A stretch of DNA of 64,000 nt from Algoriphagus aquimarinus (GTDB taxonomy: Bacteria > Bacteroidota > Bacteroidia > Cytophagales > Cyclobacteriaceae), in the NCBI RefSeq assembly GCF_007997215.1, contig NZ_VORW01000002.1:62001-126000 (forward strand), in the 5' to 3' direction. Positions within the stretch are counted from its first letter, which is position 1. Every line of letters begins with the position of its first letter. The notes under the pieces were generated by a model. It did not search any database. It was not told where the DNA came from and saw only the letters and a list, made by a program, of their open reading frames with translations. Below, piece by piece: positions 1-64,000 of the stretch. The translations under genes were made by a program, and so were the position numbers.

Positions 1-2
1 TC

Positions 3-143
3 AAGGGAAATCGAGCACGATTTAAGATTGTCGGTAATAAATACCGATTGATCATTGAGGTGGATTATGAAGATGAAACGGTGGAAATACGTTTTATAGG
101 AACTCACCCTGAGTATGATAAAATAGATGCAACTACGATTTAA
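3..143 (+). CDS. higB: HigB-type toxin, C-terminal part (cut by window edge)
   Basis: The reading frame is open from the left edge and ends in TAA at 141-143, giving 46 residues. It contains [14 protein letters not shown] and [13 protein letters not shown], typical of the C-terminal half of HigB_toxin (RelE-fold mRNA interferase) proteins, which cleave mRNA on the ribosome. The stop lies 5 bases before the start of a HigA-like gene, giving the usual toxin-first order of higBA. The N-terminal half is outside the window, so whether the toxin is intact cannot be judged. Confidence 0.85.
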
Positions 144-148
144 AGATT

Positions 149-541
149 ATGGAAAAAGATACGTTCAGAAACTGGTATTTACTTGAGTCAGAAGAGGATT
201 TTGATCGAGCGATAGCTCGCTATGAACTGTTGAAAAGTGCTGAAAAAGGATCAGATGAACATAAAGAAAAAATGCTTTTGGTTCATCTAATTGCAGCTTA
301 TGAAAATAAACTATGGGATTTGCCAGAAGTGGATCCTGTGGAAATGATCAAAATTAGGATGGAAGATTTTGGATACAATGCGACAACTTTGGCCAAAGAA
401 TATGGAGATAAAGGGACTATTAGCAAAGTTTTGAATTATAAGCAATCTCTCTCACTGACTATGATTAGGAAGTTTAGTCATTTACTCAAAATTCCAGCTG
501 AATGCCTGATAAAGGAATATCCTTTGAAAAAGGCTGTTTGA
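149..541 (+). CDS. higA: HigA-type antitoxin, helix-turn-helix
   Basis: 130 residues, starting 5 bases after the HigB stop. The N-terminal half is acidic and helical and probably wraps the toxin. The C-terminal half (about residues 75-125) reads as an XRE-like helix-turn-helix, with LAKEYGDKGTISKVLNYKQS as the recognition region. Known HigA proteins neutralise HigB and repress their own operon, and the length is normal for the Bacteroidetes form. The pair is best read as one autoregulated operon whose promoter lies left of the window. Confidence 0.85.
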   Translation: MEKDTFRNWYLLESEEDFDRAIARYELLKSAEKGSDEHKEKMLLVHLIAAYENKLWDLPEVDPVEMIKIRMEDFGYNATTLAKEYGDKGTISKVLNYKQSLSLTMIRKFSHLLKIPAECLIKEYPLKKAV

Positions 542-559
542 AGAGAGTATAGGGATTGC

Positions 560-997
560 TTATTTCGAAAGACTTTCCATCAATTCCTCTGGAGTAATCA
601 CTTGCAAATAGGGTTTTGAGAGTTTGAGGAAATCACGGTCTGATGTGACGATAGCATCCATGTGGTGATTAAGACAAATGAAATAATGGATGGAATCTTC
701 TATATCTGTGTGGGTGGATTGAATTGCAGAAAGAATTGAATTTTGATCTCCTTCCAGCAGCGTAAACTTTTCACAAATCACACCTATTATTTCTTTGCAA
801 ACGGGAAGATCTTTGGCCTGCTTGAGGTAATATGCACAAGTTTGAATTACTGAGATCGTCACATGACCTTGTATTTGGTTATTGTCCAGTTTTTCAAAAA
901 TTGAATTTATTAATTCTTGCTTTGGACTTCTTTCCAAGAAAAAATCAAGCAGAATATTGACATCAAAGAAGATCTTCAAAGCCGTATTTTTTAGCAC
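560..997 (-). CDS. PIN-domain toxin (VapC-like ribonuclease)
   Basis: 145 residues from a GTG; a TTG six codons further in would start the protein at LKIFFDVNILLDFF. The motif FDVNILLDFFLERSP is the first PIN aspartate region, SVIQTCAYYL supplies a middle segment, and AIVTSDRDFLKL carries the C-terminal acidic residues. PIN toxins are Mg-dependent ribonucleases. The gene starts inside the 3' end of the upstream antitoxin gene (35-base overlap), which indicates translational coupling. The RNA target cannot be inferred. Confidence 0.82.
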   Translation of the reverse strand: MLKNTALKIFFDVNILLDFFLERSPKQELINSIFEKLDNNQIQGHVTISVIQTCAYYLKQAKDLPVCKEIIGVICEKFTLLEGDQNSILSAIQSTHTDIEDSIHYFICLNHHMDAIVTSDRDFLKLSKPYLQVITPEELMESLSK

Positions 998-1235
998 GTT
1001 CCTTATAAATCTCTTCTTTATAATTGTAACCTTTTGGGAATTCTATTTTTGATTTGGGTAAGGATTGCATGTATTCCACCAAGCTCATTCCGTTTTTTAG
1101 TTTTGGCTTTGGTTTGATTAGAGCTTCGAAATGCTCTTCTACTAGACTTGAAATACTAGTCTCATTCTGATCTGCATAAGTTTTGATCTTATCCAGCAGA
1201 TTTTCCTCTATGGTGATATTGAGCCTCTTCTTCAT
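963..1235 (-). CDS. Antitoxin of the PIN toxin (DUF6364/ribbon-helix-helix-like)
   Basis: 90 residues from the ATG at 1235. The frame extends to a GTG at 1262, but MKKRLNITIEENLLDKI is the natural start for this family. The N-terminus (about 1-45, NITIEENLLDKIKTYADQNE then ISSLVEEHF) looks like a ribbon-helix-helix DNA-binding fold. The rest is basic and polar with PKPKLKNG and SLPKSKIEFPKG, probably a toxin-binding tail. It precedes the PIN gene with a 35-base overlap, in antitoxin-first vapBC order. An inverted repeat about 95 bases upstream could be its operator (inference). Confidence 0.72.
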   Translation of the reverse strand: MKKRLNITIEENLLDKIKTYADQNETSISSLVEEHFEALIKPKPKLKNGMSLVEYMQSLPKSKIEFPKGYNYKEEIYKERAKKYGFEDLL

Positions 1236-1330
1236 GTGTGTATAATTTTTTTTAAAGGTCACATGGAATCTCGCTTACTAGATAATCATCCAACCGTATG
1301 ACGATTTCTTCATGCTCGATTTCATAATCT

Positions 1331-1358
1331 ATGCGTATGATTCCGTAATTATACGCAT
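1331..1358. repeat. Inverted repeat upstream of the PIN toxin operon
   Basis: ATGCGTAT at 1331-1338 and its exact complement ATACGCAT at 1351-1358 are separated by 12 bases. The repeat lies between the leftward antitoxin gene (start 1235) and the rightward gene at 1476. It may be an operator bound by the antitoxin, but this is position-based inference only. Confidence 0.4.
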
Positions 1359-1475
1359 GAATATATGAAAACGTTTTTAACTTACTGATCGAATGTGTTA
1401 GTCAATTCTCTGTTTATTAAAAATTCTAACTATTTCAATGTTTTTTAATATCTTAAATTCAGTAAATAAAGAGAT

Positions 1476-1802
1476 ATGATAGTTCAAACCACAAATTCAC
1501 TCAATACAAAAGATTTGCTTCAGAGTTTGAAGAGTCAATTTCCCAATTACTCAGTTTATAGGTTCGATACGAAATTTCAAAAAAGTATAGTTGTACGCAA
1601 GTCTGCCATAGTTGGCGCTCAAATAACTGTACATGAAAACGAAATCATGGTTGACGCATGTTACCCAAATATATTTATATCCTCTTTAATGAGTTTGCTT
1701 ACTGCCAGTACTATTTTCCCCTTCAACTCTTGGCGTAACTTTGAAAGTAAAGTAACTAATTTCTTGAGATCAATATATAACCAGCAAGATTCCTTTCAAT
1801 AG
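1476..1802 (+). CDS. Hypothetical protein, 108 residues
   Basis: I do not recognise a family. The protein is small and basic, with a C-terminal hydrophobic stretch (about residues 66-82, IFISSLMSLLTAST) that could be one membrane segment or a buried helix. It starts at ATG 1476 after an AT-rich leader and stands alone between the toxin-antitoxin genes and priA. Composition matches the neighbours. It could be a small accessory gene; no function is proposed. Confidence 0.5.
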   Translation: MIVQTTNSLNTKDLLQSLKSQFPNYSVYRFDTKFQKSIVVRKSAIVGAQITVHENEIMVDACYPNIFISSLMSLLTASTIFPFNSWRNFESKVTNFLRSIYNQQDSFQ

Positions 1803-1831
1803 TTTGATTTTTCGATCTTCCAATCAAATCC

Positions 1832-4351
1832 TTATGAAGGATCCACATCCACCACAAACCGCACGGAGCGAAACTCAGGTCTTGATTTGAGCTCTTCTGT
1901 AATTTTCCAGAGGTGTTCTTTGAAAATTACCGGAGTATTTCCTGAGCGATCTAATTTGATCAAACTCTCAAACTGATACTGATTTTTGATTCTGGCGATG
2001 ATACCTTTTTCTGGGCCCAGCACGATTTTCTTGATAGGAATTTCAGCCATGCCGTGATGAAGATTCAGCGCAGCTTTTTCCGCTACTTTGAAATCTGTAT
2101 GCCTGGTCGTGATCTTTACCAGTTTTACAAAAGGCGGATAATAAAACTTCTTACGGTCATGAATTTCATGATTGAAAAACTCAAAGTAATCTCCCTTAAT
2201 CACCTGAGCATAAATCTGAGTTTCAGGATCTCTGGTTTGCACGATTACCTGTCCCTGAACCTCCCTTCGTCCAGCTCGCCCTGCTACTTGGGTGATTTGC
2301 TGGAATGCTCTTTCACCAGCTCGGAAATCGGGGAAGTTTAAAATTCGATCTCCATCCCAAATCCCAACAACAGTCACTCTTCCAAAGTCTAGTCCTTTGG
2401 TGATCATCTGTGTACCCACGAGAATATCCAGATTTCCAGACCCAAATTCATCCAATATACGCTGGTATCCATGTTTGTTTCTGGTCGTGTCCAGATCCAT
2501 TCTGCCGATTCTGGCTTCAGGAAAAAGTAAGCTCAGGGATTCTTCTATTCGCTCCGTTCCCATGCCCATCGTGGTCAATTGGGTACTTCCGCAAGCAGGG
2601 CAGGAGCTAGGCGTTTTTTCCTTGTACCCGCAATAATGGCAGCGAAGTTCTTCGGAGAATTGATGGTAAGTCAAGCTTACGTCGCACTGTACGCATTGCC
2701 CTGTCCAGCCACAATCCTCGCACTGTATATAAGGTGAGTATCCTCTGCGATTTTGGAAGATCAAGACTTGCTCTTGCTTGGCGAGTGCATCTTGGATTCG
2801 CTCGCGCAAAATGCGTGTGGTATCTAGCTTGAGTAAGTTTTTGCGCTTATCTGCTGCCAAATCTGCCAAGTGAAATAGAGGCATGCTGGCATTGCCAAAT
2901 CTATTGGTCAATTCTACGTAACCAAATTTACCTTGACTAGCATTGAAATACGATTCAAAAGAAGGTGTAGCTGATCCTAAAAGCGTCCTTGCCTGATGAA
3001 AATAGGCAAGCATGATTGCAGAATCCCTTGCCTGAAATCTTGGCGCAGGATCAAACTGCTTGTAGCTTGACTCATGCTCTTCATCGACGATGATCAGCCC
3101 TAAGCTATCAAATGGCAAGAAAATAGAAGATCTCACGCCGACCACGAAAGAGAACCTTCCGCTTAATACGCCATTCCAAACTTCCACGCGCTCATTATCT
3201 GAATACTTCGAATGGTATACGCCCATTTTGCTTCCAAATACCTTTTTCAGGCGCGTCACAATCTGAGTAGTGAGGGCGATCTCTGGTAAAAGAAGTAAAA
3301 CCTGAGAACCGCTAGCCAGCACTTCCTGAATCATCTGGATGTAAATCTCAGTTTTTCCACTGCCAGTCACACCATGTAGCAAGACAGATTGCTTGCTTTC
3401 GAATTGATGCTTGATCTCTTCAAAAGCGGATTGTTGGCTGGTTGAAAGAACAGCTGGTTCGGATTCTGGTTCCTCCTCTGCAAGTCTGTTTACTACTACT
3501 TTGAAGGATTCGAAAATCCCGTTTTTGATCAGCGTCTTCAGTGAACTTTCAGAATCTCCTTCTTCTAGCAAAGTAGCCTTGTCCACTCCTTTTTCGTTAG
3601 ACTTTGGCAACTTCATTACAGGAACGTCACGAAGGTATTTCAATAGGATTGATTCCTGTTTAGCTTTGCCAGCCAAGGCTTCAAAAACTTCCTGCAATGC
3701 GTTTTTACTTCCAGCAATCTCAGGAGTCAACCGAACTCTGGTTTCTACTTTTGGCGTATATTTTTCTTGAACACGCTCAAAAATCAGGATCGCTTCTTTC
3801 TTGACAAGACTTTTGAGGATAGGATGAATACTTTTGATAGAAAGCACTTTTTCACAGTCCTCATAAGAAAGCTCAGGCTTATCTTCCAAAGCATCTAAGA
3901 TCATAATCTCCCGATCATCCAATGGATATTTGCTCGTTTCTCTTTCGAAATTCGGATTGAGCTGAACTTTGCTTTCGCTACTTAATCGTAAGCCGGAAGG
4001 CAAAGCTGCATGCATGACCTCCCCGATATGGCAGAAGTAATATTCAGCCATCCAAACCCAAAATCGAATTTGAAGCGGATTCACGCTAGGTGTATCATCC
4101 AACACTTCCAGAATTGGCTTAGCCTGATATGCCTGCGGAGGCTTATTGTGCACCTTCCCAATAATTCCCGTGAGGACTTTTTTCTTCCCAAACTGTACAA
4201 TCACACGAGCGCCAAGATTAATCTCGGATTGCATGGAATACGGAATACTATAAGTGAACATCCGTGGAATCGGAACGGGCAGGATGATATCTGCGAAGTT
4301 ATTTCCGCTTTCTGGTGGGTACAAATCTTGATCTCCAAACAGGCTTTCCAA
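1832..4351 (-). CDS. priA: Primosomal protein N' (replication restart helicase PriA)
   Basis: 839 residues. PriA recognises stalled replication forks and reloads the replicative helicase. The Walker A motif GVTGSGKT lies near residue 328 and the DEEH helicase motif (VDEEHESSYKQ) near 420. Between about 539 and 587 a zinc-binding block carries paired cysteines (CEDCGWTGQC, CDVSL, CHYCGY, CPACGS). Downstream GTQMITKGLDF and QVAGRAGR are helicase motifs V and VI. The length is slightly above the E. coli enzyme. It starts 3 bases after the stop of the YyaL-like gene, so the two are co-transcribed. Confidence 0.97.
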   Translation of the reverse strand: MESLFGDQDLYPPESGNNFADIILPVPIPRMFTYSIPYSMQSEINLGARVIVQFGKKKVLTGIIGKVHNKPPQAYQAKPILEVLDDTPSVNPLQIRFWVWMAEYYFCHIGEVMHAALPSGLRLSSESKVQLNPNFERETSKYPLDDREIMILDALEDKPELSYEDCEKVLSIKSIHPILKSLVKKEAILIFERVQEKYTPKVETRVRLTPEIAGSKNALQEVFEALAGKAKQESILLKYLRDVPVMKLPKSNEKGVDKATLLEEGDSESSLKTLIKNGIFESFKVVVNRLAEEEPESEPAVLSTSQQSAFEEIKHQFESKQSVLLHGVTGSGKTEIYIQMIQEVLASGSQVLLLLPEIALTTQIVTRLKKVFGSKMGVYHSKYSDNERVEVWNGVLSGRFSFVVGVRSSIFLPFDSLGLIIVDEEHESSYKQFDPAPRFQARDSAIMLAYFHQARTLLGSATPSFESYFNASQGKFGYVELTNRFGNASMPLFHLADLAADKRKNLLKLDTTRILRERIQDALAKQEQVLIFQNRRGYSPYIQCEDCGWTGQCVQCDVSLTYHQFSEELRCHYCGYKEKTPSSCPACGSTQLTTMGMGTERIEESLSLLFPEARIGRMDLDTTRNKHGYQRILDEFGSGNLDILVGTQMITKGLDFGRVTVVGIWDGDRILNFPDFRAGERAFQQITQVAGRAGRREVQGQVIVQTRDPETQIYAQVIKGDYFEFFNHEIHDRKKFYYPPFVKLVKITTRHTDFKVAEKAALNLHHGMAEIPIKKIVLGPEKGIIARIKNQYQFESLIKLDRSGNTPVIFKEHLWKITEELKSRPEFRSVRFVVDVDPS

Positions 4352-4354
4352 GGA

Positions 4355-6391
4355 TCAGGCTAAATAGGGGAGTTGTGAAATGGCTTCATCATACGTACCG
4401 ACTGGTTTGCGGCAGGCATGATCAAAGCAAACATAAATTAAGGCATTTCCTTGAGGATCGGGAGTCTTATCGGAGAGAATTGCGGCATTTTCTGTCAAAC
4501 TTTCTGAGTAAGCCAATATCATGTTAGGAGAATAGCTCTGCTGAAATTCCTTAGCCTTGTCCAATGCTCCGCTTCCGACAATTGCGATTTCCGCTGTTGG
4601 GACCAGTTTCTCCAAAAATAGATTTGCCCAGTTGCAAAGGAAGCTAGGCTCCTTTTGGATGAGTTCTTTCATTCCTCCGAGCATTTTGGAGGCGATTTCC
4701 GAGTATTTTTCTTCGTAAGTGAAAAGTGAAAGGCGATGGAGATTCCTTGCCATAACTGAATTGGAAGCAGGAATCACATTATCAAAAAGTTCTTTTTTAT
4801 TGGCTATCAGCTTTTCTGCTTTGGGATTGTTGAAAAAGAAAAAGCCGTCGCTTTCATCGTAAAACTGAGCGATGCAAAAATCAGTGAGTGACCTTGCAAA
4901 ATCCAACCATCGAGCATCTCCAGTTGCTTCAAAAGCCATCATGGACGCTCTGATCACAGCTGCATAATCTTCCAAAAACCCGGGAGTATATGCATTTCCA
5001 TTTTTGTACGCTCGGTGAAGCACACCATCTATCAACAGTTTTTCTTGGAGAAATTCCAGATTTCCGATAGCTAATTCCAGCATGCTCTTTTCGCCGGTTG
5101 CATAATAGGATTGAATCAAGCCAGCGCTCATCAGACCATTCCAGCCGCTCAGAATTTTGTCATCTTTCCCGGGATAGATCCGTTTGTTTCGCACCTCGAG
5201 CAGTTGTGCTTTTACCTTTTTTAAGTTGGATTTGAACTCAGACAAGCTCATTCCAAACTCTTCCGCTAGTGTTGCTTCGTCTTCTGTTTGGAAAAGAATA
5301 TTTACTCCTTCTTCCCAGTTTCCTCCCGGTTTTAGGTTGTACAGTTTACTAAACCATGGTAATTCTTCCGGAATCAATTTCTTCAATTCCTCATAGGTCC
5401 AGACATAGAATTTGCCTTCCACTCCCTCGGAATCTGCATCCTGAGCTGCATGAAAGCCACCTTCGCCATTTAGCATTTCTGCATCTAGCCATTGAATCGT
5501 TTCAGTGACTTTTTCTTTGAAGAAATTATCTTTGCTTACTTGATATGCTTTTGCATACAATTCCAAAAGTTGTCCATTATCATAAAGCATCTTTTCGAAG
5601 TGGGGAGCAAACCATTCTCCATCTACAGAATAGCGGGCAAATCCACCTCTCAACTGGTCATAGATTCCGCCCATTCCAATCTTTTTCAAGGTGAAAAAGA
5701 CTTTTTCTAGCATTTGATCATTTTTACTTAGCACGGCATAGTCTAGAATGAAATGCCAGATTGCCGGCATAGGGAATTTCGGAACACGATTCATTCCCCC
5801 CCATTCTGAATCAAATTGAGCAATTATCTTGGTAGCAATCTCTGCGAGTTCATCGGGATCCAATTCCTGATTTCCGGCAGAAATTCCATATTTCTCGGTT
5901 TCTTTTCTATTGAGACTGGTACCAAATCCTTCGGCGCTTTCAGCCAATTGATCTTCATTTTTCTCAAATGCTTTGGCGATGTTTGATAACAAACCTTTCC
6001 ATTGCTGATTTGGGAAGTAGGTACCGCCATAAAAAGGCTTCTGATTTGGCATCAAAAATACATTCAGAGGCCAACCGCCTTGCAATCCCATCGCCTGCAC
6101 CGCATCCATATAGATATTGTCGATGTCTGGACGCTCTTCCCGGTCGATTTTGATGCAAACGAAATGTGCATTCATTACCTCCGCTGTAGCTTCATCCTCA
6201 AAACTTTCACGCTCCATCACATGACACCAATGACAGGCCGAATAGCCAATGGAAACTAAAATGGGTTTGTTCTCGCTTTTCGCTTTTTCCAAAGCTTCTG
6301 CTCCCCAAGGCATCCAGTCCACAGGATTGTGTGCGTGTTGGAGTAAGTAGGGGGATTGGCTTTCTGAAAGTTTATTGGTGTGTTTTGGCAT
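4355..6391 (-). CDS. Thioredoxin-domain protein of the YyaL/spermatogenesis-associated 20 family
   Basis: 678 residues from ATG 6391. The frame runs to 6514, but the extra 41 codons are translated intergenic repeat, so I reject that start. Residues about 1-165 are the DsbH-like thioredoxin domain (DUF255) with [16 protein letters not shown], the CxxC cysteines being 53 and 56. The remainder is the (alpha/alpha)6-barrel part ([42 protein letters not shown]). The biochemical role of the family is not settled. No signal peptide is seen, so it is cytoplasmic. It is the first gene of an operon with priA. Confidence 0.9.
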
Positions 6392-6456
6392 GGTAAAGTT
6401 GGAACTTGTCACACTGAATAATGAAAATTTAAAATTTATAAAGGAGCGATGACGTT

Positions 6457-6500
6457 GTCCGCCTGAGCACTTGAGAGACGAGAGTCTCGAAATCGAAGGC
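6457..6500 (+). repeat. Intergenic palindromic repeat, unit A
   Basis: The unit begins GTCCGCCTGAGC, holds GAGAC-GAGA-GTCTC, and ends ATCGAAGG. This is the general shape of the GTCA-CCTGAGC...TCGAAGG intergenic repeats common in Bacteroidetes. It faces unit B about 25 bases away and shares GAGACGAG with unit C near 59.4 kb. Confidence 0.55.
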
Positions 6501-6525
6501 TCTTTTAAATTCATGTAAAATTATT

Positions 6526-6564
6526 GTCCTCGATCCCGATAGCTATCGGGACGCTCGGACTGAC
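6526..6564 (-). repeat. Intergenic palindromic repeat, unit B
   Basis: Centred on the perfect 18-base palindrome TCCCGATAGCTATCGGGA (6534-6551). Read leftward it starts TGTCAGTCCGAGC and ends ATCGAGGAC, so it faces unit A. The TCCCGA...TCGGGAT plus GAGG layout recurs at 59420-59468. Confidence 0.6.
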
Positions 6565-6621
6565 ACAATTTGCTGTGAAAACATAATCAGTCATTGGTAT
6601 CCAGGGCGAATTGTTGTAAGG

Positions 6622-7599
6622 TTAAAAGTTGGAAAGTTGAAAAGAAGTGGATTCGATTTCTTTTGAAAAATCAAATTTCTCATTCAATCGTTCCAGCTTT
6701 TGGAGAAGATTTGTAAGAAACGTCAGATGTGCTTCAGTTTTAGGATTGAGTGGTCTGTGGGCTAGTTCTTGTTTCACTTTTTGAATTTGATTGACTTTTT
6801 CCTGCGTTTCCGAAGAGAAATGAGACTTACTCCACTTTTCCCAGATATAATCTTCGGCTTCTTCAGATGGGTGAATTAGGTCCTTTTTATAAAAACGATA
6901 ATCACGTAATTCGTCCATCATCACCTCATAAGCTGGAAAATAAGAGACAAATGAAAAGCGATTTTCCAACTGCGAACTAAGTACCCGAAGTAAACTTTTA
7001 CTAAGCTGATTTTCCGGAATCCCATCTTTAGTGTGACGGACTGGGCTTACTGTAAGGATGATTTTTAGATTGGGAAAAACTCTGGAGATATTCCCAAAAA
7101 TGTGGCTAAAATGTAATTCCATTTCGTCCAGCGGCACGAGTTTCTTTCGAAACTGCTTTTGGGGAAGTTTATGGCAATTGGCCACTCTGCCAAATTCTTC
7201 TGTCTCGTAAATCCATGCTGTACCCAAGGTCAGGATTAGATGTGTGCCGGTTTCCAGGTATTGCTTGACAGTAGCAAGCTGATGAGCATATTTCTGTTTG
7301 AGTTCCTCCGGCGATTCAGCATATAAGTCAGAATGTGCTCCTAGATAGAAGAACAGTCCGTCACGCTCCAGAATCCCGTCTTTCTCCAGCTTGTCCTGAA
7401 ACATTGCATGGTCCAGCAGATCACCCAGAATCAGAGGATGGAAGATCGTCCCAAAAGGATTCACGATACAATCCATTTTAGCAGCTATCATTTTTTGTCC
7501 TATCGTCTGCGCAAAGCAAGAACCCATACTTAGGGTTTTGCTCTGATGGGAGATGGGGAATTGTGATTCAGGAATTGTGAATTCAGTGGACCATTGCAT
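6622..7599 (-). CDS. GSCFA domain-containing protein
   Basis: 325 residues. The N-terminus carries the family signature SMGSCFAQTIGQKM, followed by NPFGTIFHPL. Further blocks are LILTLGTAWIYE, LTVSPVRHTKDG and YRFYKKDLIHPSEEAEDYIW. The spaced G-S, H-T-K and D-x-H-P-S elements fit an SGNH-like esterase or acyltransferase fold, but the substrate is not known. There is no signal peptide. It is a single gene, divergent from the sigma-factor gene at 7742. Confidence 0.9.
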   Translation of the reverse strand: MQWSTEFTIPESQFPISHQSKTLSMGSCFAQTIGQKMIAAKMDCIVNPFGTIFHPLILGDLLDHAMFQDKLEKDGILERDGLFFYLGAHSDLYAESPEELKQKYAHQLATVKQYLETGTHLILTLGTAWIYETEEFGRVANCHKLPQKQFRKKLVPLDEMELHFSHIFGNISRVFPNLKIILTVSPVRHTKDGIPENQLSKSLLRVLSSQLENRFSFVSYFPAYEVMMDELRDYRFYKKDLIHPSEEAEDYIWEKWSKSHFSSETQEKVNQIQKVKQELAHRPLNPKTEAHLTFLTNLLQKLERLNEKFDFSKEIESTSFQLSNF

Positions 7600-7657
7600 A
7601 CCCGAAATTAAGCATTGTGACTCGATTCCCTAACTGAAAGAAATATGCGTTTCCAAT

Positions 7658-7665
7658 TAATTTTG
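7658..7665 (+). promoter_or_regulatory. Possible -7 element (TAATTTTG) before the ECF sigma gene
   Basis: TAATTTTG matches the Bacteroidetes -7 consensus TAnnTTTG, 77 bases before the ATG at 7742. No convincing TTTG -33 box is placed 19-21 bases upstream, so the call is weak. Confidence 0.3.
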
Positions 7666-7741
7666 GATACTTTCTAAATAATTTTCAGCAATTCTGTGAT
7701 TTTTCTCAAAGATCATAGACTAATGGAGTAAATGAAATCAA

Positions 7742-8251
7742 ATGAGTAAAGAGGAACAGTTCGTCAATCTTATCCATGAAAATCAGGGACTGATCTACAA
7801 GATCGCTACGATTTATGCGAAGGAAAAAGCCGAACAGGATGATTTGTATCAAGAGATCGTGTACCAGACGTGGAAGTCTTTTGATCATTTCAAAAAAGCT
7901 TCGAAACCGAGCACTTGGCTCTATAGGGTAGGGATGAACACGGCTATTACTCATTTGAATAAGTCCAAAAAGCAATTGAATACCCTGCCTTTTGATCAGG
8001 TGACTATTCAGTTTTCTGAATCAATCGATTCAGAGAAAGAGGAGAAAATCCAATTGCTCTATGCTCAAATTAGAAAATTGAACTTGCTTGACCGTGGAAT
8101 TATCTTTCTGTTTTTGGAAGAAAAAACCTACGAGGAAATTGCTGAGATATCCGGAATCTCTGTGAGTAATGTGGGGACAAGAATGTCTAGAATCAGGCAA
8201 AAATTAAAATCAGAAATGAATCCTAAATCTACTACAGATGGAACTCGATGA
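7742..8251 (+). CDS. RNA polymerase sigma factor, ECF (sigma-70 family)
   Basis: 169 residues. Region 2 spans about 8-80, with GLIYKIATIYAKEKAEQDDLYQEIV and TWLYRVGMNTAI. Region 4 spans about 105-160, with GIIFLFLEEKTYEEIAEISG followed by VSNVGTRMSRIRQKLK as the helix-turn-helix. It lacks extra domains. The 3' end overlaps the next gene by 14 bases, so that membrane protein is translationally coupled and is the obvious candidate regulator. The stimulus is unknown. Confidence 0.93.
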   Translation: MSKEEQFVNLIHENQGLIYKIATIYAKEKAEQDDLYQEIVYQTWKSFDHFKKASKPSTWLYRVGMNTAITHLNKSKKQLNTLPFDQVTIQFSESIDSEKEEKIQLLYAQIRKLNLLDRGIIFLFLEEKTYEEIAEISGISVSNVGTRMSRIRQKLKSEMNPKSTTDGTR

Positions 8252-8831
8252 AATGAAATCCCTTTGGGCTGACCTCAGCCTGCAGGTGGAAAAACAAGAT
8301 AAAATTCAAAAAGAACTTCTTATGGAAATCACCAAGCAAAAATTCAGAAGCAGTCTTAATAGTGTCAGGATTCCTGAAATCCTTGGGTCTATCGTGTGTG
8401 CTGGCTATGCAATGTATTTTCTTTCCCGTTTTTCAGATTTTGAAATTTGGTACAATCAAGTTTTTGCGTTGGTGAATATATTCATCATGATCGCACTTCC
8501 TGTGGCTAGCTTGACAGCGATAAAAGGTATGAGAAGCGTTCGAATTGACTTAGAAGCTCCGGCAGTGATTTTGGAAAAGTTTAATAAAAGTAAGATCCGA
8601 TTTTGGAAGGTTCAGCGCTACGGAATGATCTTGGGAGCTGTACTTTTATTCACCTTAATACCCCCACTTACAGAGCTGAATGGTTCAATTGAAAAGATTC
8701 AAAACCCTACATTTTGGATGATTTACATACCCTCAGGACTATTGTTTATATTCTTACTGACCCGATTTGTGTACAAAAAATATAAAGGAACAATTGAAGC
8801 TTCTGAAAAAATGTTACGTCAAATAGATTGA
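8238..8831 (+). CDS. Four-helix membrane protein, probable partner of the ECF sigma factor
   Basis: 197 residues. The N-terminal 45 residues are cytosolic and charged (MELDEMKSLWADLSLQVEKQ). Two hydrophobic segments follow around 50-70 and 78-100, and two more around 127-145 and 157-178. No zinc-binding anti-sigma motif is present. Its start lies within the end of the sigma-factor gene. Role as an anti-sigma or signal-transmitting protein is inferred from this coupling only; similar sigma-linked proteins of this size occur in Bacteroidetes. Confidence 0.7.
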   Translation: MELDEMKSLWADLSLQVEKQDKIQKELLMEITKQKFRSSLNSVRIPEILGSIVCAGYAMYFLSRFSDFEIWYNQVFALVNIFIMIALPVASLTAIKGMRSVRIDLEAPAVILEKFNKSKIRFWKVQRYGMILGAVLLFTLIPPLTELNGSIEKIQNPTFWMIYIPSGLLFIFLLTRFVYKKYKGTIEASEKMLRQID

Positions 8832-8843
8832 TTGAATTAAAAC

Positions 8844-8870
8844 AGAGGAGCTGTTTTGAGCAGCTCCTCT
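8844..8870. terminator. Bidirectional hairpin between convergent genes
   Basis: AGAGGAGCTG (8844-8853) pairs perfectly with CAGCTCCTCT (8861-8870) around a 7-base loop. The flanks are only moderately T-rich. It sits between the rightward membrane-protein gene and the leftward DUF1835 gene. Confidence 0.6.
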
Positions 8871-8876
8871 ATCTTA

Positions 8877-9623
8877 TTATTCGGATTCTTCTTTTTTCAA
8901 TTCTTCCCAAAGTCGTTTCACTTGCAAATCGCCGTAGCCATAAATTGCATATTTTATGTGAAATGCTCTGAAAATTTTCCCAAAATCATCTGTTTCCAAT
9001 TGAGCTGCAATTTCTTTCAATGCTTCTTTTGGTTTGCCAAGGTACTCTCCATGAGGAATGGAATCTTTCCATGCTTGTACAGCTGGAAGTAGAAAAGGTA
9101 GCTCAGGACTGACCTGCTTAGAAAGCGTAAGTGCTTCGGAAATGTCTGGTCTTTCATATAGCTCCCACATATGACTTAAAATGTGCTTTTCGTTTGCGGT
9201 TAGCAATTTGGCATCTCTAAATGCTTGCTCCAGTTGCAACTCGTTCATTCCTCCAAAACCTTCGATTAAATCAGTGGTAGGAGATATCAGGTATACCGAG
9301 CCCGTATGCTTTTCCATCAAATGCATCACAAACCATAAATTCACCTGACAAAAAAGATCATGCTCAAACCAGAGATAGACTTTTGTCTCATGTGAGGCAG
9401 TTAGGATTTTTTTAAACTCAGGGACTACTTTGGTGTAATAATTCTCATCAGAAGCAGTAGGGTAAGTTGTAGTGAGGTACTTATCCCGAATCACATAAAG
9501 CTCTTCGATAGAGTCAGCATCTACTGGACCATCCACTAGGCATTCCTTCGCGACTGCAATTTCGCCGGGGATGCTTGCTGGAAATGAAGATGCCAACGAA
9601 TCACCATTTAAAACATGTAGCAT
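8877..9623 (-). CDS. DUF1835 domain-containing protein
   Basis: 248 residues, starting MLHVLNGDSLASSF. The family opens with this V-L-N-G-D-S-L motif and continues with GEIAVAKECLVDGPV and VYLWFEHDLFCQVNLW, all seen here. The function of the family is not established. No signal peptide or membrane segment is present. The stop of the DUF1801 pseudogene is one base before its ATG, so the two were once an operon. Confidence 0.85.
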   Translation of the reverse strand: MLHVLNGDSLASSFPASIPGEIAVAKECLVDGPVDADSIEELYVIRDKYLTTTYPTASDENYYTKVVPEFKKILTASHETKVYLWFEHDLFCQVNLWFVMHLMEKHTGSVYLISPTTDLIEGFGGMNELQLEQAFRDAKLLTANEKHILSHMWELYERPDISEALTLSKQVSPELPFLLPAVQAWKDSIPHGEYLGKPKEALKEIAAQLETDDFGKIFRAFHIKYAIYGYGDLQVKRLWEELKKEESE

Positions 9624-9624
9624 A

Positions 9625-10041
9625 TTAGTGTTGTGGGTTATTAGTTCGGACTAAATTTATGGAAGTTCGGATCATTTCCCTAAAAACACCTTCATCAACA
9701 TCAGAGAATTTGTGGATATAGAGACATCCTTTTGATTTTTTATGTTTACCCAATTTCGCTAGAAAAGGTTACAGATCTGCCTCTCCTAACATAATGTAGA
9801 TAGATAAAGATTGTTTCCTAGGGGAATAGCCTACGGGAGGTCAGTCTATTTCTTTGCCTGAATTGTATTTGAAGCTACCAAAACCAATGATACTTGATCC
9901 CCACATGACTGGTTCTTCACAAGTTTCCTCTTTGAAAAGTTGTAAAAGCTTCAGCCCATCAGCTTTTCGGAGAGGATGTTCTATTGCGTTAAGAAAGTCT
10001 TCAACTGATTCATCTGTTGCTTTGGTTTTTGGTCCTGACAT
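9625..10041 (-). pseudogene. DUF1801 protein gene with two in-frame stop codons
   Basis: The frame starts at 10041 with MSGPKTKATDESVEDFL and reads PVMWGSSIIGFGSFKYNSG, a good DUF1801 N-terminus. It stops after 66 residues at TGA 9841-9843, exactly where relatives have the Trp of SGxExDW. The same frame continues with GYSPRKQSLSIYIM, meets a TAA at 9769-9771, and resumes with FLAKLGKHKKSKGCLYIHKF and SDVDEGVFREMI to a stop at 9625. Full reconstructed length is about 138 residues, the family norm. Decay is by two nonsense changes without a frameshift, so it is recent. Confidence 0.85.
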
Positions 10042-10245
10042 AGTAGCTGAATTTACGGTTTTGTAGCTTTAGGTTAAAAATTAAGTCAATAAGTAGCCTT
10101 TTCCTGTACAGATGGTAAATCTCCCTTTTATTTTTTCTGATTTATTCAATAAGTTGTAGTTTAAATGGTTTTTTCGCCTTTCATCTTAATCTAAATGTGC
10201 TCCTGAAAAGTTTGTGGTATTTTTCATTGACCAAAATATAATATA

Positions 10246-12681
10246 ATGAAATTAAGAGCTTCAATAATCTTTGTGTTAGTTGTTCTACTCGGTTTTTTTG
10301 GGTTTGAAGTAACGGCACAAAATACTTATCAAACGCCTCCAAAATCCATTGCTGATTTAGTAAATGCACCAAGTACACCTTCTGTAAGGTTTAGTAAAAA
10401 TGGTGATTGGATGATCCTGATGGAGAGGTCGGACAATCCAAGTATTGAAGTTCTCTCTGAGCCTGAATTGAGAATTGCTGGTATGAGAATCAATCCTGCT
10501 ACTTCAGGGCCTAGCCGTCAGATAGGTGTAGAGAATATCAAAATCAAAAAAACTCAAACAGGCGAAGAGATTCAGATTTCGGGATTGCCTGCTCAGCCTA
10601 ATATGGGCGACTTTAGATTTTCGCATGACGAGAAGTATATGGTTTTTACTCAGACAGAGTCTGATGGAATTAGTCTTTGGATAGTTGATTTGAGCTCTAA
10701 TTCAGCTAAAAAACTGACCGATAAAATAATTAATGATGTTTATGGGAATTCTGTGCTTTGGACTCCGGGTAATAAACTGCTTGTGAAAGCTGTGAATCCA
10801 ACTCGAGGTGCTATTCCAATAAGGCCAGCCGCTCCTGCAGGACCTATTATACAAGAAACTACTGGCGATGCAGCGCCTAGCAGAACGTATCAAGACCTGC
10901 TAGAGAATCCATACGATGAAACACTCTTTGCTTATTTCATGGACTCGCAATTGATGGAAGTAGATTTGGATGGAACCAAAAAGCCAGTAGGTTCAGCTGG
11001 GATGATTAAGTCAATAGATTTATCCCCTGACGGAAACTATATAATGGTGGAATTGATCAAAAAGCCATTTTCCTATTTAGTGCCAGCGAGTAGATTTCCA
11101 TATGATGTAGAAATTTGGACAAAAGCTGGCGCGAAAGTTAAAGCATTGGCACAAATCCCCTTGGATGAAAATAGACCAACGGGCTTTGATGCGACAGTGA
11201 CCGGGCCGAGAAGTATCAGTTGGAGGGCCGATAAGCCAGCAGTACTCTATTGGGTAGAAGCACAGGATGGGGGCGATGCTCGTAACGACATGGAAGAGCG
11301 TGAAATTGTATACACATTGGCAGCTCCGTTTGCAGGAACAAAGCAAAAACTAGCTACTTCGGCGTATAGATTTGCTGGGATTGATTGGTCAGACGATTCG
11401 TTCGCCATCATGAGTGAGCGTTGGTCTAGAAGTAGAAAGGATATGCGATCAGTAATAAACCCTTCTAAACCTTCTCAGCCCAAGCAAGTAATTATCGAAC
11501 GTTCTTCGGATGATTTGTACAATGATCCAGGTGATCCAGTAATGGTAGAAAATGAATTCGGAGAAAATGTGTTGCTGAGAAAAGGTGATTTAGTATATAT
11601 GACTAGTCCAGGTGGTTCTTCTGAAGGAGATATGCCATACTTATCTACGTTCAATACAAAGACGAAGGAAGAGGATATTTTATGGAGGTCAAAGGCGCCT
11701 TTCTATGAGCGTGTGTCAAAAGTCTTAAATGATGATGCTTCGGAGTTTATTACGATCAAAGAAAGCACAGATATTCAGCCGAATTATTGGTTGGTAAATA
11801 CTAAGAAAAGAATAGCGCCTCAGCAACTTACTAATTTTGATAATCCTTCTGAATCCATTAAGGGCATTCAAAAGCAATTGGTTACTTATAAGCGAAAGGA
11901 TGGTTTGACACTTTCGGCGGTGATTTATACTCCTGAAGGTTTTGAAGCAGGTAAAGACGCACCTTTACCAGTTTTGATGTGGGCGTATCCTCGGGAATAT
12001 AAGTCAAAAGAGGTGGCATCGCAGGTTAGAGGATCGCAGTATTCATTTACTCGTGTGAGTTCCGGGTCTCCTCTTTTCTGGGTTACGCGTGGATATGCGA
12101 TTATGGATAGAACTGAAATGCCAATCGTTGGTGAAGGTGATAAAGAGCCTAATGATTACTTTATCGATCAGCTTGTTGCAAATGCTGAAGCCGCTATAGA
12201 CGAAATAGTGAATCTAGGGATTGGCGATAGAGATAGAATCGCTGTTGGTGGTCACTCCTATGGTGCATTTATGACTGCAAATCTTCTTTCACATACTAAC
12301 TTATTTGCAGCTGGAATTGCTAGGAGTGGCGCATATAATAGGACTTTGACCCCTTTTGGCTTCCAATATGAGCAAAGAACCTATTGGGAAGCTCCAGAGG
12401 TTTACTTCAATATGTCTCCATTCTCTTTTGCGCATAAAGTAGAAACTCCGATTTTACTTATTCATGGACAGGCAGATAATAACTCGGGTACCTTCCCAAT
12501 TCAGTCAGAGCGTTATTACAATGCATTGAAAGGTCATGGAGCAACAGCAAGATTAGTTTTCTTACCAAATGAAAGCCATGGGTATTCTGCAAAAGAGTCT
12601 ATTAACCATATGTTGTGGGAAATGGATACTTGGTTAGAGAAATATGTGAAGAATAAAAATGAGATAGAACGGACCAAATAA
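10246..12681 (+). CDS. Secreted S9 family peptidase (prolyl oligopeptidase fold, glutamyl-endopeptidase-like)
   Basis: 811 residues with a signal peptide (about 1-24, ending FEVTAQ). A beta-propeller region fills the first 500 residues (VRFSKNGDWMILMERSD, FRFSHDEKYMVFTQ). The C-terminal alpha/beta-hydrolase has the serine in GGHSYGAFMTANLL near 670, the acid in HGQADNNSG near 744 and the histidine in NESHGYSAKES near 778. The long N-terminal form resembles S9D glutamyl endopeptidases. It precedes a SusC/SusD pair but has its own terminator. It likely cleaves peptides in the periplasm or at the surface. Confidence 0.9.
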   Translation: MKLRASIIFVLVVLLGFFGFEVTAQNTYQTPPKSIADLVNAPSTPSVRFSKNGDWMILMERSDNPSIEVLSEPELRIAGMRINPATSGPSRQIGVENIKIKKTQTGEEIQISGLPAQPNMGDFRFSHDEKYMVFTQTESDGISLWIVDLSSNSAKKLTDKIINDVYGNSVLWTPGNKLLVKAVNPTRGAIPIRPAAPAGPIIQETTGDAAPSRTYQDLLENPYDETLFAYFMDSQLMEVDLDGTKKPVGSAGMIKSIDLSPDGNYIMVELIKKPFSYLVPASRFPYDVEIWTKAGAKVKALAQIPLDENRPTGFDATVTGPRSISWRADKPAVLYWVEAQDGGDARNDMEEREIVYTLAAPFAGTKQKLATSAYRFAGIDWSDDSFAIMSERWSRSRKDMRSVINPSKPSQPKQVIIERSSDDLYNDPGDPVMVENEFGENVLLRKGDLVYMTSPGGSSEGDMPYLSTFNTKTKEEDILWRSKAPFYERVSKVLNDDASEFITIKESTDIQPNYWLVNTKKRIAPQQLTNFDNPSESIKGIQKQLVTYKRKDGLTLSAVIYTPEGFEAGKDAPLPVLMWAYPREYKSKEVASQVRGSQYSFTRVSSGSPLFWVTRGYAIMDRTEMPIVGEGDKEPNDYFIDQLVANAEAAIDEIVNLGIGDRDRIAVGGHSYGAFMTANLLSHTNLFAAGIARSGAYNRTLTPFGFQYEQRTYWEAPEVYFNMSPFSFAHKVETPILLIHGQADNNSGTFPIQSERYYNALKGHGATARLVFLPNESHGYSAKESINHMLWEMDTWLEKYVKNKNEIERTK

Positions 12682-12700
12682 TTACCCCTTCTATTAGTGA

Positions 12701-12738
12701 AAACCCTTCTTGAAATATGTTTTAGGAAGGGTTTTTTT
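12701..12738 (+). terminator. Rho-independent terminator after the S9 peptidase
   Basis: AAACCCTTC (12701-12709) pairs with GAAGGGTTT (12726-12734) and is followed by a T run. It separates the peptidase from the SusC gene. Confidence 0.85.
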
Positions 12739-12823
12739 AATTTATATCCATTGTCCAGCTGAATATGGTTTTATGTTTTATTCGTTGTACACGATTTTTT
12801 ACGTTCATTTTTTATTTAAACGG

Positions 12824-12856
12824 CTTGCTCATTTTATGTATATCAGGTTATTTTTG
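12824..12856 (+). promoter_or_regulatory. Bacteroidetes-type promoter upstream of the first susC-like gene
   Basis: A CTTG box at 12824-12827 lies 21 bases before TATTTTTG (12849-12856), a full match to TAnnTTTG. The next gene starts at 13106, so the transcript would have a leader of roughly 240 bases. The interval 12857-13105 holds no convincing gene; a 64-codon frame at 12765-12959 looks spurious. Confidence 0.5.
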
Positions 12857-13105
12857 CACAATGATTCAAAACAATAATGAATTGTATCAAGTTTCCTGTT
12901 TAAAATACCAGGGAAAAAAATTCAAAATGTGTAAAAATTTGAAAAAACAGTTTTTATAGCATTTCGAGAAAAGAGTTGACTTTTACGATTTTCCCAAAAT
13001 CATTTTTTCGCCTGTCAATATAAGAGTTCAGTTTCAGTCAAGTGATAATTTACAATTAAGCAGTCAACGAAGGCTGTGATTTATGTTAACCTTTAATTAA
13101 AATTT

Positions 13106-16100
13106 ATGAAAAAAACTTTACTTAGTTTACTCCTGGGGTTGCTAGTAAGTGTTTCAGCTTTTGCTCAAAGCAGAACTGTAACAGGAAAACTAGTATCAGC
13201 CCAAGATCCAGAAGGACTCATAGGAGTCAGTGTTTTGGTAAAGGGTACTACCATTGGTGCAGTATCTGATCTTGATGGTACTTATTCCATAGATGTACCA
13301 GCAGGGGGAACCACTTTGGTGTTTAGTTACATTGGCTTTCGTTCCCATGAAGAAATAATAGGGAATAGATCTGTCGTGAATGTGACTATGGAGACAGATT
13401 TACAGAATCTAGATGAAGTGATCATTGTTGCTTATGGTACAGCAGATAAAGGCAACTTTACCGGATCGGCTGTTTCTTTGAAAGGTGATCAGATAGCTAA
13501 TCGTCCTATTAACAACGTTGCTAATGCAATAGAGGGGCAGTCTCCGGGTGTCATTACTACTTCGGCATCAGGTCAGCCAGGATCAACCCCTGATATTAGA
13601 ATTAGAGGCGTCGGATCAGTAAACGCATCCAGTTCTCCACTATATGTAGTAGATGGTGTTCCTTATGATGCAGCTATTTCAAACTTGAATCCTGAGGATA
13701 TTGAAGATATGACTATCCTTAAAGATGCATCTTCTACTGCATTGTATGGTTCAAGAGCTGCAAATGGTGTGATTATGATCACTACTAAAAGAGGTAAAAA
13801 GAACAAGCCCAACTTTACTTTCAGAGTACAGCAAGGTACAGCAAGCAGAGCACTTCCTGAATATGATCGAGTTAATGCTGATCAGTATTATCCTTTAGTT
13901 TGGGAATCATTGAGAAACAGTCAGCTAACTGGCGGAAAAGATCTTGCAATTGCAAACACCTATGCATCGGAAAACCTGATTGGTGTATTGGGGTACAATG
14001 TGTATAATGTTCCAGACAATCAGATTGTAGGTACAGATGGTACGTTGAATTCTTCCGCAGTTAACAATTTCCAAAGCTTAGATTGGTTTGATGATATTGT
14101 GGAAAAAGGAGGTAGGTCTGAATACAATATGACCTATAGTGGTGGATCAGGTAAAACTGATTATTTCGCTTCTGTTGGTTATTTGGATGAGAAAGGATTT
14201 ATCATCAATTCAGATTTCCAAAGATTTACTGGTCGTCTGAATATTAATACACAGGCTACAGATTGGTTCAAAACAGGCGTGAATCTTTCGGCTACAATGA
14301 GTGAAGGCAACAATGCTAGAACTGGTGGAAGCACGAATTATGTGAACCCAATGTTCTTCGCAAGAAATATGGGTCCTATTTATCCTGTATATGCACAAAC
14401 ACCTCAGACAGGTGGTTATATTTTGGATGAATTTGGAGGAAGAGTTTTTGATACAGGTGATTTAATTGGAATGGGCCTTCCAAGAAGAGGAACTGGTGGA
14501 TCTCCAGGACGCCATGCGTATCAGGAAGCCTTGCTAAACGTTGATAAATTTGACAGAGACGTGATGTCAGCTCGTGCTTTTGCTGAAGTTACTTTCCTAA
14601 AGAACTTTGCTTTGAGAACGAACATTGCCACTGATGTAACTTCTTACCTAGATATAGGTTATGACAACCCAATCGTAGGTGATGGAGCTCCAGCTGGGCG
14701 TACCAATCGTGCCAACTCTCGAATAAATTCATATACTTTCAACCAGTTGTTGACTTATACGAATACGTTTAAAGAGAAACATTTTGTTGAGGTTTTGGTA
14801 GGTCATGAGAACTACGACTACAAATTAAACTTTCAGTCGCTTGCTAAGCAGGATCAAATCTTGGCTGGTAATATCGAGCCAGGCAACTTTGTGACTATTA
14901 GCTCTGCAAATGGTAGAATAGATAGAGATAGAATTGAATCTGTTTTCTCAAGAGTGAATTACGTTTTCGATGACAAGTACTCAATATCTGGATCATACAG
15001 AGCGGATGGTTCATCAAGATTCTATCAAGATGTAAGATGGGGTACTTTCTTTTCTGCTGGTGCTGCTTGGAATATTGATAAGGAATCTTTCTTTGATGTT
15101 GAGTTCTTTGATATGTTGAAGTTGAGAGCTTCCTACGGAGAGGTAGGTAATAATAATTTGCAGCAAAATGGTAATACGTTGTTTTATCCATGGCAGGCAC
15201 TTTATGACTTAGGTTATAATAACGCTTCTGAACCAGGTATTTTGCAGGCAAGCCTTGCCTCAGAGGATCTTGAGTGGGAGTCCAATAATACATACGATAT
15301 AGGATTGGATTTTGCGTTTGGTCGCAGGTTTTCTGGTACTTTGGAATACTATAATAGAGAATCTCAAAACCTACTCTTTGATGTTCCTTTATCATTGACT
15401 ACTGGTCTTTCAAGTAAGTCTCAAAATATTGGTACTCTTTCTAACACGGGTATTGAATTCAGCATCCAAGGAGATATTATTAGAAATAATGATTTCAAAT
15501 GGACTGCAAGCCTTAACGTGTCGACTTTCAAAAATGAATTCAAAAAACTTCCTTTTGAAGAGCAGATCACCGGAACCAAGAAGCTAATGGTAGGTAAATC
15601 AATCTATGACTACTGGTTGAGAGAATGGATGGGAGTAGATTCTGCAACAGGAGAAGGTCTTTATAGAGCTGAGGAATATGCTGAAAATGATGCTACTACC
15701 AGAATTGTAGGTCAGGATACTGTGACTACTCGTCAGAATAATGCTAAATATCACTACGCTGGAACTTCAATTCCTGATTTCTTCGGTGGAGTAACTAATA
15801 CGTTCACTTATAAAGGCTTCTCTTTAAATGTATTGGTGTCTTATTCTGTAGGTGGTAAAATCTATGATGGAGTTTATGCAAATTTGATGAGTGCTGATCC
15901 TAATGGAAATGCGCTATCTACGGATGTACTAAATAGATGGCAAAATCCTGGTGATATCACAGATGTTCCAAAAATGGATGTTACTGGTGCTGCACAAACA
16001 AATGCTGCATCTGATAGATGGTTAATTGATGGTTCATACCTCAACTTAAGATCAGTAAATCTGAGCTATACCTTGCCTAAGTCTTTATTGCAGAGAATTA

Positions 16101-16255
16101 GCGTAGCGGGTGCTAGTATATATGTAGCAGGAGAAAATCTAGGATGGATGTCTAAAAGACAAGGAATGTATGTGTCAGGTAATTTTGCCGGTACTACATC
16201 CAATACCTACACTCCAGCAAGAACCTTTACGGTTGGTCTTAATGTCAACCTATAA
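13106..16255 (+). CDS. SusC/RagA family TonB-linked outer-membrane protein
   Basis: 1049 residues. A signal peptide (to about 20, VSAFAQ) is followed by a carboxypeptidase-like regulatory domain (about 24-107, VTGKLVSAQDPEGLIGVSVL). Then come a TonB box region (LDEVIIVAYGT), the plug (IRIRGVGSVNASSSPLYVVD, TILKDASSTALYGSRAANG) and a beta-barrel ending in PARTFTVGLNVNL. Such proteins form the TonB-driven channel beneath a SusD lid. The SusD partner starts 12 bases downstream. No STN domain is present, so there is no direct anti-sigma signalling. Confidence 0.95.
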   Translation: MKKTLLSLLLGLLVSVSAFAQSRTVTGKLVSAQDPEGLIGVSVLVKGTTIGAVSDLDGTYSIDVPAGGTTLVFSYIGFRSHEEIIGNRSVVNVTMETDLQNLDEVIIVAYGTADKGNFTGSAVSLKGDQIANRPINNVANAIEGQSPGVITTSASGQPGSTPDIRIRGVGSVNASSSPLYVVDGVPYDAAISNLNPEDIEDMTILKDASSTALYGSRAANGVIMITTKRGKKNKPNFTFRVQQGTASRALPEYDRVNADQYYPLVWESLRNSQLTGGKDLAIANTYASENLIGVLGYNVYNVPDNQIVGTDGTLNSSAVNNFQSLDWFDDIVEKGGRSEYNMTYSGGSGKTDYFASVGYLDEKGFIINSDFQRFTGRLNINTQATDWFKTGVNLSATMSEGNNARTGGSTNYVNPMFFARNMGPIYPVYAQTPQTGGYILDEFGGRVFDTGDLIGMGLPRRGTGGSPGRHAYQEALLNVDKFDRDVMSARAFAEVTFLKNFALRTNIATDVTSYLDIGYDNPIVGDGAPAGRTNRANSRINSYTFNQLLTYTNTFKEKHFVEVLVGHENYDYKLNFQSLAKQDQILAGNIEPGNFVTISSANGRIDRDRIESVFSRVNYVFDDKYSISGSYRADGSSRFYQDVRWGTFFSAGAAWNIDKESFFDVEFFDMLKLRASYGEVGNNNLQQNGNTLFYPWQALYDLGYNNASEPGILQASLASEDLEWESNNTYDIGLDFAFGRRFSGTLEYYNRESQNLLFDVPLSLTTGLSSKSQNIGTLSNTGIEFSIQGDIIRNNDFKWTASLNVSTFKNEFKKLPFEEQITGTKKLMVGKSIYDYWLREWMGVDSATGEGLYRAEEYAENDATTRIVGQDTVTTRQNNAKYHYAGTSIPDFFGGVTNTFTYKGFSLNVLVSYSVGGKIYDGVYANLMSADPNGNALSTDVLNRWQNPGDITDVPKMDVTGAAQTNAASDRWLIDGSYLNLRSVNLSYTLPKSLLQRISVAGASIYVAGENLGWMSKRQGMYVSGNFAGTTSNTYTPARTFTVGLNVNL

Positions 16256-16267
16256 TCTGATATACTT

Positions 16268-17758
16268 ATGAAGAAGATATTTAAATCAATAGTTGTAGTC
16301 GCGCTTTTAATGAATTTTAGCTGCGCAGATGATTACTTGGATACTATTCCAACGGATGCAGTATCTGCATCAGCTGTGTTTACCTCTACTCAAAATGCCA
16401 TGGCGGCTTTGAATGGTATTCATAGAATGTTGCTTTTGAGGTTCGATAGCCAAGGACAAGCTGCGGAAGGTGCAGTGATGATCATGCGAGAAGTATTAGC
16501 GGATGATGTGGTAATGACTACTCAAGGCAACGGCTGGTATGTGTCAATTTGTAGATGGCAAAACCTCAATTTAGAGACTAGTGGCGATTCTCGCTTTGTA
16601 TGGAGATATTATTACAAGATTATTGGTAATGCCAATATGATTTTGCAAGGTATTGATGAGGCAGTAGGTCCTCAGTCTGAGAAGGATGAAATCACTGGTC
16701 AAGCATTAGCTTACAGAGCTTGGGCACATTTCAACTTGGTTCAACTGTATGCTCAGCGCTATGATGCTGCTGGTAGCAATAGCCAATTGGGAGTTCCAAT
16801 AGTAACAGAGCCAATCACAGAAGGTGGTGCAAGAAATACGGTAGAGGAAGTGTATACTCAAATCAATGCGGATCTTGATGCTGCTATTGACTTACTTGAC
16901 GAAAGTAGAAATGCTAAATCTCACTTGAATATAAATGTGGTGAAGGGTATCAAAGCTAGAGTTGCTGCTACTCAGGGCAATTATGGACTTGCTGCTACAC
17001 TTGCAAATGATGCAAGAGAAGGCTATTCACTTATGTCTAAGAGTGCCCTTTACGAAGGCTTCAATAATACTTCTAATGTGGAGTGGATCTGGGGTAGTCG
17101 ACAAGTAGATGATCAGCAAACTTATTTTGCTTCGTTCTTTGCTTACATGTCTCTGAATTTTAGCTCGACTAACATTAGAAACAATCCTAAAGCAATTAAC
17201 AGTACGCTTTATGATATGATTCCTGACACAGATGCTAGAAAAGGTCTTTGGGATCCAAATGCTTCTAAGCCTGCTTTAAGAGATCCTTTCATTGATGAGA
17301 TGACACTTACCAGTTTCTCTAAGAGAGACTACATGAACCGTAAGTTCATTGCTCAGGGTAATGCTTCTTCCGTAGGTGATGTGCCTTACATGAGAGCTGC
17401 AGAAATGATTTTGCTTGAAGCGGAATCTTTAGCTAGATCAGGTAGTGACACTCAAGCAGCAGGAGTTCTTTTTGAACTTGTTTCTGCTAGAGACGATGCC
17501 TATACTTTGTCCACAAATACAGGCCAAGCATTGATCGATGAGATTATGATTCAGAGAAGAATAGAGCTTTGGGGCGAAGGTTTCAGGTTCTATGATTTGA
17601 AGCGTTTGAACTTACCTTTGGATAGAACTGGTGCTAACCATGTGGAATCTGTAATAAACGGTAAATTCACTGAGCCTGCAGGTACTAATAACTGGCAGTG
17701 GTCAATTCCTATTGATGAGTTGAACGCAAATGATAATATGGTTCAAAATCCTTCTTAA
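16268..17758 (+). CDS. SusD/RagB family surface lipoprotein
   Basis: 496 residues. It is a lipoprotein with the lipobox cysteine at residue 19 (ALLMNFSC) and the typical N-terminus ADDYLDTIPTDAVS. TPR-like helices include AYRAWAHFNLVQLYAQRY, and the family C-terminus has RRIELWGEGFRFYDLKRLNLP. SusD proteins act as a hinged lid that captures substrate for SusC. It pairs with the SusC-like gene 12 bases upstream and is followed by a strong terminator, so the operon is just two genes. Confidence 0.95.
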   Translation: MKKIFKSIVVVALLMNFSCADDYLDTIPTDAVSASAVFTSTQNAMAALNGIHRMLLLRFDSQGQAAEGAVMIMREVLADDVVMTTQGNGWYVSICRWQNLNLETSGDSRFVWRYYYKIIGNANMILQGIDEAVGPQSEKDEITGQALAYRAWAHFNLVQLYAQRYDAAGSNSQLGVPIVTEPITEGGARNTVEEVYTQINADLDAAIDLLDESRNAKSHLNINVVKGIKARVAATQGNYGLAATLANDAREGYSLMSKSALYEGFNNTSNVEWIWGSRQVDDQQTYFASFFAYMSLNFSSTNIRNNPKAINSTLYDMIPDTDARKGLWDPNASKPALRDPFIDEMTLTSFSKRDYMNRKFIAQGNASSVGDVPYMRAAEMILLEAESLARSGSDTQAAGVLFELVSARDDAYTLSTNTGQALIDEIMIQRRIELWGEGFRFYDLKRLNLPLDRTGANHVESVINGKFTEPAGTNNWQWSIPIDELNANDNMVQNPS

Positions 17759-17786
17759 TTTGTAATCTTAATTTGGTTTATATCCG

Positions 17787-17818
17787 AAAGCCCGAGGAAA
17801 TTTCTTCGGGCTTTTTTT
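17787..17818 (+). terminator. Rho-independent terminator after the first susCD pair
   Basis: AAAGCCCGA (17787-17795) pairs with TCGGGCTTT (17806-17814), followed by T residues. Confidence 0.88.
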
Positions 17819-17832
17819 GATTTATAGATGTC

Positions 17833-18222
17833 CTAGACTTCGTAAAATTCAATTGGTAACTCATCTGGATCGGCGATAAATGTGAAGCGCTTTCCTGTAA
17901 ATTCATCTATTCTGATAGGTTCTATGATAACTTGATGCTCTTTTAGATGTTCAACGCATTCATCTAAATTTTTCACAGCGAAAGCCAAATGCCTGAGACC
18001 AGCTGCTTCCGGTCTGGAAACTCGCTCTGGCGGAGAAGGAAATGAGAATAACTCAATAACGTAATTTCCATTAAGGCAAAGGTCCAGTTTGTATGAGTCT
18101 CTTTCCTTACGATATACTTCTCTTACGATTTCAAGACCTAGAATTTCAGTATAGAAATTTTTTGAACGGGTATAATCAAAGCATATAATTGCAATGTGAT
18201 GGATGTGTTTTAATTGTAGCAT
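17833..18222 (-). CDS. VOC family protein (glyoxalase-like, YaeR/GloA2 type)
   Basis: 129 residues with the vicinal-oxygen-chelate fold. The strand HIHHIAIICFDYTRSKNFY and FYTEILGLEIV are the first beta-alpha-beta unit. The second unit begins LRHLAFAVKNLDECVEHL and ends FIADPDELPIEFYEV. Candidate metal ligands are the His of HHIAI, a Glu in NYVIELFSF, the His of RHLAF and the terminal Glu in PIEFYEV. The substrate is not known; some relatives handle methylglyoxal adducts. It starts 10 bases after the S9 peptidase stop and belongs to that operon. Confidence 0.82.
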   Translation of the reverse strand: MLQLKHIHHIAIICFDYTRSKNFYTEILGLEIVREVYRKERDSYKLDLCLNGNYVIELFSFPSPPERVSRPEAAGLRHLAFAVKNLDECVEHLKEHQVIIEPIRIDEFTGKRFTFIADPDELPIEFYEV

Positions 18223-18232
18223 TAATTATTGA

Positions 18233-20305
18233 CTAGTCCATGAGGTGTTTTTTCAAGAAATCTGCAGTCGCCTGATCTACTCTGATCATATTTGACCACT
18301 TCATCCAGTGATGTGTGTCACCGGGAATTAGAATGGATTCATAGGGTTTTCCTAGCTCTTCAAATCTTCTAATCAAATCTGCAGTTTGACTTACGCTTAC
18401 ATTGCGGTCATCGTCTGCATGTATAAATAGAACTGGTGAAGTCCATGTGTCCAAATCGGCCATTGGTGAAGATTCCCAGGCTATTTTCTTTGCTTTGTCT
18501 AAATCCGCTGCCATTTCATACGTTTCTGGAAGTTCATACCTTCCATCCAAATCATGTACACCGTGAATATCCACACCGACTTTGAATAAGTCTGAATCTC
18601 GAGCTAAAGCCAAAGCTGTCAAATAACCGCCATAGCTCCCTCCATAAATTCCGATTTTATCTCTATCGACTTGAGGCAAGTCAGCAAGGAATTCACCTCC
18701 AGCTTTGATGTCCTGATACTCTACTGCGCCTTGATAATAGCCATAGGAAGGACGATGAAACTCGTAACCATAGCCAATCCCCAGCCGGTAATTCACAGAT
18801 AAAACCACAAAACCAAGTTCAGCCAAATACTGATTGACAGAATAAGTATTAGAGTAATAATCCATATAGGACCAACCCAACAACATCTGACGCTGAGGTC
18901 CACCATGAGCGAAAATAATTCCTGGCTTTTTGGCGGGACCACCTTCTTTCTCAAATAATTGCCCATAAACTGTAGTGCCATCTGGGGCAATGAATTTCAC
19001 TTGTTTTGGAACAACTAGCGAAGATTGAGGGAAATCATTTGGTATAACAGACTCTTGTAAAAGCTTAGTTTTATTACCGTCATTCACTGCGATCAGATGC
19101 GAGCGCTTCGCAGTTGCACTGAAATAAGCTTTCTTGCCTTCATTGCCGACCCAGACTGGATAGGCTTCTATGCCATTTCCAGTAGTTTCCCAAGCTAATT
19201 TTTTGTCGGCTATATCAATGGTTCCAATATGTCTTCGATCCAGATCTTGAGGTTCTGATCCGGTATTTCCGGAGAAAACCAGTTTTGACTTGTCAGGGCT
19301 GATTTTAATCTGCTCTACCATGTAATTACCAGGGGTGAGAAGAGATGTTTTTCCAGTATCAACTTCTAGTGAGTACAAATGCTGCCAACCATCTTCATAA
19401 GATTGGAAAATCAGATTTCCATCGGAACTGAATGAGAAAAAAGGATAGGAGTATGACCCTCTAAGAGTTTCTGGTGCTTGCCAATGGTTTTTTGCTTCTC
19501 CGGAAGTGACATCTGCTATCCATATTTCCCAGGGAGTGTGTCTTGGTTCCAAAAGATCAAATGCAGCTCCTTTTCCTCCCTGAAGTCTGATGAAAGCTAG
19601 TTTTTTGCTATCAGGAGACCATTGAGGAAGTACGTCACGATGAAATGAAGGGGAAATCCACTGTATGGGAGTTGCCTCATTCTGATATATTCCAACCAAA
19701 GAATGCGAACCTCTGTTTGATACAAAAGCCAATTTGTCTCCATCTGGAGAATACTGTGCGTAATTGACGTTTCCTTTTCCTTCAAAAAGTTGAGAAGGGT
19801 TAGCTGAGGATTCTAAATCTACAGTCCAGATTTGGCCTGCTTTTATGTAACCTAATTGATGAGGGACTCCAACAAATGGATCATCAGCTTCAGTGATTGC
19901 TTCAACCTTGCCATCTTCTAGATTGATTTTCCAGATTTCTACTTTCGGGAGTTTTGGTAGATTCTGAGCATTGACGGTGGAGGAAGCATTACCTCCTCCA
20001 TGGTCTCCACCACGAACGAAGACTAGCCAATTCCCATCTGGTGTGAACTGTAAGCTGCTGATTTCTTGTCCGTCATCTTCATTAAAATCCGTCAGTTTCT
20101 TCGGCTCAAAAGCTGGACCCACAGCCCAGTATATATTCCGTTTTCCTTGTTCATTCATCGCCCAGGCTATTTTCTCCCCTGAAGGCGAGGAGGTCAGTTC
20201 AGAAGGGAAACTGAATTTTCCCACTTGCTCCATAGTGAAGGATTGGGCAAGAATTAGCTGTGATAAGAATGAAATGAATAGAGTTAATATGAGTGTCTTT
20301 TTCAT
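18233..20305 (-). CDS. Secreted S9 family peptidase (dipeptidyl/acylaminoacyl peptidase-like)
   Basis: 690 residues with a signal peptide ending LILAQS. The N-terminal two thirds are a WD40-like propeller (FTPDGNWLVFVRGGDHGGG, YSPDGDKLAFVSNRGS, WSPDSKKLAFI). The catalytic domain has serine in GIYGGSYGGYLTALAL near 558, aspartate in FIHADDDRNVS near 628 and histidine in GDTHHWMKW near 665. It trims peptides in the periplasm. It lies between the second SusC/SusD cluster and the VOC gene, on the same strand as both. Confidence 0.92.
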   Translation of the reverse strand: MKKTLILTLFISFLSQLILAQSFTMEQVGKFSFPSELTSSPSGEKIAWAMNEQGKRNIYWAVGPAFEPKKLTDFNEDDGQEISSLQFTPDGNWLVFVRGGDHGGGNASSTVNAQNLPKLPKVEIWKINLEDGKVEAITEADDPFVGVPHQLGYIKAGQIWTVDLESSANPSQLFEGKGNVNYAQYSPDGDKLAFVSNRGSHSLVGIYQNEATPIQWISPSFHRDVLPQWSPDSKKLAFIRLQGGKGAAFDLLEPRHTPWEIWIADVTSGEAKNHWQAPETLRGSYSYPFFSFSSDGNLIFQSYEDGWQHLYSLEVDTGKTSLLTPGNYMVEQIKISPDKSKLVFSGNTGSEPQDLDRRHIGTIDIADKKLAWETTGNGIEAYPVWVGNEGKKAYFSATAKRSHLIAVNDGNKTKLLQESVIPNDFPQSSLVVPKQVKFIAPDGTTVYGQLFEKEGGPAKKPGIIFAHGGPQRQMLLGWSYMDYYSNTYSVNQYLAELGFVVLSVNYRLGIGYGYEFHRPSYGYYQGAVEYQDIKAGGEFLADLPQVDRDKIGIYGGSYGGYLTALALARDSDLFKVGVDIHGVHDLDGRYELPETYEMAADLDKAKKIAWESSPMADLDTWTSPVLFIHADDDRNVSVSQTADLIRRFEELGKPYESILIPGDTHHWMKWSNMIRVDQATADFLKKHLMD

Positions 20306-20375
20306 GTGTCTATAATAGATTTATGGGTCCTCCCGCTAGCTAAAGTGAGGGTTCTTTAATGCCCGATTTCAGGAA

Positions 20376-21683
20376 TTAATACTTGTCGTGAATGTAATAA
20401 AGCACTTTTGTCAATTCTGTTTTTAACTCAGTTCCTGAAATAGGATAGTTATTCATTAAGCATGAAAAATGTAGGATTTTACCACTTTTGGTAATTAAGT
20501 AGCCACTAAGCGCATTACTCATGGATAGTGTCCCAGTTTTGGCGTAGATATAAGGAGGCTGACCATCATCTGCTGGGTACCAATTTCGAATAGTACCCGA
20601 TTCGCCACCGGCGGGGAAATAAGCTTTGATCTTTTCGAAAGGCACTTCTGCTCTGATTTTGCCTAGAAGTGCGATGATGCTTCTGGGTGTAAACATGTTT
20701 TTAGCAGAAAGTCCTGATCCATCTACCCAAAGTGGTTCATCGGGTAAGTCTGCTAATAAATTCTCCTTAGAATAAGCTATTGCGTCTGAAATACTCAAGG
20801 TGTTGTTTAATTGATCTGAAACTAATACCATGAGCTGCTCAGCTAAAAAATTATCAGAGATTTTCATCATCTGTGCATAAATACTGTCTGCTGGAGTAGT
20901 TAAGAGTTTGGTAGGTTCCTCTGTCAGGTAATTCCCACCCTTGATTAAAGTGACTTTCTTGCCTGTTTCCTCTGTAAGGAATTGTGCAGCATATTCGGGT
21001 GAAGTCACAAAAGGGATATCTGTTTCAAAGGGATCTACTTTGTTGTCATCCTCCAATTGATAGCTAAAAAGGTTGCTATACCGATCTCTTCTAAATCTAT
21101 ATCCTTTCCAATCATCTGTTTTTTCAGCAGCAAGAAAATTGGTAAAACGTTTCGGGTTGATTGTGAATCTATTTTGGCCTTCCTCTAATTTGAACCTGAC
21201 TACGTTGCCAAAAATTGGTAGAGCTGAGCGCTCAGTTGCATAATAATAGTTGTACCAATCCCAAGACCATCCAGGACCGAAAGCATCTATTTGGCTGAAA
21301 TTATCTAGGAGGAACAATCTCTTGTCTGATTTTTTCAAGAACTCCAGTGCCACGTCATTTTTAAGATCAGGATGTAATAGTCCTGGATCGCCTGTTCCCC
21401 AAAAAATCAACGAATCGCCACGTTCTAAATAATTTAATCCATTGACCAAACTATCGCCTAAAATTGAGTAGGAGGTGTAAAATGTGAATAGTTTAGTGTT
21501 TGATGCGGGGATGAAATATTTGTCTGAATTGATATCAACCAGCACCTTGTCCTTAACTGGATCAACTAGCATAAATCCTAAATGACCTTTTTCGAAGACA
21601 TCAGATTTAGTGAGGGATTTGTTGATACGCTGAACGGTACATGAGCTCAGAATAATCAATGCGTAGAGGAATAGGTTTTTCAT
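20376..21683 (-). CDS. dacB: D-alanyl-D-alanine carboxypeptidase/endopeptidase, PBP4 (S13) family
   Basis: 435 residues, with an N-terminal lipobox-like ILSSC (cysteine at about 14-15). The three penicilloyl-serine motifs are SNTK (Ser61, Lys64), SDN near 274 and KTG near 381 in AKTGTLSMSNALSG. Such enzymes trim or cut peptidoglycan cross-links in the periplasm. It follows the second susCD pair on the same strand but lies beyond a strong terminator, so it is probably transcribed separately or at a reduced level. Confidence 0.9.
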   Translation of the reverse strand: MKNLFLYALIILSSCTVQRINKSLTKSDVFEKGHLGFMLVDPVKDKVLVDINSDKYFIPASNTKLFTFYTSYSILGDSLVNGLNYLERGDSLIFWGTGDPGLLHPDLKNDVALEFLKKSDKRLFLLDNFSQIDAFGPGWSWDWYNYYYATERSALPIFGNVVRFKLEEGQNRFTINPKRFTNFLAAEKTDDWKGYRFRRDRYSNLFSYQLEDDNKVDPFETDIPFVTSPEYAAQFLTEETGKKVTLIKGGNYLTEEPTKLLTTPADSIYAQMMKISDNFLAEQLMVLVSDQLNNTLSISDAIAYSKENLLADLPDEPLWVDGSGLSAKNMFTPRSIIALLGKIRAEVPFEKIKAYFPAGGESGTIRNWYPADDGQPPYIYAKTGTLSMSNALSGYLITKSGKILHFSCLMNNYPISGTELKTELTKVLYYIHDKY

Positions 21684-21708
21684 TTGGAGTGCTTTGTGGT
21701 CTTAAGTT

Positions 21709-21745
21709 AAAATAAAAAAGTCTCCTATCGTAGGATAGGAGACTT
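21709..21745 (-). terminator. Terminator of the second susCD operon
   Basis: A 12-bp perfect stem (21718-21729 with 21734-21745) closes a 4-base loop. Reading leftward it is followed by TTTTTTATTTT. Confidence 0.9.
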
Positions 21746-21763
21746 AGTAAAAGGGTCAAGGTA

Positions 21764-23176
21764 TTATTGGTCCCACCAGATTCTGTCAAGAAGTGTTACA
21801 GAAGGGACATTTGATCCATTTCTACTTACTTCACTGTCAGGATAAGCCAATCTTCTGATATAATCGTTACCCAAATTTGGATTTAAGTTTTCAGGAAGAG
21901 TCATGTCCTTATAGGCATAATCAAATCTTCTAGCATCATTCCATGTTTCAGGGTGTAGGAACATAGCTACATATTTTTCCTTGAAAATGTCAGCCATAGT
22001 CAAAGCATCAGATCCCATACTAACACTGGCATCGGCTAGGTAGGTTTCTTTTTCACCTTCAGGAACACTTAGCATATCCATATGAGCATTAATTCCAGCT
22101 AGGTAAGCAGCATATGCCGTAGCTTTATTTGTTTCAAAAGCAGCTTCTGCTTCAATGAATTTTAATTCAGCGAATGTTGCTATCAAAAGAGGTGCTTGTC
22201 TAGAAGTATAATACTGTCCTTCCACCAAAGTAGAACGAGCACCTTGCTCAGGAGCATTGCCACGACCAGCACCATTTACGGTACCTAAGAATTCTCCATC
22301 ATCTGTTGTTCCTACCATAAGCTTCAATCTAGGATCAACAGTAGGATAAGAAGTACCATCCAACGCTTGAATAAACTGCTCAGAAATCCAGCCAGTTAAT
22401 AGCAAGTTTGCATTGTTGATTGCGTCTTGAGCCCATGGGTTAAAACGTTGCTCAAAGAATGTAACTGATGCATTTTCATCATTTGAAGTGAATCCATTTG
22501 CTGCAGCAGCAAGAACTTCTGATGCACTGTAGCCAGATGATCCTTTCATATGGATCATGTAACGGGCTTTTAAAGTATAGGCAAACTTCAACCATAAGTC
22601 GATATCTCCTTGATAAATGAAATCATCATTTCCGATAGAAGAACTTGATTCTTGATTCAAATTAGCTATTCCTTGATCTAGGAGACTGATGACATTACCA
22701 TAAAGTGCCTGGTCATCGTCATAGGAAGGTGTAACCGTACTGAAATTAAAACTTTCAGAAAATGGTACATCTCCAAACAAATCTACCGTCATTCCAAGAT
22801 TCAATGCCATTAATACCTGACCTGCTCCTAAGTACTGAAGAGCACCTTCAGCTTCAGCTTTTTCATTCATAGTGTACAAATCAGTCATTACATTGTAAAG
22901 ACTAAACCACATGCTGCTGAAATTAAGTGGCTCCATGGTATCTGACCCACTTGCAGGGTTTGGTGAAGCCAAGTATTGCACGTAATTGCTAACGGCGCTA
23001 CCTTCTCTATATACATTTAAGCTAGTCTCATAAGTAATGTTGGTCATTAGACCTGAGATAGGAGCGTCTTGCGGGTTGTTTGGGTTCTCATTGACATCCA
23101 AATATGAATCACAAGCCGAAGCCGTTAGAATCAAGGATGTTCCCAAAACTGCTTTTATTTTATTATTGAATTTCAT
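21764..23176 (-). CDS. SusD/RagB family lipoprotein (SusD-like_2 type)
   Basis: 470 residues. The lipobox LTASAC puts the lipidated cysteine at about residue 22, followed by DSYLDVNENPNNPQDAP, the signature of the SusD-like_2 branch. LKFAYTLKARYMIHMKG and FAELKFIEAEAAFETNK are the TPR-like helices. It should be the lid over the SusC-like channel encoded 19 bases upstream. This branch is often linked to peptide or unknown substrates rather than starch. The gene ends just before a strong terminator. Confidence 0.93.
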   Translation of the reverse strand: MKFNNKIKAVLGTSLILTASACDSYLDVNENPNNPQDAPISGLMTNITYETSLNVYREGSAVSNYVQYLASPNPASGSDTMEPLNFSSMWFSLYNVMTDLYTMNEKAEAEGALQYLGAGQVLMALNLGMTVDLFGDVPFSESFNFSTVTPSYDDDQALYGNVISLLDQGIANLNQESSSSIGNDDFIYQGDIDLWLKFAYTLKARYMIHMKGSSGYSASEVLAAAANGFTSNDENASVTFFEQRFNPWAQDAINNANLLLTGWISEQFIQALDGTSYPTVDPRLKLMVGTTDDGEFLGTVNGAGRGNAPEQGARSTLVEGQYYTSRQAPLLIATFAELKFIEAEAAFETNKATAYAAYLAGINAHMDMLSVPEGEKETYLADASVSMGSDALTMADIFKEKYVAMFLHPETWNDARRFDYAYKDMTLPENLNPNLGNDYIRRLAYPDSEVSRNGSNVPSVTLLDRIWWDQ

Positions 23177-23195
23177 GTTTCTGTTGGTTTAGTGG

Positions 23196-26100
23196 TTATA
23201 GACCTAAATTCAAAGTGACGAAATAGCTCTGTACACCTGGGAAACCTAGCCCAGTGAACCCAACTGCATTTCCTCCTGCACCTGCCGAGAATGACTCTGG
23301 ATCAAAACCATCCCAAGGTGTGGAAAGGATAATGTTATTTGCGGCTAATGATATTCTAGCAGATCTAAATGGAGTTCTATCCAATAGTTGTGGCTGTAGA
23401 CTGTAGGCTAAAGTGACGTTTCTTAGCTTGATGAAACTTGCATCATTCACGAAGTTTTCAGAAACACCTCGGTAATAGTTTCTCCAGTAACCAGCTCCAT
23501 AATTTACTCCGTCAGGTCCAACTCCTTGGCCTAGCCAAACTTCTTTAGTGTTTTGAGATCCATCAGAGAGGACTCCTGGGAATACCACGGTATCATTTCT
23601 TCTGTTAGCATCTTCCTGCTTACCAAATGCAGAGAGGAAGTTTCCAAATTGATCATATTGATCTAATCCTGCTCTGAAGTCGACTAGGAAAGAAAGTTCA
23701 AGACCTTTGTATGTGAATTGATTTCTCAAACCTCCAAAGAATTTTGGAATAGCATTACCCAGGATGATCTGGTTACCCGTTCTTACCGGGAAGCCATTCG
23801 CACCAATTTGTTGTGTCAATCCTCGATCCAATTCAGTTGCTCCCTCTGCCATATTAGGTCTTATATAATAGCTACCTGAAATGTTTCCGTAAGCTTCTCC
23901 TTCTCTTAAGATCATTGTTGTAGTAGCCCCGGCATATCCAAATTGGCTACCCACTACAATTTGATCAATTCCTTCACGGATTGATTTCACTTCATTTTTG
24001 TTAGTTGTGAGGTTTGCAGTTACATCCCAACGGAAATCTCCAGTTTCAATTGGAGAACCTCCTAATACGATTTCAAATCCTTTATTTTCGATTTCACCGG
24101 CGTTTGTGATGTAAGAAGAGAAACCGGTCGCATCTGAAATTGGAACTGGAATGATTTGATCTGCTGCATTTGACTTATAGTAAGTCACATCCAAATTCAA
24201 TCTATTATTAAAGAAGGCTAATTGAGTACCAAATTCCACGGAATTTGTTTGCTCAGGCTTCAAATTTGGATCGCCAAAAGTAGAGTTCTTCGAGAAACCT
24301 ACTTGCCCATTCAGTGGGAAAATAGAAGGAGAAACGAAGGTTGATCCCAAGATATGTGGGTTGGTATCCTTACCTACCTGAGCCCAAGATGCTCTTAACT
24401 TACCGAACGTAAACCAAGATGGTAAATCTAAATTCTCGCTAAATACATAACCTAGATTTACGGAAGGATAGAAGAATGAATTATTGTCTTTTGGCAAAGT
24501 AGAGGAGATGTCATTTCTTCCAGTAACGTTTAAGAAAAGGAAGTTTTTATAATCTACCATCAGGTCCCCGTAAAAACCAACCAATCTTCTGATACTTTTA
24601 CCTTGTCCTCCAAATAACTGAGTCATATTACTCAAATTGTAGAAACCTGGAATAACGAAGTTGCTTCCTGAAAGAGAAATACGGTCGTATTTTCTTTCGA
24701 ATACATCATTACCAAGCCTAAGCTGCGTGTTCCAGTTGTCATTCCACTGCTTTTTCAAGGTAATGTAGAAATTGGAATTGAGGTCTTTGCTGTTGATTCT
24801 GGTTTCTTCCATGTTACCAGTAGAGCTCAGTGCAAGTTCCCCATCGATTCCCATTGGGCCAGGGGTGATTTCTGTTCGGCTATCACTGTAAAAATCTGTT
24901 CCCAATCGGTAAGAGAGCATTAACCAATCTGTTGGGCTGTAATTCAGATTAATATTTCCTATTAATCTATTTACATCATCTTCATAAGTTGCAAAACGCG
25001 CATCATAAATTGGATTTGTATTTCCATAAGTCTTCATGGTGCCGTCTTCATTGATGTAATCTCTCACATCTGTAGTTTCAGACCAGTACATCATTCTTTC
25101 CAAGAATCTGTCATGTGGAACTCTATTCCCTCCTGAATTGGAGTAATTGATGGATCCTGAAAAGTTAAATTTCTCGCTTGCTTTTACAGTTCCTGAAAGC
25201 TTAGCAGTCGTTCTTCCCCAAGATGAGAAAGGGATGATTCCCTCTTGGTCTAACTGGCCAAAAGAACCATAAAATGTTGCATTTTCATTACCTCCTGCGA
25301 TGCTGACAGTGTTATCAATTGTTTTTCCTGTGTTGAAAGCATTGGTCCAATTGTCCTGATATACATAGCTCGGATCATTTTCATCAGCGATATTAGCTCC
25401 CCAAGATGGCCAGAAACTTGAATCATCTCTTGAACCACTAAAGCCTTGTCCATATTGATCTTGAAGTGCTGGTTTTTTGACCAACTTATCCATTCCAAAT
25501 GAACTGGAGACATTTATCTGAATTTGTCCTGCTTTACCTTTTTTGGTAGTAACAATTACAGCTCCATTTGCAGCACGCACACCATACAGAGCAGTTGCTG
25601 CTGCACCTTTTAGCACAGACATGGTCTCAATATCATTCGGGTTGATATCCGCAATTCTATTGGTCATACCTCTTGGAGTACCTGAAGATTCTACGGTAGA
25701 GTTATCTACTGGAACACCATCCACAACGAATAGCGGTTGATTATCGGCACTTGGATCCAATGAGTTGATGCCACGAATAATAATTCTTGCTGATTGGCCA
25801 GGGGCTCCACCTGAGTTGGTTACCTGTACACCTGCAACTTGGCCTTGAAGGGCGTTCACAATATTCGGTTGTTTTGAAGTGGTGATAGCTTCAGAATCGA
25901 TACTTTGAGCTGCATAACCCAATGATTTTTTCTCTTGGGAAATACCAAAAGCTGTCACAATAAATTCATCAAGATCAGAAGCAGCTGTAGCTAGCACTAC
26001 GTCCAATGTAGTGGCTGAGCCTACGGTAAGACTTTTTGAATCAAACCCTATAAAAGAGAAAACCAATACAGCATCTGAATTTGGAACTTCGATGCTATAA

Positions 26101-26282
26101 AAGCCATCGATGTCCGATACAGTGCCGGTGTTGGTACCTTGGATCATAATACTTGCTCCAGGAAGAGGTCCCCCATCTTCCTGAGCTGTTACTTTTCCTT
26201 TTACCGTTTGCTGGGCATAGAGAGGGATACTCACCAGAAAACCAAATAGAAAAAGCAATGTCATTGCGTAGTTTTTCTTCAT
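23196..26282 (-). CDS. SusC/RagA family TonB-linked outer-membrane protein
   Basis: 1028 residues. The signal peptide ends PLYAQQ. A carboxypeptidase-like domain follows (VKGKVTAQEDGGPLPGASIM), then LDEFIVTAFGISQEKKSLGY as the TonB-box region and the plug (RIIIRGINSLDPS, MSVLKGAAATALYGVRAANG). The barrel ends SYFVTLNLGL. It is the channel half of a SusCD importer with the lipoprotein downstream. No sigma, anti-sigma or hybrid regulator is adjacent, so induction is not explained locally. Confidence 0.95.
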   Translation of the reverse strand: MKKNYAMTLLFLFGFLVSIPLYAQQTVKGKVTAQEDGGPLPGASIMIQGTNTGTVSDIDGFYSIEVPNSDAVLVFSFIGFDSKSLTVGSATTLDVVLATAASDLDEFIVTAFGISQEKKSLGYAAQSIDSEAITTSKQPNIVNALQGQVAGVQVTNSGGAPGQSARIIIRGINSLDPSADNQPLFVVDGVPVDNSTVESSGTPRGMTNRIADINPNDIETMSVLKGAAATALYGVRAANGAVIVTTKKGKAGQIQINVSSSFGMDKLVKKPALQDQYGQGFSGSRDDSSFWPSWGANIADENDPSYVYQDNWTNAFNTGKTIDNTVSIAGGNENATFYGSFGQLDQEGIIPFSSWGRTTAKLSGTVKASEKFNFSGSINYSNSGGNRVPHDRFLERMMYWSETTDVRDYINEDGTMKTYGNTNPIYDARFATYEDDVNRLIGNINLNYSPTDWLMLSYRLGTDFYSDSRTEITPGPMGIDGELALSSTGNMEETRINSKDLNSNFYITLKKQWNDNWNTQLRLGNDVFERKYDRISLSGSNFVIPGFYNLSNMTQLFGGQGKSIRRLVGFYGDLMVDYKNFLFLNVTGRNDISSTLPKDNNSFFYPSVNLGYVFSENLDLPSWFTFGKLRASWAQVGKDTNPHILGSTFVSPSIFPLNGQVGFSKNSTFGDPNLKPEQTNSVEFGTQLAFFNNRLNLDVTYYKSNAADQIIPVPISDATGFSSYITNAGEIENKGFEIVLGGSPIETGDFRWDVTANLTTNKNEVKSIREGIDQIVVGSQFGYAGATTTMILREGEAYGNISGSYYIRPNMAEGATELDRGLTQQIGANGFPVRTGNQIILGNAIPKFFGGLRNQFTYKGLELSFLVDFRAGLDQYDQFGNFLSAFGKQEDANRRNDTVVFPGVLSDGSQNTKEVWLGQGVGPDGVNYGAGYWRNYYRGVSENFVNDASFIKLRNVTLAYSLQPQLLDRTPFRSARISLAANNIILSTPWDGFDPESFSAGAGGNAVGFTGLGFPGVQSYFVTLNLGL

Positions 26283-26667
26283 TTGTTTTTTGTTTATAGA
26301 TTAAAATTGGTTTTGTTCTTGCAGTTCCTTGCATTCTTTTAATGATGTAAATGGCAAGAAAAAATTCGTGAAATGGCCTAATTCCCCATATATAATTGAA
26401 TTATAGAGTTTTATGACTTTTATTCCAGTTTGTGTTTGTTTTAACCTTTTTTATAACAATGTGTTGAAATTGAGCGGTTGTTTGAGCTTTTTAATACCAT
26501 CAATGCATAAATTACAGATAATAGATTAATTATTTTAATTTTTTAGAAGTGATTTTTATCAAATTGGTAAATATTTTCTTGAATTAAAACAACATTTGCT
26601 CTTGCTTGTTTATGCCGTATTATATTTTGAATACATGCAATATTATGCTAACTATCTAAAAATTAGG
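26283..26667. other. AT-rich intergenic region upstream of the second susC
   Basis: No credible gene in either direction. It must hold the leftward susC promoter, but I could not find a clear TAnnTTTG/TTTG pair on that strand. Confidence 0.5.
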
Positions 26668-26702
26668 CATAAAAAAAGACTGCCTTAGTTCAGGCAGTCT
26701 TT
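26668..26702. terminator. Terminator of the pyrophosphatase gene
   Basis: AAAGACTGCCT (26675-26685) pairs with AGGCAGTCTTT (26692-26702) around a 6-base loop. The A run at 26671-26677 becomes the U tract for the leftward gene. Confidence 0.88.
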
Positions 26703-26726
26703 CTGTTAGCTTTAAGTGTATATTAA

Positions 26727-28967
26727 TTAATCCACCTTCTTTATTTCAGTAATAGTCTCAGTCACCACTTTTTTTCCGTCCTCGTATTTGATTTCTTTTT
26801 TGATCTCCACTTTTTCTGACATCGCTCCAGTGTGCGGACGCTGACTGATATGTGGTGCTATAATCAAAGCTACGATAGACATCAATTTGATTAGGATATT
26901 CATAGAAGGGCCTGAAGTATCTTTAAAAGGATCACCTACCGTATCACCAGTCACAGAAGCTTTGTGTGGCTCGGACTTCTTATAATGCATCTCGCCGTCG
27001 ATCTCCACACCTTTTTCAAAAGATTTCTTAGCATTATCCCAAGCGCCTCCGGCATTTGACTGGAACATGCCCATCAATACTCCTGATACCGTTACACCTG
27101 CTAGTAATCCACCTAGCATTTCAGCAGAAGATACTTGCTCAAAGACACCTTGGAAACCAAAACCTATCAAAAGAGGAGTGATCAAAGCGATAGCTCCAGG
27201 AAGAAGCATCTCGCGAAGAGAAGCTTTGGTAGAGATCTCCACACACTTATCGTACTCAGGCTTGGCTTTGTATTCCATGATACCTGGTATTTCTCTGAAC
27301 TGTCGTCTTACTTCATTCACCATGTCCATTGCCGCTCTACCTACAGCCGCAATAGCCAGTGATGAGAATATATAAGGAATCATACCGCCAACAAATAAAG
27401 CTGCCAATACTGGAGCTTTGAAAATATCAATCGCATCAATTCCAGCTACACCTACAAATGCTGCGAACAGAGCTAAAGAAGTCAATGCTGCTGAAGCAAT
27501 AGCGAATCCCTTACCAGAAGCGGCAGTTGTGTTTCCTACTGCATCCAAAATATCAGTACGATCTCTAACTTCTTTAGGAAGTTGGCTCATCTCTGCGATA
27601 CCACCTGCATTATCTGCGATAGGACCAAAAGCATCGATGGCCAGTTGCATGGCTGTAGTCGCCATCATACCTGCTGCTGCTATTGCTACTCCATAAAGTC
27701 CAGCAAAAGCATAAGAGCCCATGATACCACCTGCCAAAACAAGGATAGGAAGTACTGTAGATTCCATTCCAACGGCTAAGCCAGCTATGATGTTCGTTGC
27801 GTGACCAGTTGCTGACTGCTTGATTATTGATTGCACAGGACGTTTGCCCATAGCTGTATAATATTCCGTGATGATACTCATCAGCGTTCCCACTACTAAA
27901 CCAAGAATGATGGCATAGAATACATCCATATTGGTGAAATCATAACCACGGATAGACAAGGTCTCTGGCATCATGTGTTTTACTACAAAAAATGAGGCAA
28001 TTCCTGTAAATAAAATGGAAGACCAATTACCCATATTCAAGGCATGCTGTACGTCACCTTTATCATCTTTAATGGTCACGAAGAACATTCCCATGATAGA
28101 GAATACGATTCCCAAGCCAGCCAATACCATTGGAAGTAGGATAGGGGCGATTCCTCCAAAATTATCTACTGAAACAATCTCACGTCCCAAAACCATTGTG
28201 GCGAGGATCGTTGCAACATAAGAACCGAATAAATCAGCTCCCATACCAGCTACGTCACCTACGTTGTCACCCACGTTATCTGCTATAGTTGCAGGGTTTC
28301 TGACATCATCTTCTGGGATTCCAGCTTCTACTTTTCCTACTAAATCAGCTCCTACATCGGCAGCTTTGGTATAAATACCGCCACCCACACGAGCAAAAAG
28401 AGCTATAGATTCAGCACCTAAAGAGAAACCAGCAAGCACCTCAAGTGCTTTTTCCATTTCTACACCATTCACTCCAGCACCTACACTCTGCACATATAGG
28501 TGATAGAAAAGAATAAAGAGTGAGCCTAATCCCAAAACAGCCAAGCCAGCTACTCCCAGTCCCATCACAGATCCACCTGTGAATGACACTTTAAGTGCAT
28601 GCTTTAAACTAGTTCGGGCTGCTTGCGTAGTTCGTACGTTCGCTTTGGTAGCGATATTCATTCCTATATATCCTGCAAAAGCTGAAAGTACAGCTCCTAT
28701 AAGAAAGGAGATCGCGATAACTGGACTGGATGTCTCTACTGACATTCCGGACCATACCAAAAGTATAACGGCAATAACTGCAAAATAAGAAAGTACTTTC
28801 CACTCGGCTTTTAAGAATGCCATAGCGCCGTCGGCTATGTAGCCGGCAAGTTCCATCATGTTTTTGTCACCTGTTTCCTGCTTGGTAACCCAGGCAGATT
28901 TAATGGCCATCACGATCAGGCCCACCAGTCCCAACGCGGGGACTACATAAATCAAAGCTTGTTCCAT
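26727..28967 (-). CDS. hppA: Membrane-bound ion-pumping pyrophosphatase, probably K+-dependent
   Basis: 746 residues with about 16 membrane helices. It couples pyrophosphate hydrolysis to Na+ or H+ export across the inner membrane. The substrate loop [20 protein letters not shown] and [15 protein letters not shown] lies at about 205-240. In [13 protein letters not shown] near 475 the position that is Lys in K+-independent enzymes is Ala, pointing to the K+-dependent class; those of Bacteroidetes are often Na+ pumps (family knowledge). The C-terminus has an unusual charged 30-residue tail rich in Glu and Lys. It is a single gene with its own promoter and terminator. Confidence 0.95.
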
Positions 28968-29007
28968 AAAGTATGTCGTACTGTTAATTTTGAAATTGTT
29001 AATTGAG

Positions 29008-29037
29008 CAAATATATAACTTCTCATTTACCGACCAA
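29008..29037 (-). promoter_or_regulatory. Promoter of hppA
   Basis: On the leftward strand TTG (29035-29037) is followed after exactly 19 bases by TATATTTG (29008-29015), a full TAnnTTTG match about 40 bases before the start codon. Confidence 0.65.
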
Positions 29038-29372
29038 TTGCAGATTATTATTGTTTAAATCACTGTTTTTGAAGAATTTATTGATGATTGTGTAAAGAAA
29101 TCATTATTTGGTGTCTGTCACTTACTAGAATATCTAGAATTTATTGAAATATGGCAAAAGGAGTAATTGTCCGAATTGTATAAATATTTAAAGTTTTTGG
29201 TTGCGGTAATGAGACTATAAAGCAATTTTACTAAATAGACTTTCAGTAGTTTCTCCTCTGTTTTATTTGGGAAATATTTTAAATAACTAAATTTCAATTG
29301 TTTAAAGAGGTAGAAGTCAATATAAATAGTAAATTAGTTTCTTTATAATTTTTAAAAATCGTTCCAAAGCCT
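29016..29372. other. AT-rich region between hppA and the HD gene
   Basis: Apart from the hppA promoter, I see no gene, hairpin or repeat in this interval. Confidence 0.5.
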
Positions 29373-29996
29373 GTGGATTTACAACTCAAGAATTTTGAAT
29401 GCACTATTAGAAAATTGTTTGCAGAGCGACTGAATCCTAAAGTTTGCTACCATAATTTAGATCATACTTTATCTATTGTGGCCAAAGTCAATGAAATCGG
29501 ACTGTACTATCAAATGGGTAAAATTGAATTAGAGGATTTGTTTCTTGCCGGCTGGTTGCACGATGTAGGTTATTGGGGTGGAGTTGCGCTGGACCATGAG
29601 AAAAGGGGAGCTGATTTTGCTAGAGATTTTTTGCCCAAGTTTAAGATATCAGAAAATAGAATAGAAGCCATTTGCAAAGCTATACTCGCTACGAAAGTCC
29701 CACAACAACCTAAGAGTCTCATGGATTCTATAATTTGCGATGCGGACCTTTATCATCTAAGTTCAGACCAATGCTATGCTCAAACCTTACTTTTGATGAA
29801 AGAAAATGAGCAACTGAATGACAGACCTGTTGTGCTTTTGGATTGGCTGCAAAACAGTGAGAAATTCATGGAAAACCATCACTATCATACTGATTATGCC
29901 CTCAAATTTTATCAGACGGGCAAGAATGAAAATTTGATATTTCTACAATCCAAAATAGAAGAATTAGAAAAGGTAGAGATGAAATCCTCTCAGTAG
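29373..29996 (+). CDS. HD-domain metal-dependent phosphohydrolase
   Basis: 207 residues from a GTG start. The metal-binding pattern is visible: His in CYHNLDHTLSIV near residue 28-31, the HD pair in GWLHDVGYWGG near 62, and the later Asp in SIICDADLYHLSS near 128. HD proteins cleave phosphate esters, often nucleotides. The substrate is not known. The 3' end overlaps the convergent beta-lactamase-fold gene by 7 bases. Confidence 0.85.
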   Translation: MDLQLKNFECTIRKLFAERLNPKVCYHNLDHTLSIVAKVNEIGLYYQMGKIELEDLFLAGWLHDVGYWGGVALDHEKRGADFARDFLPKFKISENRIEAICKAILATKVPQQPKSLMDSIICDADLYHLSSDQCYAQTLLLMKENEQLNDRPVVLLDWLQNSEKFMENHHYHTDYALKFYQTGKNENLIFLQSKIEELEKVEMKSSQ

Positions 29997-30925
29997 GGCA
30001 GTCCTTCCAGGTATTTTTCAAAACCCTCCGGTTGCTGATAGGACTGATTTGGGTTGAAATGATTCCAGATCAGATTTGATATTTTTCGGGTCATTACCCA
30101 TGCTTCATTATCATATCCCCAGCTTTTATCTTCATTATTATCAGTGAAAATAGCACACACATAATCTCCCTGAGGTGAATTCACCAGAAACACTTCTGAC
30201 CTAGATGCATTGACCATTCCTTGTTTGCTGGCGACATTTACTCCTGCAGGAATTCCTGATAGTGCGTAGTCAGTGTAAAAAGTGTTAGATAACAAACGAT
30301 ACATCTGCTCTGATGCTGCTGTGCTGATCAATTCTCGATTATTTAATTTGATGAAGATATCAGCTATCTCTCTTGGGGTTGTCTGACCCCAGCCATACTT
30401 TTCCCAGATGCTTTCTCTGCCAACTGTCCGGCTGTTAACGCGTGTATTTTGGTATCCTATTCTATCCATCAATTCGTTGATTTCAGCACCTCCGCCGGCT
30501 AGTGATTGATTCCAAAGAGATGTGGTATTGTCAGAATAACTGAGCATTAAAGCAATCAAAGTGCTTAAGTCTGTTTGGGTAGAATCCTTAAAAAACTGCA
30601 TGATTCCTGACCCACCGTATCTAATAGAATCCCGATATATCAATGGTTCTCTGTAATGTAATTCCTCTTTTTCAATCTTGTCAAATATGCCTAAGAGAAT
30701 AGGGATTTTGACAATACTGGCAGTGGGGTAAATCGTATCTGCATTAATTTCCACTGTAGCTCCTGACTGTAGGTTTTGGATATAGATCCCTACATCTCCA
30801 TGAAATGACTCCGTGAGCACGCTGATAGATGACTCTAATTTTTTGTCAGTTTTCACTTGAGCGAGTATGCTATTGAAGCATATCAATGTTAAAATCAATA
30901 AAATAGGCCAGCTTTTAGAAAACAT
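29990..30925 (-). CDS. Class A beta-lactamase-fold serine hydrolase (beta-lactamase2 family)
   Basis: 311 residues with a signal peptide (to about 22, NSILAQ). The SxxK motif is S70-I-V-K73, SDN is residues 131-133 (SYSDNTTSLWN), and KQG at 234-236 replaces the usual KTG. The omega-loop motif ExxLN of true class A enzymes is not visible; the corresponding stretch reads VGRESIWEKYGWGQTTP. It may be a carboxypeptidase-like or slow beta-lactam-binding enzyme rather than a resistance enzyme. It is a single gene in the periplasm. Confidence 0.82.
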   Translation of the reverse strand: MFSKSWPILLILTLICFNSILAQVKTDKKLESSISVLTESFHGDVGIYIQNLQSGATVEINADTIYPTASIVKIPILLGIFDKIEKEELHYREPLIYRDSIRYGGSGIMQFFKDSTQTDLSTLIALMLSYSDNTTSLWNQSLAGGGAEINELMDRIGYQNTRVNSRTVGRESIWEKYGWGQTTPREIADIFIKLNNRELISTAASEQMYRLLSNTFYTDYALSGIPAGVNVASKQGMVNASRSEVFLVNSPQGDYVCAIFTDNNEDKSWGYDNEAWVMTRKISNLIWNHFNPNQSYQQPEGFEKYLEGLPY

Positions 30926-31059
30926 AATTTGAAGTGTTTAGGCTTTAAATATGTGAAATTCTAAGGGCTAATAACAAGGAAATAAAGCATTGAATTTAAA
31001 ATTTCCTACATTTTGAGTTGCAAATAGAAGTTGAATACCCTTTTTGCCGTGTTAAAGTC

Positions 31060-31275
31060 TTAGCTAAACTGTAGGAATTCTTTTCCCTGTGAGTCGCTGC
31101 CAAGTGCTGCAGTTCCCATAGATCCGGCTGAATTTTGATCCACAAAGGTTCCACTACGTAATACATTCAATGCACCAGTGGGACGAGTTGGGTCAATGGT
31201 TACCTGATCCTTGTCGTCAGCACATGAGACTAATCCTAAAAAGCCAACATAAAAGATAATTAATACTTCACTCAT
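31060..31275 (-). pseudogene. Truncated DM13-like lipoprotein
   Basis: 71 residues with a lipoprotein signal (GFLGLVSCADDKD) and the start of a DM13-like domain (SGTFVDQNSAGSMGTAALGS, DSQGKEFLQFS). DM13 domains are about 100 residues, and this frame ends where the domain would enter its core. The same frame resumes after the TAA with DFNTA, resembling the D-F-x-T that follows in relatives, and then decays. I read it as a gene broken by a nonsense change and further damage. A real short lipoprotein is possible. Confidence 0.5.
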
Positions 31276-31387
31276 GATATTGAGATTTTGGTTGATCCAA
31301 AATTACCCTTAGGATATCACAAAAAAGTCACGAAAGAGTAACCAATTTATACCTGAGGTTCTTTTCTTTGGGGAGAAAAAAAAGGAA

Positions 31388-31681
31388 ATGGCACAAGACG
31401 ATAAGAAAATTGCTGATTTTTTGGAATCAGAAGATAAGGTCAACGAATACACTCCTATACTGAAGGCACTTTGGTATGATGGAAATGGTGACTGGGAAAA
31501 AGCACATGATCAAGTGGACAGTATGGATGGTAAGGATGCTGCTAGAATCCATGCTTATCTCCATAGAAAGGAAGGTGATCAATGGAATGCTGATTACTGG
31601 TATAGAAGAGCTGGGGCTTCACGGCCAGAGTTAACCTTAGAAGAGGAGTGGAAAATGTTACTTACCCAATTTTTACTTTAG
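31388..31681 (+). CDS. Conserved small hypothetical protein
   Basis: 97 residues, soluble, acidic at the N-terminus. The body DWEKAHDQVDSMDGKDAARI and HAYLHRKEGDQWNADYWYRR is a pattern I recognise from conserved Bacteroidetes proteins of unknown function. The many Trp, Tyr and His residues in that block suggest a ligand- or metal-binding site (inference). It is a lone gene, 120 bases before the Cys-rich protein. Confidence 0.75.
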   Translation: MAQDDKKIADFLESEDKVNEYTPILKALWYDGNGDWEKAHDQVDSMDGKDAARIHAYLHRKEGDQWNADYWYRRAGASRPELTLEEEWKMLLTQFLL

Positions 31682-31765
31682 TTATTCCATGTTTTTGGCG
31701 AAAATTTTTAGTTAAATCCTAATAAATACCCTGTATAGGGTATGTTTTCATGAGTGTTTGGTTGG

Positions 31766-31773
31766 TACTTTTG
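31766..31773 (+). promoter_or_regulatory. Promoter -7 element for the Cys-rich small protein
   Basis: TACTTTTG is a full TAnnTTTG match ending 27 bases before the ATG at 31801. A T-rich -33 region (TTTT at 31745-31748) is weak. Confidence 0.5.
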
Positions 31774-31800
31774 AATAAGTAATAACCTATAAGCATTGCT

Positions 31801-32025
31801 ATGAAATTCTTCTATTTAGCATCCAATCCAAACGATAATGGTTTACATGAAGTACACGATCGTGATTGTGAACATATACCCACCACCTATGATCGAGACT
31901 ATTTAGGTCCATTCAATACAGGTAATGAAGCAATGAGAAAGGCAATGACACTAAAGAAGAAGGTAGGGTTGTGTGAGAATTGCTGTAAATCGGAAAATAA
32001 GCCTCCTATTTTTAGCATAAAATGA
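31801..32025 (+). CDS. Small Cys/His protein, probable zinc-binding
   Basis: 74 residues. The layout is H-x5-C-x2-I-P, then YLGPFNTGNEAMRKAM, then CENCCKS. Similar spacing (His/Cys, an LG-x-F turn, an A-rich helix and a C-x2-C-C end) occurs in small zinc-knuckle-like proteins and as a tail domain in some bacterial nucleases and hypothetical proteins; that similarity is from memory of the pattern. It carries its own promoter match. No operon partner is evident. Confidence 0.65.
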   Translation: MKFFYLASNPNDNGLHEVHDRDCEHIPTTYDRDYLGPFNTGNEAMRKAMTLKKKVGLCENCCKSENKPPIFSIK

Positions 32026-32033
32026 AACCAAGA

Positions 32034-32283
32034 TTATTTCTGGTCTCTATCCAATTTAAAAATTGAAGTAGGGGTAGTATATTGGTAGTCAGCGTTTAAT
32101 TGCTCTTTGTAAAGTAAATTTTTATTGACTCTTAAATTACCCAAAGTCGTTAGTTTTTTGAGAATTATGATCTCCCATGAACTTTCATTTTGGCCTCGCA
32201 GAGATATCTCTAGTGAGGTTATTTATTTCTACTAGGGGAAACGATTGGGTTATATATTGATATGAAATGTGACCATCTTTCAT
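32034..32283 (-). pseudogene. Possible frameshifted small gene
   Basis: From ATG 32283 one frame reads MKDGHISYQYITQSFPLVEI then NNLTRDISARPK and stops. In the next frame the text continues as TSLEISLRGQNESSWEIIIL, KKLTTLGNLRVNKNLLYKEQ and LNADYQYTTPTSIFKLDRDQ, ending at TAA 32034. The two frames join near 32213 into one protein-like sequence of about 83 residues. Both have coding-like composition, but I know no homologue. Treat as a tentative decayed gene. Confidence 0.35.
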
Positions 32284-32395
32284 TTTTGTTTAGTTGGACA
32301 TGTGTTTGTCTTTCTGGCTATTCGTAAATTAATTTGAGTTATCTTAATTGCTTTCTATTGCATGCCTTATCATGAAGCCACTTAGAATTTTCATT

Positions 32396-33166
32396 ATGAG
32401 ATTACTAATCATCTCCATCTTTTTCCTTATGACTCTTCCTTCCTTTGCACAACTTCAACCAGTTAAATCTGGGGTATTCCATTGGAATGATCTTGAAGCC
32501 AAATCTAATGGAGACAGACAAGGGAGAGCAATCCTCGAGGGTGTTTCTCCACATTTCGAATACTTAGAGATGCATGCTACGACTCAAGCTGTAGGAGCAC
32601 AAGCTAGTGCTGCTCATGCCAATGAGAATATGGAGGAACTTATCATTGTCAAAGAAGGGGTTATGAAGGTGACAATAGATGGGATGAGCTCTATTCTAGG
32701 AACTAATGGTGTGATTTCATTGATGCCGCAGCAGATGCATTCTATGCAAAATGTAGGCGACAAACCTCTTACTTATTATGTAATTAGATATCGATCTAAG
32801 AAGCCTATGAAGTTAGAAAGAGGCATCGCTTCGGGTGGATCTTTGATGATAAATTCAGACTCGTTAGTATTCAAACCTAACGATAATGGAGGCAGCCGTG
32901 CCTATTTTGATAGAGCTACAGCGATGTGTGAGCGACTTGAAATGCACGTGACAACTTTAACTAAAATAGGACCAAGTCACGAACCCCATGCCCATGATGA
33001 AACTGAGATTATTCTTATGATTTCAGGAGAAACAGCAATGCATATCGATGGCGTAGAATATACTGCCACGGCGGGAGACTTTTATTTCGTAGAGTCACAA
33101 TTATTTCATGGTATTCGCAATACCTCTGACCAGTCTTGTTCTTATTTTGCTTTTAAATGGAAGTAA
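32396..33166 (+). CDS. Secreted bicupin protein
   Basis: 256 residues from ATG 32396, which opens a good signal peptide (MRLLIISIFFLMTLPSFAQ); the frame extends 16 codons further upstream. Two cupin domains are seen: one at about 50-130 (HANENMEELIIVKEGVMKV) and one at about 165-255 (HEPHAHDETEIILMISGETA, GDFYFVESQLFHGIRN). The second has the full metal-ligand set H-x-H, E and a late H. Bicupins of this shape include (S)-ureidoglycine aminohydrolase, but the secreted location makes that uncertain. Single gene. Confidence 0.82.
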   Translation: MRLLIISIFFLMTLPSFAQLQPVKSGVFHWNDLEAKSNGDRQGRAILEGVSPHFEYLEMHATTQAVGAQASAAHANENMEELIIVKEGVMKVTIDGMSSILGTNGVISLMPQQMHSMQNVGDKPLTYYVIRYRSKKPMKLERGIASGGSLMINSDSLVFKPNDNGGSRAYFDRATAMCERLEMHVTTLTKIGPSHEPHAHDETEIILMISGETAMHIDGVEYTATAGDFYFVESQLFHGIRNTSDQSCSYFAFKWK

Positions 33167-33402
33167 AACCTTAATAAAGTTTTGGCTAGTCCTGGATAGG
33201 CGTTACAGTTTATAAGGATAAATTTAGAGAGTAGCGAATTTCGACTCGTCTCCATTTTTATTTTTTCAGATTTTTTGTTCCTGATAACTCGTGGCAAATA
33301 ACTTGACCTAACCTAAATTTTTGTAACGCAAACCTAGATCGACCGAAAAAGCATTCTAGGTAGCGGGGAAAAATAATTGGCCTTCTTTATGCAAATCGTG
33401 TT
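33167..33402. other. Intergenic region without a visible gene
   Basis: No convincing reading frame or structured element. A weak GC-richer patch lies near 33190-33260. Confidence 0.4.
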
Positions 33403-33444
33403 TAAACAAAAAAGACACTTACGAAATATTTATCGTAAGTGTCT
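33403..33444 (-). terminator. Terminator downstream of the tRNA gene
   Basis: A 12-bp perfect stem, 33413-33424 with 33433-33444, is followed leftward by TTTGTTTAAA. Confidence 0.8.
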
Positions 33445-33454
33445 GATTATTGAG

Positions 33455-33528
33455 TGGGCCCACTTGGAATCGAACCAAGCACCTACTGATTATGAGTCAG
33501 TTGCTCTAACCGAATGAGCTATAGGCCC
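33455..33528 (-). tRNA. tRNA-Met (CAU), possibly tRNA-Ile2
   Basis: 74 bases fold as a cloverleaf on the leftward strand. The acceptor arm is GGGCCTA with TGGGCCC, the D arm contains TAGCTCATTCGGTTAGAGCA, the anticodon arm is ACTGA-CTCATAA-TCAGT with anticodon CAT, and the T arm is CTTGG-TTCGATT-CCAAG. The discriminator is A and CCA is not encoded. The G1-C72 pair rules out a typical initiator. CAU could be elongator Met or lysidine-modified Ile2; Met is favoured. Confidence 0.95.
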
Positions 33529-33631
33529 GTTACTCTTAAAACTTCCAGTTTTAGCTCGTATTCGCTATAAACCTTGGTTTTGGGAGTGCAATGTTACATA
33601 TTTGAATGCAAATACACAACCCATATTTCGA

Positions 33632-34261
33632 ATGAAAAATGCACCGGATGCAGACTTTTTGATTTTTGATTTAGGCAATGTCATCGTTGATATAGATTAT
33701 CAGAAAGCATTGCAGCGTATCAAACAGGAAATATCTTCGGAGTTTCATGATAAGCTAGATGGCTTTTATCTCACTGATTTTCACAAGGATTATGAGGTAG
33801 GAAGAATAAATTCTGCTGCTTTTAGAGACGAGGTCAGAAGCTATTTTCAGCAAGAATGGAAGGATGAAAAAGTGGATGAATTATGGAATGATTTGTTGCT
33901 TAAAATTCCTGTAGAAAGGCTAGAATTAATTTCAAAATTGAGAGAAAAATATCAAGTTGGCGTTTTGAGCAATACCAATTTGATACATATTCATGCTGTA
34001 AATAGAATTTTGAAGGAAGACCATAGTCTTGAAAACTTCGATCCAATCTTTGACTGGGTATTTTTAAGTCATGAAATGGGACTATCTAAGCCTTCTCCTG
34101 AGATCTACGAAAAAATGCTAGTTGATCTTGGAACATCTGGTGATCGTGTGATTTTCTTTGATGATTTGATAGCCAATGTGGAAGGTGCTAAAGCAGTAGG
34201 TATTCAGGCGGTACATGTGACGGGCCCTGAAGTTATTTTCGATTATTTTAAGAATGTATAG
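33632..34261 (+). CDS. HAD-superfamily phosphatase, YihX-like
   Basis: 209 residues from ATG 33632; a TTG at 33602 would add 10 residues. The nucleophile motif FLIFDLGNVIVDIDYQKAL closely follows E. coli YihX (alpha-glucose-1-phosphate phosphatase). Motif II is VGVLSNTN, the motif III lysine is in GLSKPSPEIY, and motif IV is VIFFDDLIANVEGA. The substrate could be a sugar phosphate or another small phosphoester. Its end overlaps the M50 protease gene by 8 bases, so both are translated from one message. Confidence 0.9.
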   Translation: MKNAPDADFLIFDLGNVIVDIDYQKALQRIKQEISSEFHDKLDGFYLTDFHKDYEVGRINSAAFRDEVRSYFQQEWKDEKVDELWNDLLLKIPVERLELISKLREKYQVGVLSNTNLIHIHAVNRILKEDHSLENFDPIFDWVFLSHEMGLSKPSPEIYEKMLVDLGTSGDRVIFFDDLIANVEGAKAVGIQAVHVTGPEVIFDYFKNV

Positions 34262-35378
34262 TAAAAAAGAATACCTCCGTCACGGAATCCTATTTCTCGC
34301 TACCCTTATTTCCACCACTCTTGCCGGAGCAGAGTGGGTATATGGGAAGTCAGTTTTGGGAGAAGGGGAGAGCCTCCTTACTTGGGAGTATTTCTGGATG
34401 TCAATGGCCTTCTCTGTACCTTTTATAGGGATTTTGCTTATTCACGAGTTGGGACATTTTTTTACGGCTATTTATCATAAGGTGAAGTGCACCCTTCCAT
34501 TTTTCATTCCTGGCTGGTTGGGGTTTATAGGGATTCCAACCATAGGGACATTCGGTGCAGTGATTCAGATGAAAGGTTTTGTAAACAGCCGAAATAAATT
34601 CTTTGACATAGGTGTGGCAGGGCCATTAGCTGGATTTATTATTGCATTGCTAGTGCTAATTTATGGATTCACTACGCTGCCTGAGGCTGATTATATTTAT
34701 GCCATACATCCTGAGTATGCAGACGTTGATTTTCAAGGATATGAAGAAGGGGCTCTAGATTTTGAACTTGGAAACAATTTGCTTTTCTGGGGGCTTGGAG
34801 AGGTTTTCGCTGACCCTGATCGCATGCCAGCCATGTCTGAAGTAATTCATTACCCGTATCTATTTGCTGGCTTTCTCGCGTTATTTTTCACTGCGCTAAA
34901 TCTTCTCCCTATTGGTCAGTTGGATGGTGGGCATGTCATTTTCGGCCTTTTTCCGAAGCGTCACAGAGAGATCTCGCTGGTGGCTTACATTCTGTTTATA
35001 GGCTATGCGGGATTGGGAATGATCAGCCCATATTCGGCTATGGAAGATCTAATGCTATGGATTCCATTGTATGTAGGCTTCCTGTTCATTTGCTTTACTA
35101 AATCAGGACTCAGTTTAAAGAATAGGATTACACTCATATTATCTATTGCGGCGGCTCAATATGCTGTAGCTTTCGTGATTCCAAACGTTCACGGATACCA
35201 AGGGTGGTTATTTTACGGCTTTTTGCTGGGTAGGATAATGGGCCTGAGACATCCAGAAGTTTCTGGCTTTCATGAGTTGGATACCAAAAGGAAAGCGCTG
35301 GGTATACTAGCCATTGTGGTTTTTATCCTTTGTTTTTCACCAGAGCCATTCATATTTACAGAAGATTCGAGCTTCTAA
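34254..35378 (+). CDS. Site-2-type intramembrane zinc metalloprotease (M50)
   Basis: 374 residues with six or more membrane helices. The metal motif HELGH lies near residue 64 (LLIHELGHFFTAIYHK) and the distal ligand in NLLPIGQLDGGHVIFGLFP near 225. It lacks a PDZ domain, unlike RseP, and resembles the plant EGY/bacterial soluble-region type. Such enzymes cut membrane-anchored regulators. The partner is unknown; the ECF systems elsewhere in the window are possible but unsupported targets. Coupled to the HAD gene by an 8-base overlap. Confidence 0.88.
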   Translation: MYSKKEYLRHGILFLATLISTTLAGAEWVYGKSVLGEGESLLTWEYFWMSMAFSVPFIGILLIHELGHFFTAIYHKVKCTLPFFIPGWLGFIGIPTIGTFGAVIQMKGFVNSRNKFFDIGVAGPLAGFIIALLVLIYGFTTLPEADYIYAIHPEYADVDFQGYEEGALDFELGNNLLFWGLGEVFADPDRMPAMSEVIHYPYLFAGFLALFFTALNLLPIGQLDGGHVIFGLFPKRHREISLVAYILFIGYAGLGMISPYSAMEDLMLWIPLYVGFLFICFTKSGLSLKNRITLILSIAAAQYAVAFVIPNVHGYQGWLFYGFLLGRIMGLRHPEVSGFHELDTKRKALGILAIVVFILCFSPEPFIFTEDSSF

Positions 35379-35510
35379 CTGTATAGGGGATTCTAAAAGA
35401 GAAGGATTGGAAAAATGGCCTTCAAATCCAACTGAAGCAGGATAATACAAAGCTGTACAATCTGTATCGGGACTTTGTGTAGTCAGCGGTTAAAAAGTTT
35501 AAGAAGGCAT

Positions 35511-35532
35511 AAAAAAACTCCCCGAAGGGAGT
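35511..35532 (-). terminator. Terminator of the PASTA/T9SS/rhodanese operon
   Basis: ACTCCC (35517-35522) pairs with GGGAGT (35527-35532) over a CGAA loop. Leftward it runs into a T tract (35511-35517). Confidence 0.75.
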
Positions 35533-35551
35533 CTGTTCTAAAAGGAGTTCC

Positions 35552-35848
35552 TTATAAGTTTCTGTAAGCTAAAATGCCGCCTGTTGTATTTCGGACTTTC
35601 GAAAATCCTTTGGTCTCCAGGAATTTCTTTGCATTCATGCTTCTGGCGCCAGAACGACAATGAACTACTATTTCAGTGTCTTTATAATCTTCTAGCTCCT
35701 CAAGCCTAGTAGGTAAATCTGCCAACGGGATATTTTTAGCTCCCAAATTGTCATCCTCGTATTCCCATTCTTCACGAACGTCAAGAAACACGAATTTTTC
35801 ATTTTTATCCAATCTGGATTTCAGGTCTTCTACAGTTATATCTTCCAT
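35552..35848 (-). CDS. Rhodanese-like sulfurtransferase
   Basis: 98 residues, a single rhodanese domain. The active-site cysteine is C64 in VVHCRSGARSMNAKKFL, preceded by FLDVREEWEYEDDNLGAKNI. Single-domain rhodaneses carry persulfide sulfur between proteins. No signal peptide, so cytosolic. It starts 4 bases after the T9SS protein stop and is the last gene of a three-gene operon, an unusual partner for a secreted protein. Confidence 0.92.
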   Translation of the reverse strand: MEDITVEDLKSRLDKNEKFVFLDVREEWEYEDDNLGAKNIPLADLPTRLEELEDYKDTEIVVHCRSGARSMNAKKFLETKGFSKVRNTTGGILAYRNL

Positions 35849-35852
35849 ATTA

Positions 35853-37688
35853 TTATTTAACTAAAATTCTGTATGAATGCATCCCGGTTTCTGTACTCAA
35901 GTTGAGAACGTAGACGCCTGGACGCTGTCCAATAAAATTAACAATTTCTCCTTTAGATGAAAGTTGACGCTCAAGAAAAATCTCTCTTCCGAAGGAATCA
36001 AAGATTCTGGCTTGACTAAATCTGCCTTCAAGGTTAAGTAGTGTTTCTACAGGGTTTGGATAAATCAGAATGTTTTCATCTGGTATAGATGCTTCCTCAA
36101 AAGGTACATCTAAACTTACATGTGGTCTGATCATCAGTGATCCATGTACTTCTTCATTTTGAGCCCAAGCACCCACTACATTATAAAATAGCTTATCTCC
36201 AGTATCATTCACCTTATCCAGTCCTACGTGGATGAAGTCATTCGTGTACTGGGCAAAACCTATGTAGAAGTCCCCATCTACTTTTATATTCGTATCCAGA
36301 GAATAGTAAAGAAATTCTTGACCTGCTTCTTTAACAGCGATCAGATCCTCTCTTGTGAAAATTGGATCCTCGTCTAAATCCTTCCAAACTTTGATGTCCA
36401 CAGCTTGATTGGCTTGGCGAGGATTGGTAAAATTGATAGAAATACCTTTGAGGAATACTTCCTGAGGGGTAGTGTATTTTACAGCCAATTGCCCTGCTCG
36501 TTGATTGATTCCAGCTGCATAATCAGCAGAACCATTATCATAAGCAAAATAGTCTAAGAGCGGAAAAGAAGTTCTTACCGTATCGTTCAGTTCATAATTC
36601 ACACTTGAGAAAAAGGTAGTGTCTCCGGATGCTACTTCGTAAAGTAGCCCATCACCAGATGTAATTGAAGAAATGACTTCTAAGGTGGTTTCATTCTTCG
36701 GTACAGGGATTTCCTCGAATTCTCTGCTTCCAAATGCTCTACGTTCCAGTGCGTTTGGAACTGGATTGAAAGGTGTGTTGAGATTGATAGAAGTGGTGGT
36801 CATCGTGGAAGAATCTCTGAGCACGATAGAATATTCCATCGCTCTAAATCGATTTTCCAAGTTATAGAATTCATTTTGAACAGTACTCCAAAGTCCATTT
36901 TGGTTACCTGCTAGAAGTGCAAAAGGATAGGCGCCATAATCTCCGATTCGAAGATCATTTGTTCGGGTAAGACTTCTGTCTTTGTAATCAAGGGCAGTAC
37001 CTGTTCTACCGTCATTTAAATAGATGTAGTCAATCAGCCAGCTATCAAATGGGCCTGATTGTCTCCCTTGGGAAAAGAAGCGGAACTGGAAATCAGCATG
37101 TTGCCAAGCTGGTAGAATCTTAATGATTTCCTGAGTGAAGGCTGTTCTGTTTAGAGCTACTCCACCTAGTTGGCTCCAAATCGTTACCCAACTCCCTTGT
37201 GGATTCAGGATTTGTAAAGTCAACTCATCACTTTCGTCAGGAAGCTCTGCTCTTCCTCCTGCCTGCCAAAAGAAGCTTAAATAAAGACTTTCACTGTTGG
37301 ATGAATTCAGAGAGCTCAAGTCAAATGGCTTTGAAGTTATAAAGTCCGTTTGGCCCTGATCAGTTTGTTTGACAGCGTAAGGATTGCCATTTGCAGCTAC
37401 ACCATCAAGCAGGACCATGCCAATTGAAGGCGCGTTCAAACCTATGGTTTCTGTATAGGAAGCTCCAGATACCGTCCACTTTAGCGTATCTATACCTTGT
37501 GAAAAATCATCCCAAAATGGGAGGATGTTACTTTGTACTATTCGTGCGCTTCGTTCTGCTGAATTGTAACTCTTGATTTTTTGATGTTGAACCGGGGCAA
37601 ACTCCACCAATTGGCCATGAGCCAAAGTCGAGATGAAAAGGGCTAGGACTAGCCCTGTCATTCGAAACATATGGTGTGTTTGGAGCAT
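35853..37688 (-). CDS. Secreted protein with T9SS type A sorting domain
   Basis: 611 residues. A signal peptide (MTGLVLALFISTLAHGQ, with possible starts at residues 1, 7 or 10) leads to a large beta-rich body with no catalytic motif that I recognise. The last 80 residues form a type IX secretion C-terminal domain: YPNPVETLLNLEGRF, then RIFDSFGREIF and GVYVLNLSTETGMHSYRILV. The protein should be exported and anchored or released at the cell surface. It starts 5 bases after the PASTA gene stop. Confidence 0.88.
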   Translation of the reverse strand: MLQTHHMFRMTGLVLALFISTLAHGQLVEFAPVQHQKIKSYNSAERSARIVQSNILPFWDDFSQGIDTLKWTVSGASYTETIGLNAPSIGMVLLDGVAANGNPYAVKQTDQGQTDFITSKPFDLSSLNSSNSESLYLSFFWQAGGRAELPDESDELTLQILNPQGSWVTIWSQLGGVALNRTAFTQEIIKILPAWQHADFQFRFFSQGRQSGPFDSWLIDYIYLNDGRTGTALDYKDRSLTRTNDLRIGDYGAYPFALLAGNQNGLWSTVQNEFYNLENRFRAMEYSIVLRDSSTMTTTSINLNTPFNPVPNALERRAFGSREFEEIPVPKNETTLEVISSITSGDGLLYEVASGDTTFFSSVNYELNDTVRTSFPLLDYFAYDNGSADYAAGINQRAGQLAVKYTTPQEVFLKGISINFTNPRQANQAVDIKVWKDLDEDPIFTREDLIAVKEAGQEFLYYSLDTNIKVDGDFYIGFAQYTNDFIHVGLDKVNDTGDKLFYNVVGAWAQNEEVHGSLMIRPHVSLDVPFEEASIPDENILIYPNPVETLLNLEGRFSQARIFDSFGREIFLERQLSSKGEIVNFIGQRPGVYVLNLSTETGMHSYRILVK

Positions 37689-37693
37689 GTAGC

Positions 37694-38434
37694 TTAAAAA
37701 TTATCCTTGGCGATCCATAGATCAATTAATTCACCTGTTTTCACTTGCACTGACGCAGGAGGAGTTTGTCTCAAGACTTTTCCTGCTCCCACAGAATCAG
37801 TATCAAGATAGTATTTATTACCCACTCTTAAACTTGATCCCAAAATCAGGAATTCAGCATCGACTTCATCCATACCTTTAAGATCAGGAACAGCTAGAAT
37901 CTGATTACCTAGTCCATCACCCACTACTAAATCAATTCTGGCACCTTTAGGGATTTCGAAACCTTCAGGCACATTGACTCCACGGTATTTTTGCTCTAGA
38001 ACCACATTGATACCGATATCTGGAACGTAAACAATGTCGCCGCGATCAAGTCCCATGTTAGCCAAAATTTCCTGCACATTCTTTAGAGGAGTGTTCACCA
38101 AATTAGGCATTTTGAGCATAGGGGGATTTCTGGCATTCAGAGTCAGGTAAACAGTTTTACCACTTTTTACCTGTGCATTTGCTTCCGGGATTTGTTTGAG
38201 TACAGCAAAAGGCTTCAGATCAGTATTGAATCCGGAGTCAAGAGAGACATCGTATTGAAGGTTTGCTCGATCTAAAATATCGACGCTTTCATCGAATGTA
38301 TACCCGGATAAATCAGGCACAGAGACCGATTCCCCATGATTTGTGTACATAGGAAGGTACATTTTCAAAAAAAGGAAACCCAGTAAAACTGCTATTCCGG
38401 AAATTACTAGAAGGTTAATTAAGATCTTTTTCAA
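37694..38434 (-). CDS. Membrane-anchored PASTA-domain protein
   Basis: 246 residues. One membrane helix lies at about 3-26 (INLLVISGIAVLLGFLFL), then three PASTA repeats at about 38-105, 106-175 and 176-245, each with the V-P-D/N-L-x-G/N-x pattern (VSVPDLSGYTFDESV, KMPNLVNTPLKNV, AVPDLKGMDEVDA) and a closing TPPASVQVKTGELIDLWI. PASTA domains bind peptidoglycan or unlinked muropeptides. No kinase or transpeptidase domain is attached. It is the first gene of the operon with the T9SS protein and the rhodanese. Confidence 0.92.
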   Translation of the reverse strand: MKKILINLLVISGIAVLLGFLFLKMYLPMYTNHGESVSVPDLSGYTFDESVDILDRANLQYDVSLDSGFNTDLKPFAVLKQIPEANAQVKSGKTVYLTLNARNPPMLKMPNLVNTPLKNVQEILANMGLDRGDIVYVPDIGINVVLEQKYRGVNVPEGFEIPKGARIDLVVGDGLGNQILAVPDLKGMDEVDAEFLILGSSLRVGNKYYLDTDSVGAGKVLRQTPPASVQVKTGELIDLWIAKDNF

Positions 38435-38540
38435 AAGAGATGCTGAATGAAATACTTGAGAAATTTTAATAGTTAAAGATAAGCGGGAAATTCAATCCTC
38501 ACAACGAAGGATTCCTCTAAAACTGATGAAATCTACTGGC

Positions 38541-38576
38541 AAAAAATAAGCCGAAGAGGTTTTCTTCGGCTTATTT
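38541..38576 (-). terminator. Terminator of the mrp-nifU-M43 operon
   Basis: A 14-bp stem (38544-38557 with 38563-38576) is followed leftward by TTTTTT. It begins only 5 bases after the M43 protease stop. Confidence 0.9.
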
Positions 38577-38580
38577 GTGA

Positions 38581-41500
38581 TTAATTAATAATCAGCCTTC
38601 GAGTTTCCCTTATCGAATTACTTGAAATATTTATAATAAATACACCCTTAGAAAACAGCTGAGTGCTAAATGAATATGTTTGGTTAAGCGTGCCTGGGTA
38701 TTCTATTTCCTGAATCAGAGCCCCAGTACTAGAGATCACTTGAATAGTTACATCTTCAAAATCAGGCAAGTTGAATGCAATATTAAATACATCCCGAGCT
38801 GGATTAGGATATAATACTGACATTCCTACAGCAGGAATTACCGGTTCAGGGTTAGCATTTAGGAAAAGCTCGATATTGTCCAAGAATATTGGAGAATCGG
38901 ATACACTTCCACCCTCAATTACGAAAGCAAGTCGTGCGTTCGTATTACCTGGGCCGGCAAAATCACTCAGATTAATGAATTTACGTGTGTAGTCGCTTGC
39001 GCTGTTTGGATTGGCTTCCCCTACAGAAACTGTAGAAAGCTCGGCACCGCTTGCAGCCCAAACTTCTGTGTAATTAACTCCTCCATTAGTACTTGCAAGA
39101 ATTTTCAAAGTAGTAGAAGTGCCAACTTGTCCTGCAGCTAAATCAAAGAAGATGCTGGCTTGTTGACTTCCTGAAAGGTCAAAGACAGGTGTGCCTAACC
39201 AGTAAGATTGTCCAGTCACACTAGTAACTAGTCTGGCTACATTATTTGGTCCTTCTCCAGATGAAATTGAAGTGATTTTCCAAGCTTCACTATCAGATTC
39301 TGGATTAATAGTTTTCCAAGGGTTTAATGCACTACTGTTATTGAAGTTTTGTCTCCAGGGCACAGGTACAGTGGTAGCATCTTCAATAATGTATCTGGTT
39401 AAGCTATCAGAGTTATTACCGTTCTGGTCAAAATTTGGCGACGAAACCACAAATTTGAGACTGTTTTTACCTAGTGAAGTTGAGTTAGCTGTGGTTAGAT
39501 TAAAGCTCTCTCCCGGCTCAGCGTTGGAACCACTTGCCACAAAGGTTTGCTTAGAGCCACCATTAGTGGTTTTTGAAAATACAAAGCTTGAAATAGGGAG
39601 GTTTCCTGTATTGGTAACAGACACTATCTCAGATTCATGTGTACCATCAGAGATTGGACTTGGAGTTAGCAAATCATCTATTCCCAATTTATAAACGAAT
39701 TCTTTATTTGGTAGTATTCTGATATTTCGGATGTAAATGTTATTACCGAAACCATTCTCCGTGATGAAAGCTAAGCGAACTGATCCTTGACTTGAATACT
39801 CACTTAGGTTTACTATCTCCGTTCTGAATTGATTGTTATTTGTTGGGATAAATTCATCTAGAGTTACGGCAGCTGTCTGCAATTGCAGACTGTTTTTATC
39901 ATAAGGCGCATTAGCGATATCAAACGTGTTTCCACAATCCTGAGACAAAGCAACGATTAATCTATCCGCAAAGCCAGACTGATCATAAGGCGCATAAGCC
40001 AGCTCAAATACGAGTTGTGCATCTGGATATTGCGTCAGATTTATAATCGGAGAGGTATAATAGTCAAGCTGCCCCTGTGCTTCATATTCGTAGTGTCGGA
40101 TATAAACCAAATCTTGAGGAGTACCTGAAATCATTAGATTTCTTTTTTCCCAAGTCAATAGTTGATCTGGGTTAGTAATTGTCCATGGAGAGGGGAAAGT
40201 GCTCAGATTTGATGTGTAAGGAAGATTGACAGCTTGCTCCAGAATAGGAGTGACAGTCTTACTATTGTTAGTAGAGACGTTGTCAGGAGCGTCATTGGTC
40301 TGAGTGATTGTAAACTCGATTATATTAGTACCAGCTAGTAGATTGAATTCTTTGAAATTGAGGAATGCACTTTCTCCAGTGTTTATGTTGAAAGTAAATC
40401 TCTTGGATTCTAATAATTCTCCATTTCTTCTAAGTTCCACTCGTCCAGAAGTCAGGGTGTTTTTACCTGCATTCAAAACCTCTATTGAAGGATTAATCTG
40501 AGGGTCACATTCGAAGTTTCTAGGCTCAATCACTTTTGCTATTGCCAAATCATTGTCTGCAAGTACAGGTTCTTTAGTAGCTCTGTTGTTGATTAAAGTG
40601 ACTCTTCGTGGACTATTTGCCAATACTACATTAAATCGCTCTACTTGTCCTTTTGTAAACAAGTTCATACATGCATCAGGAGTATAATCCATGTAATTCT
40701 GGATCATATCGCTCGAGTTGCAACTAAAACGAGTAGCATTTGGGCTACAGGTACTATTGGAATTATCTTGCTCTGGAGTATCAGCTACGAAATCATCCAC
40801 TCCGCAGCCACCGTCACCCCAAATATGGCGTAATCCAAAAAAATGTCCCACTTCGTGTGTTGCTGTGCGTCCTAATGATGCTGAGATAGCGCTTCCACCA
40901 ATACCAAAAAATCTATAATCAATCACTACTCCGTCAGTAATAGATGAAGTTGGAGCATTATTAAGTCCTGGTAAATCAGAAATTGGAAAGGAAGAATAAC
41001 CAATATATGGGCTTACCAATGGAACAACATACATGTTCATGTATTCATCCGGATTCCATTGGATCAGCTGTCCGATAGTGCTTGCATCAGTATTAGGATC
41101 ATATCCTGTTTTTGATCCTTGAGTACGAGTAATGCCATCTGTAGGTAATCCAGAGGGATCTTGCTTAGCTATTACAAATTCAATATTTGTCTGACCAGCA
41201 AATGGTAGAAACATAGCAGGTGTATTTGAAGCGTCTGCATTTAACCGCTGAAAATCTTCATTTAGAATCCTGAGCTGCTCAACTATTTGGGAAACAGGGA
41301 CATTGGTGTGAATTCCTACAGGATCTCCGTTATGTATTACATGGATTACTACTGGGATCAGGATTGGATCAGCATTGATTTTAGCTAGAATTTGAGGTTG
41401 ATAGGTTTTATCCTCAATTTTCGCATTGATCCATTTTTCGAAATAAGGCTTTGAGCCAAAATAGCCCAACTCCTTTTCCATTTTTTGTTCCAAAATCTCA

Positions 41501-41649
41501 TGCCCACATTTTTCTCTATGTGTATGTGTATTTGACTGGTCAGTGATATCAAAGGTTTGGAATTGCTGCGCAAAGCCTGTTGAAAACACAAAAAGCGCTC
41601 CCAGTAGGAGCGTACTGGCTTTGTCAAAAATCCGGAAACCTTTTTTCAT
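38581..41649 (-). CDS. Secreted M43 (pappalysin/cytophagalysin) zinc metalloprotease with T9SS domain
   Basis: 1022 residues. The signal peptide ends STGFAQQ. The zinc site HEVGHFFGLRHIWGD near residue 265 is the metzincin HExxHxxGxxH motif, with a YMDYTPDACMNLFTKGQ Met-turn block after it. Middle segments (about 370-910) are beta-sandwich domains for binding or spacing. The last 80 residues are a T9SS domain (VLYPNPARDVFNIAF, GVFIINISSNSIRETRRLII). It degrades extracellular protein. It starts 10 bases after the NifU gene, an odd operon position. Confidence 0.93.
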   Translation of the reverse strand: MKKGFRIFDKASTLLLGALFVFSTGFAQQFQTFDITDQSNTHTHREKCGHEILEQKMEKELGYFGSKPYFEKWINAKIEDKTYQPQILAKINADPILIPVVIHVIHNGDPVGIHTNVPVSQIVEQLRILNEDFQRLNADASNTPAMFLPFAGQTNIEFVIAKQDPSGLPTDGITRTQGSKTGYDPNTDASTIGQLIQWNPDEYMNMYVVPLVSPYIGYSSFPISDLPGLNNAPTSSITDGVVIDYRFFGIGGSAISASLGRTATHEVGHFFGLRHIWGDGGCGVDDFVADTPEQDNSNSTCSPNATRFSCNSSDMIQNYMDYTPDACMNLFTKGQVERFNVVLANSPRRVTLINNRATKEPVLADNDLAIAKVIEPRNFECDPQINPSIEVLNAGKNTLTSGRVELRRNGELLESKRFTFNINTGESAFLNFKEFNLLAGTNIIEFTITQTNDAPDNVSTNNSKTVTPILEQAVNLPYTSNLSTFPSPWTITNPDQLLTWEKRNLMISGTPQDLVYIRHYEYEAQGQLDYYTSPIINLTQYPDAQLVFELAYAPYDQSGFADRLIVALSQDCGNTFDIANAPYDKNSLQLQTAAVTLDEFIPTNNNQFRTEIVNLSEYSSQGSVRLAFITENGFGNNIYIRNIRILPNKEFVYKLGIDDLLTPSPISDGTHESEIVSVTNTGNLPISSFVFSKTTNGGSKQTFVASGSNAEPGESFNLTTANSTSLGKNSLKFVVSSPNFDQNGNNSDSLTRYIIEDATTVPVPWRQNFNNSSALNPWKTINPESDSEAWKITSISSGEGPNNVARLVTSVTGQSYWLGTPVFDLSGSQQASIFFDLAAGQVGTSTTLKILASTNGGVNYTEVWAASGAELSTVSVGEANPNSASDYTRKFINLSDFAGPGNTNARLAFVIEGGSVSDSPIFLDNIELFLNANPEPVIPAVGMSVLYPNPARDVFNIAFNLPDFEDVTIQVISSTGALIQEIEYPGTLNQTYSFSTQLFSKGVFIINISSNSIRETRRLIIN

Positions 41650-41659
41650 TAAAATCTAA

Positions 41660-41908
41660 TTAAGCAACGGTTAGGTTAACGGCTTCTACTCTTACGATTT
41701 CAGGAATTGCACGCTTAATTGCTTCCTCTACTCCAGCCTTAAGTGTCATAGTAGACATAGGGCAGGTGCCACAGGAACCTAATAATTCTAATTTAAGAAC
41801 CATGTCATCAGTTAGTTCTACTATTCTCACATTGCCTCCATCTGCTTCCAGATAAGGGCGAATTGTATCTAGTGCAAATTCTATTTGTTCTCTAAGTTCT
41901 GGTTGCAT
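41660..41908 (-). CDS. NifU C-terminal-domain Fe-S carrier protein
   Basis: 82 residues. The Nfu motif LGSCGTCPMSTMTLKAGVEE places cluster-binding cysteines at 46 and 49, and EADGGNVRIVEL is the preceding conserved block. These proteins hold and pass a [4Fe-4S] cluster as a dimer. It follows the Mrp gene by 4 bases, so carrier and ATPase are made together. Confidence 0.95.
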   Translation of the reverse strand: MQPELREQIEFALDTIRPYLEADGGNVRIVELTDDMVLKLELLGSCGTCPMSTMTLKAGVEEAIKRAIPEIVRVEAVNLTVA

Positions 41909-41912
41909 AGTG

Positions 41913-43007
41913 TTAAGCTTTAATTTCTACTACTTCGGTTTTACCCGTAGAAGCATTTCTTATGGCAATTTGTCTAGCTATCTCTTCAGCTAGCTTCATG
42001 TAAGATTCTTGAGTGATTCCATCTTTAAGTACTGCAGGGTAGCCTGAATCTCCACTTTCTCTAATACTTTGTACAATTGGAATTTCTCCCAAAAACGGCA
42101 CATCATATTTTTCAGCTAATTTTCGTCCCCCTTCTTTACCAAATAGGTAGTACTTACTGTCCGGTAATTCTTCTGGCGTAAAATAAGCCATATTTTCAAT
42201 AACACCTAAGATAGGTACGTTAATTTGAGGCTGTCGAAACATCGATAATCCCTTATTAGCATCTGCTAACGCGACTTTTTGGGGAGTAGTGACAATCACT
42301 GCTCCGGTTACTGGAACAGTCTGTACCATCGTAAGGTGGATATCGGAAGTGCCGGGAGGCAAGTCTATTAATAAGTAATCCAACTCACCCCAATCCACAT
42401 CAGAAATAAACTGTTTCAAAGCGGAACTAGCCATTGGGCCTCTCCATACTACCGCACTATCAACTGGAGTTAGAAATCCAATCGACATCAGCTTCACACC
42501 ATATTGTTCGATAGGGATGATGATATTCTTATCACCAACTTTTTTCACAGCTGGTTGCTCAGCCTCTACATTGAACATGGTAGGAATAGATGGACCTGAT
42601 ATATCCGCATCGATCAAACCAACCTTGGCTCCAGTTTTAGCTAAGGAAACTGCCAAATTTACTGCTGTAGTAGATTTACCAACTCCGCCTTTGCCTGACG
42701 CGATAGCGATGATGTTTTTTACTTGAGGTAAAACAGGTGCGGCATCTCTTACCGTCGTGACTTGGGAAGTCATAAACAACTCCCATTCTGGTTCCTTGCC
42801 AAAATCTTCCTCCAAAACTTCTAAGCAATTATTTTTAATTACTTCTTTTAGAGGACAAGCTGGAGTAGTGAGAACTACATTGAAGCTGACTTTATTAGCG
42901 TTGATTTCTATCTTTTGTATCATTCCCAACGTCACCAAATCCTTCTTTAGATCAGGGTCTTGTACTCGGGAAAGTGTTTTCAGGATATTATCCTTAGTTA
43001 ACTGCAT
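41913..43007 (-). CDS. Mrp/ApbC-type Fe-S carrier P-loop ATPase
   Basis: 364 residues. A MIP18/DUF59 domain (about 1-85, VQDPDLKKDLVTLGMI) is fused to a deviant Walker A ATPase with SGKGGVGKSTTAVNLAV at 104-120 and DADISGPSIPTMF. The C-x2-C pair that bridges the cluster in ApbC and Nbp35 is not seen; the corresponding place reads NMAYFTPEELPDSKYYLFG. The only obvious cysteines are in the N-terminal domain (TPACPLKEV, NNCLEVL). First gene of the nifU and M43 protease operon. Confidence 0.93.
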   Translation of the reverse strand: MQLTKDNILKTLSRVQDPDLKKDLVTLGMIQKIEINANKVSFNVVLTTPACPLKEVIKNNCLEVLEEDFGKEPEWELFMTSQVTTVRDAAPVLPQVKNIIAIASGKGGVGKSTTAVNLAVSLAKTGAKVGLIDADISGPSIPTMFNVEAEQPAVKKVGDKNIIIPIEQYGVKLMSIGFLTPVDSAVVWRGPMASSALKQFISDVDWGELDYLLIDLPPGTSDIHLTMVQTVPVTGAVIVTTPQKVALADANKGLSMFRQPQINVPILGVIENMAYFTPEELPDSKYYLFGKEGGRKLAEKYDVPFLGEIPIVQSIRESGDSGYPAVLKDGITQESYMKLAEEIARQIAIRNASTGKTEVVEIKA

Positions 43008-43133
43008 GAGGTGAAGGTTGTAATTTTGCGCAATTTAGAGGTTAAAGACTTCTAAATAAAGAATCAATTAAATCTATTGTACTTCTGAACTAGATGAAAC
43101 CTCAGAAAGTTCTCATTTTTTGGATAGAGCGCT

Positions 43134-43141
43134 TAACTTTG
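43134..43141 (+). promoter_or_regulatory. Promoter -7 element for dnaG
   Basis: TAACTTTG matches TAnnTTTG, 16 bases before the dnaG start codon, implying a very short leader. No good -33 box was found at normal spacing. Confidence 0.45.
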
Positions 43142-43157
43142 CTTCATTCATTTTCCT

Positions 43158-45095
43158 ATGGGCATTAGCAAACTTACTACAGACAGGGTCAAAGAACGCA
43201 TGGACATCGAAGAGGTGCTCGGCGATTATTTACCTATGAAAAAGAAAGGCCAGAATCTCTGGGCCAACTGTCCATTCCATGGGGAAAAAACGCCTTCATT
43301 TTCGATTTCTCCTGCGAAGCAAATTTATAAATGCTTTGGCTGTGGTAAAGCCGGTGATCCTATTCAGTTTGTGATGGATATAGAAGGCATAGGCTTTCAG
43401 GAGGCTATTAAACATATTGCCGGAAGATATGGCATCGAAATAGAGGAGGACGAAACGAGAACTCCAGAGCAGAATGAGGCCCAAAATGAGCGTGAAAGTT
43501 TATTGATCGCACTGGGTTTTGCCAGAGATTTTTTTGTCAAGAATCTGCAAACTCCAGAAGGCAAGTCGATTGGGTTAAGCTATTTTAAGGAGCGTGGATT
43601 TACACCTGCTATTATTGAGAAGTTTGATCTAGGGTACGCACTGGAAGGATGGGATAATTTATTGCAGGCTGCTAAATCAGCGGGTTTTAGGGAGGATATT
43701 TTGCTAAAAGCAGGATTGATCTTACAGAAAGAAGGTGATGCCACCCGTGTGTATGATCGCTTTAGAAATCGGGTGATTTTCGCAATTCATAATATCAGTG
43801 GTAAGCCGCTAGGGTTTGGTGCCCGAATTCTCACAAAGGATAAGAATCAACCAAAATATATCAACTCTCCAGAGACTCCAGTTTATCACAAAAGTGATGT
43901 GCTGTACGGGATGTTTCAGGCGAAGAAAGCGATTCGAGAGAAAGATAACTGTTACCTCGTCGAAGGCTATACTGATGTAGTGAGTTTACATCTGTCGGGG
44001 ATTGAAAATGTAGTGGCCTCGTCGGGCACTTCACTCACGGATGGTCAGATTAAACTCATCAAGCGATTCACTGATCAGGTGACAGTGCTTTATGATGGTG
44101 ATGCTGCAGGTATCAAAGCTTCACTCCGCGGTATTGATTTATTACTGGAAGGTGGACTGAATGTAAAAGCAGTAGTTTTTCCTGATGGAGAAGATCCAGA
44201 TAGTTACTCGAGAAAAGTGGGATCTCAGGCATTTCAAGACTATTTGGAAAACAATAGCAGGGATTTTATAGGGTTTAAGATTGGCCTGTACAAAGAGGAA
44301 TTTGTAAAGAATCCAATCCGAAAAGCGGAAGTAATCCGAGAGGTGGTTCAAAGTATAGGGAAAATTCCTGACCCAATTATCCGCTCAGTATATGCCAAGG
44401 AAGCTTCTGGGCTTTTGGGGATAGAAGAAGATATCATCCATGCGGAGCTGAATAAAACGCTCCTTAAATCCCAGAAAGAATACTACAATAATAAGAAGGA
44501 TGATCTTTTTGCCGAGCAGGCAATGGAAGAGCTGATTCCTGAAGAGACAGCGACATCTTTTTCTGAAATCCTTAGAATTCAAGAGCGTGAGATGGTCAGG
44601 CTTCTGGTCAATTACGGTTGGCAGAAATTAGTTGATGAAGAAATGCATCTCTGCCAATATTTACTTTCGGAGACAGAAGAGTTAGAATTTACCACACCTA
44701 TTTATAATAAGATACTGTCACTTTATCGTAGTAATCTATTGCTGGGTGAAATCCCTACATCTGAGTATTTTATAGGTTTAGGTGATCAGGAAGTACAAAA
44801 AGAGGTGATTGATTTAATTACGGTACGCCATGAGGTTTCTCATCACTGGGCAGATACACATCAGATTATTATCAATACAGAATCAGATGATCTTACGCTC
44901 ACAGGCTTTAAATCCATATTGAGATTAAAAAAGAAGATGGTGCAAAAGCTAATGGAAGAGGCGAAAGAGAAGATAAAAAATGCAGAGTCAGAGCACCTAG
45001 ATGATGAAAAAGTACATGAGTTTCAAGTGATTTACTTTGAACTTAAGAAAGTACAACTTGAGATCGATAAGGAGCTAGGAATAGTCATTGGGTAA
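43158..45095 (+). CDS. dnaG: DNA primase
   Basis: 645 residues. The CHC2 zinc finger has C38, H41, C59 and C62 (ANCPFHGEKTPSF, YKCFGCGKAGD). The RNA-polymerase core follows, with a Toprim glutamate in YLVEGYTDVVSLHLSG near 268 and the acidic pair in LYDGDAAGIKASLRG near 315. A helicase-interacting C-terminal region fills about 430-645. The enzyme makes primers for DNA replication. It is divergent from the mrp operon with its own promoter match. Confidence 0.97.
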   Translation: MGISKLTTDRVKERMDIEEVLGDYLPMKKKGQNLWANCPFHGEKTPSFSISPAKQIYKCFGCGKAGDPIQFVMDIEGIGFQEAIKHIAGRYGIEIEEDETRTPEQNEAQNERESLLIALGFARDFFVKNLQTPEGKSIGLSYFKERGFTPAIIEKFDLGYALEGWDNLLQAAKSAGFREDILLKAGLILQKEGDATRVYDRFRNRVIFAIHNISGKPLGFGARILTKDKNQPKYINSPETPVYHKSDVLYGMFQAKKAIREKDNCYLVEGYTDVVSLHLSGIENVVASSGTSLTDGQIKLIKRFTDQVTVLYDGDAAGIKASLRGIDLLLEGGLNVKAVVFPDGEDPDSYSRKVGSQAFQDYLENNSRDFIGFKIGLYKEEFVKNPIRKAEVIREVVQSIGKIPDPIIRSVYAKEASGLLGIEEDIIHAELNKTLLKSQKEYYNNKKDDLFAEQAMEELIPEETATSFSEILRIQEREMVRLLVNYGWQKLVDEEMHLCQYLLSETEELEFTTPIYNKILSLYRSNLLLGEIPTSEYFIGLGDQEVQKEVIDLITVRHEVSHHWADTHQIIINTESDDLTLTGFKSILRLKKKMVQKLMEEAKEKIKNAESEHLDDEKVHEFQVIYFELKKVQLEIDKELGIVIG

Positions 45096-45180
45096 ACCAA
45101 ACTTTATTTGGCTTCATCCTGTTTAAGATTTGAAAGCGTGTAAATTTGCCTTTCTAAAAATTAATCCAAACACAAATTTC

Positions 45181-46392
45181 GTGGAAAAATATATTCTGGA
45201 TCCCATAGAAGATGCTATTCAAGCAATTAAAAATGGTGAAGTGATCATCGTAGTTGATGATGAGGATAGAGAAAATGAAGGTGATTTCGTCTGTGCTGCT
45301 GAGACAGTGACACCGGAAATCATCAATTTCATGGCTACTCACGGACGTGGTTTGATATGTGCGCCTTTAGTAGAAGACCGTTGTGAGAAGCTAGGTCTTG
45401 AGCTGATGGTAGGGAATAATACTGCTGCGTATGAAACACCATTTACAGTTTCTGTTGATTTGATCGGACATGGTTGTACTACTGGTATTTCTACATCTGA
45501 TCGGGCTAAGACTATCAAAGCTCTTGTAGATGATTCTATAGATCCAAACGAATTGGGTAAGCCAGGTCATATTTTTCCTCTAAAAGCTAAAAGAGGTGGA
45601 GTATTAAGAAGAGCAGGGCATACAGAAGCAGCCATTGATTTAGCTCGTTTGGCTGGATTTTCGCCTGCTGGAGTTTTAGTAGAAATCATGAATGAGGACG
45701 GGACGATGGCTCGAGTTCCTGATTTGGTAGAAGTTGCCAAAAGATTTAATCTTAAGTTGGTGTCTATCAAAGATTTGATTGCTTACAGATTGAAGCATGA
45801 GTCATTAATTCAGCGTGAAATCGGTGTGGATCTGCCTACTGATTTTGGTGATTTTGAATTGATCGCTTTTCGTCAGACCAATACCCAAGAGTTGCACCTG
45901 GCTTTAATTAAAGGCAAATGGGATAAAGACGAGCCTATTTTGGTTCGAGTTCACTCTTCCTGTATGACTGGAGATATCTTTGGTTCATGCAGATGTGACT
46001 GTGGAGCTCAGCTTCACGGAGCTATGCAGATGGTTCAGAAAGAAGGAAAGGGAGTAATACTCTATATGAATCAAGAAGGTAGAGGTATCGGCCTTATCAA
46101 TAAACTGAAAGCCTATAAGCTACAAGAAGAAGGAATGGATACAGTACAAGCAAATCTTGCACTTGGACTGCCTTCTGACAGTAGAGATTATGGGGTAGGA
46201 GCTCAGATTTTGAGAGATTTGGAAGTGAGCAAATTACGGTTAATCTCCAATAACCCTCAGAAACGTGTTGGTCTGTTAGGCTATGGTTTGCAAATCGTAG
46301 AACAAGTACCTATCGAGATCGCTCCAAATGTGCACAACGAAAAATATCTCCAAACTAAAAGAGATAAAATGGGGCACAATATTTTGAAGTAA
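45181..46392 (+). CDS. ribBA: Bifunctional DHBP synthase / GTP cyclohydrolase II
   Basis: 403 residues from GTG 45181, giving [19 protein letters not shown]; a TTG at 45130 would add 17 atypical residues. The RibB half (about 1-205) has [11 protein letters not shown] at 26-36 and [12 protein letters not shown]. The RibA half has the zinc cysteines C261, C272 and C274 in [18 protein letters not shown], then [16 protein letters not shown]. Together they make both precursors of riboflavin from ribulose 5-phosphate and GTP. No FMN riboswitch is visible upstream. Confidence 0.95.
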
Positions 46393-46472
46393 AACCCTGT
46401 TCTTAACTTGTTATTTGTTAATATTCTCTAATGAGTTTCAACCTGACTCTAGGTAATTGCGTAAATAAAACC

Positions 46473-47132
46473 ATGAAGACGACCATGAAAAAAGCACTAT
46501 TCTCGCTTAGCTTATTGCTTCTGGGTATTACTACATCTTTTGCACAGAATCAATTCCCTTCGCAGGTTTGGCATAAAGGAAATATATACACCACAGACGG
46601 AAAGGTTTATGGTGGAGAAATCAAGTATGATTTAGAAAATAATGTAGTTCAGCTTCAGGATAAAACTATCGATACATTCTCAGCGATTAATGTTACTTAC
46701 TTTGAGTTGTTCGATGAGATTTATGGTGGCGTGCGTAAGTTTTTCAGCTTGCCTTATTCATTAAATAGTGATTACGACACTCCTATTTTTTTTGAAGTCC
46801 TTACAGAAGGGGATAATATAGCCTTGCTTTGTCGGGAGTATGTGGCCACCGACTCAAGAGGGATGAATTCCTATGGTATGATGGGCGGATATGGAATGAA
46901 TCCATTTTATGGGCCACAATCAATGATGGGCCATAAATTAGCGTTTAAATATTACTTCTTGAAAAATGGTAAGATCGAACAATACAGTCTGAAGAAAAAG
47001 GATCTATTTGAAATGCTTCCAGGGCATGATGATCAGATCTCACTTTTTATGCGGAAAAACCGCCTAGCTTATGATAAGAGAGGTGATCTCCTTCGTATCA
47101 CAGCATATTACAACGAATTGAACAAAAACTAA
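46473..47132 (+). CDS. Secreted hypothetical protein
   Basis: 219 residues from ATG 46473, chosen because it gives a clean signal peptide (MKTTMKKALFSLSLLLLG to SFAQ); the frame extends 14 codons further. The mature part is mostly beta-strand (GNIYTTDGKVYGGEIKYDLE) with a Gly/Met-rich insert (GMNSYGMMGGYGMNPF). I do not recognise a family. The stop abuts the surE ATG directly, so they are co-transcribed. Confidence 0.75.
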   Translation: MKTTMKKALFSLSLLLLGITTSFAQNQFPSQVWHKGNIYTTDGKVYGGEIKYDLENNVVQLQDKTIDTFSAINVTYFELFDEIYGGVRKFFSLPYSLNSDYDTPIFFEVLTEGDNIALLCREYVATDSRGMNSYGMMGGYGMNPFYGPQSMMGHKLAFKYYFLKNGKIEQYSLKKKDLFEMLPGHDDQISLFMRKNRLAYDKRGDLLRITAYYNELNKN

Positions 47133-47918
47133 ATGTCTAAACCTTTAATTCTCGTCTCAAATGACGATGGCATCACATCCAAAGGGATACGTGTTCTCGT
47201 ATCTGTCATGAAGAAACTTGGGGATGTGGTCGTAGTAGCACCCGACAGTCCTCAATCTGGAATGGGACATGCAATAACCATCGGAGAAACACTTCGCCTT
47301 GAAGAGGAGGATATATTCGAAGATGTAAAGGCATATAAGTCTAGTGGTACTCCTGCTGATTGCGTAAAACTAGCTAAGCATTACGTGATGAAGGATAGAA
47401 GTCCTGATTTGATTGTAAGTGGAATAAATCATGGTTCCAATACATCAATTTCAGTGCTTTACTCAGGTACTATGTCTGCAGCCATAGAAGGGGCGATGGA
47501 AGGTTATCCGTCTATTGGGTTTAGTTTGTGTGATTTTTCTTCAAATGCTGATTTTTCACATGTGGAAGAATGGGTGGAGAAAATCGCACGACAGGTATTA
47601 GAAAAAGGAATGCCAAAGGGCGTTGCGTTAAATGTGAATTTCCCTCCAAAACAAAATGAGGAAATCAAAGGAATTAAAATTTGCCGCCAGGCAGAAGCTA
47701 AATGGCAGGAAGAGTTTGATGAGCGCTTTGATCCCAATGGCCGAAAGTATCTGTGGCTAGCGGGGAATTTTGTGAATTTTGATAAAGGGGAGGATAATGA
47801 TGAGTGGGCGATAGCAAATAATTATGTATCTATAGTCCCTTGTCAATATGATTTGACTGCACACCATGCGATTACCCAATTGAATAAAGATTGGGATTGG
47901 GAGGAGCTAAAAAAATAG
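47133..47918 (+). CDS. surE: 5'/3'-nucleotidase SurE
   Basis: 261 residues. The metal-binding pair D11-D12 lies in ILVSNDDGITSKGIRVL; further conserved blocks are VVAPDSPQSGMGHAIT, SGTPADCVKLA and VSGINHGSNTSISVLYSGT. SurE removes phosphate from nucleoside monophosphates, with a role in stationary-phase survival in E. coli. It begins at the base after the upstream secreted-protein stop. Confidence 0.97.
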   Translation: MSKPLILVSNDDGITSKGIRVLVSVMKKLGDVVVVAPDSPQSGMGHAITIGETLRLEEEDIFEDVKAYKSSGTPADCVKLAKHYVMKDRSPDLIVSGINHGSNTSISVLYSGTMSAAIEGAMEGYPSIGFSLCDFSSNADFSHVEEWVEKIARQVLEKGMPKGVALNVNFPPKQNEEIKGIKICRQAEAKWQEEFDERFDPNGRKYLWLAGNFVNFDKGEDNDEWAIANNYVSIVPCQYDLTAHHAITQLNKDWDWEELKK

Positions 47919-47998
47919 ATATCTAGAGGTTGTTTATTTTTTTGATTGTGATTGAATGCTTTTAGTTATTTTTACCACTCTTAAATAGAACAAACCGT

Positions 47999-49948
47999 TT
48001 GAATCGAAAAATATTCATATTCCTGATATTTATTATCAGCGCTCCATTGAGAGTAATAGCTCAGATTCCGGATATAGATAGCCTTAAAAATATTTTGCCT
48101 ACCGCCAAAGGGAAGGAAAGATTGACCGTTCTCAATGAGTTGTCAACTTACCTTCGAGAAGTGGAACAGCAAGTAGCATTTGACTATGCTCTAGAGGCAG
48201 AGAAACTTGCCCAAAAACTCAAGGATAAATCCGGTGAGGCTATAGCCAAAGAAAATATAGGGTGGATCTACTATCGCAGAGGTCAATGGAAAAAAACATT
48301 CACTTACTCCAAAGAAGCCTACGAACTTTCTATTGAAGCAAATAATCTGGAGGAAGCTTCTAGGGTTCTAAACAGTATGGGTGCCCTTTACTATGAGCAG
48401 CAAAACTATTCTATGTCTATTGCTCAGTTCAAGAAAGCATTAGAGATCAGTGATAAAGTGGACGATTTTTACACGATGATCAGGAGTCTTAATAACATAG
48501 CTTTCAATTATGTAAAGTTAGAAGAGCTTGATTCAGCCATGTATTATGCTTCTCAAGCAATAGAAACCAATGAGAATGCAGGTTCACCTTATTTGCTTTC
48601 CTTTTCAAATCGGGTCATTGGAGATATTTATTTGAAGAAAAATCAACTTGATTCTGCTGAGATAATTTTTGAAAAAGCGTTGGAAAACGCAGAGATCAGA
48701 GGTCTTACTTCTTTTAAAGCTAGTATTCTTCATAGACTAGGACATACTTACCTTCTCAACGGAAAACCTGAGCGAGCAAAGAAAGTTCTACTTGAAGGTG
48801 TAGAGCTATCCAGTCAGAATAATCTGCTTGATGAACTCTCAAAAAGTCATAAATATTTGGCCGAATACTATCTGCAATCAGGGGATTTTAAGGAAGCTTT
48901 CAAGGAGCAGTCACTATTCATTACTTTAAATGATTCTCTTGAAAATAAGTCTAACAAAGATAGAATAGCTTTGATGCAAGGGATGTTTGAGGATGATTTG
49001 AATCAGTCAGAGCTTGAACTTCTTACTGCTCAGTATGAAAATCAGGCTAGTACTTTGGCCTTTAACCGAAAGATTGTTTTTATAGTGAGCACGGGCTCAT
49101 TACTGATTTTTGCACTCCTTTTATGGTTGTTTTATCTGAATCGAAATATAAGGAAGTACAACTCAAGTTTGATATTACAAAAGCAACATATCCGTCGTCA
49201 AAACGAAGATTTGGGCACGAAATCCAAACAGCTAGAGGGAATTAATCAGACTAAAAATAGACTTTTTTCCATTTTGGGTCATGATCTCAAAGGACCTGTA
49301 GGACAAGTGAAATCTATTGTGGATTTATTGACTGAAGGGCATCTTACTCAGGAAGAATTTGATGAACTAATTCAAAATTTAAAAACAGATGTTGATTCAG
49401 TTTATTTTACTTTGAATAATACATTGAAGTGGTCACTGGCCCAAATGGAAGGCTTCAAGCTTCAAAAGGTCAACTTTAACCTTTCAGAACTGGTCAGATC
49501 CAATATTAAATTGATCAAGCCACAGCTAAAAGAGAAATTACTTAAGATAGATAATTCATCCTTGGCAGATGACCTTGAGATATATGCTGATAGGGATCTG
49601 ATAGAAGTAGTGATCAGGAATATTTTGAATAACGCAGTGAAGTTCTCCAAACCTGGCGATGTAATCCGACTTTCGGCAGAAATAGATAACATGATGATTA
49701 ACTGGTGTGTGATAGATCAGGGTGCTGGAATGCAGGAAGAGCAAATAGATGAATTGCTCTCCGCAGATTATGTCATCACCAATTCCAAAGTGGGTACTAA
49801 AATGGAAAAGGGATCTGGATTAGGGCTGCAGATTTGCAAGGAATTTACCCGAATGAATGGTGGAGAGCTAAATATAATAAGCAAAGAAGGAGAAGGAACA
49901 AAAGTGTGTGTGAGAATTCCTGCCAGTAAAGTTTTAGTCAATAATTGA
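47999..49948 (+). CDS. TPR sensor histidine kinase, periplasmic sensing
   Basis: 649 residues from a TTG, the only start that keeps the signal peptide (NRKIFIFLIFIISAPLRVIA). Tetratricopeptide repeats fill about 40-335 (ALEAEKLAQKLKDKSGEAIA, LNSMGALYYEQQNYSMSIAQ). One membrane helix at about 358-380 is followed by a short coiled coil. The H-box histidine is residue 428 in SILGHDLKGPVGQVKS; the N-box is RNILNNAVKFSKPG, and G boxes are DQGAGM and GSGLGLQIC. No receiver domain or response-regulator gene is nearby. Confidence 0.9.
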   Translation: MNRKIFIFLIFIISAPLRVIAQIPDIDSLKNILPTAKGKERLTVLNELSTYLREVEQQVAFDYALEAEKLAQKLKDKSGEAIAKENIGWIYYRRGQWKKTFTYSKEAYELSIEANNLEEASRVLNSMGALYYEQQNYSMSIAQFKKALEISDKVDDFYTMIRSLNNIAFNYVKLEELDSAMYYASQAIETNENAGSPYLLSFSNRVIGDIYLKKNQLDSAEIIFEKALENAEIRGLTSFKASILHRLGHTYLLNGKPERAKKVLLEGVELSSQNNLLDELSKSHKYLAEYYLQSGDFKEAFKEQSLFITLNDSLENKSNKDRIALMQGMFEDDLNQSELELLTAQYENQASTLAFNRKIVFIVSTGSLLIFALLLWLFYLNRNIRKYNSSLILQKQHIRRQNEDLGTKSKQLEGINQTKNRLFSILGHDLKGPVGQVKSIVDLLTEGHLTQEEFDELIQNLKTDVDSVYFTLNNTLKWSLAQMEGFKLQKVNFNLSELVRSNIKLIKPQLKEKLLKIDNSSLADDLEIYADRDLIEVVIRNILNNAVKFSKPGDVIRLSAEIDNMMINWCVIDQGAGMQEEQIDELLSADYVITNSKVGTKMEKGSGLGLQICKEFTRMNGGELNIISKEGEGTKVCVRIPASKVLVNN

Positions 49949-50809
49949 GATATGATCTGCCACAAGGAATTGCTCGAAAGGTAATTTGTTAGTTATAATT
50001 CCAAGTTCTTTCATGATCTCCATGGATTTATCCAATTGAAATTTTGAAACCTCCGCATCAGTCGCCCAAAGGGTCTGTGCAAACCATTCTTTCACATCGA
50101 TTTCACTCAACGCATAGTTTCTGGATATTTCCCCAATTACAGAATTGCTGTCGGACTGAAGCTTCTGTGAAGCTACATACACGAGATCTCTCAATTGGAA
50201 TATCAGTTCGCCAAATTCTGCTAAAGCTTTGTTTGACGCTATAATAGCAAAGCATGGCCATGGGCTAGGGACTTCACCTATACGCTTCATTTGTTTGGTA
50301 TCGACCCAAGGCTTAGTAGTGTATTTTTCCCAAAGAAACATTTCTGGTTTTTCTGAAGTCATTACCTCCAAAGCCCCAGGGAGATTGTTAACTGTTTTAA
50401 AATCCAAATTTTCAGAATTCCAGCCTTCACGTTTAGCAAGAACGTAGCTCATTAACTGTGAACCAGATCCTATTCTACTTATTAGAAATGTAGGATCTAT
50501 AATTTCATCCAAAGAATTCACAGGTGAATTTCCAGAAATATGAATTCCCCAGATTAAGGGAGATTTAACGTGAAGTCCAATCATTTTAGATGGATTTCCT
50601 GCTTCGAAATCCTTCAAAAAGCTTTCTGTTAATACTATCGCAATGTCAGTTTTATCTTCCCTCAAATCCTTGTTCATCTGACCGGAACCTCTGGATTCAT
50701 CCGACCATTGGAGTGTGATTCCTTGCTTTTCGAATGGTTGAGCTGCTACTACTTTCTTCCAAGGGAAATTAAAATGCTCAGGAACTCCAGTTATTCTTAG
50801 GGTTTTCAT
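49934..50809 (-). CDS. Orphan substrate-binding protein (NMT1/PhnD-like)
   Basis: 291 residues from ATG 50809, giving MKTLRITGVPEHFNFPWKK, the start I expect for this Bacteroidetes family. The frame extends to 50998 through a hydrophobic stretch (KLVLLMISLVFLTQVNSS) that could be a signal peptide, so an exported form is not excluded. LREDKTDIAIVLTESFLKDF and SRIGSGSQLMSYVLAKREGW are ligand-binding-lobe motifs. No permease or ATPase gene is adjacent. The end overlaps the convergent kinase gene by 15 bases. Confidence 0.75.
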   Translation of the reverse strand: MKTLRITGVPEHFNFPWKKVVAAQPFEKQGITLQWSDESRGSGQMNKDLREDKTDIAIVLTESFLKDFEAGNPSKMIGLHVKSPLIWGIHISGNSPVNSLDEIIDPTFLISRIGSGSQLMSYVLAKREGWNSENLDFKTVNNLPGALEVMTSEKPEMFLWEKYTTKPWVDTKQMKRIGEVPSPWPCFAIIASNKALAEFGELIFQLRDLVYVASQKLQSDSNSVIGEISRNYALSEIDVKEWFAQTLWATDAEVSKFQLDKSMEIMKELGIITNKLPFEQFLVADHISIID

Positions 50810-51062
50810 AGGGGAAGAGTTGACTTGAGTCAAAAATACTAAAGAGATCATTAAAAGAACTAATTTCCTACTAAGCTTTAAAGCTTTCAGAGGATCAAAA
50901 AAAGTTTCCTTAAAGGAGTAGACAAAAATATGACTGGTTATAATAGTCTCTTTTGCATCAATTCTTAAAGTTATAATGTTTTGAAATCGATTGCGCACAT
51001 AGAAATGCTTTTTTGAAGGATATTTTAGAATTAGATGTGGGTAATTATAAGTAAGGGATTTA

Positions 51063-51070
51063 TATCTTTG
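51063..51070 (+). promoter_or_regulatory. Promoter -7 element for fructose-bisphosphate aldolase
   Basis: TATCTTTG is a full TAnnTTTG match, 67 bases before the ATG. The -33 region is poor. Confidence 0.5.
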
Positions 51071-51137
51071 AATTCTACGTTAGAAATATGGGCTCTTTAC
51101 GGGCACTTTAACTTGAAATAAACAAACCTAATACGAT

Positions 51138-52199
51138 ATGAAATTTAAACCTGGAGTAAAATACGGTGAAGAGCTTAGAGATCTTTATGCTTACGCAAAA
51201 GAGAATGAGTTCGCTATGCCGGCGGTAAATGTGATCAACACCAACTCTGTGAATGCGGTTTTGGAGACAGCGAAAAAGCTTAATTCTCCTGTAATCATTC
51301 AATTCTCAAATGGTGGTGCACAGTTTTTTGCTGGAAAATCTCTAGCTAACGACAAGCAGCAGGCAAGTATCGCTGGTGGTATCTCTGGTGCGCATCACGT
51401 GCATTTGATGGCTGAAGCATACGGCGTACCGGTTATTTTACACACAGATCATGCAGCGAAGAAATTATTACCTTGGATCGACGGCCTTTTAGAAGCTGGT
51501 AAAGGGTATTACGCTGCGCACAAAAGACCATTATATAGCTCTCACATGCTTGATCTATCTGAAGAGCCTTTAGAAGAAAACGTAGAGATCTCTTGCAACT
51601 ACTTCAAAGAATTCGAAAAGCTGGAAATGGCTATTGAAATCGAATTGGGAGTAACAGGTGGTGAAGAAGATGGCGTGGATAACACAGACATCGATTCTTC
51701 TAAGCTTTATACTCAGCCTGAAGAAGTGGCTTATGCATATGAGCACTTGAAGGAAATCGGGGATCTATTCACTATCGCTGCTGCCTTCGGTAACGTTCAC
51801 GGTGTGTACAAGCCAGGTAACGTGAGCTTGAAGCCTATCATCTTGAAGAACTCTCAGGATTTCATCAAAGAAAAGCATGGTTTGACTGGTAAGCCTTTGA
51901 ACTTTGTATTCCACGGTGGATCAGGATCTACAGTAGAGGAAATCAGAGAAGCAAATAGTTACGGATCTATCAAGATGAATATCGATACAGATATGCAATG
52001 GGCATTCTGGGAAGGTATCTTGAACAACTACAAAAAGAACGAGGCATATCTTCAGACTCAACTGGGTAGCCCAGATGGAGCTGATAGCCCAAACAAGAAA
52101 TATTACGATCCAAGAAACTGGTTGCGTAAAGGCGAAGAGAACTTCGTGAAGCGTCTTGAGCTTGCATTTGAGATGCTTAATGCGGTGAATAGAAATTAA
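51138..52199 (+). CDS. fbaA: Class II fructose-bisphosphate aldolase
   Basis: 353 residues, class IIA type. Zinc-site blocks are visible: VILHTDHAAKKLLPWIDG near residue 100, AIEIELGVTGGEEDGVDNTD, FGNVHGVYKPGNVSL and NFVFHGGSGS. The enzyme interconverts fructose 1,6-bisphosphate with DHAP and glyceraldehyde 3-phosphate. Codon use is more regular than in the neighbours, as expected for a highly expressed gene. It faces the mgsA-pfkA operon. Confidence 0.97.
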   Translation: MKFKPGVKYGEELRDLYAYAKENEFAMPAVNVINTNSVNAVLETAKKLNSPVIIQFSNGGAQFFAGKSLANDKQQASIAGGISGAHHVHLMAEAYGVPVILHTDHAAKKLLPWIDGLLEAGKGYYAAHKRPLYSSHMLDLSEEPLEENVEISCNYFKEFEKLEMAIEIELGVTGGEEDGVDNTDIDSSKLYTQPEEVAYAYEHLKEIGDLFTIAAAFGNVHGVYKPGNVSLKPIILKNSQDFIKEKHGLTGKPLNFVFHGGSGSTVEEIREANSYGSIKMNIDTDMQWAFWEGILNNYKKNEAYLQTQLGSPDGADSPNKKYYDPRNWLRKGEENFVKRLELAFEMLNAVNRN

Positions 52200-52221
52200 T
52201 TTCTACTTAGCTTAGAATCAA

Positions 52222-52249
52222 AAAGTCACCTGTGAGGGTGACTTTTTTT
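52222..52249 (+). terminator. Terminator of the aldolase gene
   Basis: AAAGTCACC (52222-52230) pairs with GGTGACTTT (52237-52245), followed by T residues. Confidence 0.9.
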
Positions 52250-52444
52250 GTTTCTGGTAAGTACGGATTTCACCAAAATCCCGAAAGGATGAAATGATTT
52301 TAGAGAATAAGTCTTCTGATGGAGCTGAACCCAGTATAGGAGAAAAAGGTGTTCTGTAGCCAATTCTGGGTTTAGTATTTCTTTGATTCCCTAGGTAGTT
52401 CTATTATTCTGACAAGCCTTCAGCTTTTCTACCGTTCCTAAATC

Positions 52445-52489
52445 AAAAAAAAACCTCTGGATCCAGATATATACCAGGATTCAAAGGTC
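52445..52489 (-). terminator. Probable terminator of the mgsA-pfkA operon
   Basis: The 12-base arms at 52454-52465 and 52478-52489 pair with two G-T wobbles. Leftward they run into a T tract (complement of the A run at 52446-52454). The interval 52250-52444 between the two terminators shows no convincing gene. Confidence 0.65.
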
Positions 52490-52537
52490 AATTATTGAAA
52501 CCTTCGGGAATTTGAAAACTCCAAAGGTTGAAAGGAA

Positions 52538-53524
52538 TTATGTAGATAAGATCTTCGCTACACGGAAATCATCCTCATCAACTGATTTATCATCAACGAT
52601 TGCTTTTTTGATAGGAGTGTAGACCACTTTGTTATTGATCAGTCCAGCCATTACGTCGTATTTACCCTGAAGCAAACCTTCTACAGCCGCAACTCCCAAT
52701 TTGGAAGCAAGTAGACGGTCATAAGAGCTAGGTGAGCCACCGCGCTGTAAGTGACCTAGAATAGTTACTTTGATATCGTAGTAAGGAAGGTGCTTTTTCA
52801 CAAGAGAAGCTATTTCTGTTGCTCCTCCGCTTTTCCCACCTTCTGCCACGATCACAATATTGGATGCTTTTTTGGCTTTCGTTCTTATTCTTAATTTATC
52901 TACCAAGTGTTCAATCGGCATTTTTTTCTCAGGAATAAGAATCGCAGCAGCTGCACTACCGATGCCAGCATTGATAGCAATAAATCCAGCGTCACGTCCC
53001 ATTACTTCCACAAAGAAAAGCCTATCGTGGGATGTAGCTGTGTCTCGGATCTTGTCAATAGCTTGAATAGCCGTGTTACAAGCAGTGTCAAAACCAATGG
53101 TTGAATCTGTGCCTGAAAGGTCATTGTCAATCGTACCTGGAAGACCAATCGCTGGTACACCAAATTCTTTATAGAATAAATGCGCTCCAGTCAAAGATCC
53201 ATCACCCCCGATAACCACAAGTGCATCTATACCATGGCTTTTCAGATTGTTATAGGCAGTTTGTCTACCTTCTGGAGTACGGAATTCAGCACTTCTTGCG
53301 GACTTTAGGAATGTTCCACCACGCTCGAGCACATGTGTGATGTGCTTTGATTCTAGCTTTTTGATATCATTTTGGATCATACCTTCGTATCCGCGGTAGA
53401 TTCCATACATTTCTATATCGTAGTACAATCCTGCTCTTACTACAGCACGGATTGCAGCGTTCATGCCTGGGGAGTCTCCTCCAGAAGTTAGAACGCCAAT
53501 TTTTTTAATGGTTTTAGCTTCCAT
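52538..53524 (-). CDS. pfkA: ATP-dependent 6-phosphofructokinase
   Basis: 328 residues. Conserved blocks are LTSGGDSPGMNAAIRAVVR (ATP site), VVIGGDGSLTGAHLF near 103, and GLPGTIDNDLSGTDSTIGFD near 125-140 with the catalytic aspartate. The later block is VTILGHLQRGGSPSSYDR. It commits fructose 6-phosphate to glycolysis. It starts 3 bases after the methylglyoxal synthase stop, so both enzymes share a message. Confidence 0.97.
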   Translation of the reverse strand: MEAKTIKKIGVLTSGGDSPGMNAAIRAVVRAGLYYDIEMYGIYRGYEGMIQNDIKKLESKHITHVLERGGTFLKSARSAEFRTPEGRQTAYNNLKSHGIDALVVIGGDGSLTGAHLFYKEFGVPAIGLPGTIDNDLSGTDSTIGFDTACNTAIQAIDKIRDTATSHDRLFFVEVMGRDAGFIAINAGIGSAAAAILIPEKKMPIEHLVDKLRIRTKAKKASNIVIVAEGGKSGGATEIASLVKKHLPYYDIKVTILGHLQRGGSPSSYDRLLASKLGVAAVEGLLQGKYDVMAGLINNKVVYTPIKKAIVDDKSVDEDDFRVAKILST

Positions 53525-53527
53525 TTT

Positions 53528-53899
53528 TTAGGTTTGAGTAAAGGCTTTAAACATAAGTTCGGCCGAAGCCGGGTTGGTCGCTAACGGGATATTGTGTACG
53601 TCACAAATCCTCATCAGCATTTGAACATCTGGCTCATGCGGATGCTTGTCAAGTGGGTCTCTAAAGAAAACAACCATTGCTAGTTCTTTCTGAGCTGCCA
53701 TAGCGGCAATCTGTGCATCTCCTCCATAAGGGCCAGATAGCAGTTTTTCGACTTCAAATCCGGCTTTTTCTATATGAGAACCAGTGGTCCCTGTAGCTAC
53801 CAAATCCACATCTGCCTGTAGCAGTCTTTCACGGAATCCACTTAAAAAATGAACCATGTCGGCTTTTTTACCATCATGGGCTATAAGAGCAATTTTCAT
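53528..53899 (-). CDS. mgsA: Methylglyoxal synthase
   Basis: 123 residues. The fold signature is ALIAHDGKKADMVHFL, then GTTGSHIEKAGFEVEKLLSG and GPYGGDAQIAAMAAQ; the catalytic aspartate region is VFFRDPLDKHPHEPDVQMLM, ending IPLATNPASAELM. It converts DHAP to methylglyoxal and phosphate, bypassing lower glycolysis when sugar phosphates build up. It is shorter than the E. coli enzyme but complete. It is the first gene of the operon with pfkA. Confidence 0.95.
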   Translation of the reverse strand: MKIALIAHDGKKADMVHFLSGFRERLLQADVDLVATGTTGSHIEKAGFEVEKLLSGPYGGDAQIAAMAAQKELAMVVFFRDPLDKHPHEPDVQMLMRICDVHNIPLATNPASAELMFKAFTQT

Positions 53900-53927
53900 T
53901 AGGTATAGTGTTGTAATAGGTTCGTGC

Positions 53928-53935
53928 CAAAGTTA
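53928..53935 (-). promoter_or_regulatory. Promoter -7 element for mgsA-pfkA
   Basis: Leftward TAACTTTG is a full TAnnTTTG match, 29 bases before the mgsA ATG. No clear -33 box. Confidence 0.5.
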
Positions 53936-53995
53936 GGGAAATCTTTCCCTGATCGGTTGGCTTATTTGATATTTAAAGCCTACTAACTAGTAGGC

Positions 53996-56038
53996 TCAAA
54001 TCAATTTTTCCAAATAAAGTAAGAAAGTGTATTCTAGTGCCATTTCTTTCAGGGAATTGAATCTACCTGAAGCTCCTCCATGTCCTGCTTCCATATTGGT
54101 ATGGAGAAATAGAAGTTTTGAATCAGTTTTCAATTCTCTCAGTTTTGCCACCCATTTGGTAGGCTCCCAGTATTGTACCTGGCTATCATGTAGTCCGGAG
54201 GTGATCAGTAGATTCGGATAATCTTTGGCTTCCACATTGTCATAAGGTGAATAGGAGAGCATGTACTCATAATATTCTTTATCCTTGGGATTTCCCCATT
54301 CCTGAAATTCTCCGGTAGTCAACGGGATGCTTTCATCAAGCATCGTTGTCACTACATCAACGAATGGTACAGCTGCAATTAGTCCATTGAAAAGATCTGG
54401 TCTCAGATTCATTACAGCTCCCATTAATAAACCGCCTGCACTACCTCCCATAGCATACAAATGCTCAGGAGATGTATATTTCTCAGCGATCAGGTGCTCA
54501 GCACATGAGATGTAATCGGTAAAGGTATTTCGCTTTTTTAGCATTTTTCCATCCTCATACCATACTCGGCCTAAGTCTTCACCACCTCGGATATGAGCTA
54601 TAGCAAAGACGAATCCTCTATCCAATAAACTCAAGCGACTGCTGGAGAAATAAGCATCCATGCTGTAGCCATACGATCCATAGGAATAGAGTAGGAGAGG
54701 ATTGGAGCCGTCGGGAGAGAATTTATCGATTTTGTATACTAGCGAAATGGGTACCATGACTCCGTCTGAAGCTTTTGCCCAGACTCTAGCTGAAGTATAT
54801 TCCGAAGTTTCATAACCGCCCACGATTTCTTGCTGCTTAAGCAAAGTTTTCTCCTTAGTCACCATATGGTAATCAAAGGTGCTAGCAGGAGTTACAAGAG
54901 AATTGTATCCAAAGCGAAGGATTGTAGTATCATATTCTGGGTTCGTGCTGATCCAAGCGGTGTAGGTTTCATCGTCAAATTCTAAGGAATGTGAAGGTGT
55001 GCCATCCCAAGGTTTGATATTGATTTTGCAAAGTCCATTTGTTCTTTCTTGTACGACAAGAAAGTCGGAGAAAATATCGAAATCTTCAAGCAAGACAGTT
55101 TCGCGATGGGGGATCACATCTTCCCAATTCTCCAAATGAGGTGAGGAAATAGGTGCTTTTACCAGCTTGAAATTCTGGGCTTCTAGATTTGTTCTGATCC
55201 AAAAGTGATCTTGATAATGATCTGCAGCGTATTCCAAATGAGGAATTCTAGGTTGAAGAAGTGTGAACTCTCCTGTAGGATTAGCTGCTTCCAAAAACCT
55301 CATTTCAGAAGATATTGTGCTTTCGGAATGAATGAGTATGAATTTTTCAGATTTGGTTTTATGTACTACACAGGAGAACTCCTCATCTTTTTCTTCATAA
55401 ATCATGATGTCACTTTCAGTGGAAGTGCCCAGCTTATGTGAATAAATTTGATAAGAGCGAAGAGTCTCGGGATCTTGTTTGGAGTAAAAAAGTGTTTGGT
55501 TATCAGCTGCCCATGCGAAATTCCCTGTGATAGCTGGAATGTGATCAGATAGAATTTCACCTGTCTCAAGATCTTTAAAATGAATCTCATAGATTCTTCT
55601 TCCTACTTCATCTACTGCAAATGCAAGTGTTTTCAAGTCAGAAGTAGCTGCTGTTCCACTTACCTGATAGTATGACTTGCCTTCAGCCAGTCTATTGACA
55701 TCAAGGAAAATTTCTTCAGGAGCCTCTAAATTTCCTTTTTTTCGACAATACAAGGGGTATTCACCACCTGTTTCGTATTTGATGTACCAGAAATAGCCCG
55801 ATTTACGGTAAGGAACACTTTCGTCATCTTCCTTTATTCTACCTTTCATTTCCTGAAATAACTTCTCTTGAAATTCTTCAGTGGATTTTAAATTTGTTTT
55901 AAGGTATTCATTCTCAGCATTTAGGTACTCGATGACCTCAGGATTTTCCCTGTCGCGCATCCAATAATAGTTGTCGGTACGCTGATGACCATGTGTTTCT
56001 AAGAGCTGAGCTATTTTTTTGGCTTTAGGTGCCTGCAT
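53996..56038 (-). CDS. ptrB: Oligopeptidase B (S9A family)
   Basis: 680 residues without a signal peptide, so cytosolic. It opens APKAKKIAQLLETHGHQRTD and NYYWMRDRENPEVIEYLNAE, typical of oligopeptidase B. The propeller is followed by YSYGSYGYSMDAYFSSSRLS and FAIAHIRGGEDLGRVWYEDG. Catalytic residues lie in AMGGSAGGLLMGAVM near 533, TSGLHDSQVQYWEP near 615 and MEAGHGGASGRF near 651. The enzyme cuts short peptides after Arg or Lys. It is a monocistronic gene. Confidence 0.95.
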   Translation of the reverse strand: MQAPKAKKIAQLLETHGHQRTDNYYWMRDRENPEVIEYLNAENEYLKTNLKSTEEFQEKLFQEMKGRIKEDDESVPYRKSGYFWYIKYETGGEYPLYCRKKGNLEAPEEIFLDVNRLAEGKSYYQVSGTAATSDLKTLAFAVDEVGRRIYEIHFKDLETGEILSDHIPAITGNFAWAADNQTLFYSKQDPETLRSYQIYSHKLGTSTESDIMIYEEKDEEFSCVVHKTKSEKFILIHSESTISSEMRFLEAANPTGEFTLLQPRIPHLEYAADHYQDHFWIRTNLEAQNFKLVKAPISSPHLENWEDVIPHRETVLLEDFDIFSDFLVVQERTNGLCKINIKPWDGTPSHSLEFDDETYTAWISTNPEYDTTILRFGYNSLVTPASTFDYHMVTKEKTLLKQQEIVGGYETSEYTSARVWAKASDGVMVPISLVYKIDKFSPDGSNPLLLYSYGSYGYSMDAYFSSSRLSLLDRGFVFAIAHIRGGEDLGRVWYEDGKMLKKRNTFTDYISCAEHLIAEKYTSPEHLYAMGGSAGGLLMGAVMNLRPDLFNGLIAAVPFVDVVTTMLDESIPLTTGEFQEWGNPKDKEYYEYMLSYSPYDNVEAKDYPNLLITSGLHDSQVQYWEPTKWVAKLRELKTDSKLLFLHTNMEAGHGGASGRFNSLKEMALEYTFLLYLEKLI

Positions 56039-56226
56039 TATCTAGAGTATTTAAGCCTGCAATGTTAAGGAAAAAAATGGGCGTAGAGTTCTCTTCTATC
56101 TAGGAAAATGGAAGTTCAATTGCATTTTCTACTAATTAAAATGTCATGTAAATAGGTATTGAGTCTTGGATTGGAGATTTTTTTTTAAAATATTCAGTAA
56201 ATAATTAAACCATTAACCAAAAACTT

Positions 56227-56646
56227 ATGGGATTTCTGAAAGAGTTTAAAGAGTTTGCCGTCAAAGGCAATGTAGTTGATCTAGCTGTTGCTGTGATCAT
56301 AGGTGGTGCTTTCGGTAAGATTGTCGCATCCTTTGTGAAAGATATCGTAATGCCACCAATTGGTGTATTGCTAGGGGGAGTCAGCTTTACTGATTTAGCG
56401 ATAGTACTAAAGGAAAGTAGCGTAGGACCTGCAGGAGAAGATCTAGGCCCTGTATTGCTTACTTATGGTATTTTTGTCCAAAATGTATTAGATTTTGTCA
56501 TTATTGCATTAGTGATTTTCATTGCTGTGAAAGCGCTCTCCAATATGAAGAAGAAAGAAGCTGTTGCTCCAACTCCTCCGCCTCCAGCACTTTCTAAATC
56601 AGAAGTACTTCTTGAAGAAATCAGAGACCTATTGAAAAAAGTTTAA
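56227..56646 (+). CDS. mscL: Large-conductance mechanosensitive channel
   Basis: 139 residues. The N-terminus [20 protein letters not shown] leads into the pore helix [20 protein letters not shown]; the second helix is about 85-107 ([19 protein letters not shown]). A Pro-rich linker (TPPPPAL) and a C-terminal helix end the protein. It forms a pentamer that opens under hypo-osmotic shock. It is a single gene ending at a bidirectional terminator. Confidence 0.97.
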
Positions 56647-56651
56647 CGCAT

Positions 56652-56681
56652 AAAAAAAGCGGCTTTAAGCCGCTTTTTTTA
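56652..56681. terminator. Bidirectional terminator between mscL and the Spy-like gene
   Basis: AGCGGCTT (56658-56665) pairs with AAGCCGCT (56667-56674), flanked by an A run and a T run of seven each. Confidence 0.9.
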
Positions 56682-57119
56682 TTTCTTGTCATCATCCCTT
56701 CGCCTTTGGTAGATATGTCTAGCAAATTCTCTGGACAGTCCATTCAGCTGAATAATTTGATTAAAGGTAATTACACTAGAAAGATCTTTTACAAATTTCT
56801 CTTCATCGACGATCATTTTTCGTTCGATTTCGAATTTTCTTGTGAGTCTTGATTTTGCTTCAGCTTCAGATAATTGAGTATCTCGCACTCTTCCCAATTC
56901 AGACATTTCTCTGAGACTTTTTTCTCGTGAATCATTGAAAACATTGTAGATAGGCCAGAATTTTTGAGCTTGTTCTGGTTTTAGATCCAATCTAGTAGTG
57001 ATAAAAGCTACTCTTGCAGCCTCCAGTTTTTCACGGTCATATCCTTCTCCTGGGCGTTGGGCTTTAGTAGCTCCTATCGCCAGAAAAAAGATGAGTGCTA
57101 TTAGTGCGTATTTTTTCAT
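56679..57119 (-). CDS. Periplasmic Spy/CpxP-like protein
   Basis: 146 residues from ATG 57119, the start that gives the signal peptide (MKKYALIALIFFLAIGATKA); a start 5 codons earlier overlaps the upstream gene. The mature part is nearly all charged helix, with TRLDLKPEQAQKFWPIYNVF and SRLTRKFEIERKMIVDEEKF, the layout of LTxxQ-type Spy/CpxP relatives. Such proteins are chaperones or envelope-stress sensors. It is the third gene of a sigma/anti-sigma-like/Spy-like operon. Confidence 0.78.
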   Translation of the reverse strand: MKKYALIALIFFLAIGATKAQRPGEGYDREKLEAARVAFITTRLDLKPEQAQKFWPIYNVFNDSREKSLREMSELGRVRDTQLSEAEAKSRLTRKFEIERKMIVDEEKFVKDLSSVITFNQIIQLNGLSREFARHIYQRRRDDDKK

Positions 57120-57124
57120 AATTT

Positions 57125-57484
57125 TTAGTACCAATGTTGATCATTTTCATCTACCATATCTACTTCATAAACCATTTCTTCGGCAATGATCTGATCCAAT
57201 ATTTCTTCAGGATTATCTACCATGGAAAGCACATCCTCTGCAGTCCAATATTGACTTTCGATGAATAAATTTACTTCCTCATCCATGGATAGAGTTTCAA
57301 ACTGAGTTTTTGAAGAATTAAATTGCCAGACTCCCAAACTCACCACAAGGATAGCAGCCGCAGCGGCATATTTCATCCATTGAATAGATTTATGTGGCTT
57401 GATCTCTTCCATTATTTTATCTGGAAGGCTATCGAAATAACCCTCTGGCGCTTTAAAATCCTGAATTTTTGGAAGTTTTTGCAT
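57125..57484 (-). CDS. Single-pass membrane protein, probable anti-sigma factor
   Basis: 119 residues. The N-terminus (about 1-33) is cytosolic with APEGYFDSLPDKIMEEI, a motif I know from Bacteroidetes sigma-linked membrane proteins. One membrane helix follows (about 37-54, YAAAAAILVVSLGVWQF). The outer half is strongly acidic (DEEVNLFIESQYWTAEDVLS). It lies 34 bases after the ECF sigma gene. No zinc anti-sigma motif is present, so the role rests on position and topology. Confidence 0.72.
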   Translation of the reverse strand: MQKLPKIQDFKAPEGYFDSLPDKIMEEIKPHKSIQWMKYAAAAAILVVSLGVWQFNSSKTQFETLSMDEEVNLFIESQYWTAEDVLSMVDNPEEILDQIIAEEMVYEVDMVDENDQHWY

Positions 57485-57518
57485 GGTATAAGTTTAGACT
57501 GGCTTGATGGTCAATAGT

Positions 57519-58067
57519 TTATTCTTGTGATAAGGAATATTCGATTTTTTTTACTGCATGGTGATAACTTGCCTTGAGAGCCCCTATGCTAGTGCCGGTT
57601 ATTTCAGACATTTCTTCATAAGTAAGCTTTTCTTGATATTTCAAGTGAAACACTAGCCGCTGCTTATCAGGAAGTGTGAGCAATGCTTTTTGAAGTAAGC
57701 GCTGAATTTCGTCACCATCGATGTTTCCAGGCTGATCAATATAAGACTCCATTTTTTCCTGATGATCATCTAGAGAGAAGAAGTGTCGCTTTTTCTTCTT
57801 TTCTAGGAATGTCAGGGATTCATTAGTTGCTATTCTGTACAGCCAGGTGAATAAACTTGATTGCCCTTGGAATTTGTCGATGTACTGATGAGCCTTAATA
57901 AAGGTGTTCTGGGTGAGATCATCCGCATCCTCATGTATCAAAACCATTCTCCTGATCACGTGATAGACTCTCTTTTGGTAAGTCAGGATTAGCTGCCTGA
58001 AACCCATCTCCCTTGTCGTAGGGTCTTGGATGAGTTGGAGGATTTCCTGATCACCGTTTTTCTTCAT
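57519..58067 (-). CDS. RNA polymerase sigma factor, ECF
   Basis: 182 residues. Region 2 (about 22-92) reads LILTYQKRVYHVIRRMVLIH then EDADDLTQNTFIKAHQYIDK and LFTWLYRIATNESL. Region 4 (about 125-178) reads LLTLPDKQRLVFHLKYQEKL then TYEEMSEITGTSIGALKASY. It heads an operon with a membrane protein and a Spy-like periplasmic protein, which points to envelope-stress control (inference). Confidence 0.93.
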   Translation of the reverse strand: MKKNGDQEILQLIQDPTTREMGFRQLILTYQKRVYHVIRRMVLIHEDADDLTQNTFIKAHQYIDKFQGQSSLFTWLYRIATNESLTFLEKKKKRHFFSLDDHQEKMESYIDQPGNIDGDEIQRLLQKALLTLPDKQRLVFHLKYQEKLTYEEMSEITGTSIGALKASYHHAVKKIEYSLSQE

Positions 58068-58171
58068 CTGCTTTTAGACCCAATTTATAGAAAATGGTTT
58101 AGAGGAGTATGCGAAATTGCTTATTAAGCGTTGATTATCAGCTTTAAAAAAAATGTAAGAAATTGAAATTG

Positions 58172-59092
58172 TTAGATTTCAAGGATGTAGTCTAATATAC
58201 CCGCATTCTTGCCTTTAGGTCTAGTTACCAAAAGTGGAATACTATCGTTGTATTGAATTAAACGCTCAGCCATACTTCCTATAAATAATGCTGTAGCAGC
58301 TGTTCGGCCTTTAGCTCCTATAATAATCCCATCTGCACCCATTTCCCTCGCCTTTGCCACGATTTCTTCCACCGGATCATCATTGACGTCTTGGGTATAT
58401 ACAGGTGTGATTTTGTTTCCTTTCGTGTCTATTTTGCGAATGAATTTTTTGTAATTAATCTCGGCATGCATGCGCATGATCTGAGTAAATTCTTCGTAGC
58501 TTTTTCCTGTATAATGATAGCCAGAAGGGACTGTGAACACATTTTGGCATACAATTTCGAGACCACCATGCTTTTCAGCTATCATAATAGCCTCTTCTAA
58601 GGCGTCCTTAGAATAATCAGAAAAATCGCTTGGCACTAACAAGCGTTGCATTTTTGTCTCTGAGCCTTCTGGTACTATGAGTAGTGAACAGCTTGCCCGT
58701 CTAGCTAATCTTGAAGAAGCAACCCCAGTTCCAGGTAGATGTACTTTTCTGCCTATCAAGATCATGTCAGCAGATTTTTCCTCGGCAAGTTTTAATATTT
58801 TTTTAGAGAGAGACCCTTCCTTTACTATGTAGTTTAGAGAGATTCCCTTTGGGTTTTGGAAATGCTCTTTAACCATAGATTCCATGGCTTCTTGGCGCTC
58901 ACTGACCATGTTATCTACCAGATTAGGGAATTCCTCTAGCACCTCTTTGGGAATGCTTAGATTCTTTATCACATTTACGAAGTAGATTTTTTTGGTTTGA
59001 TTTACCTGAGCAATAAAAGCTGCATGTTGAATCAGGGTTTGATCCAAAGAAGTCTGATCTAGGCAAACGACCATTTTTTTAATCAAATACAT
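58172..59092 (-). CDS. Tandem universal stress protein
   Basis: 306 residues, two Usp domains: about 1-145 (MVVCLDQTSLDQTLIQHAAF) and 150-290 (MQRLLVPSDFSDYSKDALEE). The second keeps the ATP-binding loop G-x2-G-x9-G-S (GAKGRTAATALFIGS). In the first the loop is altered (GRKVHLPGTGVASSRLA). A Met at residue 7 is an alternative start. Roles range over stress survival and nucleotide sensing; the target is unknown. Single gene. Confidence 0.92.
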   Translation of the reverse strand: MYLIKKMVVCLDQTSLDQTLIQHAAFIAQVNQTKKIYFVNVIKNLSIPKEVLEEFPNLVDNMVSERQEAMESMVKEHFQNPKGISLNYIVKEGSLSKKILKLAEEKSADMILIGRKVHLPGTGVASSRLARRASCSLLIVPEGSETKMQRLLVPSDFSDYSKDALEEAIMIAEKHGGLEIVCQNVFTVPSGYHYTGKSYEEFTQIMRMHAEINYKKFIRKIDTKGNKITPVYTQDVNDDPVEEIVAKAREMGADGIIIGAKGRTAATALFIGSMAERLIQYNDSIPLLVTRPKGKNAGILDYILEI

Positions 59093-59116
59093 AAAGCGCC
59101 AATGGTTTTAGGAATG

Positions 59117-59124
59117 CAAATTTA
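59117..59124 (-). promoter_or_regulatory. Promoter -7 element for the universal stress protein
   Basis: Leftward TAAATTTG is a full TAnnTTTG match, 24 bases before the start codon. Confidence 0.5.
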
Positions 59125-59197
59125 AGAGTAAAACGAGTAAAACTTTAGGTATTTAGTGAAATAAAATTTCGATTAAATTCATTTTTCAGTTGATTAA

Positions 59198-59209
59198 CGA
59201 TTGCAATCG
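59198..59209. repeat. Perfect 12-base palindrome
   Basis: CGATTGCAATCG lies upstream of the universal stress protein promoter. It could be a dimeric regulator site; there is no further support. Confidence 0.3.
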
Positions 59210-59311
59210 ATTGAAGTATGTATTTAAATGAAATTTTATTTTGATTTAAGCTCTTGAGGTTCAGATTTTTTTGAATTAATAACTATACATTATCGGAATC
59301 ATCCTGCAAAC

Positions 59312-59345
59312 TTGCCAACCTGCCGTGTAATAAATCGTATATTTG
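59312..59345 (+). promoter_or_regulatory. Rightward promoter with no coding gene downstream
   Basis: TTG (59312-59314) precedes TATATTTG (59338-59345), a full TAnnTTTG match, with 23 bases between. No rightward gene follows; the next gene is the leftward flippase. Confidence 0.4.
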
Positions 59346-59349
59346 TACT

Positions 59350-59547
59350 GTCCGGGTCGCCGACATGTTCAAACTTCACAAATTACAAATTTACCGAGTG
59401 AAGCCCTTCTCAAAAACAGGCCTCATCCCGATTCAGTCGGGACCTCGTCTCGCAAGAGTCAGGATAACAGTGGAAGTTTGCGGTAAACAGGCAGCTCAAA
59501 TCTTGTCAAGTAGGAGGTTTGCAACACTCTAAGATCCGGACTTTTTT
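59350..59547 (+). ncRNA. Candidate structured RNA of about 195 bases
   Basis: A rightward promoter match ends 4 bases before GTCCGGGTC (59350-59358). This pairs completely (one G-U) with GATCCGGAC (59533-59541), which is followed by six T residues. A transcript closed by its own ends and finishing in a U tract resembles 6S-like RNAs in size and outline. Internal pairs include TCCCGA with TCGGGA and a CTC-GCAA-GAG hairpin. Against it, the 3' arm lies within the last codons of the flippase gene and part of the RNA is an intergenic repeat. Confidence 0.25.
59420..59468 (-). repeat. Intergenic palindromic repeat, unit C
   Basis: Read leftward the unit begins GTTATCCTGACTC, contains GCGAGACGAGG as in unit A, and ends with TCCCGA-CTGAA-TCGGGA then TGAGG as in unit B. 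It therefore looks like a composite of the two halves seen at 6457-6564. Confidence 0.55.
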
Positions 59548-61004
59548 ATTCTATTTTTCACCCATTCCCACTCCTCGGTTCCTACACCCAGCAATCTTGA
59601 GAAAAACAGGTAGGTGCCAAATACCAAAAGACTTGTTAGCATGATATTTAGAAGTGGTGATTGAAAAACTGAGTTGAGATAGCCTGGAGTAAAAGCAGTA
59701 AATCCAACAAAAATAATCTTCACTGTCTCTGTAGAAAAAGGCTCGAAGCCTAATTTGATTTTTAGGAAAAGGTACTTCACCAGGTTGAATAAGAACATCA
59801 CTACCACAGAAGCCATAGCAGCACCTTCGATTCCATAGATAGGAATAAGCAGGTAATTCAACCCAATAATCAAAACACTCATCCCAATTGTAGCAATCAG
59901 ATTGAAACGATAATGCTTAGAGAAGACTAGGATTTCGCCATTTACGGAGAATACTACGTCAAAGAGTTTTCCTAGACCAATCAAAACGACCACGTATTTA
60001 CCTGCTTCGTAGATATCACGATTTGGGATGAAATAATACAAAGCATCTAGATTTGACCAGATTCCAATAAATAGCAACAAGCAGATATAAAGTTGACGAT
60101 TTGAAATCTGCTTATAAAGCTTGTTGATTTCTTCGTGATTTCCTTTAGCAAAATGATCAGCAATGACTGGCATCACTACTTGAGAGATTGCCCTTCTAGG
60201 CAATTCTATCACCAGTGCCATACTGAATGCAATCGTGTAGATAGCATTTGCTTCAAGACTGATCATCGAGCTTACCATGATGCTGTCAATCTTCATGATC
60301 AAAGTGGAAGCTGCGGTTGCGAGGAAAGTGATTAGACTGAATTGGATGAAAGATGTACGAAATCCTTTTGGAAATGTACTCCAACGGAAATCAAATTTTA
60401 AAACTCCCAACCAAAGTAAATAGATCAAAACCCCCAAAAAGGCAAATCCATATACAGCTACCAAACCTTGCATTACTTGGGGAAAAGTAAGCCATTTGAG
60501 CAAGTAAGATCCTACTAGAATCCCTGTGAGAAGTCTAAGGAAAACTTCACGCATGAGGGTAGGGACAGCTACTTTGACATAGGACCTACTATATGCGTCC
60601 AGTATGCTACTCAGTAGCGAGAATAACGTGATCAGTAAAACGACTCCGAAAAAGTCAATTACCTCAGGGGAGTTGACTGCAAATAACTCAATGATTTGGG
60701 TTTTGAAACCTAGGAAAATTGTACTCACCAAAGCGAAACCTACCATGGAAAAGACCAAGCCATAGCTCAGTAAGGCAGATTGATTGGATTTCAATTGTGG
60801 GAAAAAGCGTGTGATACCATGTCCTACACCTAGCTGGGCAAAGGGAACAAACAATAAGCCCAGATCCTGAATAGTCCGGAATGTACCTAATTGAGAAGCA
60901 TCTAATGCATAGGGATAAAGCCAAAGTACATTGACATACCCTATGACAACTCCCAAGTACGAAAAAATGGTGGTTTGAATACTCTGCTTGGCTACTTTGC
61001 CCAT
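59529..61004 (-). CDS. Polysaccharide/lipid-linked oligosaccharide flippase (MOP superfamily)
   Basis: 491 residues with about 12-14 membrane helices. The N-terminus SIQTTIFSYLGVVIGYVNVL and the block GTFRTIQDLGLLFVPFAQLG are typical of Wzx-like polysaccharide biosynthesis proteins. A second half starts SLITFLATAASTLIMKIDSI. It would move lipid-linked glycan units across the inner membrane. No glycosyltransferase genes lie beside it, so the glycan is unknown. It is downstream of and on the same strand as the feo operon, separated by about 50 bases. Confidence 0.88.
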   Translation of the reverse strand: MGKVAKQSIQTTIFSYLGVVIGYVNVLWLYPYALDASQLGTFRTIQDLGLLFVPFAQLGVGHGITRFFPQLKSNQSALLSYGLVFSMVGFALVSTIFLGFKTQIIELFAVNSPEVIDFFGVVLLITLFSLLSSILDAYSRSYVKVAVPTLMREVFLRLLTGILVGSYLLKWLTFPQVMQGLVAVYGFAFLGVLIYLLWLGVLKFDFRWSTFPKGFRTSFIQFSLITFLATAASTLIMKIDSIMVSSMISLEANAIYTIAFSMALVIELPRRAISQVVMPVIADHFAKGNHEEINKLYKQISNRQLYICLLLFIGIWSNLDALYYFIPNRDIYEAGKYVVVLIGLGKLFDVVFSVNGEILVFSKHYRFNLIATIGMSVLIIGLNYLLIPIYGIEGAAMASVVVMFLFNLVKYLFLKIKLGFEPFSTETVKIIFVGFTAFTPGYLNSVFQSPLLNIMLTSLLVFGTYLFFSRLLGVGTEEWEWVKNRIKKSGS

Positions 61005-61055
61005 GAGCTTAAAAGTATCAAAAAACTACTAATAAGAAGTTACTTGAGTAAAAAT

Positions 61056-61172
61056 TCAAGGTTTGGCGCACTTGTCACAGCCAGCTTCAGACTTTGATTT
61101 GAAGAAATATTTTTTCACCAAATAGCCTAATGCTGCTAATACAATTACTCCAACTAGAATTTCCTGCCACAT
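61056..61172 (-). CDS. FeoB-associated Cys-rich membrane peptide
   Basis: 38 residues, beginning MWQEILVGVIVLAALGYLVK and ending SEAGCDKCAKP. One membrane helix is followed by a basic stretch and a C-x2-C pair. This is the layout of the FeoB_associated family, small partners of the ferrous-iron transporter. The ATG lies one base after the feoB stop, so it is coupled to it. It is easily missed because of its length. The role is probably in FeoB stability or iron handling (inference). Confidence 0.88.
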   Translation of the reverse strand: MWQEILVGVIVLAALGYLVKKYFFKSKSEAGCDKCAKP

Positions 61173-61173
61173 A

Positions 61174-63303
61174 TTACGATAGAATTTGATAGACCAGTAG
61201 CGCAGAGAAGTACGCCAACGCAGTCATGTATACTGTTTGAATCAACGGCCATTTCCATCCTTTAGTTTCCCTATAGACTACAGCAAGCGTACTCATGCAC
61301 TGCATCGCAAAGGCATAGAATACCATAAGTGAAAATGCTGTTGCTGTATTATAGACTTTATCTCCAGTTACAGGGTTGATTTGCTGGTTTAGCTTTTGTC
61401 TGATAGTAAGCTCATCCTCTGTATCTGATCCTATACTATAAATGGTAGCGATTGTCGAAACGAAAACTTCTCTTGCAGCAAATGAGGTGATCAACGCGAT
61501 TCCGATTTTCCAATCATATCCTAAGGGACGGATGGCTGGCTCAATCGCTCTTCCCATTATGCCAATGAAAGAGTTTTCCAATAACAAGGATGCCGTTTCG
61601 TTTTCAATCACTGGAATTTCCTCTGGCGCAGCTTGAGCTAGCTTTACTTCGCTTTCTGCTCTGATAGCATCCATGCGCTCAGGTGGGCCATAGGAAGCCA
61701 ATACCCAAAGAATGACTGAAATAGCAAGTATTACTTTTCCTGCTTCGAAGACGAATGTTTTTGACTTATTGTACATAGTCAATAAAACATCTAGCCAGCG
61801 TGGTGCACGATAGGTAGGAAGTTCTACCATCAGGAAGCTTTTCTCTTTGGTTTTTAAAATGTTTTTCAAAAGTAATGCTGTAAGCAAAACACCAACTACA
61901 CCTAATAAATAGAGTGATAGTAAGGCTAGTGCTTGCATGTTGATAAACCCAAAAATCCTTTCATTGGGAACAACCAAGCCAATTAGAATGACATAGACTG
62001 GAAGTCTAGCCGAGCAACTCATCAGAGGTGTCACCATAATGGTGATGATTTTTTCTTTCCAGTTACCAATGTTTCTTGCGGCCATCACACCTGGAATCGC
62101 ACAAGCTACACCTGAAACAAGGGGGACTATACTTTTGCCATGAAGCCCAAATGGTCGCATCCAGCGATCCATCAAAAATACAACTCTGGACATATATCCA
62201 GTGTCTTCAAGGATAGCCAAAAAACCAAAAAGCATGGCAATCTGCGGGATGAAGATTACTACTCCTCCGATGCCCGGAATAATCCCTTCAGTAATCAAAC
62301 TTGAAAGAGGGCCTTCTGGTAGAAAATTTGCAACTGAACCAGCGAGTTCGGCAAAGAAGCCATCAATCATATCCATTGGAACAGATGCCCAAGCAAAAAT
62401 GGCTTGAAAAATTAAGAGTAAAATCGCTCCGAATATTAGATATCCGAAGACTGGATGAAGTAAAATCTTGTCAATTCCATACTCCTGCTTTATGACTGGA
62501 GTTTTTACTACGGCCTTTTCAACTATGGTGGTAATCTTTCTGTATCGAATCTTTGTTTCCTCGAGTTGCGCTGTATCTAGGTCAAATTTAGTTTCCTCCA
62601 GTTTAGCTTTTATCCAATTCCTATCATCCAGAGAAAATGATTTGTCTTTCTCTCCAAATCGAAGCATCTGATAGGCCTGATAGGAATTTGAAAGCTTGAA
62701 TTTATCTTTCACTTCAGAAAGCAAAGCAGTAGGAACTACTTCCTCGATATTGATAAAAGACGATTTCTTACTGAAGTTTTGCTGATGAATTAATTCTCTA
62801 ATCTGATCCAATCCTTTTTCTCCTCGGGCATCCGTGCTCAAAATAGGTACACCAAGAGCTTTGAATATTTCAAAGCTTTTGATCGCTATATGCTTTCTTG
62901 TTGCGATGTCTGCCATGTTGAGCACCAAAGCGAGATTTAGACCTAAGTCAATCAATTGAGTTGCTAAAAATAGTCCTCGGGAAAGCTGGCAAGAGTCAAT
63001 CACCATCAATACAAACTCAGGTCTTTCCTCTTCTCTTAATTCATTCAGTACTCGGTGGGCAATGATTTCATCCTCAGAATTGGGATAAAGACTATAAGTG
63101 CCTGGTAGATCTATGATTTCATAACTGCTTCCATGGTAATTCATCCAACCCGTCTTCTTATCCACAGTTACTCCAGGATAATTGCCGATTTTTTGGCTTA
63201 ATCCAGTGAGTTGATTGAAAATGGTCGATTTACCAACATTCGGGTTGCCGATGATAGCAATCTTTGGTGATTTGACTAGGGAAGGCGTGGTAGACTCAGG
63301 CAT
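61174..63303 (-). CDS. feoB: Ferrous iron transport protein B
   Basis: 709 residues. The N-terminal GTPase has G1 GNPNVGKS at 19-26, G3 DLPG at 65-68 and G4 in LALVLNMADIA. A helical linker follows, then about 10 membrane helices with the conserved cysteine blocks SGVACAIPGVMAARNI and VTPLMSCSARLPVYVILIG. It imports Fe2+ across the inner membrane. It starts 5 bases after the feoA stop and is followed by the Cys-rich peptide, giving feoA-feoB-peptide order. Confidence 0.97.
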   Translation of the reverse strand: MPESTTPSLVKSPKIAIIGNPNVGKSTIFNQLTGLSQKIGNYPGVTVDKKTGWMNYHGSSYEIIDLPGTYSLYPNSEDEIIAHRVLNELREEERPEFVLMVIDSCQLSRGLFLATQLIDLGLNLALVLNMADIATRKHIAIKSFEIFKALGVPILSTDARGEKGLDQIRELIHQQNFSKKSSFINIEEVVPTALLSEVKDKFKLSNSYQAYQMLRFGEKDKSFSLDDRNWIKAKLEETKFDLDTAQLEETKIRYRKITTIVEKAVVKTPVIKQEYGIDKILLHPVFGYLIFGAILLLIFQAIFAWASVPMDMIDGFFAELAGSVANFLPEGPLSSLITEGIIPGIGGVVIFIPQIAMLFGFLAILEDTGYMSRVVFLMDRWMRPFGLHGKSIVPLVSGVACAIPGVMAARNIGNWKEKIITIMVTPLMSCSARLPVYVILIGLVVPNERIFGFINMQALALLSLYLLGVVGVLLTALLLKNILKTKEKSFLMVELPTYRAPRWLDVLLTMYNKSKTFVFEAGKVILAISVILWVLASYGPPERMDAIRAESEVKLAQAAPEEIPVIENETASLLLENSFIGIMGRAIEPAIRPLGYDWKIGIALITSFAAREVFVSTIATIYSIGSDTEDELTIRQKLNQQINPVTGDKVYNTATAFSLMVFYAFAMQCMSTLAVVYRETKGWKWPLIQTVYMTALAYFSALLVYQILS

Positions 63304-63308
63304 GAAAT

Positions 63309-63536
63309 TCAGAGCAATTGTACTTCTATTAGAGAAGCTTCGGTTTTTCTTAAGGCAAGAATGGTTTCTTCAAGTTTGAACGCCATAGGTCCTCCTAAAG
63401 GGGCGGAATGTTGGAGAATGATTGTTTTTCCAGGTAAAAATCCAAGTTCCATCAAATTGATTTTCAAAGGAGAATCAAGGATTTCTTGGATAATTGCTGC
63501 CCGGGTGACAGGTATAGAATCAGCTGTTATGAACAT
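63309..63536 (-). CDS. feoA: Ferrous iron transport protein A (SH3-like)
   Basis: 75 residues, one FeoA domain: LMELGFLPGKTIILQHSAPL and GGPMAFKLEETILALRKTEA, the typical M-x-L-G-F-x-P-G turn and R-x-x-E-A end. It helps FeoB through protein contact in the cytosol. It is the first gene of the feo operon, behind a promoter match. Confidence 0.95.
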   Translation of the reverse strand: MFITADSIPVTRAAIIQEILDSPLKINLMELGFLPGKTIILQHSAPLGGPMAFKLEETILALRKTEASLIEVQLL

Positions 63537-63564
63537 AGGATTGTGCTGGTCGTTTGACCGAACG

Positions 63565-63572
63565 CAAAAATA
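63565..63572 (-). promoter_or_regulatory. Promoter -7 element for feoAB
   Basis: Leftward TATTTTTG is a full TAnnTTTG match, 28 bases before the feoA start. A CTTTAG at 63591-63596 (leftward) is a weak -33 box at about 19 bases. No clear Fur box is seen. Confidence 0.5.
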
Positions 63573-64000
63573 GAACTATTTGGAATGAATCTAAAGAAAA
63601 ATAAAGAAGATTTTTGTCATGTTTTAAATATGCATGCTTTTTTATTGAAAACTCTCCCATGATTGTGGCTTAAATTATAGGTAACTTCAATGCTAATTCG
63701 GATATTAAATCAAGTTCCACTTCCGGTAGTGAATTCCATTTTTCTCATGAAAGGCAGTAAGTACTTCAGTAGCTATAACCTCACTATAATGTATGTGGCA
63801 ATTTCTGCAAGTATGGTTTTCATGCACGTTTACATATCGAGAAATTTTGAAGTAAGGAGCTAGATATCTAAAGCAATTAAGGTAATATGCCAAGAGAAAA
63901 TACACTATTGAAAAATCTCCCAAGTTTCTATGGAAGTATTTATTTGTGTAATTGTGATATAAATCACTTAAAGAAAATTTCTTGATCTATTAATTTATCC
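63573..64000. other. Right-edge intergenic region
   Basis: AT-rich, no secure gene. A leftward 72-codon frame at 63705-63923 contains CRNCHIHYSEV but has only a TTG start and no recognisable family. A gene could begin past the window edge. Confidence 0.4.

Follow-up and report, generated by a model that had tools for sequence, protein, structure and literature searches.

6S RNA acts on RNA polymerase as a general brake. In the characterised 6S RNAs a '-10-like' element lies in the 3' side of a central bubble, and the short product RNA (pRNA) forms a hybrid with the 5' side of the bubble together with the 5' strand of the helix P2, which is unwound (PMC8876501). Two Rfam families bear on the question of 6S RNA in the Bacteroidota. 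The 6S-Flavo RNA (RF01685) performs, according to Weinberg et al. (2010), the function of a previously validated class (PMC2864571), and the Bacteroidales-1 RNA (RF01693) is described in Rfam as '6S-Bacteroidales RNA suggested'. Ryan et al. (2020) presented dRNA-seq evidence for a 6S RNA and two classes of pRNA in Bacteroides thetaiotaomicron (PMC7366714), and a transcriptome of Flavobacterium psychrophilum lists 6S RNA among the known RNAs (PMC9723704). The RNA of Ryan et al. is most likely the RF01693 RNA, since a control Bacteroides genome gives RF01693 and neither RF00013 (canonical 6S, SsrS) nor RF01685. Although 6S RNA has been detected experimentally in both of these organisms, a search at the cut-offs (for RF01693 the gathering cut-off) finds neither RF01693 nor RF00013 in any of 40 Algoriphagus genomes.

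The locus described here is a noncoding region between a universal stress protein gene and a flippase gene of Algoriphagus aquimarinus, in a window of contig NZ_VORW01000002.1 (the window being the whole stretch of 64,000 nucleotides that was analysed). An earlier note on this DNA had pointed to a full promoter box facing a region without a gene, followed by a transcript closed over nine bases by a segment leading into six T's, and had likened it to the 6S-type RNAs. The sequence elements are all as the note had them (Table 1). The box, TATATTTG, is of the TAnnTTTG type, which we take to be the Bacteroidetes -7 element, and the single open reading frame of at least 50 codons between the flanking genes is a mechanical one (55 codons, 59365-59532). 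The closing arm GTCCGGGTC is complementary to GATCCGGAC over nine pairs, one being G-U, and the six T's lie directly 3' of the second arm. The note had let the feature run from 59312 to 59547; the 3' end stands, whereas the start falls about 35 bases upstream of the transcript as we infer it, the 5' end of which is placed from the box and the 3' end from the T-run, each to within a few bases. Between the stress protein gene and the promoter there is also an A/T-rich imperfect inverted repeat (59159-59241) with 37-nt arms that are complementary at 81% and a loop of 9 nt; as RNA it has about -28 kcal/mol. When 37 genus loci are compared by blastn, it is mainly the stretch preceding the repeat that matches, so that the repeat in its entirety is not conserved.

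Table 1. Features of the locus, in positions of the window (R1, R2 and the alignment A3 are described in the text).
Feature	Positions	Strand	Basis or remarks
Universal stress protein gene	58172-59092	minus	Pfam Usp
Promoter -7 box TATATTTG, TAnnTTTG type	59338-59345	plus	sequence; conserved spacing in genus rows
6S-type RNA gene	59347-59547	plus	block shared by the genus; R1 and R2 matches; folding z -2.70
Closing stem, 5' arm GTCCGGGTC	59350-59358	plus	pairing, covariation
Helix P2	59371-59376 / 59515-59520	plus	90.3% of cells paired; double changes at 3 of 6 pairs
Central bubble, 5' side ACAAATTACAAATTTACC	59378-59395	plus	18 bases, unpaired between supported helices
Apical domain	59396-59497	plus	helices 3-9; 89.9-100% of cells paired
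Apical rod helices	59396-59399/59494-59497; 59403-59405/59490-59492; 59410-59417/59476-59483; 59421-59422/59472-59473	plus	
Two apical hairpins	59426-59430/59438-59442; 59443-59447/59460-59463	plus	
Central bubble, 3' side AAATCTTGTCAAGTA	59498-59512	plus	15 bases, opposite ACAAATTACAAATTTACC
Closing stem, 3' arm GATCCGGAC	59533-59541	plus	within the flippase coding sequence, antisense
T-run TTTTTT of the intrinsic terminator, with the closing stem	59542-59547	plus	sequence
Flippase gene	59529-61004	minus	Pfam Polysacc_synt

A blastn search with 59290-59545 gave a match in 36 of 36 genomes of the same genus (E at most 4e-30), and in 22 genomes of other genera no match was better than E 0.0265. 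Two models were used in addition: R1, a model from the genus only, and R2, a model from the wider alignment A3 with its rod-like fold. With these the RNA was also found in five further genus genomes (G182, G204-G207), and blastn and models together place it in all 41 genus genomes examined and, by R1 or R2, in 38 of 41 sampled across the family. In one family genome, G221, R1 gave no real match (E 0.36 over 22 bases), but R2 detected the RNA at 2e-12. Under the strict filters used for large samples, R2 matches 39 of 149 genomes of the class, 18 of them at places that RF01693 or RF01685 reports as well and 21 at other places. In the source genome blastn, R1 and R2 alike give one match only.

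The block that is common to all 37 genus rows of the alignment starts at the promoter box and stops around the T-run. TAnnTTTG is found at the same spacing (within 2 nt) in 34 of these rows, whereas control windows further upstream hold it anywhere in 14 of 370 cases; among 31 other loci, 18 contain it at some position of the corresponding 58 nt, as compared with 7 of 310 controls. At least five uninterrupted T's follow the stem in 24 of the 37 rows, and most of the others have an interrupted run, such as TATTTT, two rows ending too early to judge. What emerges is a free-standing, single-copy gene with promoter and terminator signals of its own that occurs throughout the clade, three nearly complete family genomes (G212, G242, G244) giving no match with R1 or R2, which may reflect loss, a gap in the assembly or strong divergence. 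A genome of another family (G103) has two model matches, L075 on contig 93 and L086 on contig 37 (E 1e-22 and 1e-9 with R1; 4e-26 and 2e-12 with R2, the first of the two being part of the R2 alignment), which are possibly 6S paralogues or the product of a mixed assembly. Metagenome assemblies titled 'Spirosoma fluviale' (L116, L149, L165, L198) carry an Algoriphagus-type locus, and their titles look mislabelled.

In all 37 genus rows the nine pairs of the closing stem are kept, and seven of the nine show double compensatory changes, which is the covariation in sister genomes that the earlier note had proposed to look for. For the whole RNAalifold structure of the genus, none of 500 shuffles reaches the observed values. 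The multibranch form of that fold was put aside, since most of its inner helices (3, 4, 7 and 8) hardly vary and the wider alignment backs a rod. This alignment, A3, comprises 43 loci: 12 of the 37 genus rows, 30 loci from elsewhere in the family (G071 plus the 29 top scorers among 36 other-genus matches, the seven weakest, without a locus, being left out) and one from G103. Its fold consists of the closing stem, the central bubble and an apical stem. In A3 93.1% of the cells of the rod are paired, against 81.8% in shuffled and at most 53.2% in slid controls. Because the sequences are related, comparisons with shuffles come out too favourable; the slid controls are less open to this effect, as are the closing stems that have been replaced in distant genera. 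Double changes occur at 30 of the 39 rod pairs, in 226 cells against 56.3 expected, the pairs having been chosen on A3 and then counted on the same alignment. All 43 rows form the apical pair 59416/59477, and they do so with five pair types.

The closing helix itself has 84.9% of its cells paired in A3, a shortfall that we put down to misaligned outer stems of the distant members because the arms of these members do pair with one another. Over the 43 loci, cognate closing arms give a mean of -22.8 kcal/mol and swapped arms -12.7, and the true partner ranks first of 43 in 20 loci and ninth or better in every locus. An alignment fitted with R1 (A2) was dropped from the pair counts, the outer stems of its distant members being misaligned. 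The RNA as a whole has a closing stem made from its 5' and 3' ends and an 18/15-base bubble between P2 and a long apical stem. In the 3' bubble AAATCTTGT is invariant in all 37 genus rows, and AAAnCnTGT in all 43 rows of A3.

A whole-window Rfam scan at curated cut-offs gave tRNA only, no family reaching its gathering score at the locus. In a permissive scan of 59090-59640, RF01693 matches across 59358-59547 with 22.6 bits (cut-off 60; E 0.11); the five other matches of that scan are to microRNA or lncRNA families, at E 0.49 or worse, and RF01685 has no match at the locus in it and none reported in the source genome. RF00013 gives no match at the locus in the 40 genus genomes and a single one elsewhere (E 0.055, in one of the 40). 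The best genome-wide match of RF01693 lies at the homologous place in 34 of these genomes and elsewhere in six (G005, G018, G019, G021, G031, G205). Taken one by one the E-values are weak, the best being 9e-4 and many being above 0.1, and the genomes are related; a match that is weak alone becomes strong across genomes through the preference for the homologous place in 34 of the 40.

Searches in the opposite direction support the same relationship. RF01693 exceeds its cut-off at four places; R1 finds two of these (G194, G162) in whole genomes and matches all four when given the loci directly. Among 29 loci fetched by RF01693 or RF01685, a set that excludes the genus locus L033 and in which two pairs are the same place fetched twice, a full-length match at the expected site is obtained for 13 with R1 and for 25 with R2. 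Counted by place, R2 matches 23 of 27 and misses L035, L063, L065 and L066; it matches 12 of the 15 loci fetched by RF01685 at the expected site. Where both Rfam models report a match, in seven genomes, they indicate the same place in four (G078, G121, G156, G181) and different places, all below cut-off, in G077, G130 and G186. Since R1 and R2 match loci found by both, RF01685 and RF01693 look like one family.

The locus RNA is homologous to both 6S-Flavo and Bacteroidales-1, and this homology extends over the full length of the RNA; with respect to RF01693 it is a homologue outside the curated bounds. The earlier note had suggested a search with the Bacteroidetes 6S models, and this had a divided outcome: the cut-offs are not reached at the locus, but R1 and R2 match the loci of both families and the link with RF01693 holds both ways. 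Together with the covariation, these matches support its 6S-type reading. We consider the RNA to be, very probably, an unannotated and divergent 6S RNA that the standard RNA database is too narrow to recognise.

It could be argued that box, stem and T-run are a chance arrangement from which no transcript is made. TAnnTTTG boxes number 73 in the window against 65.9 expected, a frequency near background, so that the box alone says little, and the interval 59305-59550 folds only moderately better than its shuffles (z -1.57, with 16 of 200 as good, which is unimpressive; the opposite strand gives z -0.96). The likely transcript, 59347-59549, has a z of -2.70, with one of 200 shuffles as good and the closing stem in its minimum free energy structure. 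The box, a 9-bp closure with at least five G-C pairs and a run of five T's, criteria fixed after the case was seen, occur at fitting spacing once in the window, at this locus, and in none of 60 dinucleotide shuffles. This result, the presence of the RNA in every genus genome examined, the compensatory changes and the matching of an Rfam model at the homologous place led us to reject chance, which we regard as hardly conceivable. An effect in cis on the neighbouring gene has to be considered too, as the 3' end of the RNA does overlap the flippase gene in antisense, a claim of the earlier note that proved correct. The flippase stop codon is at 59529-59531 (minus strand) and the overlap extends from 59529 to about 59547. 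The stress protein and flippase genes adjoin the RNA in all 37 genus loci, and the flippase stop is located 21-35 nt beyond the 3' core in 35 of the 37 rows (21-24 nt in 25, 34-35 nt in 10), L003 having none and L004 one much further out. The overlap is nevertheless about 19 nt long and involves the last flippase codons only, while covariation is spread throughout the RNA and mostly outside it. Furthermore, several more distant genera keep the RNA although tblastn detected neither of the neighbouring genes in the surrounding 1.5 kb or so (L098-L100 and L107-L110 are examples), and the conservation of the RNA is not tied to the overlapped gene. The overlap therefore probably results from the way in which convergent genes are packed in this genus, and the RNA does not require it; that the RNA serves as a cis-antisense regulator of the flippase gene seems very improbable.

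A different possibility is that a conserved structured RNA sharing ancestry with 6S-Flavo and Bacteroidales-1 has some other role, such as the binding of core polymerase in the manner of Ms1, or of another protein. The apical loops are strongly conserved around CAAAAnCAGGCCTCA and TAACAGTGGA, which is more constraint than expected of a simple decoy, and the 6S label of RF01693 is only 'suggested'. On the other hand, the rod with its central bubble, the promoter and terminator signals and the single copy are as in 6S RNA, and the RNA of Bacteroides for which pRNAs are reported (PMC7366714) is most likely the same RNA. We therefore think another role unlikely. The reading that we prefer, with a probability of about 0.9, is that this is the single-copy 6S RNA gene of Algoriphagus, for which we infer transcription, polymerase binding and the synthesis and release of pRNA. 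The analysis supplies the gene, a structure with closing stem and bubble that covariation supports, and an argument that two Rfam families should be merged. Searches of the literature for an earlier mention found none; we claim no absence from print on this basis, and the searches do not cover the survey of Wehner et al. (2014), who reportedly surveyed 6S RNA across bacteria.

If the RNA is indeed a 6S RNA, RNA polymerase would start a few bases past TATATTTG, make about 200 bases and stop at the T-run after the closing stem. The RNA folds as a rod of closing stem, P2, an A/U-rich bubble (18/15), a long apical stem and two capping hairpins. By analogy with the characterised 6S RNAs, it may bind primary-sigma RNA polymerase as a decoy for an open promoter, the 3' bubble standing in for the non-template strand and the 5' bubble for the template. 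When nucleotides return, the polymerase would copy a short product RNA off the 5' bubble, melt P2 and be released. On the same analogy the template would be 59378-59395 with P2, and the pRNA is predicted near 5'-UGUGAAGUUUGAACAUGUCGG, its start being subject to a shift of several bases either way; the short product RNAs would begin near 5'-UGUGAAGUUUG. The analysis thereby yields a concrete predicted start site for the product RNA. The segment AAAUCUUG of the 3' bubble has four of the six fixed bases of TAnnTTTG, a loose likeness judged by eye and with no statistic, and the resemblance is suggestive only.

Refolding of the E. coli kind, in which pRNA synthesis makes the 3' bubble pair with the 3' strand of P2, is not universal among 6S RNAs. 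At this locus these two segments are complementary, which a release hairpin of the E. coli type requires. The refolding pairs can form in 91.1% of the cells of A3, a value as high in 2 of 500 shuffles; one only of these pairs has double changes, which 296 of 500 shuffles reach. With the 5' strand of P2 blocked, the release hairpin wins in 7 of 43 folds (control mean 3.6, range 1-7), and combining its cognate parts gives no better folding than combining swapped ones (p 0.66). The hairpin is not supported by these folding tests, and the pairing counts are weakly in its favour. It is possible, and we advance it tentatively, that there is one phylum-wide 6S family in the Bacteroidota, of which the bubble and the apical domain have been adapted to a primary sigma factor with TAnnTTTG, and not TATAAT, as its recognition sequence. 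AAAnCnUGU might then be the -7 box of the RNA and the conserved apical loops an upstream contact, with the 3' strand of P2 contested by the 5' arm of P2 and the 3' bubble in an E. coli-like release switch. How an RNA that imitates a promoter adjusts when the sigma factor recognises another promoter sequence is a question that follows from the present analysis.

The locus RNA shares with canonical 6S RNA a length near 200 nt, a closing stem, a central bubble and an apical stem (architecture as given in PMC8876501), as well as promoter and terminator signals of its own. Unlike canonical 6S RNA, it has two apical hairpins in place of a capping loop, and it has no RF00013 match, that model alone being the sequence comparison made. 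The same rod and bubble are seen in the printed alignments of 6S-Flavo. Judged by eye, two of its loci have UUGGGA/UCCCAA or a similar helix above the bubble, where the present RNA has GAGU/GCUC. In the printed match of Bacteroidales-1 the first 54 positions and the 3' end of RF01693 are unpaired, and the closing stem is therefore absent from that model; the model line leaves both ends unpaired, yet in the four loci above its cut-off the two ends pair with each other as a stem. These four loci, from genomes that are presumably of the Bacteroidales, fold with one apical hairpin, whereas the Cyclobacteriaceae rod has two. In other respects they are close: they share the 3' bubble CUCAAAUCnUGU and have both P2 (GAAACUC/GAGUUU) and a closing stem (AGCCG.A/UGCGGCU), and the locus RNA is homologous to Bacteroidales-1 along its whole length, with each detecting the other.
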